A stretch of 64,000 nt of DNA. Source: Geobacteraceae bacterium. GTDB taxonomy: Bacteria > Desulfobacterota > Desulfuromonadia > Geobacterales > Geobacteraceae. The position numbers were made by a program, and so were the translations under genes. Of this stretch, positions 1 through 64,000 are shown one piece after another. The stretch is from positions 128,838 through 192,837 of the forward strand of contig WSYB01000021.1 in the NCBI GenBank assembly GCA_009773645.1, given 5' to 3'. Below the pieces are notes generated by a model. The model was not told where the DNA came from, searched no databases, and saw nothing but the letters and a program-made list of their open reading frames with translations. Within the stretch, counting starts at the first letter, position 1. Each line of letters starts with the position of its first letter.

Positions 1-183
1 CGAATTTCGTACGAAGTAATCTTCACCTTCAATAAAATGCTTTTTGTTTTGGTTGAAATTCCTCCTTGTAGTACCTCCCGGCCTGCCGTGCATTTCGTCA
101 ACTTGCCTCAGAGTGACCACCGGCAACCCCTGAAGCTCCATCCGCTGCATTTCTCTGCCGTTGATGCTGACAAGCTGCCCCAT
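1..183 (-). CDS. ORF6N-domain protein, N-terminal part only
   Basis: The reverse strand encodes 61 residues from an ATG preceded by a strong AAGGAGGG site, and it runs off the left edge. The residues LRQVDEMHGRPGGTTRRNFN followed by a phenylalanine-rich IEGEDYFV stretch match the ORF6N domain, a DNA-binding module of phage antirepressor-like and Bro-type proteins. It is transcribed divergently from the S24 repressor gene, a usual arrangement for phage and integrative-element regulators. The function beyond this (antirepressor or regulator of the element) is inference, because the C-terminal domain is outside the window. Confidence 0.75.
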   Translation of the reverse strand, partial: MGQLVSINGREMQRMELQGLPVVTLRQVDEMHGRPGGTTRRNFNQNKKHFIEGEDYFVRNS

Positions 184-247
184 TTTTACCCTCCTTGTTT
201 ATTGGCTTTAATATGCTTCTTGAAACTTGTAGACAACGTGGTATGCT

Positions 248-276
248 TTATAATACGTTTCAGATAATTATGTCAA
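248..276 (-). promoter_or_regulatory. Predicted sigma-70 promoter of the ORF6N gene
   Basis: On the minus strand a TTGACA hexamer (complement of 271-276) is followed 17-18 bp later by TTATAA/TATAAA (247-253). It lies about 65 bp upstream of the ORF6N start. The -35 box overlaps the palindrome at 267-282, so a repressor bound there should block this promoter. Confidence 0.5.
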
Positions 277-282
277 CATAAT
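267..282. promoter_or_regulatory. Palindromic operator candidate
   Basis: ATTATGT-CA-ACATAAT is a perfect 7-bp inverted repeat with a 2-bp centre. It lies between two divergent promoters and overlaps the -35 box of the leftward one. The XRE/S24 repressor encoded next to it is the obvious candidate ligand, but this is inference from position. Confidence 0.5.
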
Positions 283-293
283 ATTATCCTTTT

Positions 294-322
294 TTGATAA
301 TAATTTCTGTAAAGGATATAAT
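294..322 (+). promoter_or_regulatory. Predicted sigma-70 promoter of the S24 repressor gene
   Basis: TTGATA (294-299) and a perfect TATAAT (317-322) are spaced by 17 bp. Transcription would begin near 329, leaving a leader of about 25 nt before the first possible start at 354. Confidence 0.6.
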
Positions 323-353
323 AACGCGTAAACAAAGGGATTATTAATCAATT

Positions 354-1034
354 ATGCTTATTGCACATACAAGAAAAATAACTAAAGTAACCCGCATGGA
401 TGTAACCCAGGACAAAATGCGGAAAATTACCGGGTCAAATCTGGCCCGACTTCGTAAGGGAAAAAAATTAACCCTTGAGCAGTTAGCTGAACAAGCCAAT
501 ACCAATGCCACCTATTTATCTGCAATCGAAAGTGGGAAGAAAGGGTTAGGACCGGGGCTGCTGATTCGATTATGCAACGCACTCAAGGTCGATGCTTCTG
601 AGTTCACCCGGCCCCTGGATGATTTTAAACCGGCCCCCCCGCCATCGGGCAAGATCGCTGTTATCTCCATGGGCAAGGGCGGGCCGGAAGGTTACTATGA
701 AGCGCCCTATCCTGTCGGGCATGGCTTTGACTACATCGACCGGCCTTACGATGTGTCCGACGAGAACGCCTACGCCGTCAAGGTGGTTGGTGACTCCATG
801 TCGCCACGGTATGAAGAAGGGGAAATCGTTGTGGCCTCGCCTCAGAAGGAAGTCCATACCGGTGATTATGTGGTTGCGAAGTTGTCGACCGGTGAGGTGA
901 TGATTAAAAAAATCAAGTTCCGGGAAGGGTTGGTGATCCTGTCCAGCGTCAACCCGTCTGTTGAGGCGTGGATTTGCAAGCCGCGGGAGATTGTTTTCTA
1001 TCACAAGGTGGTTTGGAAGAAAGAAAAGGGGTGA
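354..1034 (+). CDS. XRE-family repressor with S24 peptidase-like domain
   Basis: This is a two-domain, CI/LexA-like phage-type repressor. An XRE helix-turn-helix lies at about residues 25-85 (LTLEQLAEQANTNATYLSAI). An S24 domain occupies about 135-220, with the nucleophile Ser148 in GDSMSP and the probable base Lys185 in VMIKKIKF. The linker contains no Ala-Gly or Cys-Gly dipeptide of the kind LexA and CI cleave, so classical autocleavage is not evident. The start is uncertain: neither 354 nor the in-frame ATG at 396 has a good Shine-Dalgarno site. The gene is divergent from the ORF6N gene across an operator-like palindrome and probably controls maintenance of the integrated element. Confidence 0.85.
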   Translation: MLIAHTRKITKVTRMDVTQDKMRKITGSNLARLRKGKKLTLEQLAEQANTNATYLSAIESGKKGLGPGLLIRLCNALKVDASEFTRPLDDFKPAPPPSGKIAVISMGKGGPEGYYEAPYPVGHGFDYIDRPYDVSDENAYAVKVVGDSMSPRYEEGEIVVASPQKEVHTGDYVVAKLSTGEVMIKKIKFREGLVILSSVNPSVEAWICKPREIVFYHKVVWKKEKG

Positions 1035-1047
1035 AAGGGGGGAACTT

Positions 1048-1479
1048 ATGAAAAAACTAATACTGGGAGGTTTTTTATTTTTGGCGGGGTGTGGCAGCGG
1101 TGGGAGCGGAAACTCGGCAGTCAATTCGACCCCGGTTCTTGACCCCCCAACAATATTGAATCTCCAAATTTCCCCACAATCTGCCACATTGAATGAAGGC
1201 GGAACACATGTTCTGGTTTCGGGAACTGTGACGATAACTGACCCTGAATTTTCAAATACTCGATACCTTTACGTAAAATCTCTAGACCCCAACGGGAATA
1301 TTATCCAATCCATTAAGAATATCCTGGAAGGTGGTGGGATTGTTGCCAACACTAAAGCGCAGATACAAATCAATATGCCAACTACTACAAGGGGCAATCT
1401 TTCGATTTTGGTTTATCTTGAAAACCCGGCCTCTGCGTTAACATCAAATTTTCTTACGACACCGTTCCCAATAAATTAA
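1048..1479 (+). CDS. Small lipoprotein of unknown function
   Basis: The 143-residue protein starts at an ATG with an AGGGGGG ribosome site, 13 bp after the repressor stop. Residues 1-18 form a signal peptide with lipobox LAGC, followed by a Gly/Ser-rich spacer (GSGGSGNS). The remainder (QISPQSATLNEGG onwards) looks like a single beta-sandwich domain rich in Thr, Asn and Ile. I do not recognise a family. It is predicted to be anchored to the outer or inner membrane by its lipidated cysteine. Its position between the repressor and the integrase suggests it is cargo of the element. Confidence 0.65.
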   Translation: MKKLILGGFLFLAGCGSGGSGNSAVNSTPVLDPPTILNLQISPQSATLNEGGTHVLVSGTVTITDPEFSNTRYLYVKSLDPNGNIIQSIKNILEGGGIVANTKAQIQINMPTTTRGNLSILVYLENPASALTSNFLTTPFPIN

Positions 1480-1488
1480 ATTTCCCCC

Positions 1489-1524
1489 TTGACATTATGC
1501 TTTATTATGCTTTAATATGCACTA
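1489..1524 (+). promoter_or_regulatory. Promoter with three 10-bp direct repeats
   Basis: A TTGACA box (1489-1494) is followed by three back-to-back decamers: TTATGCTTTA, TTATGCTTTA and ATATGCACTA (1495-1524). These fill the space up to and over the likely -10 region (TAATAT at 1513-1518). The 12-mer GCTTTAATATGC here (1509-1520) also occurs at 205-216 in the other control region of the element, which suggests a shared regulator. Confidence 0.5.
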
Positions 1525-1568
1525 TAAGTCCATATCGCGGACTGACAAAACAGAAAGGAGGGCTGAAA

Positions 1569-1931
1569 ATGGCAGACAAAGAGATTGAATTTTTACAACG
1601 GAAGTTTGCGGCCCTTGGCTACAACACGGTTTCGGACTTCATGCGAGACCGGAGGAGCGAGCTTACCAAGGAGACGGTGACTGCCATCATCTACCGGGGG
1701 AAGAAACCTGATCTGCGCTCCCTCCTGAAACTGAGCGTTGACCTCGGCCTGACCACCGATGAAATGACAGGATTACTCATTGCCCGTGGCGAAAAGCAAA
1801 TTGCCAAATGGGTAGCTCCCGTTGAAATCAGCCGGGGTGAGCAGGAAGTTATCGAAAAGGTTCGGGCCATGAAAGGCGACAAGGGCAAGTTAAAGCTGGT
1901 CAATGACCTGCTGGACAATCTGAGGGGGTGA
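1569..1931 (+). CDS. Small helix-turn-helix-like protein of the element
   Basis: The 120-residue protein starts at an ATG preceded by AAAGGAGGG. The pattern LGYNTVSDFMRDR...LTKETVTAIIYRGKKPDLRSL resembles the helical spacing of an XRE-type DNA-binding domain, with a recognition-helix-like segment around residues 35-50. The C-terminal 40 residues are charged and helical (EVIEKVRAMKGDKGKLKL). It stops 4 bp before the integrase start, so the two are almost certainly cotranscribed. It could be an excisionase-like or repressor protein that controls integrase expression from the repeat-bearing promoter upstream, but no family is assigned with certainty. Confidence 0.6.
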   Translation: MADKEIEFLQRKFAALGYNTVSDFMRDRRSELTKETVTAIIYRGKKPDLRSLLKLSVDLGLTTDEMTGLLIARGEKQIAKWVAPVEISRGEQEVIEKVRAMKGDKGKLKLVNDLLDNLRG

Positions 1932-1935
1932 GCAC

Positions 1936-3210
1936 ATGGCTTCGGTAAGGAAATACTGGCGCTGCACAAATAGCGGCTGCAAAAACCCAGAGACGGGCAA
2001 ACACCGGGGATATAAGAAGGTACACCAGGGGGAGAAGAAATGTCTCTGCAAGCATTGCGAACAACCCATGGCCCTTTCGGAGAACTACGTTACCCGGATA
2101 GTGAGAGGCGGTCAGCAATTCACCAAGAGCGTTTCACCCCGCAAGGACGATGCTACCGCACACCTTGCCGCCTGTGTTGTGGCCCGGAAGTCCGGGGCGC
2201 TGTTTCCGGGGGAGGAGCCGCTGATTACCTGGCTGGATGCGGCCAAGACCTTTGAAAAGTGGATGGATTCGGCGATTAAGACCAAAGAACTGAGCGAGGC
2301 CACGGCCAAACATTACCGCAACGGCCTGAAACCGCTCGGGCCATACTTCAAGGATATGGTTCTGCAGGATATGGAAAAGCGCCACGTTGAAGATTTCAAG
2401 ACTGACCGCCGGGAGGATGTCGGGGCTTCCACCGTCAACATGAGCCTTGCCACCCTGAAGCGGCTGTTCACCATCAACACCGATAACGTCCGGGCCAAGG
2501 ATTACCCGCGCCTACATGAAGCCATGACTGACGTTTTCAAGGTGAAGCTCCTGGAACTGAAGAACGAGGGTGAAATCATCCTGGAAACCGACGAGGAGGT
2601 GCAAGCTCTGCTCGATGAGTGCAAAACCCCGCACCTTCACCACTTCGCCTTCGGCATCCTCAATACCGGCCTTCGCCACCAATTCATGTGGTCACTGAAA
2701 TGGCCGGAAATCAATTTTGACGCAAACGAGATCGTCAAGATGGTGAAGGGGGGAACGGTTGTCAGGATACCCCTGACGGACCAATACCGGGACTACCTGA
2801 AATCCTGGCAGAAGTCGCAGAAAGTGCGGTCGATCAATGGCTACGTGATACCGTCCCGGCTGGACCCTGCCACATGCTACCGGCAAGATTCCCACGTCGG
2901 ATTCCCCCAGGCCTGTGAACGGGCAGCGGTGAAGTTTGAGAAGGTCGGCAAGAAACACCTCGCGGCCAAGTTCCGGGAGCTGACCCCGCACCATCTGCGG
3001 CACACCTTCGCCACTCACTACCTTTACAAGGCGTCAAAAACGCTTGGCGCCACCGCAGCGGTTCACGTACTGTCCAAGATCCTCGGGCACTCTGGGGTTT
3101 ATATTACGGAACGCTACAGCCATGTTTTGAAGGAAATCAACCAAGCTTCCATGGTAGAATTCGGGAACCAGATGTTCCCCGGAACGGTCAACGGCGCTGA
3201 CTCTCCGTAA
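1936..3210 (+). CDS. Tyrosine recombinase (integrase)
   Basis: The 424-residue site-specific recombinase has the catalytic set visible: Arg247 (NTGLRHQF), Lys271 (VKGGTVVRIP), His352/Arg355 (TPHHLRHTF), His385 (ILGHSG) and nucleophile Tyr394 (TERYSHV). The first 45 residues carry five cysteines (C10, C15, C36, C38, C41), which look like a zinc-binding arm. A core-binding domain spans about 95-200. The gene lies about 160 bp from a tRNA-Thr 3' remnant that should be its attachment site. Translation is closely coupled to the small upstream gene. It should integrate and, with a directionality factor, excise the element. Confidence 0.92.
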   Translation: MASVRKYWRCTNSGCKNPETGKHRGYKKVHQGEKKCLCKHCEQPMALSENYVTRIVRGGQQFTKSVSPRKDDATAHLAACVVARKSGALFPGEEPLITWLDAAKTFEKWMDSAIKTKELSEATAKHYRNGLKPLGPYFKDMVLQDMEKRHVEDFKTDRREDVGASTVNMSLATLKRLFTINTDNVRAKDYPRLHEAMTDVFKVKLLELKNEGEIILETDEEVQALLDECKTPHLHHFAFGILNTGLRHQFMWSLKWPEINFDANEIVKMVKGGTVVRIPLTDQYRDYLKSWQKSQKVRSINGYVIPSRLDPATCYRQDSHVGFPQACERAAVKFEKVGKKHLAAKFRELTPHHLRHTFATHYLYKASKTLGATAAVHVLSKILGHSGVYITERYSHVLKEINQASMVEFGNQMFPGTVNGADSP

Positions 3211-3372
3211 CCATTTCGGTAACCATCGTATCGTGCAGTATCGTGACGAATTCTCGTAAGGGACTGAATTGCAAAGGGTCAATATTACTGACTAAATGCA
3301 CTGTCCTGCTGACTGACAGCGGTTTTAGGGGCGGGCGTCCTGTAAATTCAATAGTTTATCCTGGGGTGGCAT

Positions 3373-3422
3373 GTTGATTCGTAATCAATAGGTCGCCGGT
3401 TCGATTCCGGCAGGTGGCTCCA
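3373..3422 (+). other. tRNA-Thr(CGT) 3' half, element attachment site
   Basis: This is a partial tRNA. It has the anticodon stem-loop GTTGA-TTCGTAA-TCAAT (anticodon CGT at 3380-3382), variable loop AGGTC, T-arm GCCGG-TTCGATT-CCGGC, the 3' acceptor strand AGGTGGC (3412-3418), a T discriminator and encoded CCA (3420-3422). No matching 5' acceptor (GCCACCT) or D-arm is found in the preceding 75 bp, so this is not a functional tRNA. It is the displaced 3' end left by integration into the gene. The reconstituted full tRNA is expected at the far, left end of the element outside the window. Confidence 0.85.
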
Positions 3423-3431
3423 GGAAAACAG

Positions 3432-3463
3432 GGGTTTGCGGTATATCCGCGGACCCTTTTGCT
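3432..3463 (+). terminator. Terminator of the original tRNA-Thr gene
   Basis: GGGTTTGCGG and CCGCGGACCC pair (two G-U pairs in RNA) and are followed by TTTTGCTTTT. It lies 10 bp after the CCA. Its presence shows that the sequence to the right of the tRNA remnant is the native chromosomal flank. Confidence 0.65.
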
Positions 3464-3479
3464 TTTGTGATATGAGGTG

Positions 3480-4022
3480 ATGGTGATGGAAATGTTACGG
3501 AATTACCGGAATCTGGTGGCAAAGGTCGATGAACTCTGCCGACGGATTGCGGGGGAATTTGGAGAACACCTCGCCTGCCGCGCAGGGTGCGACGGCTGCT
3601 GCCGCCATATCTCCCTTTTCCGGGTGGAGGGGATCGCTCTGGCTGCGGCCGTGAATGAGCTTCCCGGGGAAAAGGCCGGCCTCATCAGGGAGCGGGCCCG
3701 TGCCGCGTCCTCCGAAGGGCCTTGCCCCCTCCTGGAAGACGGGCTTTGCATCCTCTATGCCGCCCGTCCCATCATCTGCCGCACCCACGGTTTCCCCATT
3801 CTCACGACTCAGGGCAATGAGCAGCTGGTCGATTTCTGCCCGATGAATTTCCGAAACATGTCTTCCCTCCCTGGAAACGCCGTCATCGACCTTGACCGTC
3901 TCAACACGGCCCTCATATCGGTTGACGCCCTCTTCATTGCCGACTTCCCTAACAATCGCATTCTTAGACATGATCGGCTTACTGTCGCAGAAGCGCTTCT
4001 TCTGGGAGTCTGTCGGACTTAA
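3480..4022 (+). CDS. YkgJ-family CxxCC metal-binding protein
   Basis: The protein is about 180 residues, with the cysteine cluster typical of the YkgJ/UPF0153 (zinc- or iron-chelating CxxCC) family. CRAGCDGCC lies near residues 36-44, then CPLLEDGLC and RPIICRTHGFP near 83-105, and a further Cys at DFCPMN. The family is thought to bind Zn or Fe, but a reaction has not been established for most members. Several starts are possible in the run GTG-ATG-GTG-ATG (3477-3488). The ATG at 3480 is chosen because GAGGTG lies just upstream. It is the first chromosomal gene right of the integrated element. Confidence 0.8.
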   Translation: MVMEMLRNYRNLVAKVDELCRRIAGEFGEHLACRAGCDGCCRHISLFRVEGIALAAAVNELPGEKAGLIRERARAASSEGPCPLLEDGLCILYAARPIICRTHGFPILTTQGNEQLVDFCPMNFRNMSSLPGNAVIDLDRLNTALISVDALFIADFPNNRILRHDRLTVAEALLLGVCRT

Positions 4023-4133
4023 AAACCGTAGCGAAAATTCGACTGGTCGAGGACAGATCCGACAGCCTCCTAGACCTGTAGCCGCATTCATGCCGTGGGA
4101 ACCGGCTTACACCGGGCACTCGCTACACTATTT

Positions 4134-4334
4134 TCATGAGTCGGGTGTCCGATCATCGAGACGTGCAACTCTTGAACAGGCGCCCGTTTCCCGGTTTACC
4201 GGTGCGCTTTCTACCTTGACCCATCCGCTTGCGGATGAAAATCCCGCGATCTTGCCTTCATGTATCAGTTCGTCAAGATGGTAGTCTATGACCATGTCAT
4301 AGGTTTCATCGGTATATTGAACCACTATCAGCAT
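4134..4334 (-). CDS. Mini-protein paralogue 1 of a tandem triplet
   Basis: The 66-residue protein has a strong GGGGAGGAGGGGG ribosome site. The core is MLIVVQYTDETYDMV followed by DYHLDELIHEGKIAGF and a WVKVES motif. The same pattern recurs in the next two upstream genes: hydrophobic strand, Y/D-D-x-x-Y, D-x-H/C-L-x-x-L/M-I-x-x-G-K/R-I-x-x-F, then WV-x-VE. The pattern predicts a small alpha/beta fold of two strands, a helix and a strand. No enzymatic residues stand out. The C-terminal 20 residues differ from the paralogues. I cannot name a family; a regulatory or adaptor role is possible but unproven. Confidence 0.7.
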   Translation of the reverse strand: MLIVVQYTDETYDMVIDYHLDELIHEGKIAGFSSASGWVKVESAPVNRETGACSRVARLDDRTPDS

Positions 4335-4579
4335 TGCCCCCTCCTCCCCGCCATCACATTATAACCCTTACGTATTCGAGTTGTACCACTATGATATTTT
4401 ATCGGCCCGATATGTTTACACTTTAGTTTACGTCCGGAGGCAGCTAAACAAAAAAGACCGTGCTGCATGAACAGCCTGGCCTTTTGATCGATTATTATTT
4501 TATGTAAACGGGGTCTTAAGACAAGTTGCCTTCTCTGGAAAGGATCGGAAATCGTCCACCGACATCCGGGACATCATGC

Positions 4580-4798
4580 CTAGGCCTCACCCGCCAAATT
4601 AGTGGGGATGTCGCGCTGTTTTCTTCTTTCCGGTCCGTTATAGCTGCCACCTTTCCCTCGCACAAGGTCACGCTCGACGGCGACCCATTCGTCTGAACGG
4701 GCAAATTCCGTGATCTTCCCGGTGACGATCAGGTAATCAAGGCAGTAATCCTCTACCAGGCCGTACTCTTCATCCACATAGCGCACCATTACCAACAT
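4580..4798 (-). CDS. Mini-protein paralogue 2 of a tandem triplet
   Basis: The 72-residue protein starts at an ATG preceded by AGGAGG (the longer frame reaching 4843 has no such site). It shares the family core MLVMVRYVDEEYGLVEDY, then LDYLIVTGKITEF and DEWVAVERD. It has an extra basic tail (GSYNGPERRKQRD) that the other two lack. The GPERRKQRD segment resembles the short arginine-rich motif seen at the ends of some bacterial signalling proteins, but I assign no function. It has its own ribosome site and about 245 bp of sequence separates it from paralogue 1, so it may be expressed independently. Confidence 0.7.
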   Translation of the reverse strand: MLVMVRYVDEEYGLVEDYCLDYLIVTGKITEFARSDEWVAVERDLVRGKGGSYNGPERRKQRDIPTNLAGEA

Positions 4799-4902
4799 GG
4801 ACCATCCTCCTGGATTGCAATCGAATATAGCAAAGCATAACAAGGGAGATGCCGCCGTATCGGCTCGTATGCGGCAAATCCACTAGTGCATCGCCGACCG
4901 TA

Positions 4903-5094
4903 TCAGATGAAAATCTCCTTCCATTCTTCATGCGGATCATTTACCATCGTCTCCGGCAGCGGATCATACTCGACCTTGACCCATGTGCTTGAACTGTCAA
5001 AGCCTGCAATGCGGCCCGAGCTTATCATGTCTTCAAGATGGAAATCACTGACCACGTCATAGGTGAAATCGTCGTAGCAGACCAGTATACCCAT
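4903..5094 (-). CDS. Mini-protein paralogue 3 of a tandem triplet
   Basis: The 63-residue protein has the ribosome site GGAGGAGGGGAG before its ATG. Its core (MGILVCYDDFTYDVV, then FHLEDMISSGRIAGF and STWVKVEYDPL) aligns without gaps to paralogues 1 and 2. The tail is acidic and aromatic (DPHEEWKEIFI). All three genes point the same way and are separated by about 100-250 bp of AT-rich DNA, as expected for successive duplications. The function is unknown. Confidence 0.7.
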   Translation of the reverse strand: MGILVCYDDFTYDVVSDFHLEDMISSGRIAGFDSSSTWVKVEYDPLPETMVNDPHEEWKEIFI

Positions 5095-5617
5095 TATGCT
5101 CCCCTCCTCCGGCACTCTTCTGGTGGAAACTAATTAACCACAATTTACCAATCGGACGAATTGTATGTAACTTTAATGTTATGTAAGTTAACACTAATTT
5201 GCAATATTCATACCTTTCGCCTTATGTTCCGCATCGAGTCTGTCGGTTCCTCCCGCGCCACAGTCACTGCCACCGCACAATACACTTATGAGAGCCATTT
5301 TTTTGCCGGCAAAGAATGGCCCGTATTTTAATTATTATACGCTAATTAGCTGGACTCTCAGGGTTATTCCACGTCACTATAAGCGGCTTTCTGAAAGAGT
5401 GTGCGTCAAAATAATGACTTACTGCAGTTGAATGCCCACACCCGGCAACCATTGATTATGAAACGAACATTAACAGCAAATTGTCGTAAATTTGCAGCAC
5501 ATTAAAACGCGAAATTTTGCTATGGTGGTGTGCGGGTCATGCATATTGTCAGAATAATGCGGCCGTAAACAACGGCTCGACCGGTGCTGCCCGATTCGAT
5601 GTACGTAAGGAGGGAAC
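5095..5617. other. AT-rich intergenic region with no gene seen
   Basis: About 520 bp separate the mini-protein triplet from the hydrolase gene. No frame has coding character or a ribosome site. The divergent promoters of both neighbours must lie here, but I see no convincing -35/-10 pair and no structured RNA. Confidence 0.4.
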
Positions 5618-6433
5618 ATGAAGGCTTTGATAAACGGCGTCACCATGGCATATGACGAGGCAGGGAGCGGTCCCGCGGTGGTCCTGATCCACGGCTTTCC
5701 CCTTAACCGCAACATGTGGCGGCCCCAGGCAGCAGCCCTGTCAGAGGCCGGATATCAGGTCATTACCCCCGACCTGCGGGGGTTCGGCGAGAGCGAAGTA
5801 CCCGATGGCCCTTATTCCGTAGACCTGTACTCCGACGACGTTGCCGGACTCCTCGACCATCTCGGCATCGAGCGCGCCATAGTCGGAGGGATGTCCATGG
5901 GAGGGTATGTGCTCCTTAACCTGTTGGAGCGCTATCCGCAAAGAGTCTCGGCGGCCTGTTTCATCACGACCCGAAGCAATGCCGACGACGAGGCGGGAAA
6001 GGCCAGGAGGCTGGCACTGGCCAAGGATGTGACGGCATCAGGCCCGCAGGTGGTGGCGGATCTCTTTAAGACCCTCCTGTTTGCCGAAGAAACGGCGGCA
6101 ATAAAGCCTGAACTGGTGTCTGAGATATACGGCTGGATGATGGATACGGATTCACGGGGACTGGCGGGGGGACTTCTCGCCATGCGGGAGAGGAAGGATT
6201 ACACGCAGCTCCTGGGGCATTTCACCCTTCCTGCCCTGGTGATCGGCGCGGAACATGATCTGGCCGTCCCGCTGGAAAGTGTCAGGGTCCTGGAGGCTGG
6301 TCTCCCTGACAGTAAAACCTGTATTATCCCCCACGCGGGACACATGGCGAACATGGAGCAACCGGAAACCTTCAACGCTTGTCTACTGAAGTTTCTGCAG
6401 GGGTGTTCTACTCGAGACCGAACCGCGCCATAA
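5618..6433 (+). CDS. Alpha/beta-fold hydrolase
   Basis: The 271-residue protein of the alpha/beta hydrolase superfamily starts at an ATG after AAGGAGGG. The oxyanion-hole motif is HGFPLN (residues 25-30). The nucleophile elbow is G-M-S93-M-G. The acid is probably Asp in AEHDLAVP, and the catalytic His is in HAGHMANMEQPE near the C-terminus. The length and layout resemble 3-oxoadipate enol-lactonase, esterase and haloperoxidase-like members, but the substrate cannot be read from the sequence. No signal peptide is seen, so it acts in the cytoplasm. Its last 26 bp overlap the 3' end of the convergent EF-G-like pseudogene. Confidence 0.85.
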   Translation: MKALINGVTMAYDEAGSGPAVVLIHGFPLNRNMWRPQAAALSEAGYQVITPDLRGFGESEVPDGPYSVDLYSDDVAGLLDHLGIERAIVGGMSMGGYVLLNLLERYPQRVSAACFITTRSNADDEAGKARRLALAKDVTASGPQVVADLFKTLLFAEETAAIKPELVSEIYGWMMDTDSRGLAGGLLAMRERKDYTQLLGHFTLPALVIGAEHDLAVPLESVRVLEAGLPDSKTCIIPHAGHMANMEQPETFNACLLKFLQGCSTRDRTAP

Positions 6434-8391
6434 CTTCCGGCGGGGCCGGGTCAAAGCGGGAGAATTCCATGGTGAAGGTGCCGCGTCCCTTCGTGGCACT
6501 GCGCAGTTCGGTCATAAAGCCGAACATCTGGGCCAGGGGCGCCAGCGCCCGCACCACCTGGGTCTCTCCGAGGGTCAGGATACCCTCCACCCGGCCGCGC
6601 TTCTGCTGCAGCGAGCCGAGCACTTTGCCGGCGTTTTCCTGAGGGGTGATGATCTCCAGGGACATGATCGGCTCCAGGAGCACGGGCTTCCCTTCCCGCG
6701 CCGCCATGACCAACCCTCAGGGGATAACCGGTCACGCAACCGGCGGCGCAGGCCTGTGTCAGACTTTCTTTCAGAATGGAGAGAAGCTCGACTGAAAGGG
6801 GCGACTCTTCAGCGGACGGCAGAACGATGTTCACCCCCGCCCCCCGCTCCAGCGGAGTCAGCCTGAGCAGCACTTCCCCACACTGGACCTTGCCGTCCAT
6901 CTCCCTGCGCAGGGTCTCCCTCCGTTCAACGACCCGCCGGAGGGTCTCCCGATATACCACCTGCGGCCGGCCGGTCTTGACCTCCACCCCGAACTCCCTG
7001 GCCAGACGGTCGGCAATGATATCCAGATGAAGTTCCCCCATCCCGGTAAGGATTGTCTGGCCGGTCTCCTCATCCTCGCGCACCTTGAAGGTCGGGTCTT
7101 CCCACTGGAGCTTCTCCAGTGCCGGCATGAGCTTCTCCCGGTCCTCCACTCCCTTCGGCTCCACCGCCAAAGAGACCACCGGCTCCGGGACGTTAAGCCC
7201 CGCCAGGATCAGGGGGTGAACCGGATCGCACAGGGTGTCCCCGGTCAGGACCTCCTTGAGGCCGGTGACCGCAACGATGTCACCTGCGAAAGCCTCCTCG
7301 ATCCCTTCCCGTTTGTGGGCATGCATGCGGAGCAGACGGGCAACCTTTTCCGTGCATCCCTGCGTGCTGTTCAACAGGGTGGTTCCGGATTTCAGCGTCC
7401 CCGCGTAAATGCGGAGATAGGTGAGCTTGCGTCCTTCATCGGATATGACCTTGAAAGCCAGGGCGCACAACGGCGCACGGGGATCACAGGGAAGCTGTTC
7501 GCTATCCGCGCTGCCGGGGCGCCGGCCAAGGACCGGCGGAGTCTCCAGCGGAGAGGGAAGATAATTCCCCACCGCGTCCAGAAGCGGTTGAATACCCTTG
7601 TTGCGCAGCGCCGATCCCAGCAGTACCGGGAAAAGGCCACAGGCCGCGGTCCCTTTGCGGACGGCGTTATGCAGGCGAGGAGCTTCCACCTTCGCCCCCG
7701 CAAGGAAATCAGCGAGGATGGCGTCGTCGAAATCGGCGGCAGCCTCCACCACCTTGTCCCGTGCTATCCTCGCCTGTTCCAGCAGCTCAGCAGGTATGGG
7801 GAGCCGCTCCACGGTTCTCCCCTGATCGGCCTCGGCAAAGGTAAGCGCCTCGAAGGCCAGGAGGTCGATCACTCCGCTGAACCCCCCTTCGTTCCCCATG
7901 GGAAGCTGCAGCAACACAGGACGGGCCCGCAGCCGCTCCTCCATCTGGGCCAGCACTGCCTGATAATCGGCGCCGATCCGGTCGAGCTTGTTGATGAAGC
8001 ATATCCGCGGGACCTGGTAACGCTCGGCCTGGCGCCACACCGATTCGCTCTGGGGCTGCACCCCCTCCACGGCGCTGAAAACTGCCACCGCCCCGTCCAG
8101 TGCCCGCAAGGTCCTTTCCACTTCGATGGTGAAGTCAATATGGCCGGGAGTGTCGATCAGGTTGATCCAGAAGCTCCCCCAGCGGCAGGTGGTGGAGGTG
8201 GCGGTTATGGTGATCCCCCTCTCCTGCTCCTGGGGCATCCAGTCCATTACCGCCTGCCCTTCATGCACCTCTCCCATTTTGTGGGTTTCCCCGCTGTAGA
8301 ACAGGATGCGTTCCGATACGGTGGTCTTGCCTGCATCGATATGGGATATGATGCCGATATTGCGGATGGCATCAAGGGGGGGATGGTCCAT
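6408..8391 (-). pseudogene. EF-G-like GTPase gene with internal deletion and frameshift
   Basis: The first frame (8391 to about 6735) encodes a normal elongation-factor-G-type GTPase through domains I-IV. It has the P-loop [21 protein letters not shown] and [10 protein letters not shown]. After GYPL the frame shifts into nonsense. The proper domain V ending ([19 protein letters not shown] to a TAG at 6408) continues in another frame starting near MAAREGKP. By comparison with the usual EF-G sequence, about 28 residues between GYP and the MA-x-x-x-G helix should be present. Only 13 nt are, so roughly 71 bp have been lost. It resembles the second, non-str-operon EF-G found in many bacteria. Start 8391 is chosen over 8403 because GAGG lies 6 bp upstream. 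Confidence 0.8.
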
Positions 8392-8516
8392 GGCATGCCT
8401 CAACTTTTCCCGATTGACGAGCTATATGCAGCGGCATTCTAATACGGGGAAGGGAAGATTACAAGTCAAACGGTACGAGGCCTCGCCTTTCACCATTTAA
8501 CCTAAAAACGGCAATT

Positions 8517-8682
8517 GGACACGGATTAACACGGAAAAAGCGGATTAAAACTGATAATTCAAGGAGATAAACCGGGTTACTACCACAACCTTTTGGGTTA
8601 ATGCTCTCAGTGGTTTAAATCCGTGAAAATCCGTATAAATCAGATTTGATCCGTGTTCAAAATGCTTTTTCTATGCTTTTTC
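8517..8682. repeat. Inverted ACGGATTAACACGGA-type intergenic repeat plus 11-bp tandem
   Basis: The left arm GACACGGATTAACACGGA (from 8518) pairs imperfectly with ATCCGTGAAAATCCGT and GATCCGTGTTC (8619-8658). The pair flanks an A/T-rich centre. Just beyond it, ATGCTTTTTCT is repeated twice (8661-8682). The element occupies most of the 307-bp gap between the EF-G remnant and the transporter, and I see no gene there. Confidence 0.55.
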
Positions 8683-8710
8683 TATGTTTAATATGGCCGG
8701 AAACGGTGAC

Positions 8711-10366
8711 TTATGGGGTCAGCATCAGCAGCAACAACTGCACGAAGAGGATCTTGGCGATGGTGGCTATCGGGTAGACCGACGCGTAACCAACATTGGG
8801 AAGGTCGTTGCCGGTCTGCTCCAAAGCGTAACCCAACACGGCGGGCTGGGTCTGCATGCCGGCGAGCATGCCTATCATGAGGCTCATGGGAATCTTCAGC
8901 AGCCGATGCCCTACCCACAGGGCAATGAGCGCCGCGGCGCAGGTAATGACGATCCCTGCCGCAAAAATAGATACCCCTCCTCCCTTGGTGAACGTGGAGA
9001 AAAAGCCGTAGCCGGCGCGTGTGCCGATCCCGGCCAGAAAAAGGACCAGTCCGATCTGGCGCAGGGTCATGTTGGCGCTGTAAGGTAGACTCCAGACCAT
9101 CTTGCCGGTGCGCCCCACCGTCCCCAGAATAAGGGCCACAACCAGCGGCCCGCCGGCAAACCCCAGCTTAAGACTTATCCCCCCCGGCAAGGGGATAGGC
9201 ATGATGCCGAGCAGGAGCCCCAGAGCCAGGCCGAGACTGAAGGTGAGGATATCCACCTCGCTCACCGCGCGGTAGGAGTCGCCGAAAAAGGCGCTCACCT
9301 CCCCCATCTGGTCGCGATGGGTAAGGACCCGTACCCGGTCTCCCAGTTCCAGCGCCATATCGTCATGGGGAATGAAATCATCGTCGCCGCGCCGCACCCG
9401 TGTCACCACCGCGCCGAAGCGCTCTTGCAGGTTAAGGTCCTTGAGCCGCCGCCCCGCGACCTGGGGGTTGGAGACAAAGATGCGGCGGAAATAAAATTCG
9501 CTCCGGTCGAGGTTGATCTCTTCCTCGCTTCTTTCACCGATAAACCGTGCCACCCGTTCCAGGTCTTCGGAAGGGCCAACCACCGTCACGAGGTCCCCGA
9601 TCACCAGCTTTGCCTGCGGAAGCGCCAGCGTAAAATGCCCGTCATGCTTGATCCTGCCGAACATGACATCCCAGTCGTGCCTGTGGCTCAACTCCTCAAT
9701 AGTTTCTTCTGTTGCCTCGGCACAGGTCACACGGATGGTACAGTTGCGCAGTGACTCGCCGGCGGCGCCGAAAGTGCGGAGTTTTTTCGCCTCCTGCGCA
9801 TAATCCACCTTCCAGACACGCTGTGCAAGGCTGATGGAGAGCACCATGCCGATCACACCCACCGGGTAGGTGATCGAGTACGCCACCACCGGCTCGGAAA
9901 GCATCTGTTCCAGGGCAGCCGCCGGCACCGTGTGTTTTATGGTCTCCAGAGCGCCTGCCAAGGCCGGAGTATTGGTGAGGCTTCCGGCAAACAAGCCGGC
10001 GGTCAGCGTCCCCTTCAGATGGAGAAGTCTGCCGGCAAGTACCGCCAGACCAGTGGCAAAGACCAGGACACCCATCACCAGGAGATTATTGCGCACCCCA
10101 TCGCGTTTAAGTGAAGCCACAAAGGTCGGCCCGCTGCTGAGACCGATGGCGTAGACGAACAGTGCAAGGCCGAGCATGTACACGATCTCGGGAAGCTTTA
10201 ACTCCGGATGGAGAGAGCCGATGGCCAGCCCCACAAACAGGACCGCCGCCACGCCCAGGCTGCTGCCGCGGATTTTGACCCGCCCAAGGGGATAACCGAC
10301 GGCCGCCACCAGGAACAGGAGCAACAGGGGGTTTTCCGACAGGATTTTCAACGCATGATCGGGCAT
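8711..10366 (-). CDS. AspT/YidE-type putative transporter with two TrkA-C domains
   Basis: The 551-residue inner-membrane protein has the duplicated architecture of the aspartate:alanine exchanger (AspT/YidE/YbjL) family. There are five to six hydrophobic helices at residues 10-180. Two cytosolic RCK-C/TrkA-C domains lie at about 205-290 and 295-375 (LVIGDLVTVVGPSEDLERV and LELGDRVRVLTHRDQM). A second block of helices lies at 380-550. The repeated helix motifs GLFAGSLTNTPALAGAL and GMLAGMQTQPAVLGYAL correspond to the two halves. The substrate is unknown; some members exchange amino acids or dicarboxylates. No operon partner is visible. Confidence 0.85.
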   Translation of the reverse strand: MPDHALKILSENPLLLLFLVAAVGYPLGRVKIRGSSLGVAAVLFVGLAIGSLHPELKLPEIVYMLGLALFVYAIGLSSGPTFVASLKRDGVRNNLLVMGVLVFATGLAVLAGRLLHLKGTLTAGLFAGSLTNTPALAGALETIKHTVPAAALEQMLSEPVVAYSITYPVGVIGMVLSISLAQRVWKVDYAQEAKKLRTFGAAGESLRNCTIRVTCAEATEETIEELSHRHDWDVMFGRIKHDGHFTLALPQAKLVIGDLVTVVGPSEDLERVARFIGERSEEEINLDRSEFYFRRIFVSNPQVAGRRLKDLNLQERFGAVVTRVRRGDDDFIPHDDMALELGDRVRVLTHRDQMGEVSAFFGDSYRAVSEVDILTFSLGLALGLLLGIMPIPLPGGISLKLGFAGGPLVVALILGTVGRTGKMVWSLPYSANMTLRQIGLVLFLAGIGTRAGYGFFSTFTKGGGVSIFAAGIVITCAAALIALWVGHRLLKIPMSLMIGMLAGMQTQPAVLGYALEQTGNDLPNVGYASVYPIATIAKILFVQLLLLMLTP

Positions 10367-10570
10367 TTCAGGACTTTCCGGAAGACAACATGGTGGAGAC
10401 TAGATATTCTTCGGTAATTATACCAGAGCGCTTGAGCAAAAAACGGTTTCTCGGATTTGTACTAAAGAATCCCGACATACATGCCGAAAAAAATAGAACT
10501 GACCGTTTTGCAAGCAGTCAGGGTTTACTGTGCCGTCAAACACTTCATACGGTGGGATATAAGGAGAAGG

Positions 10571-11983
10571 ATGATGAAACGCATTGCATGGATTCCGTTT
10601 CTGTTTGTGTGGACGCTTTCGGTGTCCTCCTTTATGGTTCCCGGCGCTTTCGCCCTGCATCCTGAGCTGTCAATACCGGACAAGGTCGACGTGAAGCACA
10701 GGGCCTGCCAGGAAATCATGCGGCTGGCAAAGAAGTATGATGTGGAAAGTGTGTTCCCCAAGGAGTTTGAAGAAGGGGGGACCATGTGTACAAGGCTGGA
10801 TGTGGCCGTGGCTGTTGAACTCGTTACCGAAAAGATGGCCGAAAAGGCGGTGAAAGAAGGTCCGACGGCGGTTGCCAGGGAAGACCTGGAACTCCTGAAC
10901 AACCTGAAGGAAGAGTTGCGCGGCGAGATGCTCCTGGTGCAGACAAGGACCTTTCAGCAGCGGCGGGAAGAGCTGGGGACACGGCTGCACGCCCTTACCA
11001 AAAACATAACCATAAGCGGCGGGATGACCGGCGTGCTCCAGGGATCTTTTGACAACAAGCCGAAAGACCATGCGGACACAGCCGGCCGTGGGGACCTGGT
11101 GTTCAATTTCAAGGTCGCGGAAAACACCATCGCGGTGATCGATGTGGAAGCCACCGGCGGAGACGGCATTGACGCCAACATCGCCAACTTTTCCCTCTTG
11201 AACGGGGTGGCAGGGAGCACCGGCGACCGGGTGCGCTTCCGGGAAGCATGGGTCGAACACGCCGCGTTCGGCGACAGATTGCTCCTGACGGCGGGAAAGA
11301 TCGACCTCACCAACTACTTTGACACCAACAGTGTGGCCAATGACGAGAACAGCCAGTTCCTGGCCGGGGCCTTCGTCAATTCCGCCATTCTCGGGGCACC
11401 GGCACCGGGACCAGGCATCAGGCTCCAGGCAAGGCTCGCCGAGCCGCTCGTGTTCGGCATCGGTTACGGAAGCAGGGATGGCGACACGGCCGATGTGTTC
11501 GACCGCGGCTTCGGAATTGCGGAGCTTGACTGCAAAACCAAGTTCGGTGAGCTGGAAGGGAATTACCGTGTCTACGGCGCCATAGACGGCTCCATCCCCG
11601 ACGGAACCGTAAAGCTCAAGGCAAAAAGCGCCTTCGGCGCCGGCATCAGCATCGACCAGCAGCTTACCGGCAAATTATCAATCTTCGGCCGCTACGGCTG
11701 GCGGGAAAGCGACGTCTACGGGACCAGATCGGCCTGGAGCACGGGCTTCCAGCATGCAGGCATTATCCCCGGCCGGATGGATGACGTGACCGGATTCGGC
11801 TACGGGCAGGTGAAGGTGGTCAACGCCGCGAGCGACGAGAAACTGGCCGAACTGTATTACAAGGTAAAGATAAACGACCAGATTGCGATTACGCCGTTGG
11901 CCCAGTACCTGATCAATCCCGAAGGAGACCGGGAGAGGAACAATGTAGTGGTGCTGGGGATACGGTCGCAGATAACATTTTAA
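10571..11983 (+). CDS. Outer-membrane porin with SLH-like N-terminus
   Basis: The precursor is about 470 residues. A signal peptide (MKRIAWIPFLFVW... to GAFA) is followed by a 70-residue region (DVKHRACQEIMRLAKKYDV...CTRLDVAVAVELV) resembling the S-layer-homology/coiled region of OprB-like porins. A long coiled segment follows. From about residue 150 a beta-barrel has alternating aromatic strands (DRLLLTAGKIDLTNYFD, LSIFGRYGWRESDVYG) and ends in the C-terminal aromatic residue F (RSQITF) that marks barrel assembly. The start was chosen at tandem ATGs after AAGGAGAAGG. It is likely a general or carbohydrate-type porin; its substrate is unknown. Confidence 0.8.
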   Translation: MMKRIAWIPFLFVWTLSVSSFMVPGAFALHPELSIPDKVDVKHRACQEIMRLAKKYDVESVFPKEFEEGGTMCTRLDVAVAVELVTEKMAEKAVKEGPTAVAREDLELLNNLKEELRGEMLLVQTRTFQQRREELGTRLHALTKNITISGGMTGVLQGSFDNKPKDHADTAGRGDLVFNFKVAENTIAVIDVEATGGDGIDANIANFSLLNGVAGSTGDRVRFREAWVEHAAFGDRLLLTAGKIDLTNYFDTNSVANDENSQFLAGAFVNSAILGAPAPGPGIRLQARLAEPLVFGIGYGSRDGDTADVFDRGFGIAELDCKTKFGELEGNYRVYGAIDGSIPDGTVKLKAKSAFGAGISIDQQLTGKLSIFGRYGWRESDVYGTRSAWSTGFQHAGIIPGRMDDVTGFGYGQVKVVNAASDEKLAELYYKVKINDQIAITPLAQYLINPEGDRERNNVVVLGIRSQITF

Positions 11984-12040
11984 CGGGTTGTGGAAAACAT
12001 ACTGCCGATATACCTGGAAGCATCAGTCGGAACGTCCTTC

Positions 12041-13594
12041 TTACCGGTACGGGAGGTCCGCCTCCCTTGCCCCTTCGGCAGCCACTTCCTTGAGCGGCGT
12101 CCTGTCCTTCACGGCAAAGACCTCGATCCCCGATTTCCCTTCCAGCGGGCAGACATTCTCGCAGATGCCGCACCCGTTGCACAGTTCATCCACCACATAG
12201 GGTTTTTTCAGCTGCACCCGCTTGCCCGACGTATCGAATTCCTCCACCAGTTCCGAACGGATCGCCTTTTGCGGGATGGGGCAATGCTCTTCGCAGACAA
12301 TGCAGTTGGTTTTTTTGGCAAAGGGGAGACAGTGGTTCTTGTCTAACACCGCCTTGCCGATCACCGCACGCTTCTTCTCTTTCACGGGGAGATTGGGGAT
12401 GGCGGAGGTTGGGCAGACCTGGCCGCACAGGGTGCAGTTGTACTCGCAGTACCCGAGACGGGGGATTACGACCGGCGTGAATATCCCCTCCACGCCTGCC
12501 TGATGTAGTGCGGGATAGAGGGCGTTTTTCAGGCAGACCTTCATGCATTCGCCGCACCTGACGCATTTCTCCAGGAACACCCCCTCGTCCGTCACCCCAG
12601 GGGGCCGCAAAAGACGCTCCTGGAGGCCGGGAAACCGGAACCGGAACGCTCGGGAAAGGACGAACCCGGACACGATCCCCCCCAAAAGGAGCCGGCGTTC
12701 AGGGAGATACGGCCCGGCGGCGGCCGAAAAGCCCGCAACACGGAACTTCACCCGCCGGTTGCTGCACCGGAGGAGACACTCCATGCAGAGGATGCATTCA
12801 TCCTTCTGCAGGATATCCCGGTCAAAGGAGGTGGGGCAGTTCGTGGCGCACTCCCGGCAATCGGCGCAAAGCCTGGCGGGAACCCGCTTGAACAGGGAAA
12901 ATCTGCTGACGATCCCTAGAAGTGTCCCCAGGGGGCAGAGGTTCCTGCACCAGTTGCGCGTCTCGTACCGTTCCAGGAAGATGATGAACAGGAAGAGGAA
13001 CGCCGAGGTAAAGGCGAGCGGGTAGAAGGTCTCGCGAAACGGAAGAATGTAGTCGCGCAGCACGGCGTAGCCGGGAGCCAGGTAATCCCGGCTGTCCCCC
13101 ATGACCCGGTAGAGACCGACCCATCCCTGCCGCACGGCATAGCCGAACAACGGGTAGAAAAAGAAAGTGAGCGCCCGGATCAGGAGGGCAATGGGGTCGA
13201 AGAGTCCGGCCAGATTCACGTTGAAAAGGGCGGCGCCCAGAAGGGGAAAGAGGAGCCAGTATTTGAGGTTCCCCTTCAGATATGCAACGGGTGCGGTTTT
13301 TTTGATTCTGGTGGTCATCAGGTCGAGGATCGTGCCGAGGGGACAGAGCCAGCCGCAGAAAAAACGCCCCAAAAGGAGCGTAAAGACAAGAACCAGAACG
13401 GCCGGGAAGAGAAGCCAGGTGAAAGCCTTGGCTGCAAGCAGGTAGCTTGCCAGCACCAGCGGGTCGGCACGGAAGAAGCTGTTCACCGCCACGGAAACAT
13501 CATCGCTCCCCCGGTATTCGGTCTGGACGAACAACACGAGGAAGAGGAGGAGGAAGAGGAGCTGGGAGATGCGGGCAGTGGTAATTTTTTTCAT
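12041..13594 (-). CDS. Membrane polyferredoxin (NapH/CcoG-like 4Fe-4S protein)
   Basis: The 517-residue protein has an N-terminal membrane half with about five helices. It carries NapH-type motifs (LGRFFCGWLCPLGT at about 75-90 and NWCRNLCPLGT at about 215-225). The hydrophilic half has at least five [4Fe-4S] motifs, including CADCRECATNCP, CILCMECLLRC, CVRCGECMKVC, CTLCGQVCP and CNGCGICENVCP. Such proteins pass electrons between quinols and soluble carriers. In related bacteria they often sit directly after a DUF362 gene. Here that gene (15166-15746) is broken and separated by restriction-modification debris, so the pair has probably been decoupled. Confidence 0.85.
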   Translation of the reverse strand: MKKITTARISQLLFLLLFLVLFVQTEYRGSDDVSVAVNSFFRADPLVLASYLLAAKAFTWLLFPAVLVLVFTLLLGRFFCGWLCPLGTILDLMTTRIKKTAPVAYLKGNLKYWLLFPLLGAALFNVNLAGLFDPIALLIRALTFFFYPLFGYAVRQGWVGLYRVMGDSRDYLAPGYAVLRDYILPFRETFYPLAFTSAFLFLFIIFLERYETRNWCRNLCPLGTLLGIVSRFSLFKRVPARLCADCRECATNCPTSFDRDILQKDECILCMECLLRCSNRRVKFRVAGFSAAAGPYLPERRLLLGGIVSGFVLSRAFRFRFPGLQERLLRPPGVTDEGVFLEKCVRCGECMKVCLKNALYPALHQAGVEGIFTPVVIPRLGYCEYNCTLCGQVCPTSAIPNLPVKEKKRAVIGKAVLDKNHCLPFAKKTNCIVCEEHCPIPQKAIRSELVEEFDTSGKRVQLKKPYVVDELCNGCGICENVCPLEGKSGIEVFAVKDRTPLKEVAAEGAREADLPYR

Positions 13595-13668
13595 GGTAGG
13601 CGCAATCGGCTTGAATAGTGTGAAAGCAACTTTGCGGACAGAGAGCAGTGAGTGTTCCCTGTCCGCCT

Positions 13669-13896
13669 TTATGCCGCGGACTTTTTAGCCTGTTTCCCGG
13701 CGATCCTGGAGATGACACGCAATGCTTCGTTTACGGATTTGGAATCCTGAAAAACCTCAGCCACGTCAGGGGCCAGCACAACCACATCGTTTCGCACGCC
13801 TTTGAACCTGTCAGCATACTTGCCCCGAACACCATTGCTGAAGTCATATTCTGCAAGCATTTCCGGTTCCTTGACCCTGTCAGCGCGCTTTTTCAT
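13669..13896 (-). CDS. Small antitoxin-like conserved protein
   Basis: The 75-residue protein has a good AAGGATATC ribosome site 10 bp after the KilA-N gene stop. Its pattern (MLAEYDFSNGVRGKYADRF...VVVLAPDVAEVFQDSKSVNEAL) resembles small antitoxin-like proteins often found next to restriction-modification or toxin genes. No toxin partner is adjacent. It is basic at both ends and predicted soluble. The assignment as an antitoxin is tentative; it could equally be an orphan component of the decayed restriction locus. Confidence 0.65.
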   Translation of the reverse strand: MKKRADRVKEPEMLAEYDFSNGVRGKYADRFKGVRNDVVVLAPDVAEVFQDSKSVNEALRVISRIAGKQAKKSAA

Positions 13897-13905
13897 AAGA
13901 TATCC

Positions 13906-14739
13906 TTATCGCAGCATCCGCGCATCACCGGTCAAAATCGTCATCTGGTGAATGGCGATCTTGTTGAGGCGTTCGAGGCGTTCTTTTTGTGGCAAACCCT
14001 CGGAAATAAAGAGTGCGTTGAGGTTTTCCAGATTGGAGAGACATACCAGTTGCGCGACTTCGGCATAGTCGCGGATGTTCCCCTTTTTGTCGGGATTGGC
14101 ATCCCGCCACTGGGCGGCGGTCATGCCGAACAAGGCGAGGTTGAGCACATCGGCTTCGGTGGCGTAAACCAGCGAGGTCTGCTTGGGGCTCAATTCAGCG
14201 GGTATGAGGTGAGCTTGAATGGCATCGGTATGAATGCGATAGTTGATCTTGGTCAGATTACGCCGGATGTCCCAGCCGAGAGTCTTTCTTTCTTCCTCTT
14301 TCAGACGCTGGAACTCTTTGATGAGGTAGAGCTTGAATTCCACCGACACCCATGAGGCGAACTCGAAAGCAATATCCTTGTGGGCGTAAGTGCCTCCGTA
14401 ACGCCCGGCCTTGGAGACCAGACCGATGGCCCTAGTGCTTTCGATCCATTGCTTGGGAGTTAGGGTGAAGCTGTTGAGCCCGGCCTGCATTTTAATCCCG
14501 TCGAATTCGACGGGATTAAAATTGGGGTTGTTCAATTGCTCCCAGATACCCAGGAACTCAAGGGTGTTGCGATTGCGCAGCCAGTTGCGAATCAGGTCAT
14601 CGGTGCGTTCCTGATTCTTATAGCGGGCAATATCGGTGAGGGATATGTAGTCTTCCTCCCTTTGGGAATACAGGGCGACATCCTGATCCAGCACACGGAT
14701 TTTGGCAGTTGAGCGCTCCTTTTGTTCTTTAGAACCCAT
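13906..14739 (-). CDS. KilA-N domain protein
   Basis: The 277-residue protein starts at the ATG after AAGGGGATC (a longer frame to 14808 lacks a ribosome site). The KilA-N DNA-binding domain spans roughly residues 15-125. It shows YSQREEDYISLTDIARYKN near the start and GGTYAHKDIAFEFASWVSV-EFK at the end. The C-terminal 140 residues are helical, with a Geobacter/RM-locus-type tail (LNLALFGMTAAQWRDANP...). KilA-N proteins of this form are commonly found between hsdM and hsdS/hsdR of type I restriction-modification operons. Here the only other surviving piece is the hsdM fragment upstream. It appears intact. Confidence 0.8.
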   Translation of the reverse strand: MGSKEQKERSTAKIRVLDQDVALYSQREEDYISLTDIARYKNQERTDDLIRNWLRNRNTLEFLGIWEQLNNPNFNPVEFDGIKMQAGLNSFTLTPKQWIESTRAIGLVSKAGRYGGTYAHKDIAFEFASWVSVEFKLYLIKEFQRLKEEERKTLGWDIRRNLTKINYRIHTDAIQAHLIPAELSPKQTSLVYATEADVLNLALFGMTAAQWRDANPDKKGNIRDYAEVAQLVCLSNLENLNALFISEGLPQKERLERLNKIAIHQMTILTGDARMLR

Positions 14740-14867
14740 ACCCGATCCCCTTCGAATTCTCGCGGACTGTCTTTTCCAACTCCGCCCCTTTGGCAAACTG
14801 TTCTGCAAGCTTAGAGGTCAAGGCATTCATCTTCTCTCAAACGGCACACCGTCGTCCGCCTCTTCTT

Positions 14868-15152
14868 CTATCCCCACTTGCGCGCCAGGAACCAGAGACA
14901 GGCGGGAATCATGGTGTTGTAGAAAAGTTGGGCAGGGAGCCCCACCATGCAATCCACCAACCCGGCCTCGATCATGTTCTTGCGGATGTCGCCTTCACCG
15001 CCGGAGTTGCTGTTCATGCTGCCGTTGGCCAGCACGATCCCGGCGTTGCCGTTGGGGCTCAGCCTATGGAGGAAGTGTTGCAGCCAGGCGTAGTTGGCAT
15101 TGCCCGTCGGCGGCACGCCGTATTTCCAGCGGCTGTCGTCGCGCAGCTTGTG
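14868..15152 (-). pseudogene. hsdM fragment (type I DNA methylase remnant)
   Basis: The frame reads [20 protein letters not shown], then [20 protein letters not shown] and [29 protein letters not shown] and a TAG stop. This corresponds to the middle-to-late N-6 adenine methylase domain of HsdM, just after the NPPF catalytic motif, which is missing. There is no start codon with a ribosome site. The fragment begins 14 bp after the C-terminal remnant of the DUF362 gene. It is therefore a piece of a former hsdM and not a functional methylase. Confidence 0.85.
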
Positions 15153-15165
15153 AAAAACGAATTTA

Positions 15166-15746
15166 TTATGCTTTTACGATTTTCATCCGTTCCAGACGCA
15201 TCTCTCCGAGCCCCCGCTTGTAGGCGGCCACGGTGACGGCGATGTCGGCCGGTTTCAGGCGCTCAAGGCCTCACCGTACAGTTCCCACTCCTTGAGAACC
15301 GCCCCCTTCAGGAGGACCTTTTTGAAGCGCTCCGGTTCAACGTACTTCACCTCCACATTCTTCAAACCTTTCAGTGCGTCGGGAATGCCGCTGTTGGCAT
15401 AGCAGCGCCGCTCGTCGTTGCAGGTCCGGTCGAAGACCTTGACCTTTTTCGCCCCGGCGCGCAAGGCTTCCTCAACCACCCCCTTGACCACCAAGGGATG
15501 GGTATTGGCGGCCTGTTCCGGCGTTCTGTCCCAGCCGATGTTCGGTTTGACCACCACCACGTCACCGCTTTTGACGAAACGTTTCATTCCTCCCAGGGCA
15601 GCGATGGCATTGCGGGTGATCCTGTCGTAATCCTTTCCCTCGGCAACGGCCACCACCGGCATCTCCGCAGCCGATAAGTCCCGCAGAAGCCACTGATGAA
15701 AGATGGACGACAACCCCATGATCTTGAGGAACAACCTTCTGTCCAT
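15166..15746 (-). pseudogene. DUF362 protein gene, broken by internal deletion
   Basis: The intact 5' part (15746 to 15255, 163 residues) begins with a twin-arginine signal (DRRLFLKIMG). It continues with the DUF362 N-terminal pattern VVVKPNIGWDRTPEQAANTHP and AGAKKVKVFDRTCNDERRCY, up to ELYGEAL. There it shifts frame. The remaining 15254-15166 encodes, in another frame, a typical family C-terminus (KPADIAVTVAAYKRGLGEM...MKIVKA then TAA). The central part, estimated at 70-100 residues, is missing. DUF362 proteins usually accompany 4Fe-4S membrane proteins such as the one at 12041-13594. The ribosome site AGAGGGGAG supports the start. Confidence 0.8.
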
Positions 15747-15772
15747 AAATGCATCTCCCCTCTTCCCGGCCC

Positions 15773-16492
15773 CTAGTTCCCGGTCCCCGTCGGCGTCTCG
15801 CCTTTCGTCTTTTCCTTCAGAAAGACCACGAATGCGCCTCCACCTCCCATCTGTCTGGGGGCAGGGGCAAATTCCGCGACCATCCCCTTTCCCTTGTCCC
15901 GCAGCCAGCCGGCGACAGCACCCACCAGAACCGGCTCACCGGGGGAGTTGTTCCCCTTGCCGGTAATGACGAGGACCGCCTTCTGGCCGCGGTTATAGGC
16001 ACCTGTGACAAAGGCGGATAAATTTTCCAGCGCTTCTTCCCGGGTAAGGCCGTGGAGGTCCAGCTCGTAATCGATGCGGATCGCCCCCCGTCTCATCTGC
16101 CGCATCCGGTTTACGGAAATCGGCCGGAGCGGCTCCACATCGTCGGGGAGTTCGTCCTGGAAGGTCACGTCCAGTTCCAGCTTCTCCAGCGCCTGGAGAA
16201 AAATGCGCCGTTCCTCCTCGTCGATCCTGCGGGGAAGAGGTGCAGCCCTCTTTTTCTCTTTGGGACCGGAAGCACCGCCGGAACCCATTTTTTTCACATC
16301 CGCCACCGCCCGCAGAAACAGATCCGCATCGTCCGCCCCGACATCCGCCTGCTCAGGCAAAGGTGTCTCCGGGGCCTTCCCTTTCGGCGCCCCCACCTCA
16401 GCCTGAAACCCCTTGAGAGACTTGAAGGGGGCGCTGGCAAACGCCTTTTTCTTCTGTTCCGGCTTTTTATCTTTTTTCATAGGTATTACCAT
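15773..16492 (-). CDS. Smr-domain protein
   Basis: The protein is about 240 residues. The N-terminal half is low-complexity, basic and probably disordered (KKDKKPEQKKKAFA...). The C-terminal Smr (small MutS-related) domain has DLHGLTREEALENL at about residues 145-160 and the signature VITGKGNNSPGEPVL. The HGxGxG-type loop is KGNN here. Stand-alone Smr proteins are nucleases acting on RNA or branched DNA, and one of their known roles is in ribosome rescue. The start is uncertain between 16492 and 16480, since neither ATG has a clear ribosome site. The broken DUF362 gene follows after 26 bp. Confidence 0.8.
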   Translation of the reverse strand: MVIPMKKDKKPEQKKKAFASAPFKSLKGFQAEVGAPKGKAPETPLPEQADVGADDADLFLRAVADVKKMGSGGASGPKEKKRAAPLPRRIDEEERRIFLQALEKLELDVTFQDELPDDVEPLRPISVNRMRQMRRGAIRIDYELDLHGLTREEALENLSAFVTGAYNRGQKAVLVITGKGNNSPGEPVLVGAVAGWLRDKGKGMVAEFAPAPRQMGGGGAFVVFLKEKTKGETPTGTGN

Positions 16493-16546
16493 GGAGAGGC
16501 AGCCCCTCTGGTTGCCCATTAAAAGGACGGGCACGGGGGGCACATA

Positions 16547-16566
16547 CAGTTCCGGATGAAAACTGA
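16547..16566. repeat. Copy of the AGTTTCCGGATGGAAACT-type palindrome (degenerate)
   Basis: CAGTTCCGGATGAAAACTGA lies immediately after the OmpA-lipoprotein stop. It is a degenerate copy of the palindromes at 20423-20440, 20585-20604 and 33571-33595. Confidence 0.5.
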
Positions 16567-17427
16567 TTAATCCTTGGGAACGAGAATTATCTCGATCCTT
16601 CTGTTCTTCGCCCTCCCCTCATCCGTACTGTTGTCGGCCACCGGTTTGTACTCGCCGTAGGCCACGGCGCTCAACACGGCCGCATCGAGCCCCTGGCTTT
16701 GCAGATATCTGGAGACATTGATGGCCCGGGCCGCCGACAGCTCCCAGTTGGTGGGATATTTTCTGGTGAGGGTACCGCTGATCGGCACGTTGTCGGTATG
16801 CCCTTCGATGCGGATCGCCTTGTCCTTCACATTCTTGAGAATATCGACCACCTTCAGCAGCACGAGCAGGCCATCGGGCTTTACCTCGGCCTTGCCGGAG
16901 TCGAACAAAATCGCATCCACCATGTTTACCGTCAGCTTCCCCTTCAGCTCCGAGATGGTCACCTGTCCCTGGGATATCTCACTCTTCATCTTTTCCAGGA
17001 GGTCCTCATAGGTCTTGCTCGTCTTTTTTACCTCGTCTTCTTTGGCCTTCTGGAGGCCGGCAACATCCCCCTTCAGTTTTGCGTTCTCGGCTTCCAGGTC
17101 GGCCACTTTCTGCCGCAGTTCCGAGATATTCTTCGACAGGGTATCGGATTTGGCCTTCAGGACGCTATCCAGCTCCTTATTGTCCGCGAGGAGCCTCTCT
17201 TTCTCCTTCTCCAGCCCCGCCGTCTCTTCGGTCAGCTTTGCCACCCGGGCCTTGAGCCCCTCATTTTCCCTGGTCAGATCCTTGTACTGCTGTTGCAGCG
17301 ACTGAAGCCCCCTGTCCAGGGCCTGGGCTTCCTGCTCCTTCTGTTCAAACCTCCCTAAGGATACGCACCCCGCCAGGGAACAGGAAAAACTCAGCGCCAC
17401 GATCAGAAACAGCATTCTCTTTGTCAT
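16567..17427 (-). CDS. OmpA-family peptidoglycan-binding lipoprotein
   Basis: The 286-residue protein has a lipoprotein signal ending in SLAGC (residue 20) and a clean AAGGAGG ribosome site. Residues 30-155 form a long coiled coil (LQSLQQQYKDLTRENEGL...). The C-terminal 120 residues are an OmpA/MotB domain with IRIEGHTDNVPISG, LSAARAINVSRYL and DEGRAKNRRIEI, which hold the diaminopimelate-binding Asp and Arg. It should tether the outer membrane to peptidoglycan. It is the last gene of the unit MCP-DUF401-OmpA on the minus strand, although 62 bp separate it from DUF401. Confidence 0.88.
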   Translation of the reverse strand: MTKRMLFLIVALSFSCSLAGCVSLGRFEQKEQEAQALDRGLQSLQQQYKDLTRENEGLKARVAKLTEETAGLEKEKERLLADNKELDSVLKAKSDTLSKNISELRQKVADLEAENAKLKGDVAGLQKAKEDEVKKTSKTYEDLLEKMKSEISQGQVTISELKGKLTVNMVDAILFDSGKAEVKPDGLLVLLKVVDILKNVKDKAIRIEGHTDNVPISGTLTRKYPTNWELSAARAINVSRYLQSQGLDAAVLSAVAYGEYKPVADNSTDEGRAKNRRIEIILVPKD

Positions 17428-17489
17428 GATGGACCTCCTTGAAAATTGTCAGCAGATAACCTGGCCAAACAAGCCGGACTCAAAAAAAT

Positions 17490-18704
17490 TCACCGGAACA
17501 TATAAAGCGGAACAACCGCCGCACAAAGCACCAGCGCCGACGGTACCCAGAGGCGGTGGTAGACCTTCGCCATATCGGCGTTGAAGTACTCTCCGGTCAG
17601 GACCAGGCATAGATGCAGGGGAGAGAGCATGACCCCGGCAAAGCCGCTGCCGAAGGCCAGTGCGAGCAGCCCCATCGTCGGCGGCTCCCCCCCCATGAGC
17701 GGCATCAGAACGGGAAAGGTGATGCTCACGAAGGCAATGGTCAGGCCGGTCATGAGGCCCGCCAGAAAAGGTATCACCGAGATGATCAGCAGTGGCGGCA
17801 GCCCGCTCCCGGCGAAAAAACGGGAAACACCGTCCAGCGCTCCGGTCACCCGCAGGGTCTCCTGAAAGATCATGACCCCGATCACCAGGAAAAGCGCCTT
17901 TATGGAAACACTCTCGCGCAGCGACTCCCATATCCTGGCCGGGGAATAACGATGCACACCATACAGGGCGAGGGTCACCCCCCCCATGGCCGCCACCGGA
18001 TTGACCCTGAGAATCACAACCAGAAACAGTGTAACAAAAATCGGCGCTATGGAAAGTGAAAATATCCAGAGCGCCCTCCCCTTTCCCATCTCCTCCCCCC
18101 GCCGCACCCGCGACGGCCCGATTCCGGCGAAGCAGAAGAACACTCCCCAGAATGCAACGGAGATGGCAAACGGCAAATTGATCACGACCAGTTTCTGAAA
18201 CGGTATGTGGGTAAGCCCGGAAACCAGGATGATGCCGGGGTAGAGCGGGGAAATATACTCCCAGATGTGCCGGTACCAGTAATTGATGAACGCCTTCTGG
18301 TCCGCCCCGATCGTCAGGGAAGAGGCGGCCTCGCCGACCATCGGCGCCGAGAACACCGCCCCCCCCGGAGAAGGGAGCAACCCGATCATTGCCGGCATGG
18401 CGGCCATGATCAGGCGTGAGTCGGGAAGCACCCGTGAAAGGCTCTCCACCATCCGCTTCAAGGTACCGGTAGTGCGGAGGATATTCTCAATCATCATGGT
18501 AAAGATCAGCATGGCGGTCATTTCCAGGGACCGGGGCGACATCACCGCGGCATACACCCCACCAAGGAAGTCGCGCGGCGGGGTCAGGTAAAGGAGCGCC
18601 AGAACAAGCGAGCCCGCCGTCATCACCGTCCCCAGGTAGATCTTCCTGCGCAGGAGGATGACGAGGAGCGCCAGGACCGCCATTGTTTTGATCAAATCGG
18701 CCAA
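17490..18704 (-). CDS. DUF401-family membrane permease
   Basis: The 404-residue protein has about eleven hydrophobic helices and belongs to the DUF401 family, which is distantly related to gluconate/citrate-type ion transporters. A conserved loop, GLLPSPGGAVFSAPMV, lies near residues 108-123. The matching second-half loop FGSGFAGVMLSPLHLC lies near residue 365. The start codon is TTG at 18704. It is supported by TGAGG seven bp upstream, which overlaps the stop of the preceding MCP gene, so translation of the two is probably coupled. The substrate is unknown; an anion or organic acid is the usual guess for the superfamily. Confidence 0.85.
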   Translation of the reverse strand: MADLIKTMAVLALLVILLRRKIYLGTVMTAGSLVLALLYLTPPRDFLGGVYAAVMSPRSLEMTAMLIFTMMIENILRTTGTLKRMVESLSRVLPDSRLIMAAMPAMIGLLPSPGGAVFSAPMVGEAASSLTIGADQKAFINYWYRHIWEYISPLYPGIILVSGLTHIPFQKLVVINLPFAISVAFWGVFFCFAGIGPSRVRRGEEMGKGRALWIFSLSIAPIFVTLFLVVILRVNPVAAMGGVTLALYGVHRYSPARIWESLRESVSIKALFLVIGVMIFQETLRVTGALDGVSRFFAGSGLPPLLIISVIPFLAGLMTGLTIAFVSITFPVLMPLMGGEPPTMGLLALAFGSGFAGVMLSPLHLCLVLTGEYFNADMAKVYHRLWVPSALVLCAAVVPLYMFR

Positions 18705-18713
18705 TAAACAACC

Positions 18714-20402
18714 TCAGCGCAGCCTGAAGCCGCCCATCTCCTTCTGCAGAAGACCAATCTGGCGGGACAGGCCGGAAACGGCCCCCTCCATCACAATCGT
18801 GGTTTCTTCACCGGTTTCCGCAGAACGTCTGATTTGCTCCATGGTCTCGATGATCCGCCGGCTGCTTTCGGTCTGGTCATCGCATGCCTGCCTGATATTT
18901 TCGATCATGGAGGTAATCTCCTCCGTAGAACGGACGATCGTTTTGCCTGCGCTGCTCTGTTCCTGAATGGAGCGCCGCACCTGCCGCGTAAGTTCCTTCA
19001 TTCGCTCCGCATGCCCCTTGATCAGCTCCCCTTCCCGTTCCTGATCCTGGGTCGCCCGCGATATCTGCCCGACCATTTCGGCAACCCGCTCCATGGACAT
19101 GCGCATCTCCTGGCTCCCCTTGGCCTGTTCCACGGTGGTGCCGGCAATCTCGTTGACCTGGTCGGTGGCCATCTGCACTCCTGCAACGATCTTGTTCAGC
19201 GCCTCGCCGGAGCGCTGCGCCACCTGTTCCCCATTGGCAATCCGTTTTTCCGACTGGGTAATCGCCTCTACCGCCCGCCGGGTCTCATCCTGCACCCCTT
19301 TTATGATGTCGGTGATTTCCTTGGTCGAACTGCTTGTGCGATGCGCAAGATCCTTGATCTCCTCGGCGACCACTGCAAAGCCTTTGCCGCGCTCCCCTGC
19401 CTGGGCGGCAATAATGGAGGCGTTCAGGGCAAGAAGGTTGGTCTGTTCCGCCACCTCGTCAATTACCGAAAGGATATTGCCGATATCATCAGCCCGCGCC
19501 GACAGGTTCTCGATCACCTCAAAGGTGATACTGGCCGAACGGCGGATTTCGCCGATACCGGAGATGGTCGCCTCTACGGCCTCTCTCCCGCTCTCTGCGT
19601 CACGGCGCACGCTCAGCGATATGGCGGCCGTATCAAGGGCGTTCTTCTCTACCTGCTTGATGGAGACGTCCAGCACGGCCACACGGGAAACAGCTGCCGT
19701 TGCCTCCGCCATAAGGCTTTTTACATTTCCGCCGATCTTCTTTTCCATCGCCGCCATTTCGACGATGGAGGCGCTTACCTCTTCCACTGCCGCGGCCAGC
19801 GCCTCCACATGCCCAATGACCTCATCAATGCTCGCCGACATCTCCAGGATAGAGGAAGCGTTTTCCTCGGCAGAGCGTGAGAGGCTCGTCACCGACTCCG
19901 CCACTCCGTTTACCGACCCGTTTATCTCCTGAACCGCGCCGGATGTCTTCTTTGCCCCCGTCAACTGGAGTTCCGCAGCGGCAACACCCCGGTGCGAAAC
20001 CTCCTTGATGTTGTCTGCAATAAGGCGCAGTTCGACGATTGAGGAATTAACACGCATTGCCATCCCCGCCAGCTTTTCCATCATGGCATTGAAGTTCCGG
20101 TTGAGCGTCTCGATCTCATCGTGGGAGGCGACCGGAACCTTGGCGGTCAGGTCACCCTCCGCCCCCCGGTCCATGGCGGCGGCCAGGACATTTACCCGTT
20201 GCATCAGCCTCCTTTTCGCAAGCATCCAGAAAACCGTCAAAAAGGCGAGCCCATTGACAATCAGCGCGGCAAGCACACCGCTGGCCCGCCATTCTGCGGC
20301 AAACGGGGTTACCGTACAGTAGATACCCGCCAAGGTGCTGATGATGCCGATAATGAGGGAAAACCGGATTATGCGGGAACCGAGACGAAGGTTCTTTGCC
20401 AT
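18714..20402 (-). CDS. Methyl-accepting chemotaxis protein
   Basis: The 562-residue protein has two membrane helices close together (about 12-32 and 40-62), leaving almost no periplasmic loop. A HAMP domain follows (about 63-115; [21 protein letters not shown]), then a long signalling coiled coil. The hairpin tip is [20 protein letters not shown] with [18 protein letters not shown]. Because there is no sizeable ligand domain outside, it probably senses membrane or cytosolic conditions, for example redox state, or acts through a partner. There is no C-terminal CheR-binding pentapeptide. It is followed by the DUF401 permease with overlapping translation signals. Confidence 0.9.
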
Positions 20403-20410
20403 GGGTAATC

Positions 20411-20608
20411 CTTAGAAATAGTTAGTTTCCATCCGGAAACGGTCTTTTTTCGCCCTGGCAGTGTCAATCGCGGGCTTGCTTGTGCGGCGTACCGATGTAC
20501 GCCTCCGCGCAATCCCTTGATTTCCTTGCCATGACTAAAAAATCCTCGTTTCCAATCTGGAAACCAATAGTTTCTCATCCGGACTTTCCGGATGGAAACT
20601 ATTAGGTG
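20411..20608. repeat. MITE-like palindromic element of about 200 bp
   Basis: The outer arms TAGTTTCCATCCGGAAA (20423-20439) and TTTCCGGATGGAAACTATTA (20585-20604) are inverted copies of each other. Extra half-sites lie at 20549-20564 (GTTTCCAATCTGGAAAC). In the centre is a stem GGCGTAC-CGAT-GTACGCC followed by CGCGCAATCCCTTGATTTCCTTGCCATGA. That central block resembles the core of the element at 37579-37705. There is no open reading frame with coding character. It looks like a non-autonomous mobile element or REP-type repeat. Confidence 0.6.
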
Positions 20609-20669
20609 CGCGTCTGCAACAGCCATGTATCAGAAAAGAGACCCGAAGGCCTCTTTTCCTGTTTGTTCG

Positions 20670-21398
20670 CTATTTTCTGATGATCCTCCGCTTCATCCCC
20701 CCCATGGCCGCGGCTTGCTGCTTCATGGCCGCGCTGGGGCGCTCCAGGTGGAACTGGAGCCACATCTCGCCGAAATTCTTCATCTTCATCTTTTTCCCCT
20801 CCTGGAGCGCCTCCAGGTTGTATGTGATCCGCTCATCACCGGGGAGTTTTTTCAAGCCCTTCGCCAGCACTTCCTTGGCTTTTTCAGTATCGCCAATCTC
20901 GCTCAGGCAATACGCGTAGAGGTTCCAGAGGAGCGATTCCTTGGGAGTGCCCTGCACGGCCTTCTCAAAGGTCTCTTTCATCTTTTCGTTTTTATTGCGC
21001 TTCATGTAGCTTATGGCAAGCATCCCCATGGCCACCCAGTTCTTGAAGAAGGCCTTCTCCAGATAGGGAAAGGCGTTGGAAAAATCCCGTTTCATGTAGT
21101 AGATCATGCCGATCTGGGCATTGAGCTGGCCGGTCACGTATATCTGCCACTTGCCGTATTTAAAGGCGCTCTGCAACTCCCTGATCCCCTTTTCAACCCT
21201 CTGGGCCTGCAGGTCTTTGGTGGCGTTCTCCATGACCGCCATGACCTTTTTCATGATAATCCGGGAAATCAGGTAAAATAACCCCACAAACACAAGGAAG
21301 GCGATAAAGAGCGCCATCAGCCAGTACAGGCCGGCTGCAAACTTCAGCAAAACAAAGACTACGGCGGCTGCGCCGCAGGAGATGAGGATGTTGTACAT
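20670..21398 (-). CDS. Membrane-anchored TPR protein
   Basis: The 242-residue protein has two N-terminal membrane helices (about 5-22 and 28-48). The cytosolic part has about four degenerate tetratricopeptide units (VEKGIRELQSAFKYGKW, FSNAFPYLEKAFFKNWVAM, KMKETFEKAVQGTPKESLLW, TEKAKEVLAKGLKKLPGDE). The C-terminus is basic (MKRRIIRK). TPR arrays mediate protein-protein contacts, and the partner here is unknown. The gene lies between a MITE-like element and the MltD-like transglycosylase gene, with a period-7 repeat on its upstream side. Confidence 0.8.
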   Translation of the reverse strand: MYNILISCGAAAVVFVLLKFAAGLYWLMALFIAFLVFVGLFYLISRIIMKKVMAVMENATKDLQAQRVEKGIRELQSAFKYGKWQIYVTGQLNAQIGMIYYMKRDFSNAFPYLEKAFFKNWVAMGMLAISYMKRNKNEKMKETFEKAVQGTPKESLLWNLYAYCLSEIGDTEKAKEVLAKGLKKLPGDERITYNLEALQEGKKMKMKNFGEMWLQFHLERPSAAMKQQAAAMGGMKRRIIRK

Positions 21399-21433
21399 CG
21401 AATCGGTATCCTTTCAAACGTATAATGTAGATC

Positions 21434-21461
21434 GTGAAAAGTGAAAGGTGAAACGTGAAAA
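21434..21461. repeat. Period-7 array, GTGAAAN x4
   Basis: GTGAAAA, GTGAAAG, GTGAAAC and GTGAAAA follow each other without gaps between the TPR gene and the transglycosylase gene. It is one of several heptamer arrays in this window. Confidence 0.7.
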
Positions 21462-21477
21462 AGGTTTTTAGCGTGAA

Positions 21478-22992
21478 CTACCCGTTGTCACTCACCGGCA
21501 CCATCGCCCCCTTCTTCTCCACATACTTGGCGACTATGATCCGCCTGCCGGGACGGAGCGCAACCTTTCCCTTCAGGTTGTTCCATGCCGAGAGTATCCG
21601 GGCGGAAACATTAAACCGCTTGGCCAGGGAATGGAGGGTGTCACCCCTTTTCACCGTGTAATACTTGTTGAACTCCTTGTTGTCTGCCTTCCCTTTCGCC
21701 GCCCGGACCGGTTTCGCCTCGGACCCGTCCCCCGAGGATGCGGTCTGTACCGGCACCAGCAGGACCTTCCCACGCAGTTTTTTCCCCTTCCCCAGGTGGT
21801 TCAGCTCGGCAAGCAGTTGAGGGGTAGTGCCGAAACGGCGGGCAACGGAAGTGAGGGTATCCTTTTTCCCGGCCCGGTACTTTGCATAAACTATCTTTTC
21901 GGTAAACCGGCGTTCTTCGGGAATCTTGGCATATTCGGCCTCAAACAGGGCCTTTTTCCCCTTCGGGAGCTTCAGCTCATAATTGAGATAGCCAGGCGGG
22001 GTACACCACCGCCGCAGCTCCGGATTCAGGTCGCGAATGGTCTGGCAGGGGACCTCGCAAATCTTGGCAACCAGCTCCAGATCGGTTCTTGACGGTATGA
22101 CCACCGTATCGAATTCGACCGGGGGGAGGTAGGCCACGTCGGCAAAGCCGTATTTGGCCGGCTCCTTGGCGATAATGGCCGCAGCCAGCAGTTTCGGCAC
22201 GTAGTCCCTGGTCTCGCGCTTCAGATACGACCCTTTGGAAAGCTGCCAGAAATCCCTGCTGTTATACATGTCGATGGCACGCAGGATCTTGTTTTCGCCG
22301 GCGTTGTAGCCGGCAGCGGCCAGATACCAGTCCTTGTTGAAGAGATCGTACAGTTCCTTGAGGTACATGGCCGCAGCAATGGTCGATTTCAGCGGGTCGC
22401 GCCGCTCGTCGATCCACGGGTCGATGCGGAGTGCATAACGCTTGCCGGTGGCGGACATGAACTGCCACGGCCCCACTGCGCTGGCAACGGAGTATGCATG
22501 GGGATAAAACCCGCTCTCGATCATGGCGAGATAGACCAGATCCTCCGGCATCCCCTCCTTTTTCAGCACCTCCTTCATCATCGGGATATACCGCTCGGAA
22601 CGGGAGAGCCACCTGGCAAAAACGTTTTTAGCCCGGGTCTGGAAGTAGCCGATGAAATACTCAACCTTTGCGTTGAGGGTAAGGGGGATGTCCGATTCGG
22701 GGAGGACGTCTTCCGGGAAGCTCAGCTCGAAATCCCCGTTAGCGGCTTCCGGCTCCTCCATCACAAAGAATTCGGAAGGGGGAAGTTCGAGCGCCTGAAT
22801 CAATGACGATTCTTTGGCCGGAGCGGCCACCTTGGCATAGGGCCGGCCGGTTTTTCCAGGAACGCCGGCAGGTTCCGGCAGGGAAGGAGCAACGGCATTA
22901 AGCGCCGGCGCCCCTGATGTTGAGGAGAACTCTTCAGCCTTTACAGGAAGCGCCAGCAGGAAGGTTATCAATAATAAAAGCAGGTTCTTCAT
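21478..22992 (-). CDS. Membrane-bound lytic transglycosylase D-like protein with LysM repeats
   Basis: The 504-residue exported protein starts with a cleavable signal peptide (to PVKAEE). An SLT/lysozyme-like domain spans about residues 125-260. It has the catalytic Glu in LAMIESGFYPHA, followed by ASAVGPWQFMSATGKRY and WYLAAAGYNAGENKI. Two LysM domains occupy the C-terminal third (the last reads YYTVKRGDTLHSLAKRFNV). This is the MltD architecture: it cleaves peptidoglycan glycan strands to 1,6-anhydro products during wall growth. It has no lipobox, so it is probably periplasmic and held by LysM binding. Confidence 0.9.
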   Translation of the reverse strand: MKNLLLLLITFLLALPVKAEEFSSTSGAPALNAVAPSLPEPAGVPGKTGRPYAKVAAPAKESSLIQALELPPSEFFVMEEPEAANGDFELSFPEDVLPESDIPLTLNAKVEYFIGYFQTRAKNVFARWLSRSERYIPMMKEVLKKEGMPEDLVYLAMIESGFYPHAYSVASAVGPWQFMSATGKRYALRIDPWIDERRDPLKSTIAAAMYLKELYDLFNKDWYLAAAGYNAGENKILRAIDMYNSRDFWQLSKGSYLKRETRDYVPKLLAAAIIAKEPAKYGFADVAYLPPVEFDTVVIPSRTDLELVAKICEVPCQTIRDLNPELRRWCTPPGYLNYELKLPKGKKALFEAEYAKIPEERRFTEKIVYAKYRAGKKDTLTSVARRFGTTPQLLAELNHLGKGKKLRGKVLLVPVQTASSGDGSEAKPVRAAKGKADNKEFNKYYTVKRGDTLHSLAKRFNVSARILSAWNNLKGKVALRPGRRIIVAKYVEKKGAMVPVSDNG

Positions 22993-23117
22993 ATGGTTTC
23001 CGTCCGTGCTCGCTCCGGTGGGAGGTGTGGGCGGGCGCCCCTGTCCAGGAGGGGGCCAGTATAAAGGAAATTTGCCGCTCTGTCAATGTTAATGGGATTT
23101 AAAGATCATCACTTCCC

Positions 23118-24770
23118 TTATGCCCAGAAACGCCTTTCCATCTCGGCCAGGAGGGGCTCCAGGCTCTTTTCGTCCCTGGCCGATATGAAAATTGCCCCGA
23201 GGCGGCGGGCGATGTGGCGCACCTTCATGAACGCAAGGGGGTCCTTCCCCTTCAGTTCCGGCAGGAGGTCGCTCTTGCTGAAGACCAGGAGCCGGGGCTT
23301 TTCCGCCAGTTCCAGCTCCTCGAGAATATTTTCCACCTGGGTGACCTGCTCCTCGAAGCGGGGGTTGGAGCAGTCCACCAGATGGAGAAGGAGATCGGCG
23401 TCCTGAAGTTCCTCCAGGGTGGCCTTGAAGGCCCCCATGAGGGATTTGGGAAGGGAGCGTATGAAACCTACCGTGTCGGTGATAATCACCTCCCGCTCCC
23501 GGGGAAAGCGGAGCCGCCGGGTGGAGGTGTCGAGGGTGGCAAACAGGAGGTTTTCGGTGAAGACCGTGCTTTTGGTCAGGGTGTTCAGAAGGGTCGACTT
23601 ACCGGCATTGGTATAGCCGACAATGGATACGATGGGGAGTCCGGCCTTGACCCTTTTCTGGCGCCGCTGGTAACGACCGTGGGAAAGCTCCGCCAGTTCC
23701 CGCTCCAGCTTGGCTATACGATCGCGAATCCGCCTTCTGTCGATCTCCAGTTTGGTCTCGCCGGGACCACGCCCCCCGATCCCGCCCATGAGGCGCGACA
23801 TCTGCACCCCCCGGCCGGTCAGGCGCGGCAGGAGGTATTTCAACTGGGCCAGTTCCACCTGTACCTTGCCGTCGAGACTCCTGGCGCGGCGGGCAAAGAT
23901 ATCGAGAATAAGCTGACTCCTGTCGATAACCTTCAATTCCGTCATCTCGGATATGGAGCGGATCTGGGTAGGGGTCAATTCCTGGTCGAAAACGAGCAGG
24001 GTCGCCCCCAGCTGAAGTGCCCGGATGACCACCTCCCGCATCTTCCCCTCCCCCACGAGATAGCGGGGGCTGAACTGGCGGGGGCGTTGGATAAAGCTGT
24101 CGAGCACGGCAACCCCAGCGGTTCTCGACAGCTCCTTCAGCTCTTCGATGGAATCCACCGCCTCCTCGTGGGACAGTTTTGTCACCGATATGAGTATCCC
24201 CCGCTCTTCACCTGCCTCCACCTCTTTTGCTCCCTTTAAAGCCTTCTCCAGTGAGGCTTCAAGGGAAGTTACAAACGCTGTGAAATCCATCTGAAAGCGG
24301 CTCAAGGGCTGGGGAGGATCAACCCGGTACGGCGTTTTTGCTTCTGTTGGTGGGACAAGAGAGGCTGTCTGGATGGCGAGGTGCGCGTCGGAGGGCGCAA
24401 TCCGGAGCGCGGCAATGAGGTCGAGACGGAGCATGGCCAGGTCGGTCAGGTCGTCGTCGGAAAGAGGCTCCTCTTTCAAATGGGTATGGATGAGCCGTAA
24501 GCCCCGCAGCAACCTTTTCCCCAGCGGATAATCCGAAAGCTCAGGGATGAAGAGACCCCGCTCGTCGCCGACGATGACATACTCCACCTCGCCGAAACGG
24601 TTTACCAGGATGCCGACCTGCCGTCGAACATCACGGGAGAGCTCCGCTATTTCCCGCGCAAGATCCAGGGTCAGAAGCTCGCTGATGGGGATGCGCCGGC
24701 GGTAGAGCCTCTCCAGACCTTTAATCTGGCTCGGTTTTAACCCTGTAAGGTTGCCATGGAGTTGTTTTAT
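23118..24770 (-). CDS. hflX: GTPase HflX, apparent AUA start codon
   Basis: HflX is a ribosome-associated GTPase that splits stalled or heat-damaged 70S ribosomes. The G domain shows GYTNAGKSTL (G1), DTVGFIRSLP (G3) and FSKSDLL (G4). The HflX domain has the Gly-rich GGIGGRGPGETKLEIDRRRI. The first ATG (24587) would cut off conserved sequence. The frame stays open with strongly coding residues (KQLHGNLTGLKPSQIKGLE...) up to an ATA codon at 24770 that is preceded by AGGAG at 7-bp spacing. Starting there gives 550 residues, a typical length for the long-form family. No ATG, GTG or TTG is suitably placed near that end. The gene follows fabI on the same strand across a palindrome. Confidence 0.9.
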   Translation of the reverse strand: MKQLHGNLTGLKPSQIKGLERLYRRRIPISELLTLDLAREIAELSRDVRRQVGILVNRFGEVEYVIVGDERGLFIPELSDYPLGKRLLRGLRLIHTHLKEEPLSDDDLTDLAMLRLDLIAALRIAPSDAHLAIQTASLVPPTEAKTPYRVDPPQPLSRFQMDFTAFVTSLEASLEKALKGAKEVEAGEERGILISVTKLSHEEAVDSIEELKELSRTAGVAVLDSFIQRPRQFSPRYLVGEGKMREVVIRALQLGATLLVFDQELTPTQIRSISEMTELKVIDRSQLILDIFARRARSLDGKVQVELAQLKYLLPRLTGRGVQMSRLMGGIGGRGPGETKLEIDRRRIRDRIAKLERELAELSHGRYQRRQKRVKAGLPIVSIVGYTNAGKSTLLNTLTKSTVFTENLLFATLDTSTRRLRFPREREVIITDTVGFIRSLPKSLMGAFKATLEELQDADLLLHLVDCSNPRFEEQVTQVENILEELELAEKPRLLVFSKSDLLPELKGKDPLAFMKVRHIARRLGAIFISARDEKSLEPLLAEMERRFWA

Positions 24771-24794
24771 GTGATTTCTCCTAATTTTGAAAAC

Positions 24795-24841
24795 GTAGGG
24801 GCGCGGTTGCCGCGCCCAGGGCGGGGAAACCCCGCCCCTAC
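24795..24841. repeat. Cloverleaf-like palindrome between fabI and hflX
   Basis: The outer stem GTAGGGG/CCCCTAC encloses two hairpins, CGCGG-TTG-CCGCG and CGGGG-AAA-CCCCG, separated by CCCAGGG. It is a REP-like intergenic repeat and could fold either as DNA cruciform or as RNA between the two genes. There is no U-run, so it is not a standard terminator. Confidence 0.6.
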
Positions 24842-24854
24842 AGGCAATATGCCA

Positions 24855-25625
24855 TCACAGCCCGATGATATTGTACCCACTGTCCACGAAATGGATCTCC
24901 CCTGTCACACCTCTGGCCAACGAGCTGCTGAGATAGACGGCGGCGCCTGCCACGTCTTCCTGGGTGATATTGCGACGCAGGGGGGCCTTCTCCGCCACAT
25001 GCCCGGCGATCTGATTAAAACCGCCGACCCCGGCAGCGGCCAGCGTCTTCAACGGCCCGGCGGAAATGGCGTTGACCCGGGTGCCGGCCGGCCCTACCGC
25101 CTCGGCCAGGTAACGGACGCTCATCTCCAGAGCCGCCTTGGCCACCCCCATCACGTTGTAGCTGGGGAAAACCCTCTGTCCGCCGTAATAGGTCATCGCC
25201 AGCACGCTCCCCTCACGCCCCTCCATGAGGGGCGCCGCCTCTTTCACCAGACCGATCAGGGAATAGGAGCTGATATCCATGGCCATGGCAAACCCTTCCC
25301 TGGTGGTATTGAGAAATGAGCCTTTCAGTTCTTCCTTGTTGGCAAAGGCGATGGAGTGCACCAGGATGTCCATCCCGCCCCATGCCTTGTCAACCTCGTT
25401 GAAGACAGCCTTTATATCCGCGTCGCTCCTCACGTCACAGGGAAGCACCAGGTCGGCGCCGGCCTCTCCGGCCAGGGGAATCACCCGCTTTGCCACCGTT
25501 TCATTGGCATAGGTCAAGGCCAGCTCCGCACCTTCCCTTTTAAAAGCCTCGGCAATTGCCCAGGCAATGCTTTTTTCATTGGCCACTCCGAAAATTACCG
25601 CCTTTTTCCCTGCCAGTAAACCCAT
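24855..25625 (-). CDS. fabI: Enoyl-ACP reductase (NADH) FabI
   Basis: The 256-residue FabI performs the last reduction in each fatty-acid elongation cycle (trans-2-enoyl-ACP to acyl-ACP). It has the FabI-type cofactor loop KAVIFGVANEKSIAWAIA at residues 8-25. The catalytic Tyr and Lys are in the Tyr-(X)6-Lys spacing YNVMGVAK (with a second Tyr in MTYYGGQRV). SAGPLKTLAA is followed by the substrate loop. The start at 25625 has AAGGTG upstream; an in-frame ATG at 25694 is less likely. It is located directly before hflX. Confidence 0.93.
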   Translation of the reverse strand: MGLLAGKKAVIFGVANEKSIAWAIAEAFKREGAELALTYANETVAKRVIPLAGEAGADLVLPCDVRSDADIKAVFNEVDKAWGGMDILVHSIAFANKEELKGSFLNTTREGFAMAMDISSYSLIGLVKEAAPLMEGREGSVLAMTYYGGQRVFPSYNVMGVAKAALEMSVRYLAEAVGPAGTRVNAISAGPLKTLAAAGVGGFNQIAGHVAEKAPLRRNITQEDVAGAAVYLSSSLARGVTGEIHFVDSGYNIIGL

Positions 25626-25797
25626 CTCTACACCTTTCTCCTCAATACGAAGTCCTTTCCATGTGGAAACTTTTTGCGCGGGCACAACGCCCATACGTGC
25701 CCTATTTCAGACTCTTAACCGGGCAATAGTAATCGAAAAACCAATTTTTGGCAAGCAATATGGCCAATTTTGTGGTATGAAGTGCAGGGGAGCCTTT

Positions 25798-27411
25798 ATG
25801 GAGACAACCTTCGACAAAATACTGGAAGGCGCCGGGCGACTTGCCGGTCTGGCCGACGTGGACGAGGTGGTAAAAGACCTCTCCGGCCTGTTGAAAAAAA
25901 CGGTCAAGAGCCGCTGGGTGGTTGTTTACCTCTTTGACCGCGAGCGGCGCGACTTTGCCCCTGCCCGGAGCTACGGACTCCCGCCCCGCTATCGCAACCT
26001 GTTCCGGGATATGCCCCTCTCACCCGACAAGATACCCCTGATCAAGAGCATGCTGCGCAAGAAGCACCATCTGCTCATCACCGATACCGGCCGCTCGGAG
26101 ATGTTAACCCCGCTATTCCGCAAGCTCCTGCGGCGGCTCACACTGCTGGCGGTTCCCATGGTAGTCAGAAACCAGGTGATGGGGGCGGTCTTTGTCGCCC
26201 GCAGCAGCAATTATCCCCCCTTCAGCGCTGAAGAAATCGCCATCATCAGGGATCTGGTTTCCCACGCAGCCCTGGTGGTAAGCCACATGAGGCTTTTCGA
26301 CGAATCACTGGACATGGCCATCGACATGGCAAAGGGGATAGATATCATCCTCACCCTGGACGAGATAAACAAGGCGATCTCCTCCTCCTTGAGCCGGGAT
26401 AAGATCCTGGAGACCGCCATGCAGAACATCGAGCGCATCATCCAGTGTAAGCTGGTGGTAGTCCTGGAAGAGGAAAAAGGGGAACTGGTGGTAATGGCCT
26501 CCTTTGCCAACGGTCCCGCTATCCCGCCGGAACTTCTCCCGGGGACAAGGCCCGTCACAGGGCATTGTGCCGTATGGGAAGCCTTTTCCAAAGGAGAAAG
26601 CTGCTACATCCCGGCCCTGGAACAGATGAAGCGCCCCGGCCCCCTCGACAAGGCCCTGTCAAAGGCCGGCATCAAGTCACTGCTGGCGATCCCCCTCGTC
26701 AGCAAGGATAAGGTAAAGGGGGTGCTTATGCTCGGGGACACCGCCGCCGGACAGTTCGGCAAGGAAGAGGCCTTCACCATCGAGAAGATCGCATCCCAGA
26801 TGGCGGTGGCCCTGGAAAACGCCAAGCTCTACGAGGATATGCGGAGTCTCTTCATAAACACCGTGACGAGCCTGGCCAACGCCATCGACGCAAAGTCACC
26901 CTGGACCAAGGGGCACTCCGAACGGGTCATGCATATCGCCGCCAACATCGCCAGGGAAATGGGGCTTGCCGATCAGGTTGTGGAACGGGTGCGGCTCGGC
27001 GGGCTCTTGCATGACATCGGCAAGATCGGGATCATTGAGGCCTTGCTGGAAAAACCCGCGACCCTCTCCGAGGACGAATTCCCTCCCCTGCGGCTCCACC
27101 CCGCAAAGGGGGTCGCCATCCTCGCCCCCATTGAACAGTTGCAGGAAGTATTGCCGGCCATCCTCCACCACCATGAACGCTACGACGGCACCGGATATCC
27201 GGCGGGATTGAAGGGTGAAGATATCCCTCTGGAAGCCAGGATCGTCACGGTGGCGGACTCCTTTGACGCCATGGTATCGGAAAGGCCTTACAAAAAAGGG
27301 TTTTCCGTCGTCGATGCGCTGGCCGAACTGAAAAAACAAGCCGGGACGCAGTTCGACCCGCAGGTGGTGGAATGCTTCATCACATATGCGAAGAGGAATA
27401 TGCCGTTGTAA
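25798..27411 (+). CDS. GAF-GAF-HD-GYP phosphodiesterase
   Basis: The 537-residue protein starts at the ATG after AGGGGAG. Two GAF sensor domains lie at about residues 20-160 and 190-340. An HD-GYP domain occupies 350-530, with LLHDIGKIG (HD metal ligands), HHHERYDGTGYPAGL (the GYP motif) and VADSFDAMVSERPYKK. HD-GYP proteins hydrolyse cyclic di-GMP to pGpG or GMP. The full set of motif residues suggests an active enzyme. The GAF domains probably bind a small ligand that is not identifiable here. It is soluble, with no membrane segments. It is divergent from fabI with about 170 bp between. Confidence 0.9.
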   Translation: METTFDKILEGAGRLAGLADVDEVVKDLSGLLKKTVKSRWVVVYLFDRERRDFAPARSYGLPPRYRNLFRDMPLSPDKIPLIKSMLRKKHHLLITDTGRSEMLTPLFRKLLRRLTLLAVPMVVRNQVMGAVFVARSSNYPPFSAEEIAIIRDLVSHAALVVSHMRLFDESLDMAIDMAKGIDIILTLDEINKAISSSLSRDKILETAMQNIERIIQCKLVVVLEEEKGELVVMASFANGPAIPPELLPGTRPVTGHCAVWEAFSKGESCYIPALEQMKRPGPLDKALSKAGIKSLLAIPLVSKDKVKGVLMLGDTAAGQFGKEEAFTIEKIASQMAVALENAKLYEDMRSLFINTVTSLANAIDAKSPWTKGHSERVMHIAANIAREMGLADQVVERVRLGGLLHDIGKIGIIEALLEKPATLSEDEFPPLRLHPAKGVAILAPIEQLQEVLPAILHHHERYDGTGYPAGLKGEDIPLEARIVTVADSFDAMVSERPYKKGFSVVDALAELKKQAGTQFDPQVVECFITYAKRNMPL

Positions 27412-27416
27412 AGGCC

Positions 27417-27493
27417 GGGAACCGGGAAGCGGGAAGCGGGAAGCGGAAAGCGGAAAGCGGGAAGCGGGGATCGAACATAGAACGTAGAACTGT
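27417..27493. repeat. Period-7 array, GGGAAGC/GGAAAGC then GAACNTA, 11 units
   Basis: From GGGAACC (27417) to GAACTGT (27493) the sequence keeps a strict 7-bp period for eleven units. The unit drifts from GGGAAGC to GGAAAGC to GGGGATC to GAACATA/GAACGTA. It fills the gap between the HD-GYP and HMA-domain genes. Confidence 0.75.
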
Positions 27494-27508
27494 TTTTAAG
27501 GAGTTACC

Positions 27509-27817
27509 GTGCGCCGGGTTACGCATTTCATCATGGTCTTCGCCCTTGCATCTGTCCTGATGGCCCCGTTCGTTTCAGCCGGGGAGATCAAGCAGCAGAC
27601 AAAAGAGACCACGATAACGGTCCGCGGCATGGTCTGCTCCTCATGTGCAGACGTGGTTGAAAAGGCGTTGCGCAAGCTCGACGGCGTTGCGCAAGCGAAG
27701 GTGGAACTGAAGAACGACCGGGTCGGGGTGAGGTACGACGAAAAAAGGGTTACTCCCCGGCAGATGGTGGAAGCGATACGTCAATCGGGCTATGAGGCGC
27801 GCTGGCCTGGGAAATAG
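27509..27817 (+). CDS. Exported heavy-metal-associated (HMA) domain protein
   Basis: The 102-residue protein begins with GTG (AAGGAG upstream). A signal peptide of about 24 residues (to FVSAGE) is followed by one HMA domain with the metal-binding MVCSSCADVVEKAL motif (GMxCxxC). It is MerP-like: a periplasmic protein that binds Hg or another soft metal. No transporter or regulator of a mer-type operon is adjacent, so it is either a lone metallochaperone or part of a dispersed system. Its last 68 bp overlap a convergent small gene. Confidence 0.85.
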   Translation: MRRVTHFIMVFALASVLMAPFVSAGEIKQQTKETTITVRGMVCSSCADVVEKALRKLDGVAQAKVELKNDRVGVRYDEKRVTPRQMVEAIRQSGYEARWPGK

Positions 27818-28016
27818 GCTCCTCACGGGGAGCCGGTGCGCTCTTCAGACTCTCCTCCACGGCAGCCAATCGCCGGTCGATCTCCTCCAGGAGGAGGTAT
27901 GCCCTGTCCAGTTTCCCTTTCATGGCAAACACCACAAAGGGGAAAATAAGCCATACTACCGTGAGGAAGAATCCGAGGATGCTGAGCATCACCATGAAGC
28001 CGCCGACTATTTCCAT
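27750..28016 (-). CDS. Small membrane protein with coiled-coil tail
   Basis: The 88-residue protein has a GAGAGG ribosome site. One long hydrophobic helix (about residues 7-32, MLSILGFFLTVVWLIFPFVVF) is followed by an amphipathic helix (KLDRAYLLLEEIDRRLAAVEESL) and a Pro/Ser-rich tail. It is predicted to sit in the inner membrane with the coiled coil in the cytoplasm. I do not recognise a named family. It overlaps the end of the HMA gene by 68 bp in convergent orientation, so the two transcripts can form an antisense overlap. Confidence 0.65.
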   Translation of the reverse strand: MEIVGGFMVMLSILGFFLTVVWLIFPFVVFAMKGKLDRAYLLLEEIDRRLAAVEESLKSAPAPREEPISQASAPHSPIDVSLPPSAGE

Positions 28017-28276
28017 ATGAATACCTCTCCGCCCTTCTACCAGACAGGTGTATAACCCCCGTCACGGGAAAAGTCAATCGCAAGTTGCATGTACCTCGTT
28101 TACAGAAGCCCGGCAGGGTTGGGTGAATTTCGTTCCTCTCCGGCAAATGCGACCCGTGTGATACCGATGCGGAACACTACTGAAAATTTCGCCGCAAAAA
28201 TCCCTTGCCTTTTTCAACGCCTGTGCTAAGATGCCTAAAAATTAGGCAATATTCCCCCTCGCAGTTAAAGAATTCG

Positions 28277-29251
28277 ATGACAAAAAGTATCACCATCGGC
28301 CCGCTCCGGCTCCCCAACAACCTGATCCTCGCCCCCATGGCGGGACTCACCAATCTTCCCATGCGGTTTATGGCCAGGGAATGCGGAGCAGGCCTCTGTT
28401 TCACCGAGATGATCAGCGTGAACGGGCTGGTCCGGGAAGGGAAGAAGACCTTCGAGCTTCTGCGCAGTGCCCCCAAAGACCGGCCGTTGGGGATTCAGCT
28501 CTTCGGCGACGAGCCGGGGATCATGGCCGAGGGGGCACGGCTCGTTGCAGGGTACGGCGACCTGCTCGACATCAACATGGGGTGCCCGGTACGGAAGGTG
28601 GTTGACAGCGGAGCCGGAAGCGCACTGCTGCGGGAGCCGCACAAGGCAGCGGCGATCATCCGGGCGGTCCGAAGCGCCACCTCACTCCCCCTGACCATCA
28701 AGATCCGCACCGGCTGGAAGGCGGAAGAGCCGAGCTTTCTGGAAATCGCCCGGATTGCCGAGGAAGAGGGATGTGACGCCGTAACCCTCCACCCCAGGAG
28801 CCGCACGCAGATGTTCGAAGGGAAAGCGGACTGGTCGAAGATCAAAGCGTTGAAGGAATCCGTAAAGATTCCGGTGATCGGGAGCGGCGATATTTTTACG
28901 GCGCGTGACGTGGTGGCGATGCTGGAGGAGACCGGGTGCGACGGGGTGATGATTGCTCGCGGAGGGCTGGGGAATCCCTGGATATTCAGGGAGGCTTTGG
29001 AGATGATGACCGGCAGGGAGCCTGTCCCCTCCACCCCTCAAGAGCGGCTCACGATGGCTCTCCGCCACCTGCAACTCTTTACCGAACTCTCCGGTGAAAG
29101 GGTAGCACTGCGCGAGATGAGGAAACACCTGGCATGGTACGCCAAAGGGTTGCCCAATGCCGCCCAGTTCAGGGACATGATAAACAGGATAGAAGAGAAA
29201 GAAGAGCTGACCCATGCAATGGGGAATTTCTTCGACCGGAGAGCGGCATGA
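28277..29251 (+). CDS. dusB: tRNA-dihydrouridine synthase (DusB type)
   Basis: The 324-residue FMN enzyme reduces uridine to dihydrouridine in tRNA D-loops. It has LAPMAGLTNLPMRFMARE at the N-terminus and the active-site cysteine in NMGCPVRKVVDSGAGSAL. LTIKIRTGW, TLHPRSRTQMFEGKADW and SGDIFTARD (phosphate binding) follow. The family is clear, and the DusB subtype is the commonest with this motif set. The start at 28277 fits the family N-terminus (MTKSITIGPLRLPN); no strong ribosome site is visible. It overlaps the sensor kinase start by 4 bp (ATGA), so the two are cotranscribed. Confidence 0.9.
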   Translation: MTKSITIGPLRLPNNLILAPMAGLTNLPMRFMARECGAGLCFTEMISVNGLVREGKKTFELLRSAPKDRPLGIQLFGDEPGIMAEGARLVAGYGDLLDINMGCPVRKVVDSGAGSALLREPHKAAAIIRAVRSATSLPLTIKIRTGWKAEEPSFLEIARIAEEEGCDAVTLHPRSRTQMFEGKADWSKIKALKESVKIPVIGSGDIFTARDVVAMLEETGCDGVMIARGGLGNPWIFREALEMMTGREPVPSTPQERLTMALRHLQLFTELSGERVALREMRKHLAWYAKGLPNAAQFRDMINRIEEKEELTHAMGNFFDRRAA

Positions 29252-30342
29252 ACGGCGGGGAAAACCACCTGAAAGAATACTACGCCAACGTCATCGACAG
29301 TGTTGGTGACGGGGTCATAGTTCTGGACAAACAGGGAATGGTTACCCTCATAAATCCAGCGGCGGAGGAAATAACGGGTGTTTCCAGGCGGCACGCCCAG
29401 AGCGCTCCATTCAGCGACATCTTCAAGGGAGAAGCCATCCTGCTGGAAATGGTCAGCAAAACCGCCGCAACGGGAATGACCATATCGGACTACGAAAACA
29501 TCGTGCTTAAAAAAACCGGGCACCTGACGCCCGTGAGCGCCACCGCGTCCCCCCTTCTCCTTGCCAGCGGTGAAATCATCGGCACCATTCTGGTCCTGCG
29601 CGACCTCACCAACGTGAGAGAGCTGGAAGAGACGGTTCGTCAGGCGGACCGGCTTTCCACTGTGGGGACACTGGCGGCCGGACTGGCCCATGAGATCAAA
29701 AACCCGCTCGGCGGGATCAAAGGTGCCGCCCAGCTTCTGGAACGGGAAATCCGGGAAGATAGCGAGCTGCGGGACTATACGAGAGTGGTGCTCAAGGAGG
29801 TCGAGAGGGTCAACAAGATCGTGGATGAGCTTCTGGACCTTGCCTCACCGCGGAAACTGGCATTGGCCCCGGTCAATCTCCATAAAATCCTGGGAGACAT
29901 CATCATCCTGCAAAAGGGGGTGTTTGCGGATAAAAGGATAACCTTCCAGCAGAAGTTCGATCCGAGCATCCCCCCCATTCTGGCGGACGAAGCGCTCATG
30001 ACCCAGCTTTTTCTCAACCTGATCAAGAATGCGGTGGAAGCGGTAGGTGAAACCGGCCAGATAAAGGTCGTAAGCAGGGTGTGGTCTGACTACAGCATGA
30101 CGCAGAAAGGTGAACGACGTTCCCGCATGGTCGCCATCGAGGTGAGCGACGACGGCCCGGGGATCAAAAAGGAGGAGCTGGAACAGCTCTTCACCCCCTT
30201 TTTTACCACCAAGGCCAAGGGAACGGGGCTCGGCCTCGCTATCTGCCAGAAGATCGTCACCGAGCACCGGGGAATGATCAAGGTCGATTCCGATCCGGGA
30301 AAGGGAACGACGTTCACGGTAATGCTGCCGCTCATACAATAA
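29248..30342 (+). CDS. PAS-domain sensor histidine kinase, NtrB-like
   Basis: The 364-residue soluble kinase has a PAS domain (about residues 8-110; SVGDGVIVLDKQGMVTLINPAAEEI). A HisKA domain follows, with the phosphorylated His in GLAHEIKNPLGG. The ATPase domain has N-box NLIKNAVEAV, G1 DDGPGIKKEE, F-box LFTPFFTTK and G2 GTGLGL. It has no membrane segments and resembles NtrB in layout and length. The start overlaps the dusB stop. Together with the NtrC-type regulator 97 bp downstream it forms a two-component pair acting on sigma-54 promoters; the stimulus is unknown. Confidence 0.9.
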   Translation: MNGGENHLKEYYANVIDSVGDGVIVLDKQGMVTLINPAAEEITGVSRRHAQSAPFSDIFKGEAILLEMVSKTAATGMTISDYENIVLKKTGHLTPVSATASPLLLASGEIIGTILVLRDLTNVRELEETVRQADRLSTVGTLAAGLAHEIKNPLGGIKGAAQLLEREIREDSELRDYTRVVLKEVERVNKIVDELLDLASPRKLALAPVNLHKILGDIIILQKGVFADKRITFQQKFDPSIPPILADEALMTQLFLNLIKNAVEAVGETGQIKVVSRVWSDYSMTQKGERRSRMVAIEVSDDGPGIKKEELEQLFTPFFTTKAKGTGLGLAICQKIVTEHRGMIKVDSDPGKGTTFTVMLPLIQ

Positions 30343-30347
30343 AATCC

Positions 30348-30427
30348 GTTCTACGTTCTAAGTTCTACGTTCCAAGTTGAAAAACCTGGAGCCTTTAACG
30401 TAGAACGTAGAACTTAGAACTTAGAAC
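30348..30427. repeat. Two opposed period-7 arrays (GTTCTAN x5, AACGTAG/AACTTAG x4)
   Basis: Units GTTCTAC, GTTCTAA, GTTCTAC, GTTCCAA and GTTGAAA (30348-30382) are followed by an inverted set AACGTAG, AACGTAG, AACTTAG and AACTTAG (30397-30424). A transcript through the kinase-regulator junction could fold them into a long imperfect hairpin. Confidence 0.75.
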
Positions 30428-30438
30428 CGGGGTTAATA

Positions 30439-31881
30439 ATGCCATTAAACAGAATTCTTGTCGCTGACGACGAAGAGAGCATGCGATGGGTCCTTTCCAA
30501 GGCCCTGAAGAAGAAAGGTTTTTCCGTTGATCTGGCAAGAGACGGCGATGAGGCTCTACGGCTCATACAGTCGAGCAGCTACGACATGGCCATCCTGGAC
30601 ATAAAGATGCCGGGGCTTTCCGGCCTGGAGCTCCTGGACCGTGTGCGGGAGCTGAAGAGCGACCTCCTGGTGGTGATCATGACGGCGGAGGCCTCCATGA
30701 AAAACGCCGTGGAGGCCATGAAGCGTGGCGCCTATGACTACATCACCAAGCCGTTCGACCTTGATGTCATTGACGCCATTATCGAAAAAGTCAACAGGGC
30801 CAGGGAAATAACCTCCCAGGTAAGCCTTCTCAAAGAGGAGCTGAAGGACCGCTACCAGCTGGAAAAGACCATCATCGGCAACTCCCCGGCCATGCGCGAG
30901 ATTTACAAGACCATCGGCAAAGTGGCGCCCAGCGACGTGACCGTGCTGATCCAGGGGGAATCGGGCACCGGCAAGGAACTGATCGCAAGGGCGATCCACT
31001 TCAACTCCAAGCGGCTGGGAAAACCTTTCATCGCCCTCAACTGCGCCGCCATCCCCAAGGAGCTCCTGGAAAGCGAGCTGTTCGGGTTTGAGAAGGGGGC
31101 CTTTACCGGCGCGGTTGAGCGTAAACTGGGGAAATTTGAACAGGCCAACGGCGGCACCATCTTCCTGGACGAAATCGGCGACATGCCCCTCGACCTCCAG
31201 GCCAAGATTCTGCGGGTCCTGCAGGAAAAAGAGGTGACCAGGACCGGCGGCAACCAGAGCATTGTCGTGGATGTCCGCATCGTGGCGGCAACAAATCAGG
31301 ACCTTGAAGAGAAGGTCCGCCAGAAGGCTTTCCGTGAAGACCTGTTCTATCGGCTTAACGTGGTTCCCATTCAGCTTGTGACGCTCAGGGACAGGAAAGA
31401 AGATATCCCCCTGCTGGTGGATTATTTCCTCGGCAAGATCTGCGCGGAGCTGGAGATCCCCCCCAAGCGGTGCGCCCCTGACGCCCTGAATCTCCTTTCC
31501 AGTTACAGCTGGCCCGGTAATGTGCGCGAACTGGAAAACACCCTCAAGCGGGCGGTCATCCTCTCCTCCGATCCGCTTCTGACCACCGTGGACTTTCCCG
31601 GCCTCCGTCTCCAGAAAGGAGGGGAGCGCGCGGTGAATGAGGAGCTCTCCCTGGAAGGGATAGTGGACATGAAGCTCAGGGTAAGCTTCTCCAATATGGA
31701 CAAGATGGAGAGCGGCGACGTTTACGGCATGGTGCTGGAACAGGTGGAGCGGCCGCTGATCCGCTTCGTCCTGGAGAAGACAAGGGGAAACCAGGTGCGG
31801 GCGGCGGACATCCTCGGCATAAACAGGAATACCCTGAGGAAAAAGATACAGGAACTGGGAATTGAAGTGAAGCGGGACTAA
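30439..31881 (+). CDS. Sigma-54-dependent response regulator, NtrC family
   Basis: The 480-residue protein has a receiver domain (about 1-120; phospho-Asp in AILDIKMPG and Lys in ITKPFD). An AAA+ domain (about 145-380) has Walker A GESGTGKE, the sigma-54 contact loop GAFTGA and Walker B TIFLDEIGDMP. At the C-terminus is a Fis-type helix-turn-helix (RAADILGINRNTLRKKIQEL). It activates transcription at -24/-12 promoters when phosphorylated, most likely by the kinase encoded immediately upstream. Targets cannot be told from this window, though one sigma-54 promoter is present at 52759-52775. Confidence 0.93.
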   Translation: MPLNRILVADDEESMRWVLSKALKKKGFSVDLARDGDEALRLIQSSSYDMAILDIKMPGLSGLELLDRVRELKSDLLVVIMTAEASMKNAVEAMKRGAYDYITKPFDLDVIDAIIEKVNRAREITSQVSLLKEELKDRYQLEKTIIGNSPAMREIYKTIGKVAPSDVTVLIQGESGTGKELIARAIHFNSKRLGKPFIALNCAAIPKELLESELFGFEKGAFTGAVERKLGKFEQANGGTIFLDEIGDMPLDLQAKILRVLQEKEVTRTGGNQSIVVDVRIVAATNQDLEEKVRQKAFREDLFYRLNVVPIQLVTLRDRKEDIPLLVDYFLGKICAELEIPPKRCAPDALNLLSSYSWPGNVRELENTLKRAVILSSDPLLTTVDFPGLRLQKGGERAVNEELSLEGIVDMKLRVSFSNMDKMESGDVYGMVLEQVERPLIRFVLEKTRGNQVRAADILGINRNTLRKKIQELGIEVKRD

Positions 31882-31887
31882 GGACTC

Positions 31888-31922
31888 GGGAAGCGGGAAG
31901 CGGGAACCGGGAACCGGCAAGC
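31888..31922. repeat. Period-7 array, GGGAAGC/GGGAACC x5
   Basis: GGGAAGC twice, GGGAACC twice and GGCAAGC lie between the response regulator and the hydrolase gene. The unit is the same as in the array at 27417-27493. Confidence 0.75.
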
Positions 31923-31956
31923 GGCTACACTCAACCACTCAACAAGGAGTTAAACG

Positions 31957-32520
31957 ATGGGAGTCATGGATAAGTTCTTTCTGGCAAAAGACAATGCGGT
32001 GCTGCTGGTGATCGACGTGCAGGAAAAGCTCTGTAAGGCCATGGACGAAAAGGTGCTTGAGAAGCTGACCGGCAATATCTCCATCCTTCAGGAAGCGGCG
32101 CGCGAGATGGGGATTCCGGTCCTCGCCACCGAACAGTATGTGAAGGGGCTGGGGGAGACCCTGCCGGTTTTGAAGGAAAAGCTCACCGGCCCTGCCCTGG
32201 AAAAGATGACCTTCAGCTGCTGCGGGGAGAACGCCTTCCCTATGAAATTACGGGAGCAGAAGCGAAAACAGGTCATCGTCACCGGCATGGAAACCCATGT
32301 CTGTGTGCTCCAGACGGTTCTGGAGCTCCTGGAGGCCGGCTACAACGTCCACTTGGTGAGGGACGCCGTCATGAGCAGGAGGAAGGAGAACTGGCAGATG
32401 GGGCTGAACACCGCCGCCGCTGCCGGGGCGGTCATTACCTCCACGGAGGCGGCCCTGTTCCAGCTCCTACGGGTGGCCGGCACCGAGGAGTTCAAGAAGC
32501 TGTCGAAGCTGGTGCGGTGA
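31957..32520 (+). CDS. Isochorismatase-family cysteine hydrolase
   Basis: The 187-residue protein has the family triad visible: Asp20 (LLVIDVQEK), Lys83 (LEKMTFSC) and nucleophile Cys116 (METHVCVL). The cis-peptide region VTGMETHV is typical. Members hydrolyse isochorismate, nicotinamide or related amides; the substrate of this one is not determined by the motifs. It is preceded by AAGGAG and followed by a strong terminator, so it may be the last gene of the dusB-kinase-regulator run or separately transcribed after the heptamer array. Confidence 0.85.
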   Translation: MGVMDKFFLAKDNAVLLVIDVQEKLCKAMDEKVLEKLTGNISILQEAAREMGIPVLATEQYVKGLGETLPVLKEKLTGPALEKMTFSCCGENAFPMKLREQKRKQVIVTGMETHVCVLQTVLELLEAGYNVHLVRDAVMSRRKENWQMGLNTAAAAGAVITSTEAALFQLLRVAGTEEFKKLSKLVR

Positions 32521-32544
32521 CGGAGCTGTTTCCCGTCGAACGGC

Positions 32545-32578
32545 AAAGCCCCGCGGTGATTCCCTGCGGGGCTTTTTT
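32545..32578 (+). terminator. Rho-independent terminator after the isochorismatase-family gene
   Basis: AAAGCCCCGC and GCGGGGCTTT pair across GGTGATTCCCT, followed by a T-run. Confidence 0.85.
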
Positions 32579-33189
32579 GTGGGACGGGATCAGGTATATG
32601 CAATACTCTGAAATACCGGAGATTTCCTACCTGGTTTTTGAACGACGGGAAACTATCACGGCCCAGCTTGAGGGCCACTTGGCTTTGTCAGGCTCCAGAG
32701 CCCTTGCCTCTTCTTCCGTTAAAATTATCCCCTTGTACTGTTTTCTTCTCATACCATGCCCTCCCCTCTTACCGACAATCCGAAAGCATAATCTCCCTAT
32801 CTCTTTCGTCTCTTTTTTTGAAATCTTTAATACTTATCTTTGATGCTCTCGCAAATTCTCATAAATAGTCCCCTCCCCCCTGGCGGGGGAGGGTCAGGGT
32901 GGGGGGGGAATTGCCACTATTTCAGCAGGTTGCAGCTTCACCCACCCCCTGCCCCCCTCCCGTCGAGTGAGGGGGAAAAGGCTTTTTGCGAATGCATCAT
33001 CTTTCATTTCACTGGTCAAGTGAGAACTGAGTTAATACTAACTTATGCCGCCAAAATTTCCAGAGGGCGGCTTCCATTAATGAGAAAACTGGTCTTTATT
33101 TTGCATAATTCATATTCATTACTGCCATACCTGCCTGACTGAGACGCGTCACGATGGCGGCGATATTCATATGATTGAGCGAAACAACC
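32579..33189. other. Gene-poor region with no supported coding sequence
   Basis: About 610 bp with no frame carrying coding character and a ribosome site. It contains the GC-rich palindromic repeat at 32868-32985. The frames crossing it have atypical composition. I see no RNA gene here. Confidence 0.45.
32868..32985. repeat. GC-rich CCCTCCCCCCTGGCGGGGGAGGG-type repeat
   Basis: CCCCTCCCCCCTGGCGGGGG and the following GGTCAGGGTGGGGGGG-AATTGCCAC... recur at 57263-57336, including the trailing TTGCCAC...AGGTTGCAGC block. A shorter relative lies at 40606-40695. The right half here (CACCCACCCCCTGCCCCCCTCCC) is the inverted counterpart. Confidence 0.6.
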
Positions 33190-33420
33190 ATGCAATTCTA
33201 CGAATACAAGGGCTTCACGATTTATCCAACGCCACGGCTCTCGATCGAGTCGGACACCTGGATGATTAATCTGACGATCAGGCGTGGCACAAAGGTAAAG
33301 GTATTCAGTGCGCCCAACTGCTTCAAAACCAAGGGCGAAGCCACCTTCCACTGTATCAGTTTTGGCAAAAAGATAATCGATGCGGAAATTTACGGATACA
33401 CGACAAACGATATTCTTTGA
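33190..33420 (+). CDS. Small conserved hypothetical protein
   Basis: The 76-residue protein is MQFYEYKGFTIYPTPRLSI, then WMINLTIRRGTK, FSAPNCFKTKGEA and HCISFGKKIIDAEI. The YKGFTIYP start and the HCI-x-FGK-x-IID ending look like those of a small conserved protein family of unknown role, which favours a real gene over chance. The fold is probably alpha+beta with two strands, a loop and a C-terminal helix. The ribosome site is weak. There is no operon context. Confidence 0.6.
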   Translation: MQFYEYKGFTIYPTPRLSIESDTWMINLTIRRGTKVKVFSAPNCFKTKGEATFHCISFGKKIIDAEIYGYTTNDIL

Positions 33421-33570
33421 TTGCCGGTGATACGAGGCGAATAGGGATGGCGATCAAGTGATTTCACCGTATCTCTGGTTTTTAGGCGTTTTCCCCGTAT
33501 TTTAGTGCCCATAATGTTAAGCAGGCCTTATTATTATGCTTTTAAACAGAATAAACATAACTCAAGGGGG

Positions 33571-33595
33571 ATTAGTTTCCGGATGGAAACTGATC
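33571..33595. repeat. Solo palindrome TTAGTTTCCGGATGGAAACTGA
   Basis: AGTTTCC and GGAAACT arms around GGAT make an isolated copy of the outer arms of the 20411-20608 element. Confidence 0.6.
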
Positions 33596-33656
33596 TAATA
33601 CACTCCTTGACGTGGAGAAGACGGTCGTGGTGGTGATTTAGAGGGGAGGGGGAATT

Positions 33657-33860
33657 ATGGTCGGACAGAGCAATAGAGAAATGACAGCCAAAAAGAAATT
33701 TGATGTTCTCAGCCACGAAGACCTTGTAAAACTCAGCCATATTGTCTACAAGCTGTTGAGGTGGGATGGCCAGATGAGCTGGGAGGAAGCATTGAATAAT
33801 GCCTATTATCAGGTATTGGAAGAGAGTGTATGGAGCAGAAGCCAGCTTCTGGAAGAGTGA
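33657..33860 (+). CDS. Small hypothetical helical protein
   Basis: The 67-residue protein has a strong GGGGAGGGGG ribosome site and is followed by a terminator, so it looks like a genuine monocistronic gene. The sequence is helical and charged (DLVKLSHIVYKLLRWDGQMSWEEAL...YYQVLEESVW), with no cysteines, signal peptide or membrane segment. I recognise no family. Confidence 0.6.
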   Translation: MVGQSNREMTAKKKFDVLSHEDLVKLSHIVYKLLRWDGQMSWEEALNNAYYQVLEESVWSRSQLLEE

Positions 33861-33905
33861 GCCTTTTTCTACCTGCAAGTTCCCATGGTTTCCATATTTG
33901 AATTG

Positions 33906-33941
33906 AAAGGGGACCGGTTGATCAACCGGTCCCCTTTTATA
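33906..33941 (+). terminator. Rho-independent terminator after the 67-residue gene
   Basis: AAAGGGGACCGGTTG and its exact complement around a short centre, followed by TTTTAT. The stem is nearly perfectly palindromic, so it can act on both strands. Confidence 0.85.
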
Positions 33942-34110
33942 TTGACCGGGCCGCCCTCAGCACGCCCTCATCTCAAACAGCATATCCCCATGAAAAAATA
34001 TCAGAATACCGTTTAAGGAATTGATAGTTTTACCGAAAACAAAATAAGGATTCGATCATCCGTGGGGACCGGGTAGCGGGACGAACTGCAACAAATAGTG
34101 GAGGTAACAC

Positions 34111-34929
34111 ATGCGCACTTTATGGAGAATACCTTGTCTGGCCGCATGGTTGTGGATTGCCATGTCAGGCGTTGGTCATGCAAAATCCGTTTACCTGCAA
34201 GACGGCGGGATAGTTGAGTGTGAATCGTTCCGGCGGCAAGGGGAGTCGGTCGTTGTAAAGGTGAACCGTGACGTGGTGCTTGAGTTCGGCAGCGGCGAGG
34301 TCGATCTCCAAAAAACATTCCGGCCGCACAAAAAGACGGTCAGGAAGCGTTACGCCCATAAAATACCGGCAGACACCGCCGGGGCCTCTCAGCCAAGCCA
34401 GGTTGCACCTGTCACATCATCAGGGATAGCGCAACGCCCCACGCCCGACCAGGGACCCATCGCACCTGCTGCCAATCCACAGGCAAGCGCCGCAGTATCC
34501 ACCCCCATACCGGCTCCCGACCCGGCTTTGGCAAATAAAGCGCCGATGATGCCCGATGCGCCGCCGCAGGTTTCTGCGATTGCAGCCATGGGCTCCTCGT
34601 CGGTATTCCTTTTAGCCGGTTCAGGGCTCGCAGCCATCCTGCTCATGGTTGCCGCCCAATGGAAGATATTTGAGAAGGCCGGCCAGGCAGGGTGGAAAAG
34701 CCTGATCCCCATTTACAACGTCTATCTGTTGATCGTGATTGCCGGAAAGCCTTGGTGGTGGCTCATTTTGATGCTCATACCGCTTGTGGGCATCGTAATC
34801 TGTCTGTTGATGACGATCGCCCTTGCCAATAAATTCGGCAAGGGAACAATCTTCGGCCTCGGGCTCTTCTTCGCCGGAATCGTATTCTTCCCGGTGCTTG
34901 CCTTCGACGGTTCAACGTACAACGACTGA
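34111..34929 (+). CDS. DUF5684-type membrane protein with exported linker
   Basis: The 272-residue protein has a signal peptide (to GHAKS) and a short domain (VYLQDGGIVECESFRRQGESVVVKVNRD) of the kind found in exported Geobacter proteins. A Pro/Ala-rich linker follows. The C-terminal 110 residues have three to four membrane helices and the DUF5684 pattern KIFEKAGQAGWKSLIPIYN, GKPWWWLILMLIPLVG and ALANKFGKGTIFGLGL. It therefore combines a periplasmic N-terminal domain with an inner-membrane anchor domain. The function is unknown. AGGAGG-like AGTGGAGGTAA precedes the ATG. Confidence 0.75.
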   Translation: MRTLWRIPCLAAWLWIAMSGVGHAKSVYLQDGGIVECESFRRQGESVVVKVNRDVVLEFGSGEVDLQKTFRPHKKTVRKRYAHKIPADTAGASQPSQVAPVTSSGIAQRPTPDQGPIAPAANPQASAAVSTPIPAPDPALANKAPMMPDAPPQVSAIAAMGSSSVFLLAGSGLAAILLMVAAQWKIFEKAGQAGWKSLIPIYNVYLLIVIAGKPWWWLILMLIPLVGIVICLLMTIALANKFGKGTIFGLGLFFAGIVFFPVLAFDGSTYND

Positions 34930-35331
34930 CGCCGGTGCTCCATGGTGTTTTTCCCGCCCTTTATGTTTCTGCTGATGGGTCACATTTACCCATATGAAGC
35001 GCATCCTTCAATCCTTGGGAGCTGAACTGTAAAACGCTGTAGGGCAGCTTCCTCCGCAGAGTTGCACGCGCATCTTCCCACTTCTTGCGTATCCGCCCAC
35101 ATCTCCCTGTCACGGCGGGGAGACCAAGTGTGAATTTCGCTTGCGTCTCGGCCCCGATCATATTATACATGTACAGGATTTTTCTCTTTCCGCCTCGTTT
35201 AGTGGTGAGAATACGTCCCGTAAGAGATCCCCCCATCGTTCTTATGTAGTGGCATCGGTACAGCTCTTGGAGCGGGTGCATCCGTATATCTATCAGGCTG
35301 TTATAAACCCGCGAGGGAAACAAGAGGGAGA
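34930..35331. other. Intergenic region upstream of the ETF cluster
   Basis: About 400 bp without a supported gene. A minus-strand frame (34961-35323) has no ribosome site and unusual composition. The promoter of the acyl-CoA dehydrogenase gene should lie here, but no clear hexamers or -24/-12 elements are seen. Confidence 0.4.
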
Positions 35332-37578
35332 ATGCGCATGGATACCACCAATAGCGAGAATACGGCCACGGAATACCTGAGCACCCTGCCGGGGGACGAT
35401 GTCCGTCAGATAATGTGGCGCTTCGCAGACCGCTATGAGTTGCAGATGATCATTCAGTCCGCCCGGTCCCTGGCGCGCGGCGTGGTAGCCCGGCTGGTGG
35501 CGGAAGGAGCTCGCAATACCCACGAATGGACGGAGAAGAAGGCCCAGCTTTTAACGGGCTTCGACGAGGTGGGGCTGACCACTGTCTTCATGGACCCGGA
35601 AGACGGCGGCTTCCTTGCCGGGCCAAAGAACCTCGCCCTGGCACTGGTGGCTTTCGAGTTGTCCTGGGTGGACGGCGGTGCGGCCACCTGCTCCCTGGCC
35701 AGCAACCTGGCCCTTTCCCCGATTCACGAAAAGGGAACCCCGGAGCAACGGCACACATACATGAGCCGTTGTGTGCCCCCCCTCCCCGGCGAGGATCGCA
35801 AACCGTGGCGCGGCGCCTTCGCCCTTACCGAGCCCCTCCCCTACGTCGGCGTCGATACCGGCATTCTCTCCGGGAAGATGCGGGTGGCAGAATGGGAAGA
35901 GGGGAAAGAGCCGATCCTCCACGTGGAAAAGCGCGGTCGTTTCATCACCAACATGGGTTTTGCCAACTTCGTGACGGCGGCGGTCGATTCCGACGATGCC
36001 CGGATCAAGGGAAGCGCCATGATCATCCTCGAGGAGGGTGACCCGGGCTTGTTCGACCGCGGGGCGACAACTCTCAAGCTCGTGCACCAGCTCTCCTCCA
36101 CTAGCGACCCGATACTGAGCCTGAAGGTACCCGCCAGCCGCATCATCGGCGGCTACACCGTAAAAGACGGCGTCATCATCCCCAATATCAACCACGGCGA
36201 TGTGATCGAGTCGGTCTTCCGCCGCACCCGCGTGCCGGTATCGGTCATGAGTTCGGCCAAGCTGCTGTCGGCGGTGGAGCCGGTGATCCGTTACCAGCGC
36301 ACCCGCTTCCGCGGGGGAGCCGCAAGCTCGCACGGTACCCCCCGCTATGAGCAGGGGCTGCAGCAGAAGGAAGACGCCCTGCAACGTCTGGTGGATGTCT
36401 GGGCAAGCGGCGAGGCAGGAGCAGCCCTCGGCTTCGCTGCGGCACGCCTGTTCGACGAGTTTGACCCCATCGAGCGGGAGAAGGAGCGGGTCCTGGCCGA
36501 ACGGGGGATCACGGGAGCGCGTGCTCAGATGAAGCTGTTCAAGGAGCTGGAGAAGGGCGCCCTCGAATACCTGGCACTGGCAAATCAGCCGGAAGGCGAG
36601 CGGGATGCAGCCCGTTTCCAGGAGCTCGCCGCCGACACCCTCGTGCAGTTCCTGATCACGGACTCCCTGGCGAATGTTTTCTGCCCCGCATGCAAACTCT
36701 GGAACACCGGGTATGGGGCGACCATGATGCGGGAGGCTGTAAGCCTGATGGGAGGGTACGGCATCACCGAAGACTGTCCCGGCTTCCTGGGGCAGAAGTG
36801 GATGGACGCCCAGCTTGAGGCGACCTACGAGGGACCCGAAGCGGTCCAGCGCAGGCAGCTTTCCATCACCATGACCAACGAGCTCTTTCTGGCCCAGTTC
36901 CGCCAGTGGATCAAAGATTTGCGCGGAATCGCCGACCAGCGGCCGGGGACCGGAGCCTGTACGCTGGCGAGCGCCATGGAACTATGGCTCTGGACCCTCG
37001 GCTACCTGCAAGAGTCCAGGGACGCCGATGGGAAACCCCTTTACCACTCCTCGCGCCATGGAGTGGTCTTCCCGGTCGCCGATGCTCTCTGCTGGCTGCT
37101 TACCTCGCGTCAGCAGATCCTCGATCTCCTGGAGCTGGAAGCAAAAGGACCGGAGAACCCCGTGGTGGCCTCCGGGCTGGCCGGTTTCGTCAACTTTTTC
37201 AGCGACCTGTGCCATGTCCAGGCTGCCCGGTCAGCCGGCGAAGTTGGGCGCGTCTGCGCCGAGCTGGTGTACGGCTACAATCGCCACCCGGACTGGTGCA
37301 GGGATGCCGTCGAGACCTGCTTCCGGGGTGAGCAGCTGGACGCCATGGATTGCATCATGCCCGGTATTGCCGGCTACGGCAGGTCTTTGGGAGATGCGGT
37401 GGAGCTGGACGGAACGCATGCCTCCAAGGCCGGGCCTTGCCCACAGGAATCGCTGCAGACCTTCATGCTCCTGCGCCACCGGCTGGACCTCTGCCTGACC
37501 GGCGCGCGCCTGGCCAAGGACCGTGCGGCAACGGCGGTCAGCAGGGTGATGATCCCCGAGGCCCTGGACTACCCTTGA
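35332..37578 (+). CDS. Long acyl-CoA dehydrogenase-family protein
   Basis: The protein is about 748 residues, far longer than the usual 380-400-residue enzyme. The N-terminal and middle ACAD domains span about 25-290 (GAFALTEPLPYVGVDTG for the flavin/substrate loop). The flavin-binding C-terminal helical domain extends to about 530, with MGGYGITEDCPGF and YEGPEAVQRRQL, whose Glu is in the position of the catalytic base. A C-terminal extension of about 200 residues is helical, as in ACAD11/VLCAD-type or fused forms. It oxidises an acyl-CoA at C2-C3 and passes electrons to ETF. The ETF genes lie immediately downstream. Start 35332 and the ATG at 35338 are both possible after GAGGGAG. Confidence 0.85.
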   Translation: MRMDTTNSENTATEYLSTLPGDDVRQIMWRFADRYELQMIIQSARSLARGVVARLVAEGARNTHEWTEKKAQLLTGFDEVGLTTVFMDPEDGGFLAGPKNLALALVAFELSWVDGGAATCSLASNLALSPIHEKGTPEQRHTYMSRCVPPLPGEDRKPWRGAFALTEPLPYVGVDTGILSGKMRVAEWEEGKEPILHVEKRGRFITNMGFANFVTAAVDSDDARIKGSAMIILEEGDPGLFDRGATTLKLVHQLSSTSDPILSLKVPASRIIGGYTVKDGVIIPNINHGDVIESVFRRTRVPVSVMSSAKLLSAVEPVIRYQRTRFRGGAASSHGTPRYEQGLQQKEDALQRLVDVWASGEAGAALGFAAARLFDEFDPIEREKERVLAERGITGARAQMKLFKELEKGALEYLALANQPEGERDAARFQELAADTLVQFLITDSLANVFCPACKLWNTGYGATMMREAVSLMGGYGITEDCPGFLGQKWMDAQLEATYEGPEAVQRRQLSITMTNELFLAQFRQWIKDLRGIADQRPGTGACTLASAMELWLWTLGYLQESRDADGKPLYHSSRHGVVFPVADALCWLLTSRQQILDLLELEAKGPENPVVASGLAGFVNFFSDLCHVQAARSAGEVGRVCAELVYGYNRHPDWCRDAVETCFRGEQLDAMDCIMPGIAGYGRSLGDAVELDGTHASKAGPCPQESLQTFMLLRHRLDLCLTGARLAKDRAATAVSRVMIPEALDYP

Positions 37579-37705
37579 TGAATTCGAAAAAAGTCCATCT
37601 GCTGCGTTACGCTCGTCCCTCGTCACTGCGGCGTAGCTTCCGCTACGCCTCATTCCTCTGGATTCGCAAGCCTTGCATATGGAGCTTTTTTCGAATTCAT
37701 CGACT
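37579..37705. repeat. Long palindromic element in the ETF cluster
   Basis: The arms GATGAATTCGAAAAAAGTCC (from 37578) and the matching inverted AGCTTTTTTCGAATTCATC (37682-37700) enclose a core with GCGGCGTAG-CTTCC-GCTACGCC and ATTCCTCTGGATTCGCAAGCCTTGCATATGG. The core resembles that of the element at 20411-20608. It fills the gap between the dehydrogenase and the ETF:quinone oxidoreductase-like gene and could also attenuate transcription. Confidence 0.65.
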
Positions 37706-37729
37706 TCTCTGAATGGAGAACAGAAGATC

Positions 37730-39568
37730 ATGACCGTTGAACGCCAGACGATGGAAGTGGATATCGCCTGCGTCGGCTTCGGGCCGGCCATGGGGGGGTT
37801 CCTTACGACACTCTCCCGCTCCCTGGTCGACGAAAACGGCCAGGCGCTCCTGGAAAGCGGTATCATGCCCGGCATGCCGCTGCAGGTGGTCTGTTACGAA
37901 CGGGCAGACGACATCAGCTTCGGCGTCTCCGGAGTCGTCACCCGGGCGCGAAGCATCCGCGCATCCTTTCCCGATCTCAATCCCGCCGATATCCCATTGG
38001 CCTGTCCCGTCAGCCATGAGAAAGTCCTTTACCTCCTGGACCCTGTGGGAGCCAGCCGCCGTTCCTTCGGGGTACGGGCTCTGGACCGGCTCGTCGGCAC
38101 CCTGGGAGCCAAGGATCACGCCTGCGAACTCCCCTACATCCCTCCCTTCCTCAGCAAGGAAGAAGGGCTCGTCCTCTCCATCGGCCAGTTCACCCAGTGG
38201 GTGGGGAGCCAGCTCATGGCGTCGGGGCTGGTTCAGGTGTGGCCGGGGATGCCGGTGAGCGAACCCCTCATCGATGGGAACCGGGTCATGGGGATCAGGC
38301 TTGCTGACCAGGGGACAAACAAAGATGGCTCCCCCGCCCCCGGCTACATGCCGGGGATGGATATCCGTGCAGCGCTAACGGTGGTCGGCGACGGGCCCGT
38401 CGGCCCGGTGGGCCAGACGTTGGATCGGCACTTCGGCCTCCCCGCCGGCCATCATCAGCGGGAGTGGGCGGTGGGGATGAAGGTGGTGGTGGAGCTTCCC
38501 GAGAACTCCCGTCTTACACCCGGCGCCGTCATCCACACCCTCGGCTACCCCGAGCCGGAGATATTCGGTTTCCTTTATGTCTATCCCGACCGGGTCGCAT
38601 CACTGGGGATTTTTGTTCCCTCGTGGTTCGACAGCCCGGTGCGCACCAGCTACCGCTACCTGCAGCACTGGATGATGCACCCCGCCATCTGGCCCCATCT
38701 GGAAGGAGGGACCCTCCGTTCCTGGGGAGCCAAGACCCTGCAGGAGTCGGGGAAGCGCGGCGAGCCCTTCCTGGTAGGAGACGGCTATGCGCGCATCGGC
38801 GAGGGGTCGGGAAGCACCAATGTCCTGACCGGCTCCGGCGTCGACGAGGCGTGGGCAACCGGAGTACAACTGGCCGAAGGGGTAGTGGAACTTCTGAAGG
38901 CGGGGAAACCGTTCACCAGGGAGAACCTGGAGGCGGCCTATGTCAACCGCCGCCGCACCAGTTGGGTGGAACAGGAGGCAGAAGCGGCGAAACAGGCCCG
39001 TGACGGGTTCCAGCGGGGAGTATTTACCGGCCTCTTCGGCATGGGGCTGACCGGGGTCTCGGGAGGAAGGCTGAACGTAGGCTCCGGGATCAAGCGTCCC
39101 TACGAGCGGATACCTTCCCTGAATGACTACTGCCGTTGGAAAATCGCTCCATCGAAGCTCGCAGCGATCCGGCAGGAGTCCGTTACCAACGGTACTTCCC
39201 TGGCCGATGCCGTCATGGATCGTCTCGGCTGGCCGCAGATACCCCTCGACGGCAAGCTCCTCGTCTCGCAGCAGGATGCCCTTCTGCTGGGAGGAAAGGT
39301 CCAGGCCCCGGCGGGCTATGGCGATCACGTGGTCATCCTCGATCCCAGGCTGTGCGAGGGGTGCTCCCCGCAGCTCTGCGTCGAGATATGCTCCGGCCAG
39401 GCCATCACGGCCAGCGAGGGGGGAGGAGCGCCGCAGTTCGATCGGGAAAAATGCATCCACTGCGGCGCCTGCATGTGGAACTGCACCAGACCTCTCTCGA
39501 AGAACGCCGAGCGCTGCAACATCGAGTTTAAAGCGGGGACGGGAGGATTGCACTCCGCCGAAAACTGA
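37730..39568 (+). CDS. ETF:quinone oxidoreductase-like flavoprotein with ferredoxin tail
   Basis: The 612-residue protein has a dinucleotide-binding motif near residues 10-22 (IACVGFGPAMGGF) and FAD-binding segments (GDGPVGPVGQTLD). Residues from about 520 carry a FixX-like ferredoxin domain (CEGCSPQLCVEIC and CIHCGACMWNC). This matches the FixC-FixX/ETF-QO layout, with flavin and 4Fe-4S sites in one chain. It should take electrons from reduced ETF and deliver them to quinone at the membrane. No long hydrophobic helix is seen, so attachment would be peripheral. The ATG at 37730 fits the family N-terminus. Confidence 0.85.
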   Translation: MTVERQTMEVDIACVGFGPAMGGFLTTLSRSLVDENGQALLESGIMPGMPLQVVCYERADDISFGVSGVVTRARSIRASFPDLNPADIPLACPVSHEKVLYLLDPVGASRRSFGVRALDRLVGTLGAKDHACELPYIPPFLSKEEGLVLSIGQFTQWVGSQLMASGLVQVWPGMPVSEPLIDGNRVMGIRLADQGTNKDGSPAPGYMPGMDIRAALTVVGDGPVGPVGQTLDRHFGLPAGHHQREWAVGMKVVVELPENSRLTPGAVIHTLGYPEPEIFGFLYVYPDRVASLGIFVPSWFDSPVRTSYRYLQHWMMHPAIWPHLEGGTLRSWGAKTLQESGKRGEPFLVGDGYARIGEGSGSTNVLTGSGVDEAWATGVQLAEGVVELLKAGKPFTRENLEAAYVNRRRTSWVEQEAEAAKQARDGFQRGVFTGLFGMGLTGVSGGRLNVGSGIKRPYERIPSLNDYCRWKIAPSKLAAIRQESVTNGTSLADAVMDRLGWPQIPLDGKLLVSQQDALLLGGKVQAPAGYGDHVVILDPRLCEGCSPQLCVEICSGQAITASEGGGAPQFDREKCIHCGACMWNCTRPLSKNAERCNIEFKAGTGGLHSAEN

Positions 39569-39620
39569 CGAATTCGGATGGTTGAGCAAAATAAAGCAAA
39601 GAAACCCTCAAAGACAAAAT

Positions 39621-39716
39621 TAACACGGATGGACAGGATGAACAGGATGAAAGGCTTGGATTTAACCTGAAAACGATTTTGATTTTATCCTGTATATCCT
39701 GTTAATCCTGTTAAAT
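39621..39716. repeat. Intergenic GGACAGGATGAACAGGATG-type repeat
   Basis: GGATGGACAGGATGAACAGGATG is mirrored by TTATCCTGTATATCCTGTTAATCCTGTT, giving an imperfect inverted repeat of a 9-11-bp unit. It separates the ETF:quinone oxidoreductase-like gene from etfB. Confidence 0.6.
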
Positions 39717-39786
39717 AAAAGATTGTGTGTATTTTTGGTTCTGGCTTCGCCGGCTTAGGAATATCACCATACGAGGAGAGGAAGGA

Positions 39787-40596
39787 ATGAACGGAGGATT
39801 TCACATTGTTGTCTGCGGGAGCATCGTTCCCGATCCCCTGCAAACCCTTGCCCCGATCGAGGGGCCTACGGGGCCGGCCCTGAAAAACGAGCTGATGCTG
39901 CCGGCGGTCCTGGACCCTTGGGCCGGCCATGCCCTCTACGAAGCGGCACATCTGGCGAAGAATGCGCCGGGAAGCAAGGTCTGGCTGGTAAGCCTGGGCC
40001 CCAAGGCAAAACTGCAGCAACTGATGATGACCATCGCCCAGAAGGTTTCCTTCGAGCTGGTTGTGCTCGACGGCCCGGCAGGGGGCTTCACTGACCCCTG
40101 CGAGGTGGCCGGCGCCCTGGCTGGGGGGATCGAGAAGATTCCGGACCTGGACCGCTCCCGTCTCCTGCTGTTCGGAGGCTGCGCCTCGGCGTCCCGGGAT
40201 GCCGGCGTGACCATGCAGATGGTCGGCGAGCGGCTCGGGATCACGGATCAGTTCCTGGGAGTGGACGAACTAACGGTCTCGGAAGACGGCTCCCTGCAAG
40301 TCCTCGAGCGGATCGAGGGGGGACAGTACCAGGTATCCGTCTGCACCGGCGCTCCGGCGGTACTGGCCTGGGCAACCGGGAACCTTCCCGAGCCACCCAA
40401 CAACCCGCAGATCGGCATGATGAACATGCGCACCATCATGCCTGCCCTGCAGAAGGCCCAGCCGGCCCCGGTGGGGGCGGAAGGAGTCTCCTATCTCGGC
40501 GTCGAGCTGCCGAAACAGCGGCGCGAAACCAGGATCGTCAAGGATCTTTCCGTTGATGAGATCGCCAGGGAAATCGTGGAGTGGCTCAAGGGGTAA
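39787..40596 (+). CDS. etfB: Electron transfer flavoprotein beta subunit
   Basis: The 269-residue protein has a good AGGAGAGGAAGG ribosome site. The EtfB pattern is clear: AVLDPWAGHALYEAAHLA near residue 40, VWLVSLGPKAKLQQLMMTIA, then LLLFGGCASASRDAGVTMQMV in the AMP-binding region. FLGVDELTVSEDGSLQVLERIEGG and MNMRTIMPALQKA follow. It forms a heterodimer with EtfA and mediates electron transfer from dehydrogenases, here presumably the acyl-CoA dehydrogenase upstream. Confidence 0.88.
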   Translation: MNGGFHIVVCGSIVPDPLQTLAPIEGPTGPALKNELMLPAVLDPWAGHALYEAAHLAKNAPGSKVWLVSLGPKAKLQQLMMTIAQKVSFELVVLDGPAGGFTDPCEVAGALAGGIEKIPDLDRSRLLLFGGCASASRDAGVTMQMVGERLGITDQFLGVDELTVSEDGSLQVLERIEGGQYQVSVCTGAPAVLAWATGNLPEPPNNPQIGMMNMRTIMPALQKAQPAPVGAEGVSYLGVELPKQRRETRIVKDLSVDEIAREIVEWLKG

Positions 40597-40605
40597 ACAT
40601 TCATT

Positions 40606-40695
40606 GATTCACCCTCCCCCCACCCCCCTCCCATCGAAGGGAGGGGGAGAAATCCCCTCTCCCCTGGTGGGAGAGGGTCAGGGAGAGGGGGATTG
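40606..40695. repeat. GC-rich inverted repeat between etfB and etfA
   Basis: CACCCTCCCCCCACCCCCCTCCC and its inverted relative CTCTCCCCTGGTGGGAGAGGGTCAGGGAGAG belong to the same family as 32868-32985 and 57263-57336. Confidence 0.55.
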
Positions 40696-40731
40696 ATAGA
40701 CATATTTAATTATGTATGATGGAGACATCTG

Positions 40732-41763
40732 ATGGAAAAAATTCTTTTTCTTGCACATACCCAAGCCGACGGCACTCTGCCGAGCGCGGCCCGTGAGGCC
40801 CTCTCCGCGGCCGTCGACCTTTGCCGGGGGCTTGCCGGGTCATCCCTCGCGGTCGGTCTCATCGGCCAGGAAATCAAGTCTGCCGCCGATGCCATCGCGT
40901 CGTGCGGCGCAGCACGGTTCCTGGCCGTGACCGGGGCGGAGTTCGCCGTTTCCCGCTACGCTTCCGACGCCGCAGCGATTGAGTCGCTGGTGCGCCAGGC
41001 CGATGCCACTCTGATCGTGGCGCCGGCCACCTCCCGGTTTTCCCGCGCCATCCCCGGCGTAGTCCAGCGGCTGCAAGGGCGCATCGAAACCCATATCAGC
41101 GGTCTGGACGTTGCCGACGGCAAGCTCCGGGTCCAGCGCTGGTACTACCGCCAGCGGATGGTGGCGACGCTGACCCGGTCCCATCGCCCCTGGTTCCTGG
41201 TGGTCGATGCGGGTGTCTTCTCCCCCTGGGAGGGGGAGGCAGGCTCCGCATCCCCCGAAAACGTGGCGGCAGAGTTCCCCGAGAACTGCACCCGCACCCG
41301 GGTTATCGGTGTCCAGTCACCCTCCGCGAACACCCAGACCATTCGCCCGGAGGCCGACGTCCTCTTCGTCGCCGGGGCCGGATGGACCAAAAAGCAGGCC
41401 GACGGGGAGCTCCATGTCAAGGAGGCCGAGGAGCTCATCCTCGATTTCCTGAAGAAGAACAATGCCTCCCTCGGCAGCAGCAAATCCCTGGTGGACCAGT
41501 CGGTGGAAGGGGAAGCGGTCCTCCCCTTCATGAGCCACCTGAACCAGGTCGGCCAGACCGGTTCCACCCCCCGCCACCCCAAGGGGCTGGCGACCTGCTG
41601 CCACGGAGAGGAACCCCACGCCGTGGGATGGCGCTTCATCAACGAGCGGCGGGCGATCAACCTCGATGCCAACTGCGGCTGGGCCCAGGGGAAAGCCGAT
41701 GTCCTCTATGTGGCCGACGCATTCCAGGTGATGAAGAAAGTGAACGAACTCCTCGGCCAATGA
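40732..41763 (+). CDS. etfA: Electron transfer flavoprotein alpha subunit, divergent
   Basis: The 343-residue protein has the EtfA N-terminal domain (VGLIGQEIKSAADAIASCG) and APATSRFSRAIPGVVQRLQG. The C-terminal FAD domain contains GSSKSLVDQS and LNQVGQTGSTPRHPKG. The usual ISGAIQH segment that contacts the flavin is replaced by LATCCHGEEPHAVGWRF, while the following acidic INLDANCGWAQGKADVLYVADAF keeps the family layout. It therefore pairs with EtfB, but the flavin site may differ from textbook EtfA. The ribosome site is GGAG at 7 bp. It is the last gene of the ETF cluster. Confidence 0.8.
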   Translation: MEKILFLAHTQADGTLPSAAREALSAAVDLCRGLAGSSLAVGLIGQEIKSAADAIASCGAARFLAVTGAEFAVSRYASDAAAIESLVRQADATLIVAPATSRFSRAIPGVVQRLQGRIETHISGLDVADGKLRVQRWYYRQRMVATLTRSHRPWFLVVDAGVFSPWEGEAGSASPENVAAEFPENCTRTRVIGVQSPSANTQTIRPEADVLFVAGAGWTKKQADGELHVKEAEELILDFLKKNNASLGSSKSLVDQSVEGEAVLPFMSHLNQVGQTGSTPRHPKGLATCCHGEEPHAVGWRFINERRAINLDANCGWAQGKADVLYVADAFQVMKKVNELLGQ

Positions 41764-41823
41764 CCTTTGATCATCCCATCACTGCCGCTCTGCCGCTCAC
41801 AGTTGCGCGGCTGTAAATCGGAA

Positions 41824-41849
41824 AAGCCCGCTTCGGCGGGCTTTTTTTT
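41824..41849 (+). terminator. Rho-independent terminator of the ETF cluster
   Basis: AAGCCCGC-TTCG-GCGGGCTT followed by T8. The UUCG tetraloop makes this a strong terminator. Confidence 0.9.
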
Positions 41850-41995
41850 CGTTGCGATACTGGCACTCCGAATAGCAGCACGAAGTCCGGGCTCGCCGGC
41901 TGCCATGCGCGAGGTGTCACACGTGGCGACCACAGGTATGATGGCTTCATCGACGAATCGTTCACCCATGATCACTGGTCTGTTGGTCCGACGTT

Positions 41996-42610
41996 TCAAG
42001 TCTGAGATGAGAACCGACAGCCTCCTCGCGCCTGGAGGGTTCTTTGCACCATCAGGCGGAAGAGGTCTTCCATGCCCGCTTGAACGGCAGGCGATTCGAT
42101 GATGCCAAGGGCCCTGGCAATGGCTTCGAACGTCGCCAATCCCTCGGTGTGGCTCTCTCTTCGGATTCCCCATCCGGTGCGGGGCCCCTCGGGAAGCCGG
42201 ACCATTTCGGCGTGTTCGAGTCCAGGAAGCCTTCTTCCCATTCTGGCGGCCTGGCGCCAGTTGCCGTCCGGAACCACAAGGGTGACGGGCCGGCTGTCCC
42301 GGTCCAGAAGACTCCGGGTGAGGATAGGGACGTCTTCGCCGGGATAGAGAAGGAGGGTTCTCCGTTCGGGAATGTTGAGATCGCTGAAATCAAGGGGACG
42401 ATCCTGATGGCCGTGAATGCGCAACTCACTATTGGGGAGCGCTTCAAGGGCAAGCGGACCGGTCGCCGTGGTCTTAGTGTGCTCGCGACGATGCATCACG
42501 AGGACGAGCCGGGTATCAAGGGGATACCGGGGGATCGACCGGCAGATGCACAGTTGAACATGCATCCGGCATCGTCGGCAACGTTCGCTTTTTTTTGATC
42601 TGGAACCCAT
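41996..42610 (-). CDS. DTW-domain tRNA aminocarboxypropyltransferase-like protein
   Basis: The 204-residue protein is DTW/TapT-like. An N-terminal zinc cluster (CRRCRMHVQLCIC) is followed by SPOUT-like segments LVLVMHRREHTKTT, LLLYPGEDV, VVPDGNWRQAARM and RTGWGIRRESHTEGLATFEAI. DTW proteins place a 3-amino-3-carboxypropyl group on uridine in tRNA using S-adenosylmethionine. The diagnostic D-x-T-W is D-G-N-W here, so the name-giving Thr is replaced. It is a single gene on the minus strand. Confidence 0.8.
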   Translation of the reverse strand: MGSRSKKSERCRRCRMHVQLCICRSIPRYPLDTRLVLVMHRREHTKTTATGPLALEALPNSELRIHGHQDRPLDFSDLNIPERRTLLLYPGEDVPILTRSLLDRDSRPVTLVVPDGNWRQAARMGRRLPGLEHAEMVRLPEGPRTGWGIRRESHTEGLATFEAIARALGIIESPAVQAGMEDLFRLMVQRTLQARGGCRFSSQT

Positions 42611-42662
42611 AGCTATAATGCCTTTTTTATGTCTAACATTTGCTCACCAGGATAAGAAAGCG

Positions 42663-43358
42663 CTACACCGCAGCAAATCTTACCTCTAGGAACAGTTCCC
42701 CAGGTTGCCGCTCAACAACTACCATCTGCCTTTCGGGGTAACATCGATACGTCAAATAGCAATGTTGCCTGGGATTGCTAAGAATAGAGGGGGTAAACGA
42801 TGCCAAATTGGTTCCCTCGGATCGTGCCGAAGGAGCTAGCAATCCCGGATGCCCCTCGCCATGCAGTCGCTCGCCGATCTCGTGCGTAAAGCTGTAATCT
42901 TGAGCAATCAATCGAGGGAAGAGCTTCTCCTTACCCCTCAGGTCAATCAATACTGCCCGGCAATGTACAAAGTAGACGGCACGCTCACGTACGATGGGTC
43001 CTTTCAATCCTTCTACACGCTGTTCTTCCCGTACCATATGGTACGCCGTCTCATGGATTGTGGTTTCCAGTTCGAGTGAACCATACCAGACGCCAAATGC
43101 TCCGTTCCCATATCGGCTGCACAGATAGGGGTCGGTCTCGAAAGGGTAGCCGATTGCAGTTGTGTAGTGAAACCCCCGTTGGATTACGCCGGCCGGGATT
43201 TCAGACTTTACCCGCATCTCCGCAGTAATGGCCACTTCACTTTGAAATTCATCACCGTCAGTCAAGTCCGAGAACAAATCTACTGATTCGCGCAATGAGA
43301 CTATATTGCGAAACAGGTCGTCGTCGAAATCGCAGGTCTTGTCAAATAGACTCGGCAT
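42663..43358 (-). CDS. RES-domain toxin
   Basis: The 231-residue protein carries a RES domain. The conserved Arg/Tyr/Glu-type residues lie in GFHYTTAIGYPF, SRYGNGAFGVWYGSLELETTIHETAYH and the C-terminal LTYRCYPERQMVVV. RES toxins degrade or phosphorolyse NAD+ and stop growth when free. The gene follows its cognate antitoxin by 3 bp in the usual antitoxin-first order. Confidence 0.85.
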   Translation of the reverse strand: MPSLFDKTCDFDDDLFRNIVSLRESVDLFSDLTDGDEFQSEVAITAEMRVKSEIPAGVIQRGFHYTTAIGYPFETDPYLCSRYGNGAFGVWYGSLELETTIHETAYHMVREEQRVEGLKGPIVRERAVYFVHCRAVLIDLRGKEKLFPRLIAQDYSFTHEIGERLHGEGHPGLLAPSARSEGTNLASFTPSILSNPRQHCYLTYRCYPERQMVVVERQPGELFLEVRFAAV

Positions 43359-43361
43359 GAA

Positions 43362-43772
43362 TTAGCGCCCGCGATAGAAGTCGAGATAACGGGCAACCTT
43401 GGCAATGCCGATGATTCCTTGTTCCTTCATGACGGCAAGTGGGGTAAGGTTGTCAAAAGCCGTGTTCCGCCTGGAAACCCAAGAGTAGCGGATATCTTCA
43501 TTCTGCGGGTAAAGCACCCGTAACGCCTTGTGGATTGACAGAAGCCAACCGACGCGATCAAGAATATCACGATTGGCAGGCAACGACTCGCCCTTACCGT
43601 ATTTTGCAAGCATAGCACGGCTTTTCGGGCTCAGTCCGAGGAGTTCAAGCTGGTCTGCAGTCGAAAGCCCCCAAAGGTTGAACAATTTGATAACCATCTT
43701 CGACAGAGCGCTTCGTGAATCTTCGGAAGACAGGTCAATGTCAGCAGTTTTTGCATGTGCGAGTGCCGTCAT
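43362..43772 (-). CDS. Xre/MbcA/ParS-family antitoxin
   Basis: The 136-residue protein starts at an ATG with AAAGGAG. The N-terminal helices are DNA-binding-like (SKMVIKLFNLWGLSTADQLELLGLSPKSRAML). The C-terminal toxin-binding domain has LDRVGWLLSIHKALRVLYPQ and the conserved TPLAVMKEQGIIGIAKVARYLDF. It neutralises the RES toxin and should repress its own promoter, which lies about 25 bp upstream. Confidence 0.85.
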   Translation of the reverse strand: MTALAHAKTADIDLSSEDSRSALSKMVIKLFNLWGLSTADQLELLGLSPKSRAMLAKYGKGESLPANRDILDRVGWLLSIHKALRVLYPQNEDIRYSWVSRRNTAFDNLTPLAVMKEQGIIGIAKVARYLDFYRGR

Positions 43773-43794
43773 ATAATTCTCCTTTCTGTGTTTA

Positions 43795-43823
43795 TTTATA
43801 TACAATATTTGTTTACCTGTCAA
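43795..43823 (-). promoter_or_regulatory. Strong sigma-70 promoter of the Xre-RES operon
   Basis: A perfect TTGACA (complement of 43818-43823) and TATAAA (complement of 43795-43800) are spaced by exactly 17 bp, 23 bp upstream of the antitoxin start. Confidence 0.75.
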
Positions 43824-43953
43824 CCATAATGTAAGCACATCTCTATCAAGCGTCATTTCTCGCTAAGGTCCGATCTTCCACCAGTCGCAACCCGCGCTCT
43901 GTTCGTTTCCCGGTCTGAAGAGCACCGACAATAAGCCGGGAGGACACGAAGCC

Positions 43954-43983
43954 AAAAAAGAAAGGGCGCGGTATCACGCCCTT
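43954..43983 (-). terminator. Terminator after the Rossmann-type reductase gene (44018-45328)
   Basis: On the minus strand AAGGGCGTGATACCGCGCCCTT is followed by a T-rich run (TCTTTTTT). It lies about 35 bp past the stop of the 44018-45328 gene. Confidence 0.8.
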
Positions 43984-44017
43984 CTCTTCAGCAGTACACA
44001 CGGGGGAATCGATATTA

Positions 44018-45328
44018 TCAGCCTGCGATCAGCCGCTTGGCAATGATATCGTGGTTCAGCCAGAAAACCGGAGCGGTCGGTTCCCACATGGTGTCAAACA
44101 TCAGTTTTCCCACCGCCGTGAACACCGCCCGGGACAGGGCGGCGCAGACGATCTCCTTGGGATTCCTGTTCATCTCCAAAAGACGGGCGGAACTGGTCAG
44201 CATCAATTCCATCTGCTCAAGAGAGTTGTGGTGCGGCCATGTGGCGTACTCCCTGAAAGGGGCCAGAAGGGGCGCAGCGAGGTATGCATTGGCCTCCGCC
44301 AGGAGAGAGTCGATCGACTCATTATCGGGCAAAAGCCGCCGGCACTCCTCCTTGATTTCCTCGGCCGCGGCGCCGCCTCCCTCTTTTTCCAGGGCGGCCA
44401 AGAGAGGATAGAGGGAAATCTCCACCCCCAGAAAAAGGGCGCTGGAGTTGGTCTGAATCTCCGGGGAATTGAAGACGGCCGCCGCTATCCCCCGGCTGCA
44501 GGCAGCCGCAGCGGCCTCTTCCAGGCGAATCTTGGCCCACCCCGGAAGATAGGGAATATAGGACTGCCAGGTGTAGGCGCCGTTGATGAGGACTTCGCAG
44601 CCGTGGTAGCCGTATGCGGCGTAGGCGACTTTCCCTCCGGCGGCGGCAAACCTCTCGCGCACCGCGGCCGTGGCCTCGACCAGATGGGTGAACGTATCGG
44701 CCGTCACCTCGTCAAAGCTGATCTTGCACAGCCTCCCCAGCTCTGAATTCCAGAAGCTCTCCGACGAGAGGTAACGCTCCCCCTGCCCTTTGAAGATCCG
44801 GTTCAGGAGAGGCATGTAGACCCGGGCGCGGGGTATGCCGCCGGCCATGGCATGGACGAAGAGCACATTGGCGCCGGCAGGGACCATCTTCTCAAGCTCC
44901 GCCGCGAACAGCCCGAGGCTTGAGGTAAAGCGCCTGACCCCCGCCTGACGGGACTGCTCGATCCCTTCCCAGTTCAACTGCACCGTTTCCCAATCGTCCG
45001 GCTTCACCCCTTTGAGCTGGTCAAGCGGTGAACGCCCATCTTTACCCGGCTCCATATCGAAACCGGCCTCGAGGGGAATATTGATGATTTTCCCTCTCAG
45101 GTTCGCTTCGGCCTCGACCAGCTCGGAAGCGTTCAGGGACCGGAGCAGCCCGTCACCATCCCGCCGTCCGATGGTTGTACCGATAATGGTCATCCCCTTC
45201 TTCCGCGCCTCGTCCACGATGCCGTTGGCATAGCCCCGGCCGAACAGTTCACCGCACAGGACGAGAACGTCCCCCTTCATGTAGCCCGCAGGCTGCGGCA
45301 GTTGCCGCATCGGATTGTACGTGGTCAT
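44018..45328 (-). CDS. Rossmann-type protein, possible FabMG-like enoyl-ACP reductase
   Basis: The 436-residue soluble protein has an N-terminal nucleotide-binding pattern GDVLVLCGELFGRGYANGI. A mid-region NVLFVHAMAGGIPRARVYM and a Tyr-rich stretch AYAAYGYHGCEVLINGAYTW follow. From memory it resembles the large, poorly studied group named after a metagenomic enoyl-ACP reductase (FabMG), but I cannot confirm that by comparison. If correct it would be a second, unrelated enoyl reductase besides FabI. It follows dnaB by 23 bp on the same strand and ends at a terminator. Confidence 0.5.
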   Translation of the reverse strand: MTTYNPMRQLPQPAGYMKGDVLVLCGELFGRGYANGIVDEARKKGMTIIGTTIGRRDGDGLLRSLNASELVEAEANLRGKIINIPLEAGFDMEPGKDGRSPLDQLKGVKPDDWETVQLNWEGIEQSRQAGVRRFTSSLGLFAAELEKMVPAGANVLFVHAMAGGIPRARVYMPLLNRIFKGQGERYLSSESFWNSELGRLCKISFDEVTADTFTHLVEATAAVRERFAAAGGKVAYAAYGYHGCEVLINGAYTWQSYIPYLPGWAKIRLEEAAAAACSRGIAAAVFNSPEIQTNSSALFLGVEISLYPLLAALEKEGGGAAAEEIKEECRRLLPDNESIDSLLAEANAYLAAPLLAPFREYATWPHHNSLEQMELMLTSSARLLEMNRNPKEIVCAALSRAVFTAVGKLMFDTMWEPTAPVFWLNHDIIAKRLIAG

Positions 45329-45351
45329 ACCTTCTTTCCTTTCTGCGATTG

Positions 45352-46704
45352 CTAGTAATCTTCCCGGTGGCTCAGGTTCTCGAACCTGGTGAATTCGCCG
45401 CGGAAGGCCAGGTTCACCGTGCCGATCGGACCGTTTCTCTGTTTGCCGATGATGATCTCCGCCTTACCTTTCAGGTCCTCGTTTTCCTTGTCATAGACCT
45501 CTCCCCGGTAGACGAACATGATCACGTCGGCATCCTGTTCGATGGCCCCCGACTCGCGCAGGTCACTCATCATCGGCCGTTTGTCGGTGCGGCTCTCCAG
45601 GCTGCGGTTCAGCTGGGAAAGGGCCACCACCGGCACATCGAGCTCCTTTGCCAGAGCCTTCAGGGACCTGGATATTTCGGAAATCTCCTGCTGGCGCGAT
45701 TCGGGATTGGAACCGCCGCGCATCAGCTGCAGGTAGTCGACCAGGATCAGGCCGATATTATGTTCCGCCTTGAGGCGGCGGCACTTGGCCCTCATCTCCA
45801 GTACCGAAATGGCCGGGGTATCGTCGATGAAGATCTTAGCCTCGTGCAGGTAGCTGGCCGCCTTGATCAGTTTCGGCCAGTCGTTCTCCATGAAATGGCC
45901 GGTGCGCACCCTGCTTGCATCCACCTTGGACTCCGAGCAGAGGAGCCTCGTCACCAGTTGCTCCTTGCTCATCTCCAGGGAAAAAATGGCGGCCGGCTGC
46001 TTGTGTTCGGCATGGATGGACGCATACTGGGCGATATTAAGGGCAAAGGCGGTCTTCCCCATGGAGGGGCGGCCGGCGATGATGACCAGGTCGCCGCGCT
46101 GGAAGCCGGCGGTCTTGTCGTCCAGGTCGAGAAAGCCGGTCGGCACGCCGGTGACGTGCTCCTTTTTCTCGTAGAGGAGCTCCAGGTTCTTGATGGTGTC
46201 CTTGAGAACGGCGCCGACCGGGTAGAAAGCGGGGCGCAGCCGGTTTTCGGATATCTCGAAGATCACCTTCTGGGCGTTATCCAGAAGCTCTTCCACCGCC
46301 ACCTGGTCGTTAAACCCCTGGGTGACGATATCGGTAGCGGCGGTGATCAGTTTGCGGGTGACCCCTTTTTCCTTTACGATCTTGCAGTAATAGGCAATGT
46401 TGGCGGCGGTGGGAACGTAATCCACGAGGGTCACCAGATAGGCCCCACCCCCCACCTCCTCCAGTTCACCCTTCGTTTTCAGGATGGAGGTCATGGTTAC
46501 AAGGTCGCACGGCTCCCCCCGCTCATTGAGATCGATCATCGCCCGCAGTATCTTCCGGTGGGATTCCCGGTACAGATCCTCGGGGGTGAGGATCTCCAGC
46601 ACCCGGTTGATCGCCTCATTGTCCAGCAGGATGCCGCCCAATATCGACATCTCCGCCTCGATGCTCTGGGGTGGCAGTTTTCGTAAATCCAATGCTGACA
46701 TCAT
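45352..46704 (-). CDS. dnaB: Replicative DNA helicase DnaB
   Basis: The 450-residue protein has an N-terminal primase-interaction domain (SIEAEMSILGGILLDNEAINRV). The RecA-like motor has Walker A GRPSMGKTAFALN, Walker B LILVDYLQLM and the DnaB motif ESRTDKRPMMSDLRESG-AIEQDADVIMF. It unwinds the fork in the 5'-3' direction. It is followed closely by the putative reductase gene and preceded by recO on the same strand. Confidence 0.97.
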   Translation of the reverse strand: MMSALDLRKLPPQSIEAEMSILGGILLDNEAINRVLEILTPEDLYRESHRKILRAMIDLNERGEPCDLVTMTSILKTKGELEEVGGGAYLVTLVDYVPTAANIAYYCKIVKEKGVTRKLITAATDIVTQGFNDQVAVEELLDNAQKVIFEISENRLRPAFYPVGAVLKDTIKNLELLYEKKEHVTGVPTGFLDLDDKTAGFQRGDLVIIAGRPSMGKTAFALNIAQYASIHAEHKQPAAIFSLEMSKEQLVTRLLCSESKVDASRVRTGHFMENDWPKLIKAASYLHEAKIFIDDTPAISVLEMRAKCRRLKAEHNIGLILVDYLQLMRGGSNPESRQQEISEISRSLKALAKELDVPVVALSQLNRSLESRTDKRPMMSDLRESGAIEQDADVIMFVYRGEVYDKENEDLKGKAEIIIGKQRNGPIGTVNLAFRGEFTRFENLSHREDY

Positions 46705-46724
46705 CTATACCTGCACTATTTCCA

Positions 46725-46752
46725 GTTCTATGTTCTCAGTTTGATGTTCAAC
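46725..46752. repeat. Period-7 array, GTTCTAT/GTTCTCA/GTTTGAT/GTTCAAC
   Basis: Four adjacent heptamers, all beginning GTT, lie in the gap between recO and dnaB. They resemble the arrays at 30348-30382. Confidence 0.55.
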
Positions 46753-46833
46753 TCCGTCCGGGGCGTTGAACTTCCCGGCAATATTTTACCGGAGGGCTAC
46801 TATACCCCGTCACAACTCTCCCGGTCAACAATT

Positions 46834-47568
46834 TTACTCCCCCATTTCCCGCAAAAAGGAAAGCGACCTGAGCGGCCGGCCGAGATGGGAGGAAATGGCT
46901 GCATCCAGCAGTTCCCCTGCTTCGGCAAGCTCATCGGGTGGGAATATGATCGCGCCGAAACGCCCCGTCTGCATGGCCCTGGTGAGGAGCGCAATGGTCG
47001 GCGCGGAAAGAGTCCTTCCCCTTCTCCCGCACCGGTCGCACAGAACGCTGCCGGCGGACGAGATACGGCATGGCCCTGAAGCCCCGGCGAGGTCGGAGCC
47101 GCAGGAAACGCAATGGGTAAGAAGCGGGCGGTAACCAAGGATATTGAGCGTGTTTATCTCGAAGAAACGCCGGTCCGAGGGAGAAACAGAGGTCGAGTCC
47201 AGGTGCTCCAGGTAGGCGGCAAGGAGCCGGAAAAATCTGGGATTGCTCATCCCCTCCGGCATGAACAGGTCGGTGAGCTCGCAGGCGTAGCTTGCATGGC
47301 CGATCTTCGACAGCTCTTCGCGGATGTGGGGAAAAATGGTCACGATATCCGCGCCATGGACCTGCGCAAGACCTTCCTGTAAGCCCAACTGGAGTTTCAG
47401 GCGGGCGAACAGCTCCAGCGCCCCGCCGAAGCGTCTGACGCTCTTCTTCGCACCCCTGGCTATCCCCTTGAGCTTCCCGTGCTCCAGGGTAAAAAAGGTC
47501 GCGATCCTGTCACTCTCGCGATAATCAGTCGCCCCAAGCACGATGGCTTCACACTGCATGGTCTGCAT
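46834..47568 (-). CDS. recO: DNA repair protein RecO
   Basis: The protein is about 245 residues. The N-terminal OB fold is [23 protein letters not shown] with [22 protein letters not shown]. The C-terminal half has a four-cysteine zinc site (CVSCGSDL and CDRCG). It loads RecA onto gaps with RecR and RecF. ATG 47568 and the in-frame ATG three codons later are both possible, because no clear ribosome site is visible. Confidence 0.92.
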
Positions 47569-47853
47569 GGTGCTACAGTACCACCCGCACACCTTGCCAG
47601 TCAACCTCCCCCTTTTAAGAAAAAAATAATCATTTACCCCATTGACCAACCGCTTCGCTTTTTGATATTGATATCAATATTCGTTTTCCCTAACGGTCTT
47701 TACCTGCGGAAAATGTAAGGCTTTGCCGCATGGTTTATTCCCGAACTCTACGTTCACCAGTTGAAATAGACTTTCACTTTCTATTGTTTTGGCAGGATAT
47801 TGAACATGTCAACGCCGCCTATTTTACCCACAACAAAAGGAGGAACATCAAGC

Positions 47854-49116
47854 ATGAAAAAGTTGTTTGTAATTTTTGCCGCTGCCGTAATCGTCTCCAC
47901 TTTGACGGCCAGGGCCCACGCCGCCACCCTGGAGGAGCTGCAGCAGGAACTGGACGAGCTGAACGGCAAGGTAAAGGCCATGCAGGGCGGGCGACAGTCG
48001 GAGAAGACCGTCCCGGCCGCACCCGAAGAAAGCTACCTGAAAAAGACCTGGGACCGCACCAGGTTCGGCGGTTACGGGGAGTTGGACTACATTTTCAACC
48101 GGGAAAACGGCAACGGCAAGGGGGGGAACATTTTCGATCCGCACCGCTTCGTCCTTTACGTCAACTCAGAGCTGGCCGACTGGGTCACTCTGAACAGTGA
48201 GCTGGAATGGGAACACGGAGGAGTGAAAGACGAGGTGGAGGGGAACGAGCTTTCCGGCGAAGTAGCCGTGGAGCAAGCTTTCCTGGACTTCAAGCTTGTC
48301 CGCCCCCTCAACTTCAAAGCGGGCGTGATGCTTGTGCCGGTCGGGGCCATCAACCTCTACCATGAGCCGACCAACTTTAACTCCTCCGAGCGGCCGCAGC
48401 TTGACCGGTTCCTCATACCCTCCACGTGGGCCGAGATGGGTGCCGGGATTCACGGCTCAATCGGGGACAGGGTCGATTACCAGCTCCTGGTGATGAACGG
48501 CCTGGACGGAACGAAATTCTCCGCCAAGAACGGGATCAGGGAGGGGAAGCAGAACTTCGACAAGGACATAAACCGGAACAAGGCAATAACCGGCCGGTTA
48601 GAGATCCGGCCCTTCACCAACCTCTACACCAACTTCTCCTTTTACACGGCGAACTCTGCTCCGAGCGGCAAACCGACCGCCTACACCACCGTCGCCGCCT
48701 TCGACGGAAAGTATACGATCGGCAACTTCGACATCGCCGGGGAATACGTCCACATCTACCAGAACAACCCGACAGCGCTGGAAGTCGCCGATATCGGCCA
48801 CAATATGTCCGGGTACTGGGTGGAGGGGGCTTACCACGTGATGCCAAGCGCCTGGAAAAGGGGAAAGCTGGCCGAGGCAGACGCCTTACTCTTTGCCCGT
48901 TACTCCGAGTTCAACACCCAGGACGGAGGGGCAGTTGACCCAAGCAAGGTGAGCGGGAGATTTGACCGCAATTACACAACCGTCGGTCTGGTCTTCAAGC
49001 CGGTGACCACCGTCGCCATCAAGGCCGACTACCAGATATACGACGACCACAGGAAGGGGGGAGAGACCCCTCTCGACAACGACAAATTCCAGGTCACCCT
49101 CGGCTTTGTCTTCTAA
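47854..49116 (+). CDS. Phosphate-selective porin O/P-like outer-membrane protein
   Basis: The 420-residue precursor has AAAGGAGG about 11 bp upstream of the ATG and a signal peptide to AHAAT. A short coiled segment (LEELQQELDELNGKVKAM) is followed by a 16-strand-type barrel (FGGYGELDYIFNRE, RFVLYVNSELADWVTLNSELEWEHGG). It ends in aromatic FVF. The GYGELDY/EQAFLDFKL pattern is common in Geobacter and related porins. The substrate is unknown. Confidence 0.82.
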   Translation: MKKLFVIFAAAVIVSTLTARAHAATLEELQQELDELNGKVKAMQGGRQSEKTVPAAPEESYLKKTWDRTRFGGYGELDYIFNRENGNGKGGNIFDPHRFVLYVNSELADWVTLNSELEWEHGGVKDEVEGNELSGEVAVEQAFLDFKLVRPLNFKAGVMLVPVGAINLYHEPTNFNSSERPQLDRFLIPSTWAEMGAGIHGSIGDRVDYQLLVMNGLDGTKFSAKNGIREGKQNFDKDINRNKAITGRLEIRPFTNLYTNFSFYTANSAPSGKPTAYTTVAAFDGKYTIGNFDIAGEYVHIYQNNPTALEVADIGHNMSGYWVEGAYHVMPSAWKRGKLAEADALLFARYSEFNTQDGGAVDPSKVSGRFDRNYTTVGLVFKPVTTVAIKADYQIYDDHRKGGETPLDNDKFQVTLGFVF

Positions 49117-49144
49117 AAAGGGCGTCCGGCCAAACCGGACGCCC
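49117..49144. terminator. Bidirectional terminator between convergent genes
   Basis: GGGCGTCCGG-CCAAA-CCGGACGCCC is a perfect 10-bp stem between the porin and the TPR gene, immediately after the porin stop. A-rich sequence on the left supports leftward termination as well. Confidence 0.75.
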
Positions 49145-49145
49145 C

Positions 49146-49607
49146 TCACTTCCCGCCCCTTACTCTCCTGAGTCCCAGCCGCGCCAGAAACTTGCCGAGA
49201 TACCTGTTCAGGGGGTGGGATCTCCGTAACTTGGGGAAAAGTGGGGGAGCCCTCGGCGCAAAGGCATCCAGCTCGCAGATGATCTCCGCATTTCTTTCGA
49301 ACTGCACCCCTTTCCTGAAGGTATCGAGCGCTTCCTTTTTTAACCCGGCAAGAAGGTAAATCTGCCCCAGGTTGAGGTAGAAAACGGAGTTTTCGGGCTC
49401 TTTGGAGATCGCCTCCTCAGCGAGGGCAATCGCCTCGTCAAATTCCCCACGCGACTTTGCATTGGCCAACGCAAGATAGGAGCAGCCGGCGGGGGTCCTT
49501 TCCTCATGAACCGCCTGTTCAAAGCAGACGCGCGCCAGATAGAAATGGTCATGACTCAGCGCATCAACCCCTTTGGCGAAAAATTCTGCTGCTAACCTGG
49601 ATGACAT
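49146..49607 (-). CDS. Small TPR protein
   Basis: The 153-residue soluble protein has three tetratricopeptide-like units (FYLARVCFEQAVHEERTP, FDEAIALAEEAISKEPENS, LKKEALDTFRKGVQFERNA). The C-terminus is basic (RYLGKFLARLGLRRVRGGK). It probably acts as a protein-interaction adaptor. There is no signal peptide, and it has no operon partner. Confidence 0.75.
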   Translation of the reverse strand: MSSRLAAEFFAKGVDALSHDHFYLARVCFEQAVHEERTPAGCSYLALANAKSRGEFDEAIALAEEAISKEPENSVFYLNLGQIYLLAGLKKEALDTFRKGVQFERNAEIICELDAFAPRAPPLFPKLRRSHPLNRYLGKFLARLGLRRVRGGK

Positions 49608-49842
49608 GGTGCTCCCTCTTTGCGTGGTTGCGCCGGCGACACATGCCGTTACATTATTTATTCGGTTTCCGGTTCCTTAAACTTAAGGTCTGATCTCTAT
49701 GGGAACGCCATTCGGGAGAAGCCGCCAGCTTTCATACATCTCCTCCGTTTGTCCGGTGAAAAATTTTTACCGGGGTCTGTTGAATTCCGCCCGAACGACT
49801 GTAAAGTAAAAGCAGACAAATGTTACTGAGGGAGGTGGAAAG

Positions 49843-50214
49843 ATGAAAGGGACACTTTTATTCATGATCGGTCTGTTCCTGCTCTGCTCGTTTGGCTGCG
49901 CCACGGAGGAGTACGTAAGGAAGCAGGTGGAGCCGGTCGCCGACCGGATCGGCAAGATCGAGAACAGGGTTGCGGGGATCGAAGCCAGGTTGGCGGCGCT
50001 GGAAAACAGACCGGTGCTCTCTCCCGCCGACATTGAGGCGGCAAAGAAAGACACAGCCGAAGCCAGGGCCCAGGCCGAGCAGGCAATGAAGGGCGCGCAG
50101 GACGCAGCCGGCAAGGCTGAATCAGCGGCTTCCAGGGCTGAAACGGCGGCCGACAAGGCGGAGAAAGCGGCGCAGAAGGCTGCGAAGGCATTTGAACTGG
50201 GGCAGAGAAAATAG
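49843..50214 (+). CDS. Lpp-like alanine-rich coiled-coil lipoprotein
   Basis: The 123-residue protein has an AGGGAGGTGG ribosome site. The signal peptide ends in a lipobox-like CSFGC (Cys19). A coiled coil with heptads follows (VEPVADRIGKIENRVAGIEARLAALE). The C-terminus is an alanine/lysine-rich repeat of Ala-x-x-Ala-x-x-Ala-like units (AQAEQAMKGAQDAAGKAESAA). It resembles murein-lipoprotein-like outer-membrane lipoproteins. It lacks a clear C-terminal Lys-Tyr-Arg-Lys crosslink sequence but ends in GQRK. It is followed by a terminator. Confidence 0.8.
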   Translation: MKGTLLFMIGLFLLCSFGCATEEYVRKQVEPVADRIGKIENRVAGIEARLAALENRPVLSPADIEAAKKDTAEARAQAEQAMKGAQDAAGKAESAASRAETAADKAEKAAQKAAKAFELGQRK

Positions 50215-50236
50215 CCCTCCTTTGTCATATGTTTAT

Positions 50237-50271
50237 GGGGACCGGATTTCCAAACTTCCGATCCCCTTTTT
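50237..50271 (+). terminator. Rho-independent terminator after the Lpp-like gene
   Basis: GGGGACCGGA and TCCGATCCCC pair imperfectly around TTTCCAAACT, followed by T5. It overlaps the 3' end of the convergent L,D-transpeptidase gene by 2 bp. Confidence 0.65.
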
Positions 50272-51148
50272 ATTTGCTGATATCCACCGGTATCCCCTTC
50301 CTCTCGCCGATGGCCTGGAACAGTTTTTGCGCGTTCACCCCGTTGAGGAGGTTGTTCTTTATGAGCAATCCGGTAGCTTCGTTAAAGTAATCGATGTTTT
50401 CAAACTGATCTCTGTGCGCCTCGATATAAACCTTCCCCCCCTTTACCCCCACTTTGACGGGTTGTCTCACAATGGTTACCCTGGCGCCGACAGGGACCCG
50501 CTCGAAGAGGTAAGGGATATCCTCCGGATAGAGCCTTATGCAGCCGTGGCTGACCTTTCTTCCCACGCCCCACGGCTTGTTGGTCCCATGGATAAGGATG
50601 TCCCGTTCTGAAAGCCTCATGGCGTGGCTGCCGAGCGGGTTGTCCGGCCCCGGTGGCACTACTCTGGGGAGTTCGGGCTTCTCTTTCATAATGGATGCGG
50701 GGACATGCCAGCTCGGATCTTCAATTTTCTGTATCAGCCGGAATTCCCCGACCGGCGTATCGTTTTCTTCGCTCCCGATCCCTATGGGAAAGGTGATCAC
50801 CAGCCGTTCGTCGCCGGATGTAACGAAATAGTACAACCTCATCTCGGAAAGATTTATGACGATGCCGTCGGCCGGTGCCGCATCGGGCACGATCCATGAG
50901 GCAGGAATTACCACCTTTGCGCCTTTGCCCGGCACAAAGGGGTCGAGACCGGGGTTCGCCTCGGCAATCTCGTTAAAGCCGAGATCGAAGCGCCGGGCGA
51001 TTTCCATGAGGGACTCCCCCTTTTTGACGGTATGGCTTCTAACCCTGCCGATAACCGCTTCATCGGCGCTGTATGCTCCCCCATGGGCCTTTGAGACGGT
51101 GAAAAGAAGGCTACAGAGCACCAAAACGAGGATAACCGTTCTGCTCAT
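50270..51148 (-). CDS. Exported L,D-transpeptidase with LysM domain
   Basis: The 292-residue protein has a signal peptide (to KAHGG), a LysM domain (HTVKKGESLMEIARRFDLG) at about 38-85 and a YkuD L,D-transpeptidase domain at about 90-235. The catalytic region is HGTNKPWGVG, then SHGCIRLYPEDI with the nucleophilic Cys. It forms 3-3 crosslinks in peptidoglycan or attaches lipoproteins to it, and the Lpp-like gene next door is a possible substrate. Its start overlaps the folA stop by four bases (ATGA). Confidence 0.9.
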   Translation of the reverse strand: MSRTVILVLVLCSLLFTVSKAHGGAYSADEAVIGRVRSHTVKKGESLMEIARRFDLGFNEIAEANPGLDPFVPGKGAKVVIPASWIVPDAAPADGIVINLSEMRLYYFVTSGDERLVITFPIGIGSEENDTPVGEFRLIQKIEDPSWHVPASIMKEKPELPRVVPPGPDNPLGSHAMRLSERDILIHGTNKPWGVGRKVSHGCIRLYPEDIPYLFERVPVGARVTIVRQPVKVGVKGGKVYIEAHRDQFENIDYFNEATGLLIKNNLLNGVNAQKLFQAIGERKGIPVDISK

Positions 51149-51627
51149 GGTGAACCCGGCAAACGCTGATACGTGATAAAGGTATATGGGAGCGGGGCCT
51201 CCACCTCTTTCCGCTCGACCTCGATGAACGCATCCGGGATCGCGGGGAAAAAGGCGTCCCCTTCGAACTCACCGTGGACGATGGTGACGTAGACCCTCTC
51301 CGCAAGGGGGAGCACCTCCCGGTAGACCTCGCCGCCGCCGCAGACAAAGACCTCATCCGCATCCCCCGCCATTAAGAGAGCAGACCGCAGGTCATGGGCG
51401 ACCAGGCACCCACAGGCCCGGTATCCCCCCTGCCGTGTGAGGATGATGGTCGTTCTCCCGGGGAGGGGGCGGCCGATGGATTCGAACGTCTTCCGTCCCA
51501 TGATGAGGGTGTGCCCCGTGGTAAGCTCCCTGAACCGCTTCCGGTCGGCCGGGACATCCCACGGGATGGCGCCGCAACGTCCGATCACCCGGTTTTCGGA
51601 CATGGCCGCAATGAGGGAAATGCGCAT
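51145..51627 (-). CDS. folA: Dihydrofolate reductase
   Basis: The 160-residue enzyme reduces dihydrofolate to tetrahydrofolate with NADPH. It has MRISLIAAMSENRVIGRCGAIPW at the N-terminus and LIMGRKTFESIGRPLPGR. EVFVCGGGEVYREVLP, VYVTIVHGEFEGDAFFP and the acidic active-site residue region follow (PADRKRF). The longer frame reaching 51759 has no ribosome site. Translation is probably coupled to the L,D-transpeptidase gene by a four-base overlap. Confidence 0.93.
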   Translation of the reverse strand: MRISLIAAMSENRVIGRCGAIPWDVPADRKRFRELTTGHTLIMGRKTFESIGRPLPGRTTIILTRQGGYRACGCLVAHDLRSALLMAGDADEVFVCGGGEVYREVLPLAERVYVTIVHGEFEGDAFFPAIPDAFIEVERKEVEAPLPYTFITYQRLPGSP

Positions 51628-51729
51628 GGTGACCTTTCTGCCGCCCAAGGCGGCATGAACAGGGGTGAAGCTTTTCAACACGCATGCTATCACAAAGGGG
51701 ATAAAAACGGGAACAGGGATTTTGCCGAT

Positions 51730-51764
51730 AAAAAAAGGGGGTGCAGCCACAGGCCGCACCCCCT
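51730..51764 (-). terminator. Terminator of the PEP-CTERM gene
   Basis: On the minus strand GGGGGTGCGGCCTGTGGCTGCACCCCC is followed by T7. It lies just past the PEP-CTERM stop. Confidence 0.85.
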
Positions 51765-51788
51765 TCCGGTTAAGCGGGGACAGAAGGT

Positions 51789-52610
51789 TTAACGCTTGAA
51801 CTTTCTCCGCAGGAGCCCGAACCCGGCAAGACCCGCGCCAAAGAGGATGAAAGTGGACGGCTCGGGGACCGTATTGGTATTGTTATCTATCGGCCGCAGG
51901 TTCGGGTCAAACCAGATGTGGTGGTTGTTTACCACTCCGGAAATGCCGGCCAGAGTCGATCCCTGGAGGATTTCACCGTTGGACAGGCCGTCGCCGAAGC
52001 CGACCGCGGCCTCTGTCCCGCCGAAGCCGCCGGAACCGCCACTTGCGTCACCGGTTTCCCACTGCATGGTTTTCCAGAAGAAGCCGATGTTCCCTTCCCC
52101 GACGGGTACCGCATAACCAGGGCCGCGGAGGACGAGCTGGAAGCTGTCCAGCTTGTCCGCATGGCTTGCGAAATAGCCTACCTGATCCCAGGTGACGATT
52201 ATCTGGTTGGTGATGTCGTTGCGCAGATACACCAGGCCGCTTGCCGAGTTGCGGGTGTCCACGTCCGCGAAGAACGGCGAGATGATCGGCTGCGTGGCCC
52301 CCTGCGGACCGCTCGGCGTGAAAGACCCTAAGGGCCCGTTAAAGGTGATGTTTCCGTTGTTGTTGATATAGAACTGCGTGTAGTTCTGGCCGAAAAAGGG
52401 GAGGGTAAACCCGAGCGATAAAGCGCCGGTGGAATGATCATCGTTCCGGGCCATTACGGAACTGCCGATCCCTCCGCCGATGATGTCGGTGTAGTACTGG
52501 GTCGAGGGGGTCAGCGCGCTTTGGGGAATAGTAACCACCGTGGCGTGTGCGGTCCACGCCGTTCCCAGTGCGCACAAAGTCAAACCAAGAATTTTTAATA
52601 GTTTTTTCAT
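51789..52610 (-). CDS. PEP-CTERM protein with nidogen-like domain
   Basis: The 273-residue exported protein has a signal peptide (to AHATV). A nidogen-like (NIDO) domain spans about 30-215 (LGFTLPFFGQNYTQFYINNNG, then ISPFFADVDTRN and NQIIVTWDQVGYF, EAAVGFGDGL). The sorting tail is VPEPSTFILFGAGLAGFGLLRRKFKR: the PEP motif, a hydrophobic helix and a basic end. The tail marks export through the exosortase system. The ribosome site AAAGGAGC and a sigma-54 promoter upstream fit the regulation known for such proteins. No exosortase gene is in the window. Confidence 0.9.
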   Translation of the reverse strand: MKKLLKILGLTLCALGTAWTAHATVVTIPQSALTPSTQYYTDIIGGGIGSSVMARNDDHSTGALSLGFTLPFFGQNYTQFYINNNGNITFNGPLGSFTPSGPQGATQPIISPFFADVDTRNSASGLVYLRNDITNQIIVTWDQVGYFASHADKLDSFQLVLRGPGYAVPVGEGNIGFFWKTMQWETGDASGGSGGFGGTEAAVGFGDGLSNGEILQGSTLAGISGVVNNHHIWFDPNLRPIDNNTNTVPEPSTFILFGAGLAGFGLLRRKFKR

Positions 52611-52758
52611 CTTTCTTATGCTCCTTTCCTTTAGATGCGTTTATCGTACAGCTTTACTTCTGAAAAACCCGACCTTTCCTCCCCTCCCTCCGTATGATGC
52701 GCTCGCAAGCCACTTTTGTGAGATACCAATAACGAGCATCCTTTGTTAATCTGGAGCT

Positions 52759-52775
52759 AAGCAACTTATGTGCCA
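52759..52775 (-). promoter_or_regulatory. Sigma-54 (-24/-12) promoter of the PEP-CTERM gene
   Basis: The minus strand reads TGGCAC-ATAAG-TTGCTT, a perfect match to the TGGCAC-N5-TTGC consensus. Transcription should start about 12 bp further on, leaving a leader of about 135 nt before the ATG at 52610. Sigma-54 activators of the NtrC type, such as the one at 30439-31881 or a PrsR-like protein elsewhere, would be required. Confidence 0.75.
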
Positions 52776-53158
52776 CCAGACAACACGCTGATATTGTTAT
52801 TATTTTCTTGGTCGCCGCACAAACCAGTAAAGAAACCCGACAGGCAATCACCGGGGGCGCCTTCTTTTTTCAGGGGTTTCATGGCAGGAATTGCAAGCCG
52901 GTTCTAAACTGAGGGATGCTGAAGGGCGGACCTCCAAAAGGAATATGTGGTCTCCCGGCCGGCAAAAAGTGTTAAATAATTCGACATATTCAGTCGGGAT
53001 AATTTACACAAGGAGGGGTTTTTCTGAAAGTTCAAGTGGGTTGAAGTAAGCCGATTTGCGGAATATTCGGTATGCTCGGTAAACAAACGGTGGGGGCTTG
53101 CGGTTGGAAAAAGGCCCAGGCGGGCCGGCACAGCGTCCGGCACGAGGTCGGCCGCGGG
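52776..53158. other. Intergenic region upstream of the PEP-CTERM promoter
   Basis: About 380 bp without a supported gene. Activator sites for the sigma-54 promoter are expected between about 52780 and 52950, but no clear inverted repeat is visible. The remainder contains no recognisable RNA or repeat. Confidence 0.4.
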
Positions 53159-55537
53159 CTACCTCATCTTTACTACGGTCACACCGCTTCCTCCTTCGAA
53201 CGGCTCTCCGCCGCGGAACTCTCTCACCAGGGGATGGCCGTCGAGGAATTCGCGCACCCCCCGCATGAGAGCGCCGGTGCCGATGCCGTGGATGATCCTC
53301 ACCTCCCCGATCCCCGCCAGCGAGGCATGGTTGAGGAGCGGCTCGATCCGCGCCAGTGCCTCATCGACCCGCAGCCCCACCAGGTTGAGCCGGGTCTCGG
53401 CCTCCTCTTCCGTCACCTTCCGGGAGGTCTTCACCGCCTTGGCGGCTTTTCCCTTTTTCGGGGCCACCCCGACAAGCGGCACGTCGATCTCCAGGCTTCC
53501 CGCCTTCACCCTTACTCTTTCATGCCTGCGGTCAAGGGATACTACCTGCGCGTCGTAGCCGAGGGACTTGACAAAAACTGTGGCCCCCTCCCGAATCTCG
53601 TCCGGGGCAAGGGAAGGCTCCGGGCGGAGCGCCTGCAGCTTCTCCTCCATCTGCCGCTCCTTCTCCTCGAGCATTTTCAGGGCCTCGCGGCGCTTTTCCC
53701 GTTTCACTTCTTCCAACACGGCACGCGCGTCACGTCTTGCCGCCTGGATAACGTCGCGCGCTTCGCTGTACGCCTTCTCCAGGGTCTCCCTTTTTTCCCT
53801 CTCGGCGGCAGCAAGCCTCTCGGAGAGGAGTCTCTCCTTTTCCTCCAGTTCCCTCTCTATCCTCTCCACGTCACAGAGCGCCTCTGCGTGCCTCCTGCTC
53901 TGTTCCTGCAGATCCGCCAGGAGTTCGTGAAATTCGGTATCCATCCGGCCGAGCATCCCCTTGGCAAAGTCGATGATCCGCTCGGGGAGGCCGTAGCGCC
54001 GGGCGATCTCGATGGCGTGCGACTGTCCCGGCTCCCCCGTCTTCAGTCGGTAGCGGGGAGTCAGCGTCTCCCGGTCGAACTCCATGGAGGCGTTGACCAT
54101 CCCTTCGGTCCTGTGGACAAAGCCGACAATATCGGTCAGGTGGGTGGTGGCACATACCAGTGCCCCCTTGTCCTGCAAATCTTTCAGGATCGCGCAAGCA
54201 ATGGCGGCTCCCTGGAGCGGCTCGGTGCCGGTCCCGAGCTCATCCAGCAGCACCACCGTGCGCGCGTCTGCCCGGCCCAGGATTCCCGTGATCCTTGATA
54301 TGTGACCAGAGAAGGTGGAGAGGCTGCTCTCGATGGACTGTTCATCGCCGATATCCACGAGAAGCTCGGAGGCCAGAGGAAAGACGGATGAAGAGGCCGC
54401 AGTAACAGGGATCCCGGCGAGCGCCATGATGAGGAGAAGCCCGGCAGTCTTGATGGCGATGGTCTTGCCGCCGGCGTTGGGACCGGTGATGACCATCACC
54501 CTGTTCAGATCCGGCTTTTTCCGGATAACTGCGTCGGCTTCGTCGTCGCCGAGGGAGAGGTCGAGAGGTACCACCTCGCGCCCTTCCCCTTCCCGCTGAA
54601 GAAGCATGAGAATGGGGTGCCGCGCCTCCTTGAGCCTGATGGCAGGCGCATCGGTGATGCGGGGGGCCTCCGCCCGGAGCAGGTCGGCAAACCGTGCGAT
54701 GCTGTTCAGGCAATCCAGGCGGACGAGGGTCGCAAACTGGGCCTCGATGTCGTCCGCCTCCTCCCTGATCCACCGGCAGATCTCCCGCAGAATGCGGATC
54801 TCTTCGACCTTCACCTCCGCGATCAGGTTCTCCAGTTCATTGGCCAGGCCGATAATCTCCAGAGGCTCCATGAAGGCGGTCTCGCCGGAATTGGAGACGT
54901 CATGCACCACACCCTGAATCATTCCCTTGGAATCCATCCGCACCGGGATGACCCATCTCCCCGCCCGCTGGGTAATGAAGTCGTCCTGGAGGAAGATGGC
55001 GGTCTGTTTTTCCCGGACGATCTCCTCCAGCTTCTTCCGGATCCGTGCCGTCAGGTTCCTTTTCCTGGTCCTGAGCTCAAAAAGGAGCTTTGATGCCGTG
55101 TCGAGGATATTCCCCTCGCGGTCGACGGAATGGACGAGGGACTCGAGAATGCCGGGGAACCCCGTAAGCCCGCCCGCAAGTTCCTGCAGAAGCGGGATGT
55201 CCTTCCGGTAGGCGAGCTGCTTGGCAATGTCGGACATGGTCTCCAGGACCGGTACAAACACGGCCATGTCGCGGGGATCGAGAACTGCTCCCTCCGGGCG
55301 AACCGCCGCCATGACCGGCGAGATATCCTGAAACGGGGAGAGCCTTAAGGGAGCCCCCACCTGGGAGAGCCTTCTGATCTCCTCAACCCGGCCGAACCGC
55401 TTTTCTATCTCCTGCCGGGTCTGGAGCGGCACGATGTCCAGCACCGCCTGTTGCGAAGCGTCGCTGTTGGCAAAGTCGGCGATTGCGTGGAGGATCTTGT
55501 CGAATTCGAGGGTAATTAGCGTCTCTTTTCTTACCAA
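53159..55537 (-). CDS. mutS2: MutS2 (endonuclease/ribosome-collision protein), TTG start
   Basis: The 792-residue protein has a core MutS ATPase with Walker A GPNAGGKTIAIKT and Walker B TVVLLDELGTGTEP. A long coiled coil (SRRHAEALCDVERIERELEEKERLL) and a KOW-like region follow. The C-terminal Smr domain has NLVGLRVDEALARIEPLL and IHGIGTGALM. MutS2 suppresses homologous recombination and, in Bacillus, splits collided ribosomes. The TTG at 55537 is preceded by AAAGGATG and gives the family N-terminus (VRKETLITLEFDKIL); the longer frame is not supported. Confidence 0.93.
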   Translation of the reverse strand: MVRKETLITLEFDKILHAIADFANSDASQQAVLDIVPLQTRQEIEKRFGRVEEIRRLSQVGAPLRLSPFQDISPVMAAVRPEGAVLDPRDMAVFVPVLETMSDIAKQLAYRKDIPLLQELAGGLTGFPGILESLVHSVDREGNILDTASKLLFELRTRKRNLTARIRKKLEEIVREKQTAIFLQDDFITQRAGRWVIPVRMDSKGMIQGVVHDVSNSGETAFMEPLEIIGLANELENLIAEVKVEEIRILREICRWIREEADDIEAQFATLVRLDCLNSIARFADLLRAEAPRITDAPAIRLKEARHPILMLLQREGEGREVVPLDLSLGDDEADAVIRKKPDLNRVMVITGPNAGGKTIAIKTAGLLLIMALAGIPVTAASSSVFPLASELLVDIGDEQSIESSLSTFSGHISRITGILGRADARTVVLLDELGTGTEPLQGAAIACAILKDLQDKGALVCATTHLTDIVGFVHRTEGMVNASMEFDRETLTPRYRLKTGEPGQSHAIEIARRYGLPERIIDFAKGMLGRMDTEFHELLADLQEQSRRHAEALCDVERIERELEEKERLLSERLAAAEREKRETLEKAYSEARDVIQAARRDARAVLEEVKREKRREALKMLEEKERQMEEKLQALRPEPSLAPDEIREGATVFVKSLGYDAQVVSLDRRHERVRVKAGSLEIDVPLVGVAPKKGKAAKAVKTSRKVTEEEAETRLNLVGLRVDEALARIEPLLNHASLAGIGEVRIIHGIGTGALMRGVREFLDGHPLVREFRGGEPFEGGSGVTVVKMR

Positions 55538-55553
55538 TTTACATCCTTTGTAC

Positions 55554-55613
55554 GTGAAAGGTGAAAGGTGAAAGGTGAATAAATCCTCCTCACTCCTCAC
55601 TCCTCACTCTTCA
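55554..55613. repeat. Two period-7 arrays (GTGAAAG x4, CTCCTCA x4)
   Basis: GTGAAAG three times plus GTGAATA (55554-55581) is followed by CTCCTCA three times plus CTCTTCA (55586-55613). The second array overlaps the last codons of the GGQ-protein gene and supplies its stop context. Confidence 0.75.
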
Positions 55614-55974
55614 CCTTGCCGTTATCGTACTTTGCACGCCCTTTCCTTTTTCGCCGCGCCTTCTGCCTGCGGAGCTTATCAAGCTTCTGGTCACGGGAAG
55701 CCGTGGCGCCCGCGAGCGCCTCGATCCGCTCCGCCAGTTCGCGGCGGGCGAGAAAGCGATTTATGGACTGGCTCCTCTCACGCATGCACTTTACTTCAAT
55801 GCCGGTGGGAAGATGCTTCAGGTAGACGCAGGTGGAGGTCTTGTTCACGTGCTGCCCCCCCTTGCCCGAAGAACGGACGAATCGCTCCTCCATATCCTCT
55901 TCCCGGATACCGAGCTCCTCCATCTTCTCCAGGAGCCGCCGGTTTTTCTCTTCGTTTACGGCAAATGAGGGCAT
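55597..55974 (-). CDS. GGQ-motif peptidyl-tRNA hydrolase-like protein (release-factor family)
   Basis: The 125-residue protein is of the release-factor-like, ArfB/YaeJ-type size class. It lacks the stop-codon-reading domain. It keeps VRSSGKGGQHVNKTSTCVYL, with the GGQ tripeptide that hydrolyses peptidyl-tRNA in the ribosome. It ends in a basic tail (KLRRQKARRKRKGRAKYD) like those that enter the empty mRNA channel. A role in rescue of stalled ribosomes is therefore likely. The start overlaps the end of the upstream CPDase-HAD gene by 19 bp, so translation is coupled. Confidence 0.85.
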   Translation of the reverse strand: MPSFAVNEEKNRRLLEKMEELGIREEDMEERFVRSSGKGGQHVNKTSTCVYLKHLPTGIEVKCMRERSQSINRFLARRELAERIEALAGATASRDQKLDKLRRQKARRKRKGRAKYDNGKVKSEE

Positions 55975-57179
55975 CTGTGCGATCTGTCCGTGCGGATGTG
56001 AGTGGGTCCTGAAATGAGACTATCACAAGTTCGGGTAAAGCAAAAGCCCTTCTCCAGCTCGACAATGAAACGTCCCTCGTCCTCAAACAGCAGGGCCTGC
56101 AACCCCCGCGATCCGGCCCGCTCCACGTTCGACGGCATGTCATCCACAAAAAGGGCTTCGCAAGGGAGGACATTCAGGGTGTGAACGACGTCATCGAAGA
56201 CAGTCGCGTCCCGTTTCCCTTTTCCCAGACAATAGCTGTTGAAGACCCGGTCGAACTCCCGAAAGAAATGATCGCGGGTGTCGAGCCGTTCCAACCAGTC
56301 GGTCTGATCGCTCAGGATGGCGCAAATAACCCCCTGCTTCCGCAAGGCACGGACCAGCTCAAGCATCCGGGGGCGAAGGATGAAGCGTGACAGGACCTCG
56401 CGGGAAAGCTCCTCGTCTACACCCTTTATCCCCGCCAGCTTACGCATCAGCGCCCAGAAGTCCGCCTCGCTCCCCCGTCCCAGGACGTAGCCCGAGTCGT
56501 AGACCGCGTCCATGCCGATCCGGTGCACCTCCAGGGGGTCGAGCCTCTGACGCCGGGCGATTGCATGGAGCCCCTCGCGGAACCCCTCCTCGGCCAGCAC
56601 CCCGCCGAAGTCGAAGAGAGCCGTCCTGACAGGCGTCTTCCTTCCCTTTTCTCGCAGTTTCACACTGACGACGGTCTCCCACATTCCGGTGTCGCGCCAC
56701 CCCTCATGGAGGTTCTGCGGAGCAACGACCTTTACCTCGTCAAAGCAGATCACGGATCTGTCAAGCACAATCCGGCGCGCCAGGGCCTCCTTCTCCCGGA
56801 GAGGCATATCCTTGTACATGAGGCTCAGGTGGGGAACGAGCTGGTAGCCGGAGTCCTCCCCGCCCGCCTTTATCCGCTCAAAGATCACGCGGAGTGTCTC
56901 ATTTTCTTCGAACTCGATGAAGAGGGTTTTGAAGAATTCCTCGCTCCAGCCGATTCCGCTAACGACAAGGGGAAAGGGCTCCATCCCCTCCACAGCGGCA
57001 GCCACCACCCTTTCCAGCGCATCAAGGTCGGTGAACATTCCCGAATAGACCGTCACGTGGGGTTCGAACGGGGGTGCTTCGAACTTGCTGCTCAGTTCCT
57101 GAATGAGCGCTTCGGCATACGTGAAGTCGTTGCCGGACGGAGTGAGAAAGACGGAACACCGCTTTGGCAAATTCTTCAT
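55956..57179 (-). CDS. Fused cyclic phosphodiesterase-like and HAD phosphatase protein
   Basis: The 407-residue protein has two joined enzymes. Residues about 1-180 are a 2H-phosphoesterase of the CPDase (cyclic phosphodiesterase-like) type, with the two His-x-Thr/Ser signatures PHVTVYSG and PHLSLMYKDM. Residues about 185-400 are a HAD hydrolase, with motif I LFDFGGVLAEE, motif II ILSDQT, motif III Lys in LGKGKRD and motif IV FVDDMPSNVE. CPDases open 2',3'-cyclic phosphates or ADP-ribose 1'',2''-cyclic phosphate, and HAD proteins remove phosphates, so one chain could perform both steps. This is inference. The start at 57179 has AAGGGG; an alternative ATG is at 57212. It overlaps the GGQ gene. 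Confidence 0.75.
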   Translation of the reverse strand: MKNLPKRCSVFLTPSGNDFTYAEALIQELSSKFEAPPFEPHVTVYSGMFTDLDALERVVAAAVEGMEPFPLVVSGIGWSEEFFKTLFIEFEENETLRVIFERIKAGGEDSGYQLVPHLSLMYKDMPLREKEALARRIVLDRSVICFDEVKVVAPQNLHEGWRDTGMWETVVSVKLREKGRKTPVRTALFDFGGVLAEEGFREGLHAIARRQRLDPLEVHRIGMDAVYDSGYVLGRGSEADFWALMRKLAGIKGVDEELSREVLSRFILRPRMLELVRALRKQGVICAILSDQTDWLERLDTRDHFFREFDRVFNSYCLGKGKRDATVFDDVVHTLNVLPCEALFVDDMPSNVERAGSRGLQALLFEDEGRFIVELEKGFCFTRTCDSLISGPTHIRTDRSHRCPHLP

Positions 57180-57262
57180 GGCCCCTTCCCCTGAACATAT
57201 CCCGTTTGTCATGGCAAAACCTCGATCCTAGGAGTCTGTAACACTTGATACAACGCCTAATT

Positions 57263-57336
57263 TAATTCCCTCCCCCCTGGCGGGGGGGGGTTAGGGTGGG
57301 GGGGAAGTTGCCACAAAGACACAAGGTTGCAGCCTC
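57263..57336. repeat. GC-rich CCCTCCCCCCTGGCGGGGG repeat
   Basis: This second full copy of the repeat at 32868 keeps the same trailing TTGCCAC and AGGTTGCAGC segments. It lies between the diadenylate cyclase and CPDase-HAD genes. Confidence 0.6.
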
Positions 57337-58701
57337 CTAGAACCCGATGACGCCGGTCGGCACCTGATTCCAGAAGGTGACGATGCCGTTGTGCCACTTG
57401 ACGACCTGAACGCTCCCGTCCTGGGAAACGACGATGGCGATGGCGTCATGCAATTCGTGGCAAAGACGGTAGGCTGCGCGATGGCGGGTGCCGACCCCCT
57501 CGCTCCGCTCGAGGACCGTCTGTTCCCCCTCATTGTCGAGTGCCCGGGCGACCGTTTCCACCTTATCGATATCGCCCGAGATAACGGCGCCGAAGCCGAG
57601 AAGTTCATGCCGCTTGGACATGACCACCGCCCCATCGACCGCCGCAAGGCCGGCTATGAGGTGGGCGACCTCGAAGAGGGCCTTATCGAGGCGGGCGAGC
57701 TCTTCACCCTTGCTGCCGGCGTAATCGCGCCATCCGATGACCCGCTGCGGGCTTACGGGGTCGGCGCAGACCGCAGCAAAGGTGTTCATGATCGCGACAA
57801 GGAGGGTGCGGAAGCGCTGACGGGGTTCCTCCTCGGTGAACTGGTACTTGATGGTCATGTAGCGGTTTTCACAGCAGAGGGCTGCGGCCTGCTCCTGGGG
57901 GAGGTAGATGAGTGTCCCGCCGTGGCGGGTATTACGGATGTTGCTGATGATGCGCTTCACCACCTGCTGGCTCAAGGTCTTGATGAAATTCGGGTCGAGT
58001 TCCGCCCAGGGGGCCTTCGCCTGTCCGCGGGCTTCCCGGTGGAGGGCGAGAAGTTCGGCGCGGACAGAGGCGAAACTATCCGGGAGCCAGCGGGAAGTAA
58101 AGATATCTTGGGACGGACAGTTGATCTGCCCGCCGTTCAACGAAGCGACCATGACCGACCCCCGGCAGACTGCGATACGTCCGGGGCCGGTCACATAGAG
58201 TACGAGCGACGGAGGAAGAGGAACGGCTGTTTTCTTTCCGCCGTAAAACGACTGCATCCAGCGCGGTCCGGAGTGGACAAGCCCCCACATCTGGATTCCC
58301 TTTGCCGGGTCGACCCGGACTCCAATGAGGGACCGGTAAAAATCGGCGGCGGGGGAGAGGCGCTGCAGCTCATATTCGTTGAAGGGACGTGGTTCGGTGA
58401 AGATCAGCCGGTGGAGGCCGTCGGGCGGCCCCTCACCGGCGACAAAAAGCTCCGGCTCCCTGACGATGAGCCGGAAGTTGACCGGCCGCTCCTCCTCATG
58501 CATCAGGCTCGCCTGGTAGCAGGTGGAAATCAGCCGTTCAAGCAGTGGGGGATCAGGCAGCCGGTCGGAAAGACCTTCCATCCCCCTCCCCTCATCCTCC
58601 GCCGGCGCCACCGGTTCATCCCACCGTTCAAGGAGAAACGAAACCAGCTCCTGCGGATAGGCGTGCATTACTTTGATTTCGCCGCACGGCACTCTATCCA
58701 T
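57337..58701 (-). CDS. Diadenylate cyclase with DACNV-type sensor region
   Basis: The 454-residue protein ends in a DisA-N/DAC domain (about 335-450). It has the two nucleotide-binding motifs, Asp-Gly-Ala at 356-358 (LAAVDGAVVMSK) and Arg-His-Arg at 406-408 (GVGTRHRAAYRL), required for making cyclic di-AMP from ATP. The preceding 330 residues (including IRNTRHGGTLIYLPQE near 255-270) match the arrangement described for DACNV sensor-domain proteins, with no membrane segments. The start at 58701 has GGAGGGGG. The ligand sensed is unknown. Confidence 0.8.
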   Translation of the reverse strand: MDRVPCGEIKVMHAYPQELVSFLLERWDEPVAPAEDEGRGMEGLSDRLPDPPLLERLISTCYQASLMHEEERPVNFRLIVREPELFVAGEGPPDGLHRLIFTEPRPFNEYELQRLSPAADFYRSLIGVRVDPAKGIQMWGLVHSGPRWMQSFYGGKKTAVPLPPSLVLYVTGPGRIAVCRGSVMVASLNGGQINCPSQDIFTSRWLPDSFASVRAELLALHREARGQAKAPWAELDPNFIKTLSQQVVKRIISNIRNTRHGGTLIYLPQEQAAALCCENRYMTIKYQFTEEEPRQRFRTLLVAIMNTFAAVCADPVSPQRVIGWRDYAGSKGEELARLDKALFEVAHLIAGLAAVDGAVVMSKRHELLGFGAVISGDIDKVETVARALDNEGEQTVLERSEGVGTRHRAAYRLCHELHDAIAIVVSQDGSVQVVKWHNGIVTFWNQVPTGVIGF

Positions 58702-58931
58702 TTCCCCCTCCGGTTTTCCATTTATACACAACGTCAATTCTGACGTTGTATTATGTAGTTGTGCATAAAGTATATCAACAAAACAGGCAAGGCACCGTTT
58801 TAAAACGCGAAGCGCCGTGAAGTTTTTTTCGTCCTTCACGGACAACAAGGAAGCTTTCCGGTTGCGTCGCAAAATATCCGTGTTACCATTCTCCAAACCG
58901 GTTTCAAATCCTATCGGACCCGGAGGTAGCA

Positions 58932-59543
58932 ATGAGAGGGCGCATATCGGCTATCCTGCCTGCAGCGGGACTATCGCGGAGGATGGGACGCTGTAAACAA
59001 CTGCTCCCCCTTGGCGACAGGCCGGTTATTGACCGGTGCATTGAAACTGTCGCCTCAGCCGGTATTGCGGATATAGTAGTTGTAACGGGAGGCCCGCATG
59101 GAGACGGCATTGCGGATGCTGTCCGGCATCTTCATGTGAAAATTGCCCGCAACGAAGCCCCGGGCAGCGACATGGCGGCATCCGTCCGTATTGGTCTTGC
59201 CGCTGTTTCCTCCAAGGCAGATGCCGTTCTGGTCTTCATCCCGGACCACCCGCTGGTATCGACAGCGACCTGCAAGGCCATCCTGGAGCGCCATCTCATG
59301 GAGTCGGACGCCATCATCGTCCCCACCTTCCAGGGGAGGAGAGGACATCCCCCCCTCTTCCCGCGAGCTCTGCTGGAAGAGCTGGCGTACCTCCCCACCC
59401 TGCGTCACATCATGCAGAAGCATGGGGGAATTGTCGCCCTGCTGGAAACAGCCGATCAAGGCACCGTGCAGGATATGGACACCATGGAGGATTACCGGAA
59501 GGTCATGGAGATATTCACCCGCACGACCCACCCGACAGGTTAA
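58932..59543 (+). CDS. MocA-like nucleotidyltransferase
   Basis: The 203-residue protein has the NTP-transferase signature PAAGLSRRMGRCKQLLPLGD (glycine-rich loop then Lys), VVVTGGPHGDGI, and FIPDHPLVSTATC near residue 100, which supplies the acidic metal site. FQGRRGHPPLFPRALLEEL is typical. These proteins (MocA/XdhC-partner type) attach CMP or GMP to molybdopterin to make the dinucleotide cofactor. No molybdoenzyme gene is in the window. It starts after GGAGG and is divergent from the diadenylate cyclase gene. Confidence 0.82.
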   Translation: MRGRISAILPAAGLSRRMGRCKQLLPLGDRPVIDRCIETVASAGIADIVVVTGGPHGDGIADAVRHLHVKIARNEAPGSDMAASVRIGLAAVSSKADAVLVFIPDHPLVSTATCKAILERHLMESDAIIVPTFQGRRGHPPLFPRALLEELAYLPTLRHIMQKHGGIVALLETADQGTVQDMDTMEDYRKVMEIFTRTTHPTG

Positions 59544-59691
59544 GTGCCCTGCCGGAGAAATACCTTCCCACGGATAGGACAAAAAAATTTAACCTTTTGC
59601 AGTTGATTTTTTTAAATATTGTCGTAACATGCACAACTGATGTTACCGTTACTCCAGCAGGCCGCCACCTTTAAAAGGAGAAAAACGAATC

Positions 59692-59871
59692 ATGACTGTC
59701 AATGAGATCAGAGAACTGGCTAAGAAGAAGGGCGTGAAAGCAGGAAAAATGAAGAAGAGCGAACTTGTCCGGGCCATCCAGCAGGCGGAAGGAAATCCTT
59801 GTTGCTTTGATACCGGTCATGCGGCCGAGTGCGGCGAGGAAAAATGTCTGTGGCGTGAGGATTGCTCCTGA
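59692..59871 (+). CDS. 59-residue SAP-like, cysteine-rich small protein
   Basis: The small gene has a good AAGGAG ribosome site. Residues 1-34 (MTVNEIRELAKKKGVKAGKM, then KKSELVRAIQQAEGN) form a SAP/Rho-N-like helix-loop-helix, a module that usually binds nucleic acid. The last 25 residues carry five cysteines (C37, C38, C47, C52, C58) in the order CC...C....C.....C, suggesting a metal site. There is no signal peptide. It looks like a conserved small DNA- or RNA-binding protein; it lies between MocA-like and MCP genes with no partner. Confidence 0.75.
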   Translation: MTVNEIRELAKKKGVKAGKMKKSELVRAIQQAEGNPCCFDTGHAAECGEEKCLWREDCS

Positions 59872-59920
59872 TACCGGAGTTGTCTTCAAAATGATGAACA
59901 TTCCGGAGGGACAGGGAAGG

Positions 59921-61162
59921 TCACTTTGCAAGGCTGAACTGCCTGACTACCTCCTCAAGCCCTTCTGCAAGCCTGGCCAGCTCACCAGATGCCTCTGAAG
60001 TCTCATGTGAGCCTTTCGCCACTTGCCGAACAACCTGCGAGATATCATTAATGTTGTTATTTATCCCGTTTGTTGCGGCGGATTGCTTATCAGCTGCCAC
60101 GGCGATCTGTTGGACCTGGCCGGCAAGGGTCCCGATGCTCGCCAGGATATCGTTGACCGCTTCCTCGGATTGCGCAGCCTCCCGCGACCCTTCCTCGACC
60201 TCACTCACCCCCTGGGTCATAGACACCACCGCGTTCCTGGTTTTTGCCTGGATATCCTTGATCATGCCGCTGATCTCTCTCGTGGCCTTGGAGGTGCGTT
60301 CTGCCAGGGCCCGCACCTCGTCGGCAACCACGGCAAACCCTCTTCCCTGCTCTCCCGCTCGTGCCGCTTCGATGGCGGCGTTGAGGGCAAGGAGGTTGGT
60401 CTGGTCGGCAATATCCTCTATGGTACCGACTATCTTTCCGATATGATCCGAGCTTTCGCCAAGGGCTTCTACCGCAGCAGCAGTAGAGGTCACCATCTCC
60501 TGAAGCCTCTCCATGACGTCGATGGTCCTGTGAACCACTTCAGAACCCGTCCGCGCATGGTTGTTGGCTTCACCGGCCGCGGAAGCCATCATACCGCAGT
60601 TCGTGGCAATTTCCAGGCTCGTCGCCGACATCTCCTCACTCGCCACCGCCACCGTACCCGTCTGGGATGCCATTTCTTCAGCCCCGGTTGCAATCTGCTC
60701 AGCCGTCATATGCAATTGCCGCGACGCCGCGGCAATATGCTCGCTGTTCGCTGCGATACCGGCAATAATACCCGCCATCTTCGTCCTCATCCTGTTGACC
60801 CCTAGCGCCAGCTCTCCCATCTCGTCCTTTGTGTCAATATCGACGCCTTCGGCCAGGTTTCCCTCCGCAACCCCGCTGAGGTTTTTCGTAATCTTCGCCA
60901 GCGGAGACACAAGAGACCAGGAAATCAGCCATCCGAAGAATATTCCGAGGAGGATGGTTATGATGGTGACCACTGTGAGCATGCCTGTCATGGTGTTAAA
61001 TATGGTCATGTCGTTGGTCCCGCGGCTGCACCTGTACATGCCGTAGATGCCCAACGCACAGACCCCCGCAAGCCAACCATTGAAACAGACTACAAACAAG
61101 GTCAGTTTCGCTTTAAACCCGAGATCCAGATAGAACTTCCACAGTTTTGCAAAGACCTCCAT
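59921..61162 (-). CDS. Methyl-accepting chemotaxis protein
   Basis: The 413-residue protein has two closely spaced membrane helices (about residues 17-40 and 50-75) with a very short external loop. A HAMP domain follows ([18 protein letters not shown]). The signalling hairpin has [41 protein letters not shown]. Like the MCP at 18714-20402 it lacks a periplasmic sensor domain and a CheR pentapeptide. The start at 61162 has GAGAGG; the frame extends further but without a site. Confidence 0.9.
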
Positions 61163-61278
61163 AAGGCTTTTCCTCTCCCCTTGTTCCTGCTGCTGTATCG
61201 ATACTGCCAGTAATTTTATCGGCCCCTTTACGGCAAACTTTAAGTTCAAATCTCCCTTTTTCCGATTTATTAATATTA

Positions 61279-61644
61279 CTACCCCCCTGCCCGCTTAACC
61301 CGGTAGCCGCGCTTTTCCAGCTCGGCCATCAGAAGGTCGCAGTGGTCCCCCTGGATCTCAATGGTCCACTCCTTTACTGTGCCGCCGGTGCCGCAACGGC
61401 GCTTCAATTCCCCGGTCAGCGCATTCAGCGCCGCGGCATCCAGCGGTACACCTGTTATTACCGTCACGGTTTTCCCGCCCCTTCCCTTTGTTTCACGCTG
61501 CACCCGCACTACGCCGTCGCCAGGCCGGCGAGCCGGCTTTTTGCGACAGACACAGCCGGCAACAGGTTTCCCGCATCCGGGGCAAACCCGCCCCAGTTCC
61601 GACGAATAAACGAGCGGTGCATCCGCTGAATGTCTCTTCTTCAT
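61279..61644 (-). CDS. SUI1/eIF1-like translation factor (YciH family)
   Basis: The 121-residue protein has an N-terminal zinc-ribbon-like part ([13 protein letters not shown]) and a SUI1 domain (about 45-118). The domain reads [21 protein letters not shown], then [22 protein letters not shown] and the basic end [11 protein letters not shown]. Bacterial SUI1 proteins act on translation initiation fidelity or related steps; the role is not firmly established. There are no signs of operon linkage. Confidence 0.9.
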
Positions 61645-61686
61645 TTCCTCTCCTCCCGGCCGATCAATCTTGGCCGTGGCCCAACA

Positions 61687-61721
61687 GCAAAGGCCCCCGG
61701 CGAATTGCCGGGGGCCTTTGC
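61687..61721 (-). terminator. Terminator of the dodecahaem cytochrome gene
   Basis: The perfect stem GCAAAGGCCCCCGGC / GCCGGGGGCCTTTGC has a 5-nt loop. It lies about 30 bp past the cytochrome stop. The U-tract is weak. Confidence 0.75.
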
Positions 61722-61752
61722 TATCTTGAACAGTTACAGAAATACTCCCCTT

Positions 61753-62634
61753 CTATTTTCCCTTTTTCTGCTGTACCGGCAGGTCGTGGACATCCAGGTG
61801 ACAACCCAGGCAGTTGGGGAACCTGGCCAGTATCTCTTTCTTGTGGGGCGCATCGTGGCACTCGGTGCACTTAGGCACATACTTGTGGCGGGTATGGTGA
61901 CAGGTGGCGCAGTTTACCTTGCCGTGGAGGCTCGGTGTTTTCTGCCACTTGGCGTACACCTTGCCATGACAGGCGGCGCAGGTAGCACCCGGCGTATCCT
62001 TGGCATAGGTAATCTCCCGCGGTTTATGAACCGGATGGCACTTGGTGCAGGTAGCCAATTCCTGCCCAACGTGGTGCGGCTTGTGGCACTTGAAGCAGGA
62101 AGGTATATAGCCGTGGGCGGTATGGCATTTCTGACACGCGACCTTGCCGTGCTTGCTCGGAAACTTCATCAACTGGTCACGGGGGCCTGCATGGCACTCG
62201 GCGCATGCATTGGTGAGACGGGTCGTCATGGCAACTTTTTTCGGGGCGTGGGGGTTCGCGTGACATGTGGCGCAATCGGCGATTGTCGGTCCATGGGGCT
62301 TGGCATGACAGGTGGCGCACTTGGGCATCAGCTCATCCCACCCCCCTTTTTTCGGGTTGTATGAATGGAACGTGTTGTGGCATTTCTGACAGTCGAACCG
62401 GTGCTTTCCGCCGTCATCCTTGAGTGCCCGAAAAATGCTGCTGTGGCACTGGCCGCACTGGGTGGGAGTCAGGGGTTGCGGCTCCGTTGCGTAAAGCTCC
62501 GCAGCCACGGGAATATTCACCGTAGCGACCTTTTTCGCCTCTTTAGCGGCAAATGCCGCGCCCGCAAGCGCCAGTAAAAGCACCACCGCACCTGCGATCA
62601 CACTCTTTCGTTTCGATCCGGATAATTTCAGCAC
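61753..62634 (-). CDS. Dodecahaem c-type cytochrome
   Basis: The 293-residue exported protein has a signal peptide (to AAFAAKE). Twelve CxxCH motifs are visible (CGQCH, CQKCH, CATCH, CATCH, CAECH, CQKCH, CFKCH, CTKCH, CAACH, CATCH, CTECH and CLGCH), with extra histidines (for example HNTFH, HTRH) for distal ligation. It should be a periplasmic electron carrier in the wire between quinol oxidation and external acceptors. The start is GTG at 62634 with AAGGAGG. It is monocistronic: promoter upstream, terminator downstream. Confidence 0.93.
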   Translation of the reverse strand: MLKLSGSKRKSVIAGAVVLLLALAGAAFAAKEAKKVATVNIPVAAELYATEPQPLTPTQCGQCHSSIFRALKDDGGKHRFDCQKCHNTFHSYNPKKGGWDELMPKCATCHAKPHGPTIADCATCHANPHAPKKVAMTTRLTNACAECHAGPRDQLMKFPSKHGKVACQKCHTAHGYIPSCFKCHKPHHVGQELATCTKCHPVHKPREITYAKDTPGATCAACHGKVYAKWQKTPSLHGKVNCATCHHTRHKYVPKCTECHDAPHKKEILARFPNCLGCHLDVHDLPVQQKKGK

Positions 62635-62719
62635 GTCTCTCTTTCCTCCTTGTTAAGGTCATTGAATATGCGCCGGCAACGGGCAGACGCCCGCCGCCCG
62701 TTATGTTAATTGGGTGCTA

Positions 62720-62749
62720 TTAATACATCGTGATGAATTCCCTTGTCAA
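62720..62749 (-). promoter_or_regulatory. Predicted sigma-70 promoter of the cytochrome gene
   Basis: TTGACA (complement of 62744-62749) and TATTAA (complement of 62720-62725) are spaced by 18 bp. Between it and the GTG start lies a hairpin (ACGGGC...GCCCGT near 62680-62702), with AAGGAGG closer to the start. Confidence 0.5.
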
Positions 62750-62783
62750 TATGAAAAACGGAAGAGGTAAAAAAACCGGCTTC

Positions 62784-62889
62784 CTAATGTCCGTATTCGC
62801 CCGTGGTGACTTCCACCACTCTGCCGTTTTCGAATTTGAGGCGATAGAGGAAGCGTGCGTACCGGCGGATTAATTCGCGGCGAATAATA
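62784..62889 (-). other. Short open frame after the ElyC-like gene, no start
   Basis: A minus-strand frame of about 35 codons ends in TAG at 62784-62786. It reads IIRRELIRRYARFLYRLKFE and then NGRVVEVTTGEYGH. It has coding-like composition but no start codon with a ribosome site. It could be a decayed gene end or chance; I cannot decide. Confidence 0.3.
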
Positions 62890-63645
62890 TCACTGAGTCA
62901 GCCGGTAAAACATAAGTCCCAGGTATTCGTGAAGCGCGGCGGAGGTGCACCGAAGGGCCCCGACAGAGGGGAGGTAATGAAACAAGCTGTATTCCTCGCG
63001 CACCCCGGTTATTATGAATGCCGGCAGCGGTTGCGTCGTCACCCCCGCCCGGTTGAAGGCGGCAACGGAGCGCCGCATGTGGTATGAGGACGTCACCAGC
63101 AGGGGCTTCCTGAAACCGTAACGGGCGCATATCTCCCGGCAGTACCGGGCGTTTTCCGCGGTGTCGCGACTCCGCTCCTCCACGACAATCATGCTCTCCG
63201 GAACACCGAGATCCGTAAGAAACCTTTTGAGCACACCGGCCTCGGAGGTCCCGCCTTTCAGCCACGCCCCCCCTGAGGCGATTACCGGAACATTCATTCT
63301 CTTTTGCGCCCGCACTGCGGTAACGAGCCTGGACAGGGCTTCTTCCGACGGGGTGCCGCGGCCCGACAGATCCCTGGCGTATTCGTAGATCCCGCCCCCA
63401 AGCAGGATGATGACATCGCCATGAAGTGAGGCGGGAATCTTCGCCCCCTTTTCCAGTCCGCCCATGAGGAAGTCCGCAAAGGGGGCCGTGGAACAGAACC
63501 AGAGAAGCAGGGCCAGCACCGCATTGAACACCCCGGCTTTCCAGTTTTTTCGCCGCGCCAGCCAGACCCCGGAACAGAAGAGGAGAACGATGAATATGCC
63601 GGGCGGCAGAAGAAAGGCCGTGAGAAACTTTTTTATCGCAAACAT
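62890..63645 (-). CDS. ElyC/SanA-type DUF218 protein
   Basis: The 251-residue protein has two N-terminal membrane helices (about 8-30 and 38-55) and a DUF218 domain facing the periplasm (about 75-225). The domain has VIILLGGGIYEYARD, PVIASGGAWLKGGTSEAGVL, VEERSRDTAENARYC and PLLVTSSYHMRRSVAAFNRAG. The family includes ElyC and SanA, which affect peptidoglycan and envelope integrity. The ribosome site is GAGG before the ATG. Confidence 0.88.
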   Translation of the reverse strand: MFAIKKFLTAFLLPPGIFIVLLFCSGVWLARRKNWKAGVFNAVLALLLWFCSTAPFADFLMGGLEKGAKIPASLHGDVIILLGGGIYEYARDLSGRGTPSEEALSRLVTAVRAQKRMNVPVIASGGAWLKGGTSEAGVLKRFLTDLGVPESMIVVEERSRDTAENARYCREICARYGFRKPLLVTSSYHMRRSVAAFNRAGVTTQPLPAFIITGVREEYSLFHYLPSVGALRCTSAALHEYLGLMFYRLTQ

Positions 63646-63847
63646 GCCGGCGCCTCATTTCCCCTGAAAGGGAAAGGATTGTCCTGTCATTCATGGCCTG
63701 CATAATACACGCAGAGCCGAAATCTTTAAACCTCTAAAAAGTATTGCGCCATAGATTTTCACGGATCAACAGATAAAACCGTTGCCAAGCCCCCATAAAA
63801 GGTATATTCCATTTCCGAACCACTCTCTTTATGCAACGGACAGGTGT

Positions 63848-64000
63848 ATGACGGCGACATTGATCATCCCCATCATCGTTATGGCGCTGGCTCTCTTCTC
63901 CCCCTCTGCCGCGCGGGCCTTTGACAACGAATCCTTTAAAAGCACGCAGCGGGAATATACCCTGCTTGCGGGGTACGGCATCACTCACAGGGGTTTCGGT
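63848..64000 (+). CDS. Probable lipid A deacylase (PagL-like), 5' part
   Basis: Fifty-one codons run to the window edge. A signal peptide (to ARAFD) is followed by a segment EYTLLAGYGITHRGFG like the first beta strand of acyloxyacyl hydrolase/PagL proteins. If so it removes a fatty acyl chain from lipid A in the outer membrane. The assignment rests on a short stretch. It is divergent from the ElyC-like gene. Confidence 0.5.
   Translation, partial: MTATLIIPIIVMALALFSPSAARAFDNESFKSTQREYTLLAGYGITHRGFG

Follow-up and report, generated by a model that had tools for sequence, protein, structure and literature searches.

Organization of the locus

The window analysed here comprises 64,000 nucleotides of a Geobacteraceae genome (hereafter G000), and the genes of interest lie side by side on its minus strand (Table 1). 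A gene that joins a cyclic phosphodiesterase (CPDase) domain of the 2H type to a HAD phosphatase-like domain is followed by a peptide-release gene with a GGQ motif and then by mutS2. The preliminary description of this DNA, whose range (55597-57179) ends at the start of the fusion and spans the whole GGQ gene, had reported that the fusion overlaps the GGQ gene and precedes mutS2; both points are confirmed, the overlap amounting to 19 bp from the stop and start codons. A longer fusion starting at 57212 is also possible, and the purine-rich stretch GGGGAAGGGG directly precedes the ATG at 57179.

Table 1. Features of the fusion–GGQ–mutS2 locus in window coordinates
Feature	Position	Strand	Remarks
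CPDase–HAD fusion gene	55956..57179	minus	407 aa; open ORF; Pfam
2H cyclic phosphodiesterase domain	56685..57155	minus	residues 9-165 of fusion; H41 and H117
HAD phosphatase-like domain	56049..56630	minus	residues 184-377; PF00702, YihX-type alignment, alignment of ~30 homologues
C-terminal tail of fusion	55956..56048	minus	residues 378-407; no counterpart in the G018 fusion
GGQ peptide-release gene, mtRF-R (C12orf65) type	55597..55974	minus	125 aa; GGQ at residues 39-41
Two heptamer arrays	55554..55614	minus	GTGAAAG x3.7 and CTCCTCA/TGAGGAG x4.1; around the GGQ stop and the gap to mutS2
mutS2	53159..55540	minus	~793 aa; TIGR01069; downstream of GGQ gene

The second heptamer array reads TGAGGAG on the coding strand, a stop codon plus a Shine-Dalgarno-like sequence. 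The arrays were not found in the GGQ–mutS2 loci of related genomes, and they possibly represent a variable spacer. A scan for promoters and terminators yielded nothing above chance, and a library of defence systems gave zero matches to the four proteins of the locus. The minus strand also encodes, at 57337-58776, a protein combining a DACNV sensor with a DAC (c-di-AMP synthase) domain in which the DGA and RHR motifs are retained, a 66% identical copy of which lies near the CPDase gene of the related genome G001, and, at 51789-52610, a secreted protein with the PEP-CTERM-like C-terminus VPEPSTFILFGAGLAGFGLLRRKF.

The CPDase–HAD fusion

Is the fusion a genuine gene? Its frame is open and the same architecture occurs in a second genome (G018), and we therefore rejected a frameshift or assembly artefact; the CPDase halves of the two fusions differ in history, however, as described below. 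The CPDase–HAD fusion is a real single ORF.

The N-terminal domain matches the CPDase family above the curated Pfam cut-off (PF07823, E = 1e-11), and its best solved relative is the plant CPDase 1fsi (E = 2.3e-8). In common with the plant and bacterial CPDases of this 2H family, it has two PHxT/SL motifs, PHVTV (His41) and PHLSL (His117). Both are invariant in all eight aligned CPDase homologues, so that the changed histidines named in the preliminary description as a possible sign of an inactive phosphodiesterase half were not encountered. Unlike the CPDases of the 1fsi type, the fusion adds a HAD phosphatase, belongs to a genome without KptA, and is rare in its order.

The C-terminal half matches PF00702 over residues 184-348 (E = 3.7e-9, also above the curated cut-off), with the phosphatase domains of soluble epoxide hydrolases and the glucose-1-phosphatase YihX as its best solved relatives. 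The nucleophile Asp190, Ser290, Lys322, and the acidic pair Asp346/Asp347 are essentially invariant in an alignment of about 30 homologues. In HAD motif I, an aspartate is usual two residues past the nucleophile. The fusion has DFGGV here, with glycine in place of the second aspartate of the HAD-IA DxD, and the alignment places glycine at the same position of YihX. The domain thus resembles the HAD-IA proteins of the YihX/epoxide-hydrolase N-domain type in its Asp, Ser, Lys, DD, and D+2 Gly, and differs from the YihX-type proteins in lying C-terminal to a CPDase. The earlier claim of one chain with the CPDase signatures and a complete HAD phosphatase therefore holds for both domains, their motifs, and the single ORF, while the glycine qualifies the word “complete”.

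The GGQ protein and MutS2

The only Pfam domain of the GGQ protein is the RF-1 domain (PF00472, E = 1.2e-24), and it thus lacks a codon-recognition domain; the GGQ motif is invariant among the aligned homologues. Its best sequence match in the PDB is human mtRF-R/C12orf65 (7a5h_C, E = 4.8e-19), as compared to about 5e-6 for ArfB, and the NCBIfam ArfB model scores 50.9 bits against a cut-off of 100. In the predicted structure (pLDDT 82), strands at residues 47-54 and 60-63 are followed by helices at residues 69-87 and 93-123, the inserted helix αi is missing, and the C-terminal helix is rich in Lys and Arg. The model superposes on mtRF-R bound to the split mitoribosome (7a5h) with a TMt of 0.72 over 103 columns (rmsd 2.9, 37% identity). 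Some RF1 chains precede mtRF-R by Foldseek E-value, yet with fewer columns and a poorer superposition. Judged by these sequence and model comparisons, the GGQ protein is of the mtRF-R type, and neither PrfH nor ArfB. It shares with mtRF-R the missing codon-recognition part, the missing extra helix, and the long basic C-terminal helix, and differs in being bacterial and encoded in tandem with mutS2.

MutS2 scores 764 bits with TIGR01069 (cut-off 400). In an alignment of 21 sequences, its Walker A and Walker B motifs are intact and HGxGTG is kept, while LNLVG replaces the DxH/DLR motifs of its SMR domain, which are lost in all 21; it therefore lacks the DxH catalytic motif of SMR endonucleases of the SmrB type. 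Non-nuclease MutS2 proteins have been described (PMC10897456), and the MutS2 proteins of this clade are alike in their motif loss. As in the Bacillus subtilis MutS2–RqcH system of ribosome-associated quality control (RQC; PMC10897456, PMC11633108), the ATPase motifs are intact and the SMR domain has no nuclease motif; unlike in that system, RqcH is absent and a GGQ release-factor gene adjoins mutS2.

Conservation of the GGQ–mutS2 pair and absence of RqcH

We searched 58 related genomes (G000 and 57 others) and a sample of 395 genomes from the phylum. Among the related genomes, the GGQ gene is present in 57 and mutS2 in all 58, and of the 57 genomes having both, 41 have them next to each other in the same orientation, an association stronger than the preliminary description knew. 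The matches end 2-405 bp apart, and the ORFs overlap in several genomes. The GGQ gene and mutS2 are thus a real conserved unit at this locus, and a more interesting result than the fusion.

RqcH (PF05833) was not above the cut-off in G000 or its 57 relatives, with positive controls detected. In the phylum sample, the GGQ gene occurs in 80 genomes and RqcH in 63, with no genome containing both as compared to 12.8 expected (Fisher p = 2e-7, a genome-level value inflated by the relatedness of the genomes). At the family level, 23 families have the GGQ gene and 17 have RqcH, and none has both against 3.7 expected (p ~0.01); phylogenetic signal may be an alternative cause of this exclusion. The association between the GGQ gene and MutS2 is weak across the phylum: 61 of the 80 GGQ-bearing genomes have MutS2, the other 19 being without a match at the strict cut-off of E = 1e-80, and in many genomes the two genes lie apart. 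A 65-aa S4-domain protein encoded in G000 (contig C55) was considered as an equivalent of RqcP/MTRES1 and is not claimed as such; we take it to be YbcJ-like rather than RqcP-like.

Distribution of the fusion and its halves

How common is the fusion? The complete form occurs in only two of the 58 related genomes, G000 and G018, with no further case among the 395 phylum genomes, and the GGQ–mutS2 order is the common part of the arrangement. In G018, the fusion and the GGQ–mutS2 pair are on separate contigs, the fusion having genes for CstA and a TPR protein as its neighbours, so that fusion, GGQ gene, and mutS2 are linked in G000 alone. Six relatives have a match to the CPDase half without this HAD domain, and in five of them it lies away from the GGQ gene. 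In G001, a single alcohol dehydrogenase gene separates a single CPDase gene from the GGQ gene, and the locus, with its DAC protein, CPDase, GGQ, and mutS2 genes, shows synteny to the window. The conserved neighbourhood anticipated in the preliminary description is therefore not borne out. Since the G018 fusion lies elsewhere and has no counterpart of the tail that forms the overlap, we infer that the fusion came to lie beside the GGQ–mutS2 pair recently, as a lineage-specific juxtaposition rather than a conserved module.

The two halves differ in their relationships. In the CPDase tree, the G018 half is sister to that of a third genome, G002 (support 99/100), while in the HAD tree the G000 and G018 halves are sisters (support 86/96). 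The G002 CPDase is fused not to a HAD domain but to a divergent domain with a predicted macrodomain fold (L090:5508-6587). The model of this C-terminal domain (mean pLDDT 72) has macroH2A, PARP14, and TTHA0132 among its best fold matches; Pfam Macro is sub-threshold (E = 0.024), the usual NAAN is replaced in a loop of low model confidence, and a profile of the domain found no match among PDB sequences, whereas the fold search did. Standalone relatives of the domain occur in two other genomes (G047 and G055). The tree sisterhoods together with the macrodomain partner indicate that related CPDases were joined to partners repeatedly, or that one half was exchanged. Repeated joining of a CPDase to domains that might perform the next step suggests coupled reactions.

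The HAD subfamily consists mostly of single-domain genes in Desulfobacterota and some Gammaproteobacteria MAGs. Strong matches to the HAD half occur in 45 of the 395 phylum genomes, none of which covers the CPDase half. In G122, a HAD of the same subfamily carries a fused SLOG domain of the circularly permuted YpsA type (cpYpsA; L131:5054-6145; PF12694, E = 4.6e-54), and in G104 one adjoins a Nudix gene. The neighbourhoods of the HAD gene in 16 genomes have no recurrent partner except in one family (f38; L143, L193-L196), where the GGQ gene is followed by a co-directional HAD gene: a single intervening gene, encoding a putative membrane transporter, separates the two in two genomes, and the distance is about 8 kb in three. 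This linkage hints that HAD and GGQ are perhaps not wholly unrelated.

Proposed roles of the fusion and of the GGQ–mutS2 pair

Do the three genes act together? On the sequence evidence, we lean slightly towards a bifunctional fusion and a separate GGQ–mutS2 splitting and release unit, which would be neighbours only. The preliminary description had instead proposed that the fusion, the GGQ protein, and MutS2 jointly deal with RNA damage and stalled ribosomes; in such a module, the fusion would repair RNA ends bearing a cyclic phosphate or remove by-products of RNA ligation. The gene overlap, the G001 locus, and the HAD–GGQ linkage in one distant family speak for such a module, and there are precedents: prfH–RtcB pairs link rescue with RNA repair, and eukaryotic C12orf65-like proteins are fused to the MJ1316 domain, for which recognition of cyclic RNA ends has been described (PMC6514570). 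The prfH–RtcB pairs are comparable in the idea of a GGQ factor coupled with RNA-end chemistry; unlike in those pairs, the GGQ protein here is not PrfH and the coupling to a CPDase is not conserved. The fusion adjoins the GGQ gene in one of 58 genomes, the GGQ gene is present in 57 of them as compared to a full CPDase match in only eight, the overlap is formed by a tail missing from the sole other fusion, and KptA is absent. A common module is thus highly improbable. The GGQ protein could also be an ordinary ArfB-like factor for non-stop rescue, its linkage to mutS2 reflecting neutral operon inertia. Both belong to one superfamily, weaker ArfB matches exist, and roughly one genome in four lacks the adjacency. 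We nevertheless consider this unlikely: the mtRF-R match is better by 13 orders of magnitude in E-value, the model lacks a helix between the last two strands and matches the full-length mtRF-R fold, and several relatives have weaker short-ORF matches (115-177 aa) that appear to be distinct ArfB genes.

For the fusion itself, the best reading is an enzyme with predicted two-step activity on a cyclic phosphate. This reading builds on the conservation of both active sites, the recurrence of CPDases with a HAD domain or a macrodomain fold, and the HAD–SLOG fusion. A more specific form of it is the salvage of ADP-ribose, in which the CPDase would convert ADP-ribose 1'',2''-cyclic phosphate (Appr>p) to ADP-ribose 1''-phosphate and the HAD domain, replacing a Poa1-type macrodomain phosphatase, would yield ADP-ribose and phosphate. 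The macrodomain fold on the sister CPDase and the SLOG and Nudix associations fit the breakdown of a nucleotide-derived cyclic phosphate with Appr>p as the leading candidate; the closeness of the HAD domain to YihX, a phosphatase of anomeric sugar phosphates, and the presence of plant CPDase 1fsi among the relatives point the same way. KptA is the known source of Appr>p. It is absent from all 58 related genomes, which were searched with positive controls, and the macro-like domain lacks NAAN. We therefore regard Appr>p as a tentative assignment, less likely than not, and rate the general two-step chemistry higher. The earlier proposal that the fusion opens a cyclic phosphate and removes the resulting phosphate is supported by the sequence motifs, while its tRNA-splicing substrate is left without a known source.

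Ribosome splitting: MutS2 would sense collided ribosomes and split them by ATP hydrolysis with the mRNA uncut, leaving peptidyl-tRNA on the 50S subunit. Co-occurrence of MutS2 and RqcH has been described (PMC11633108), and the mechanism of peptide release after splitting by MutS2 is stated to be unknown (PMC10897456).

Peptide release: In place of the RqcH branch of RQC, the mtRF-R-like GGQ protein would then hydrolyse the peptidyl-tRNA on the 50S subunit. Its action on the split large subunit is suggested by the linkage to mutS2 and by analogy with mtRF-R, which acts on split large subunits (PMC8786322). The conserved linkage, the mtRF-R type, the motif state, and the absence of RqcH together point to this RqcH-free route. 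The full picture, in which MutS2 of RqcH-less bacteria splits collided ribosomes and the peptide is then released on the free 50S subunit by the neighbouring GGQ protein, as a counterpart of human mitochondrial RQC, with a salvage enzyme placed alongside in G000, seems to us a serious possibility with slightly less than an even chance. A 2021 review describes bacterial RQC on split subunits as not mediated by release factors (PMC8786322), and the release-factor survey by Burroughs and Aravind regards C12orf65 as a eukaryotic protein and makes no mention of MutS2 (PMC6514570). We found no published pairing of MutS2 with C12orf65 in the open-access literature, and an earlier description elsewhere is possible. 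The mtRF-R–mutS2 pair in RqcH-less bacteria is a direct, genetically testable candidate for peptide release after splitting.

Cyclic-phosphate breakdown: The substrate of the 2H domain would be a small sugar derived from a nucleotide, most likely Appr>p or a 2',3'-cyclic nucleotide, whose cyclic phosphate this domain would open, and the YihX-like HAD domain would then take off the resulting phosphomonoester. A search of open-access papers found no CPDase–HAD architecture. The fusion is a rare new combination of known parts, in which a 2H phosphoesterase and a HAD phosphatase would be coupled for a two-step cyclic-phosphate reaction.
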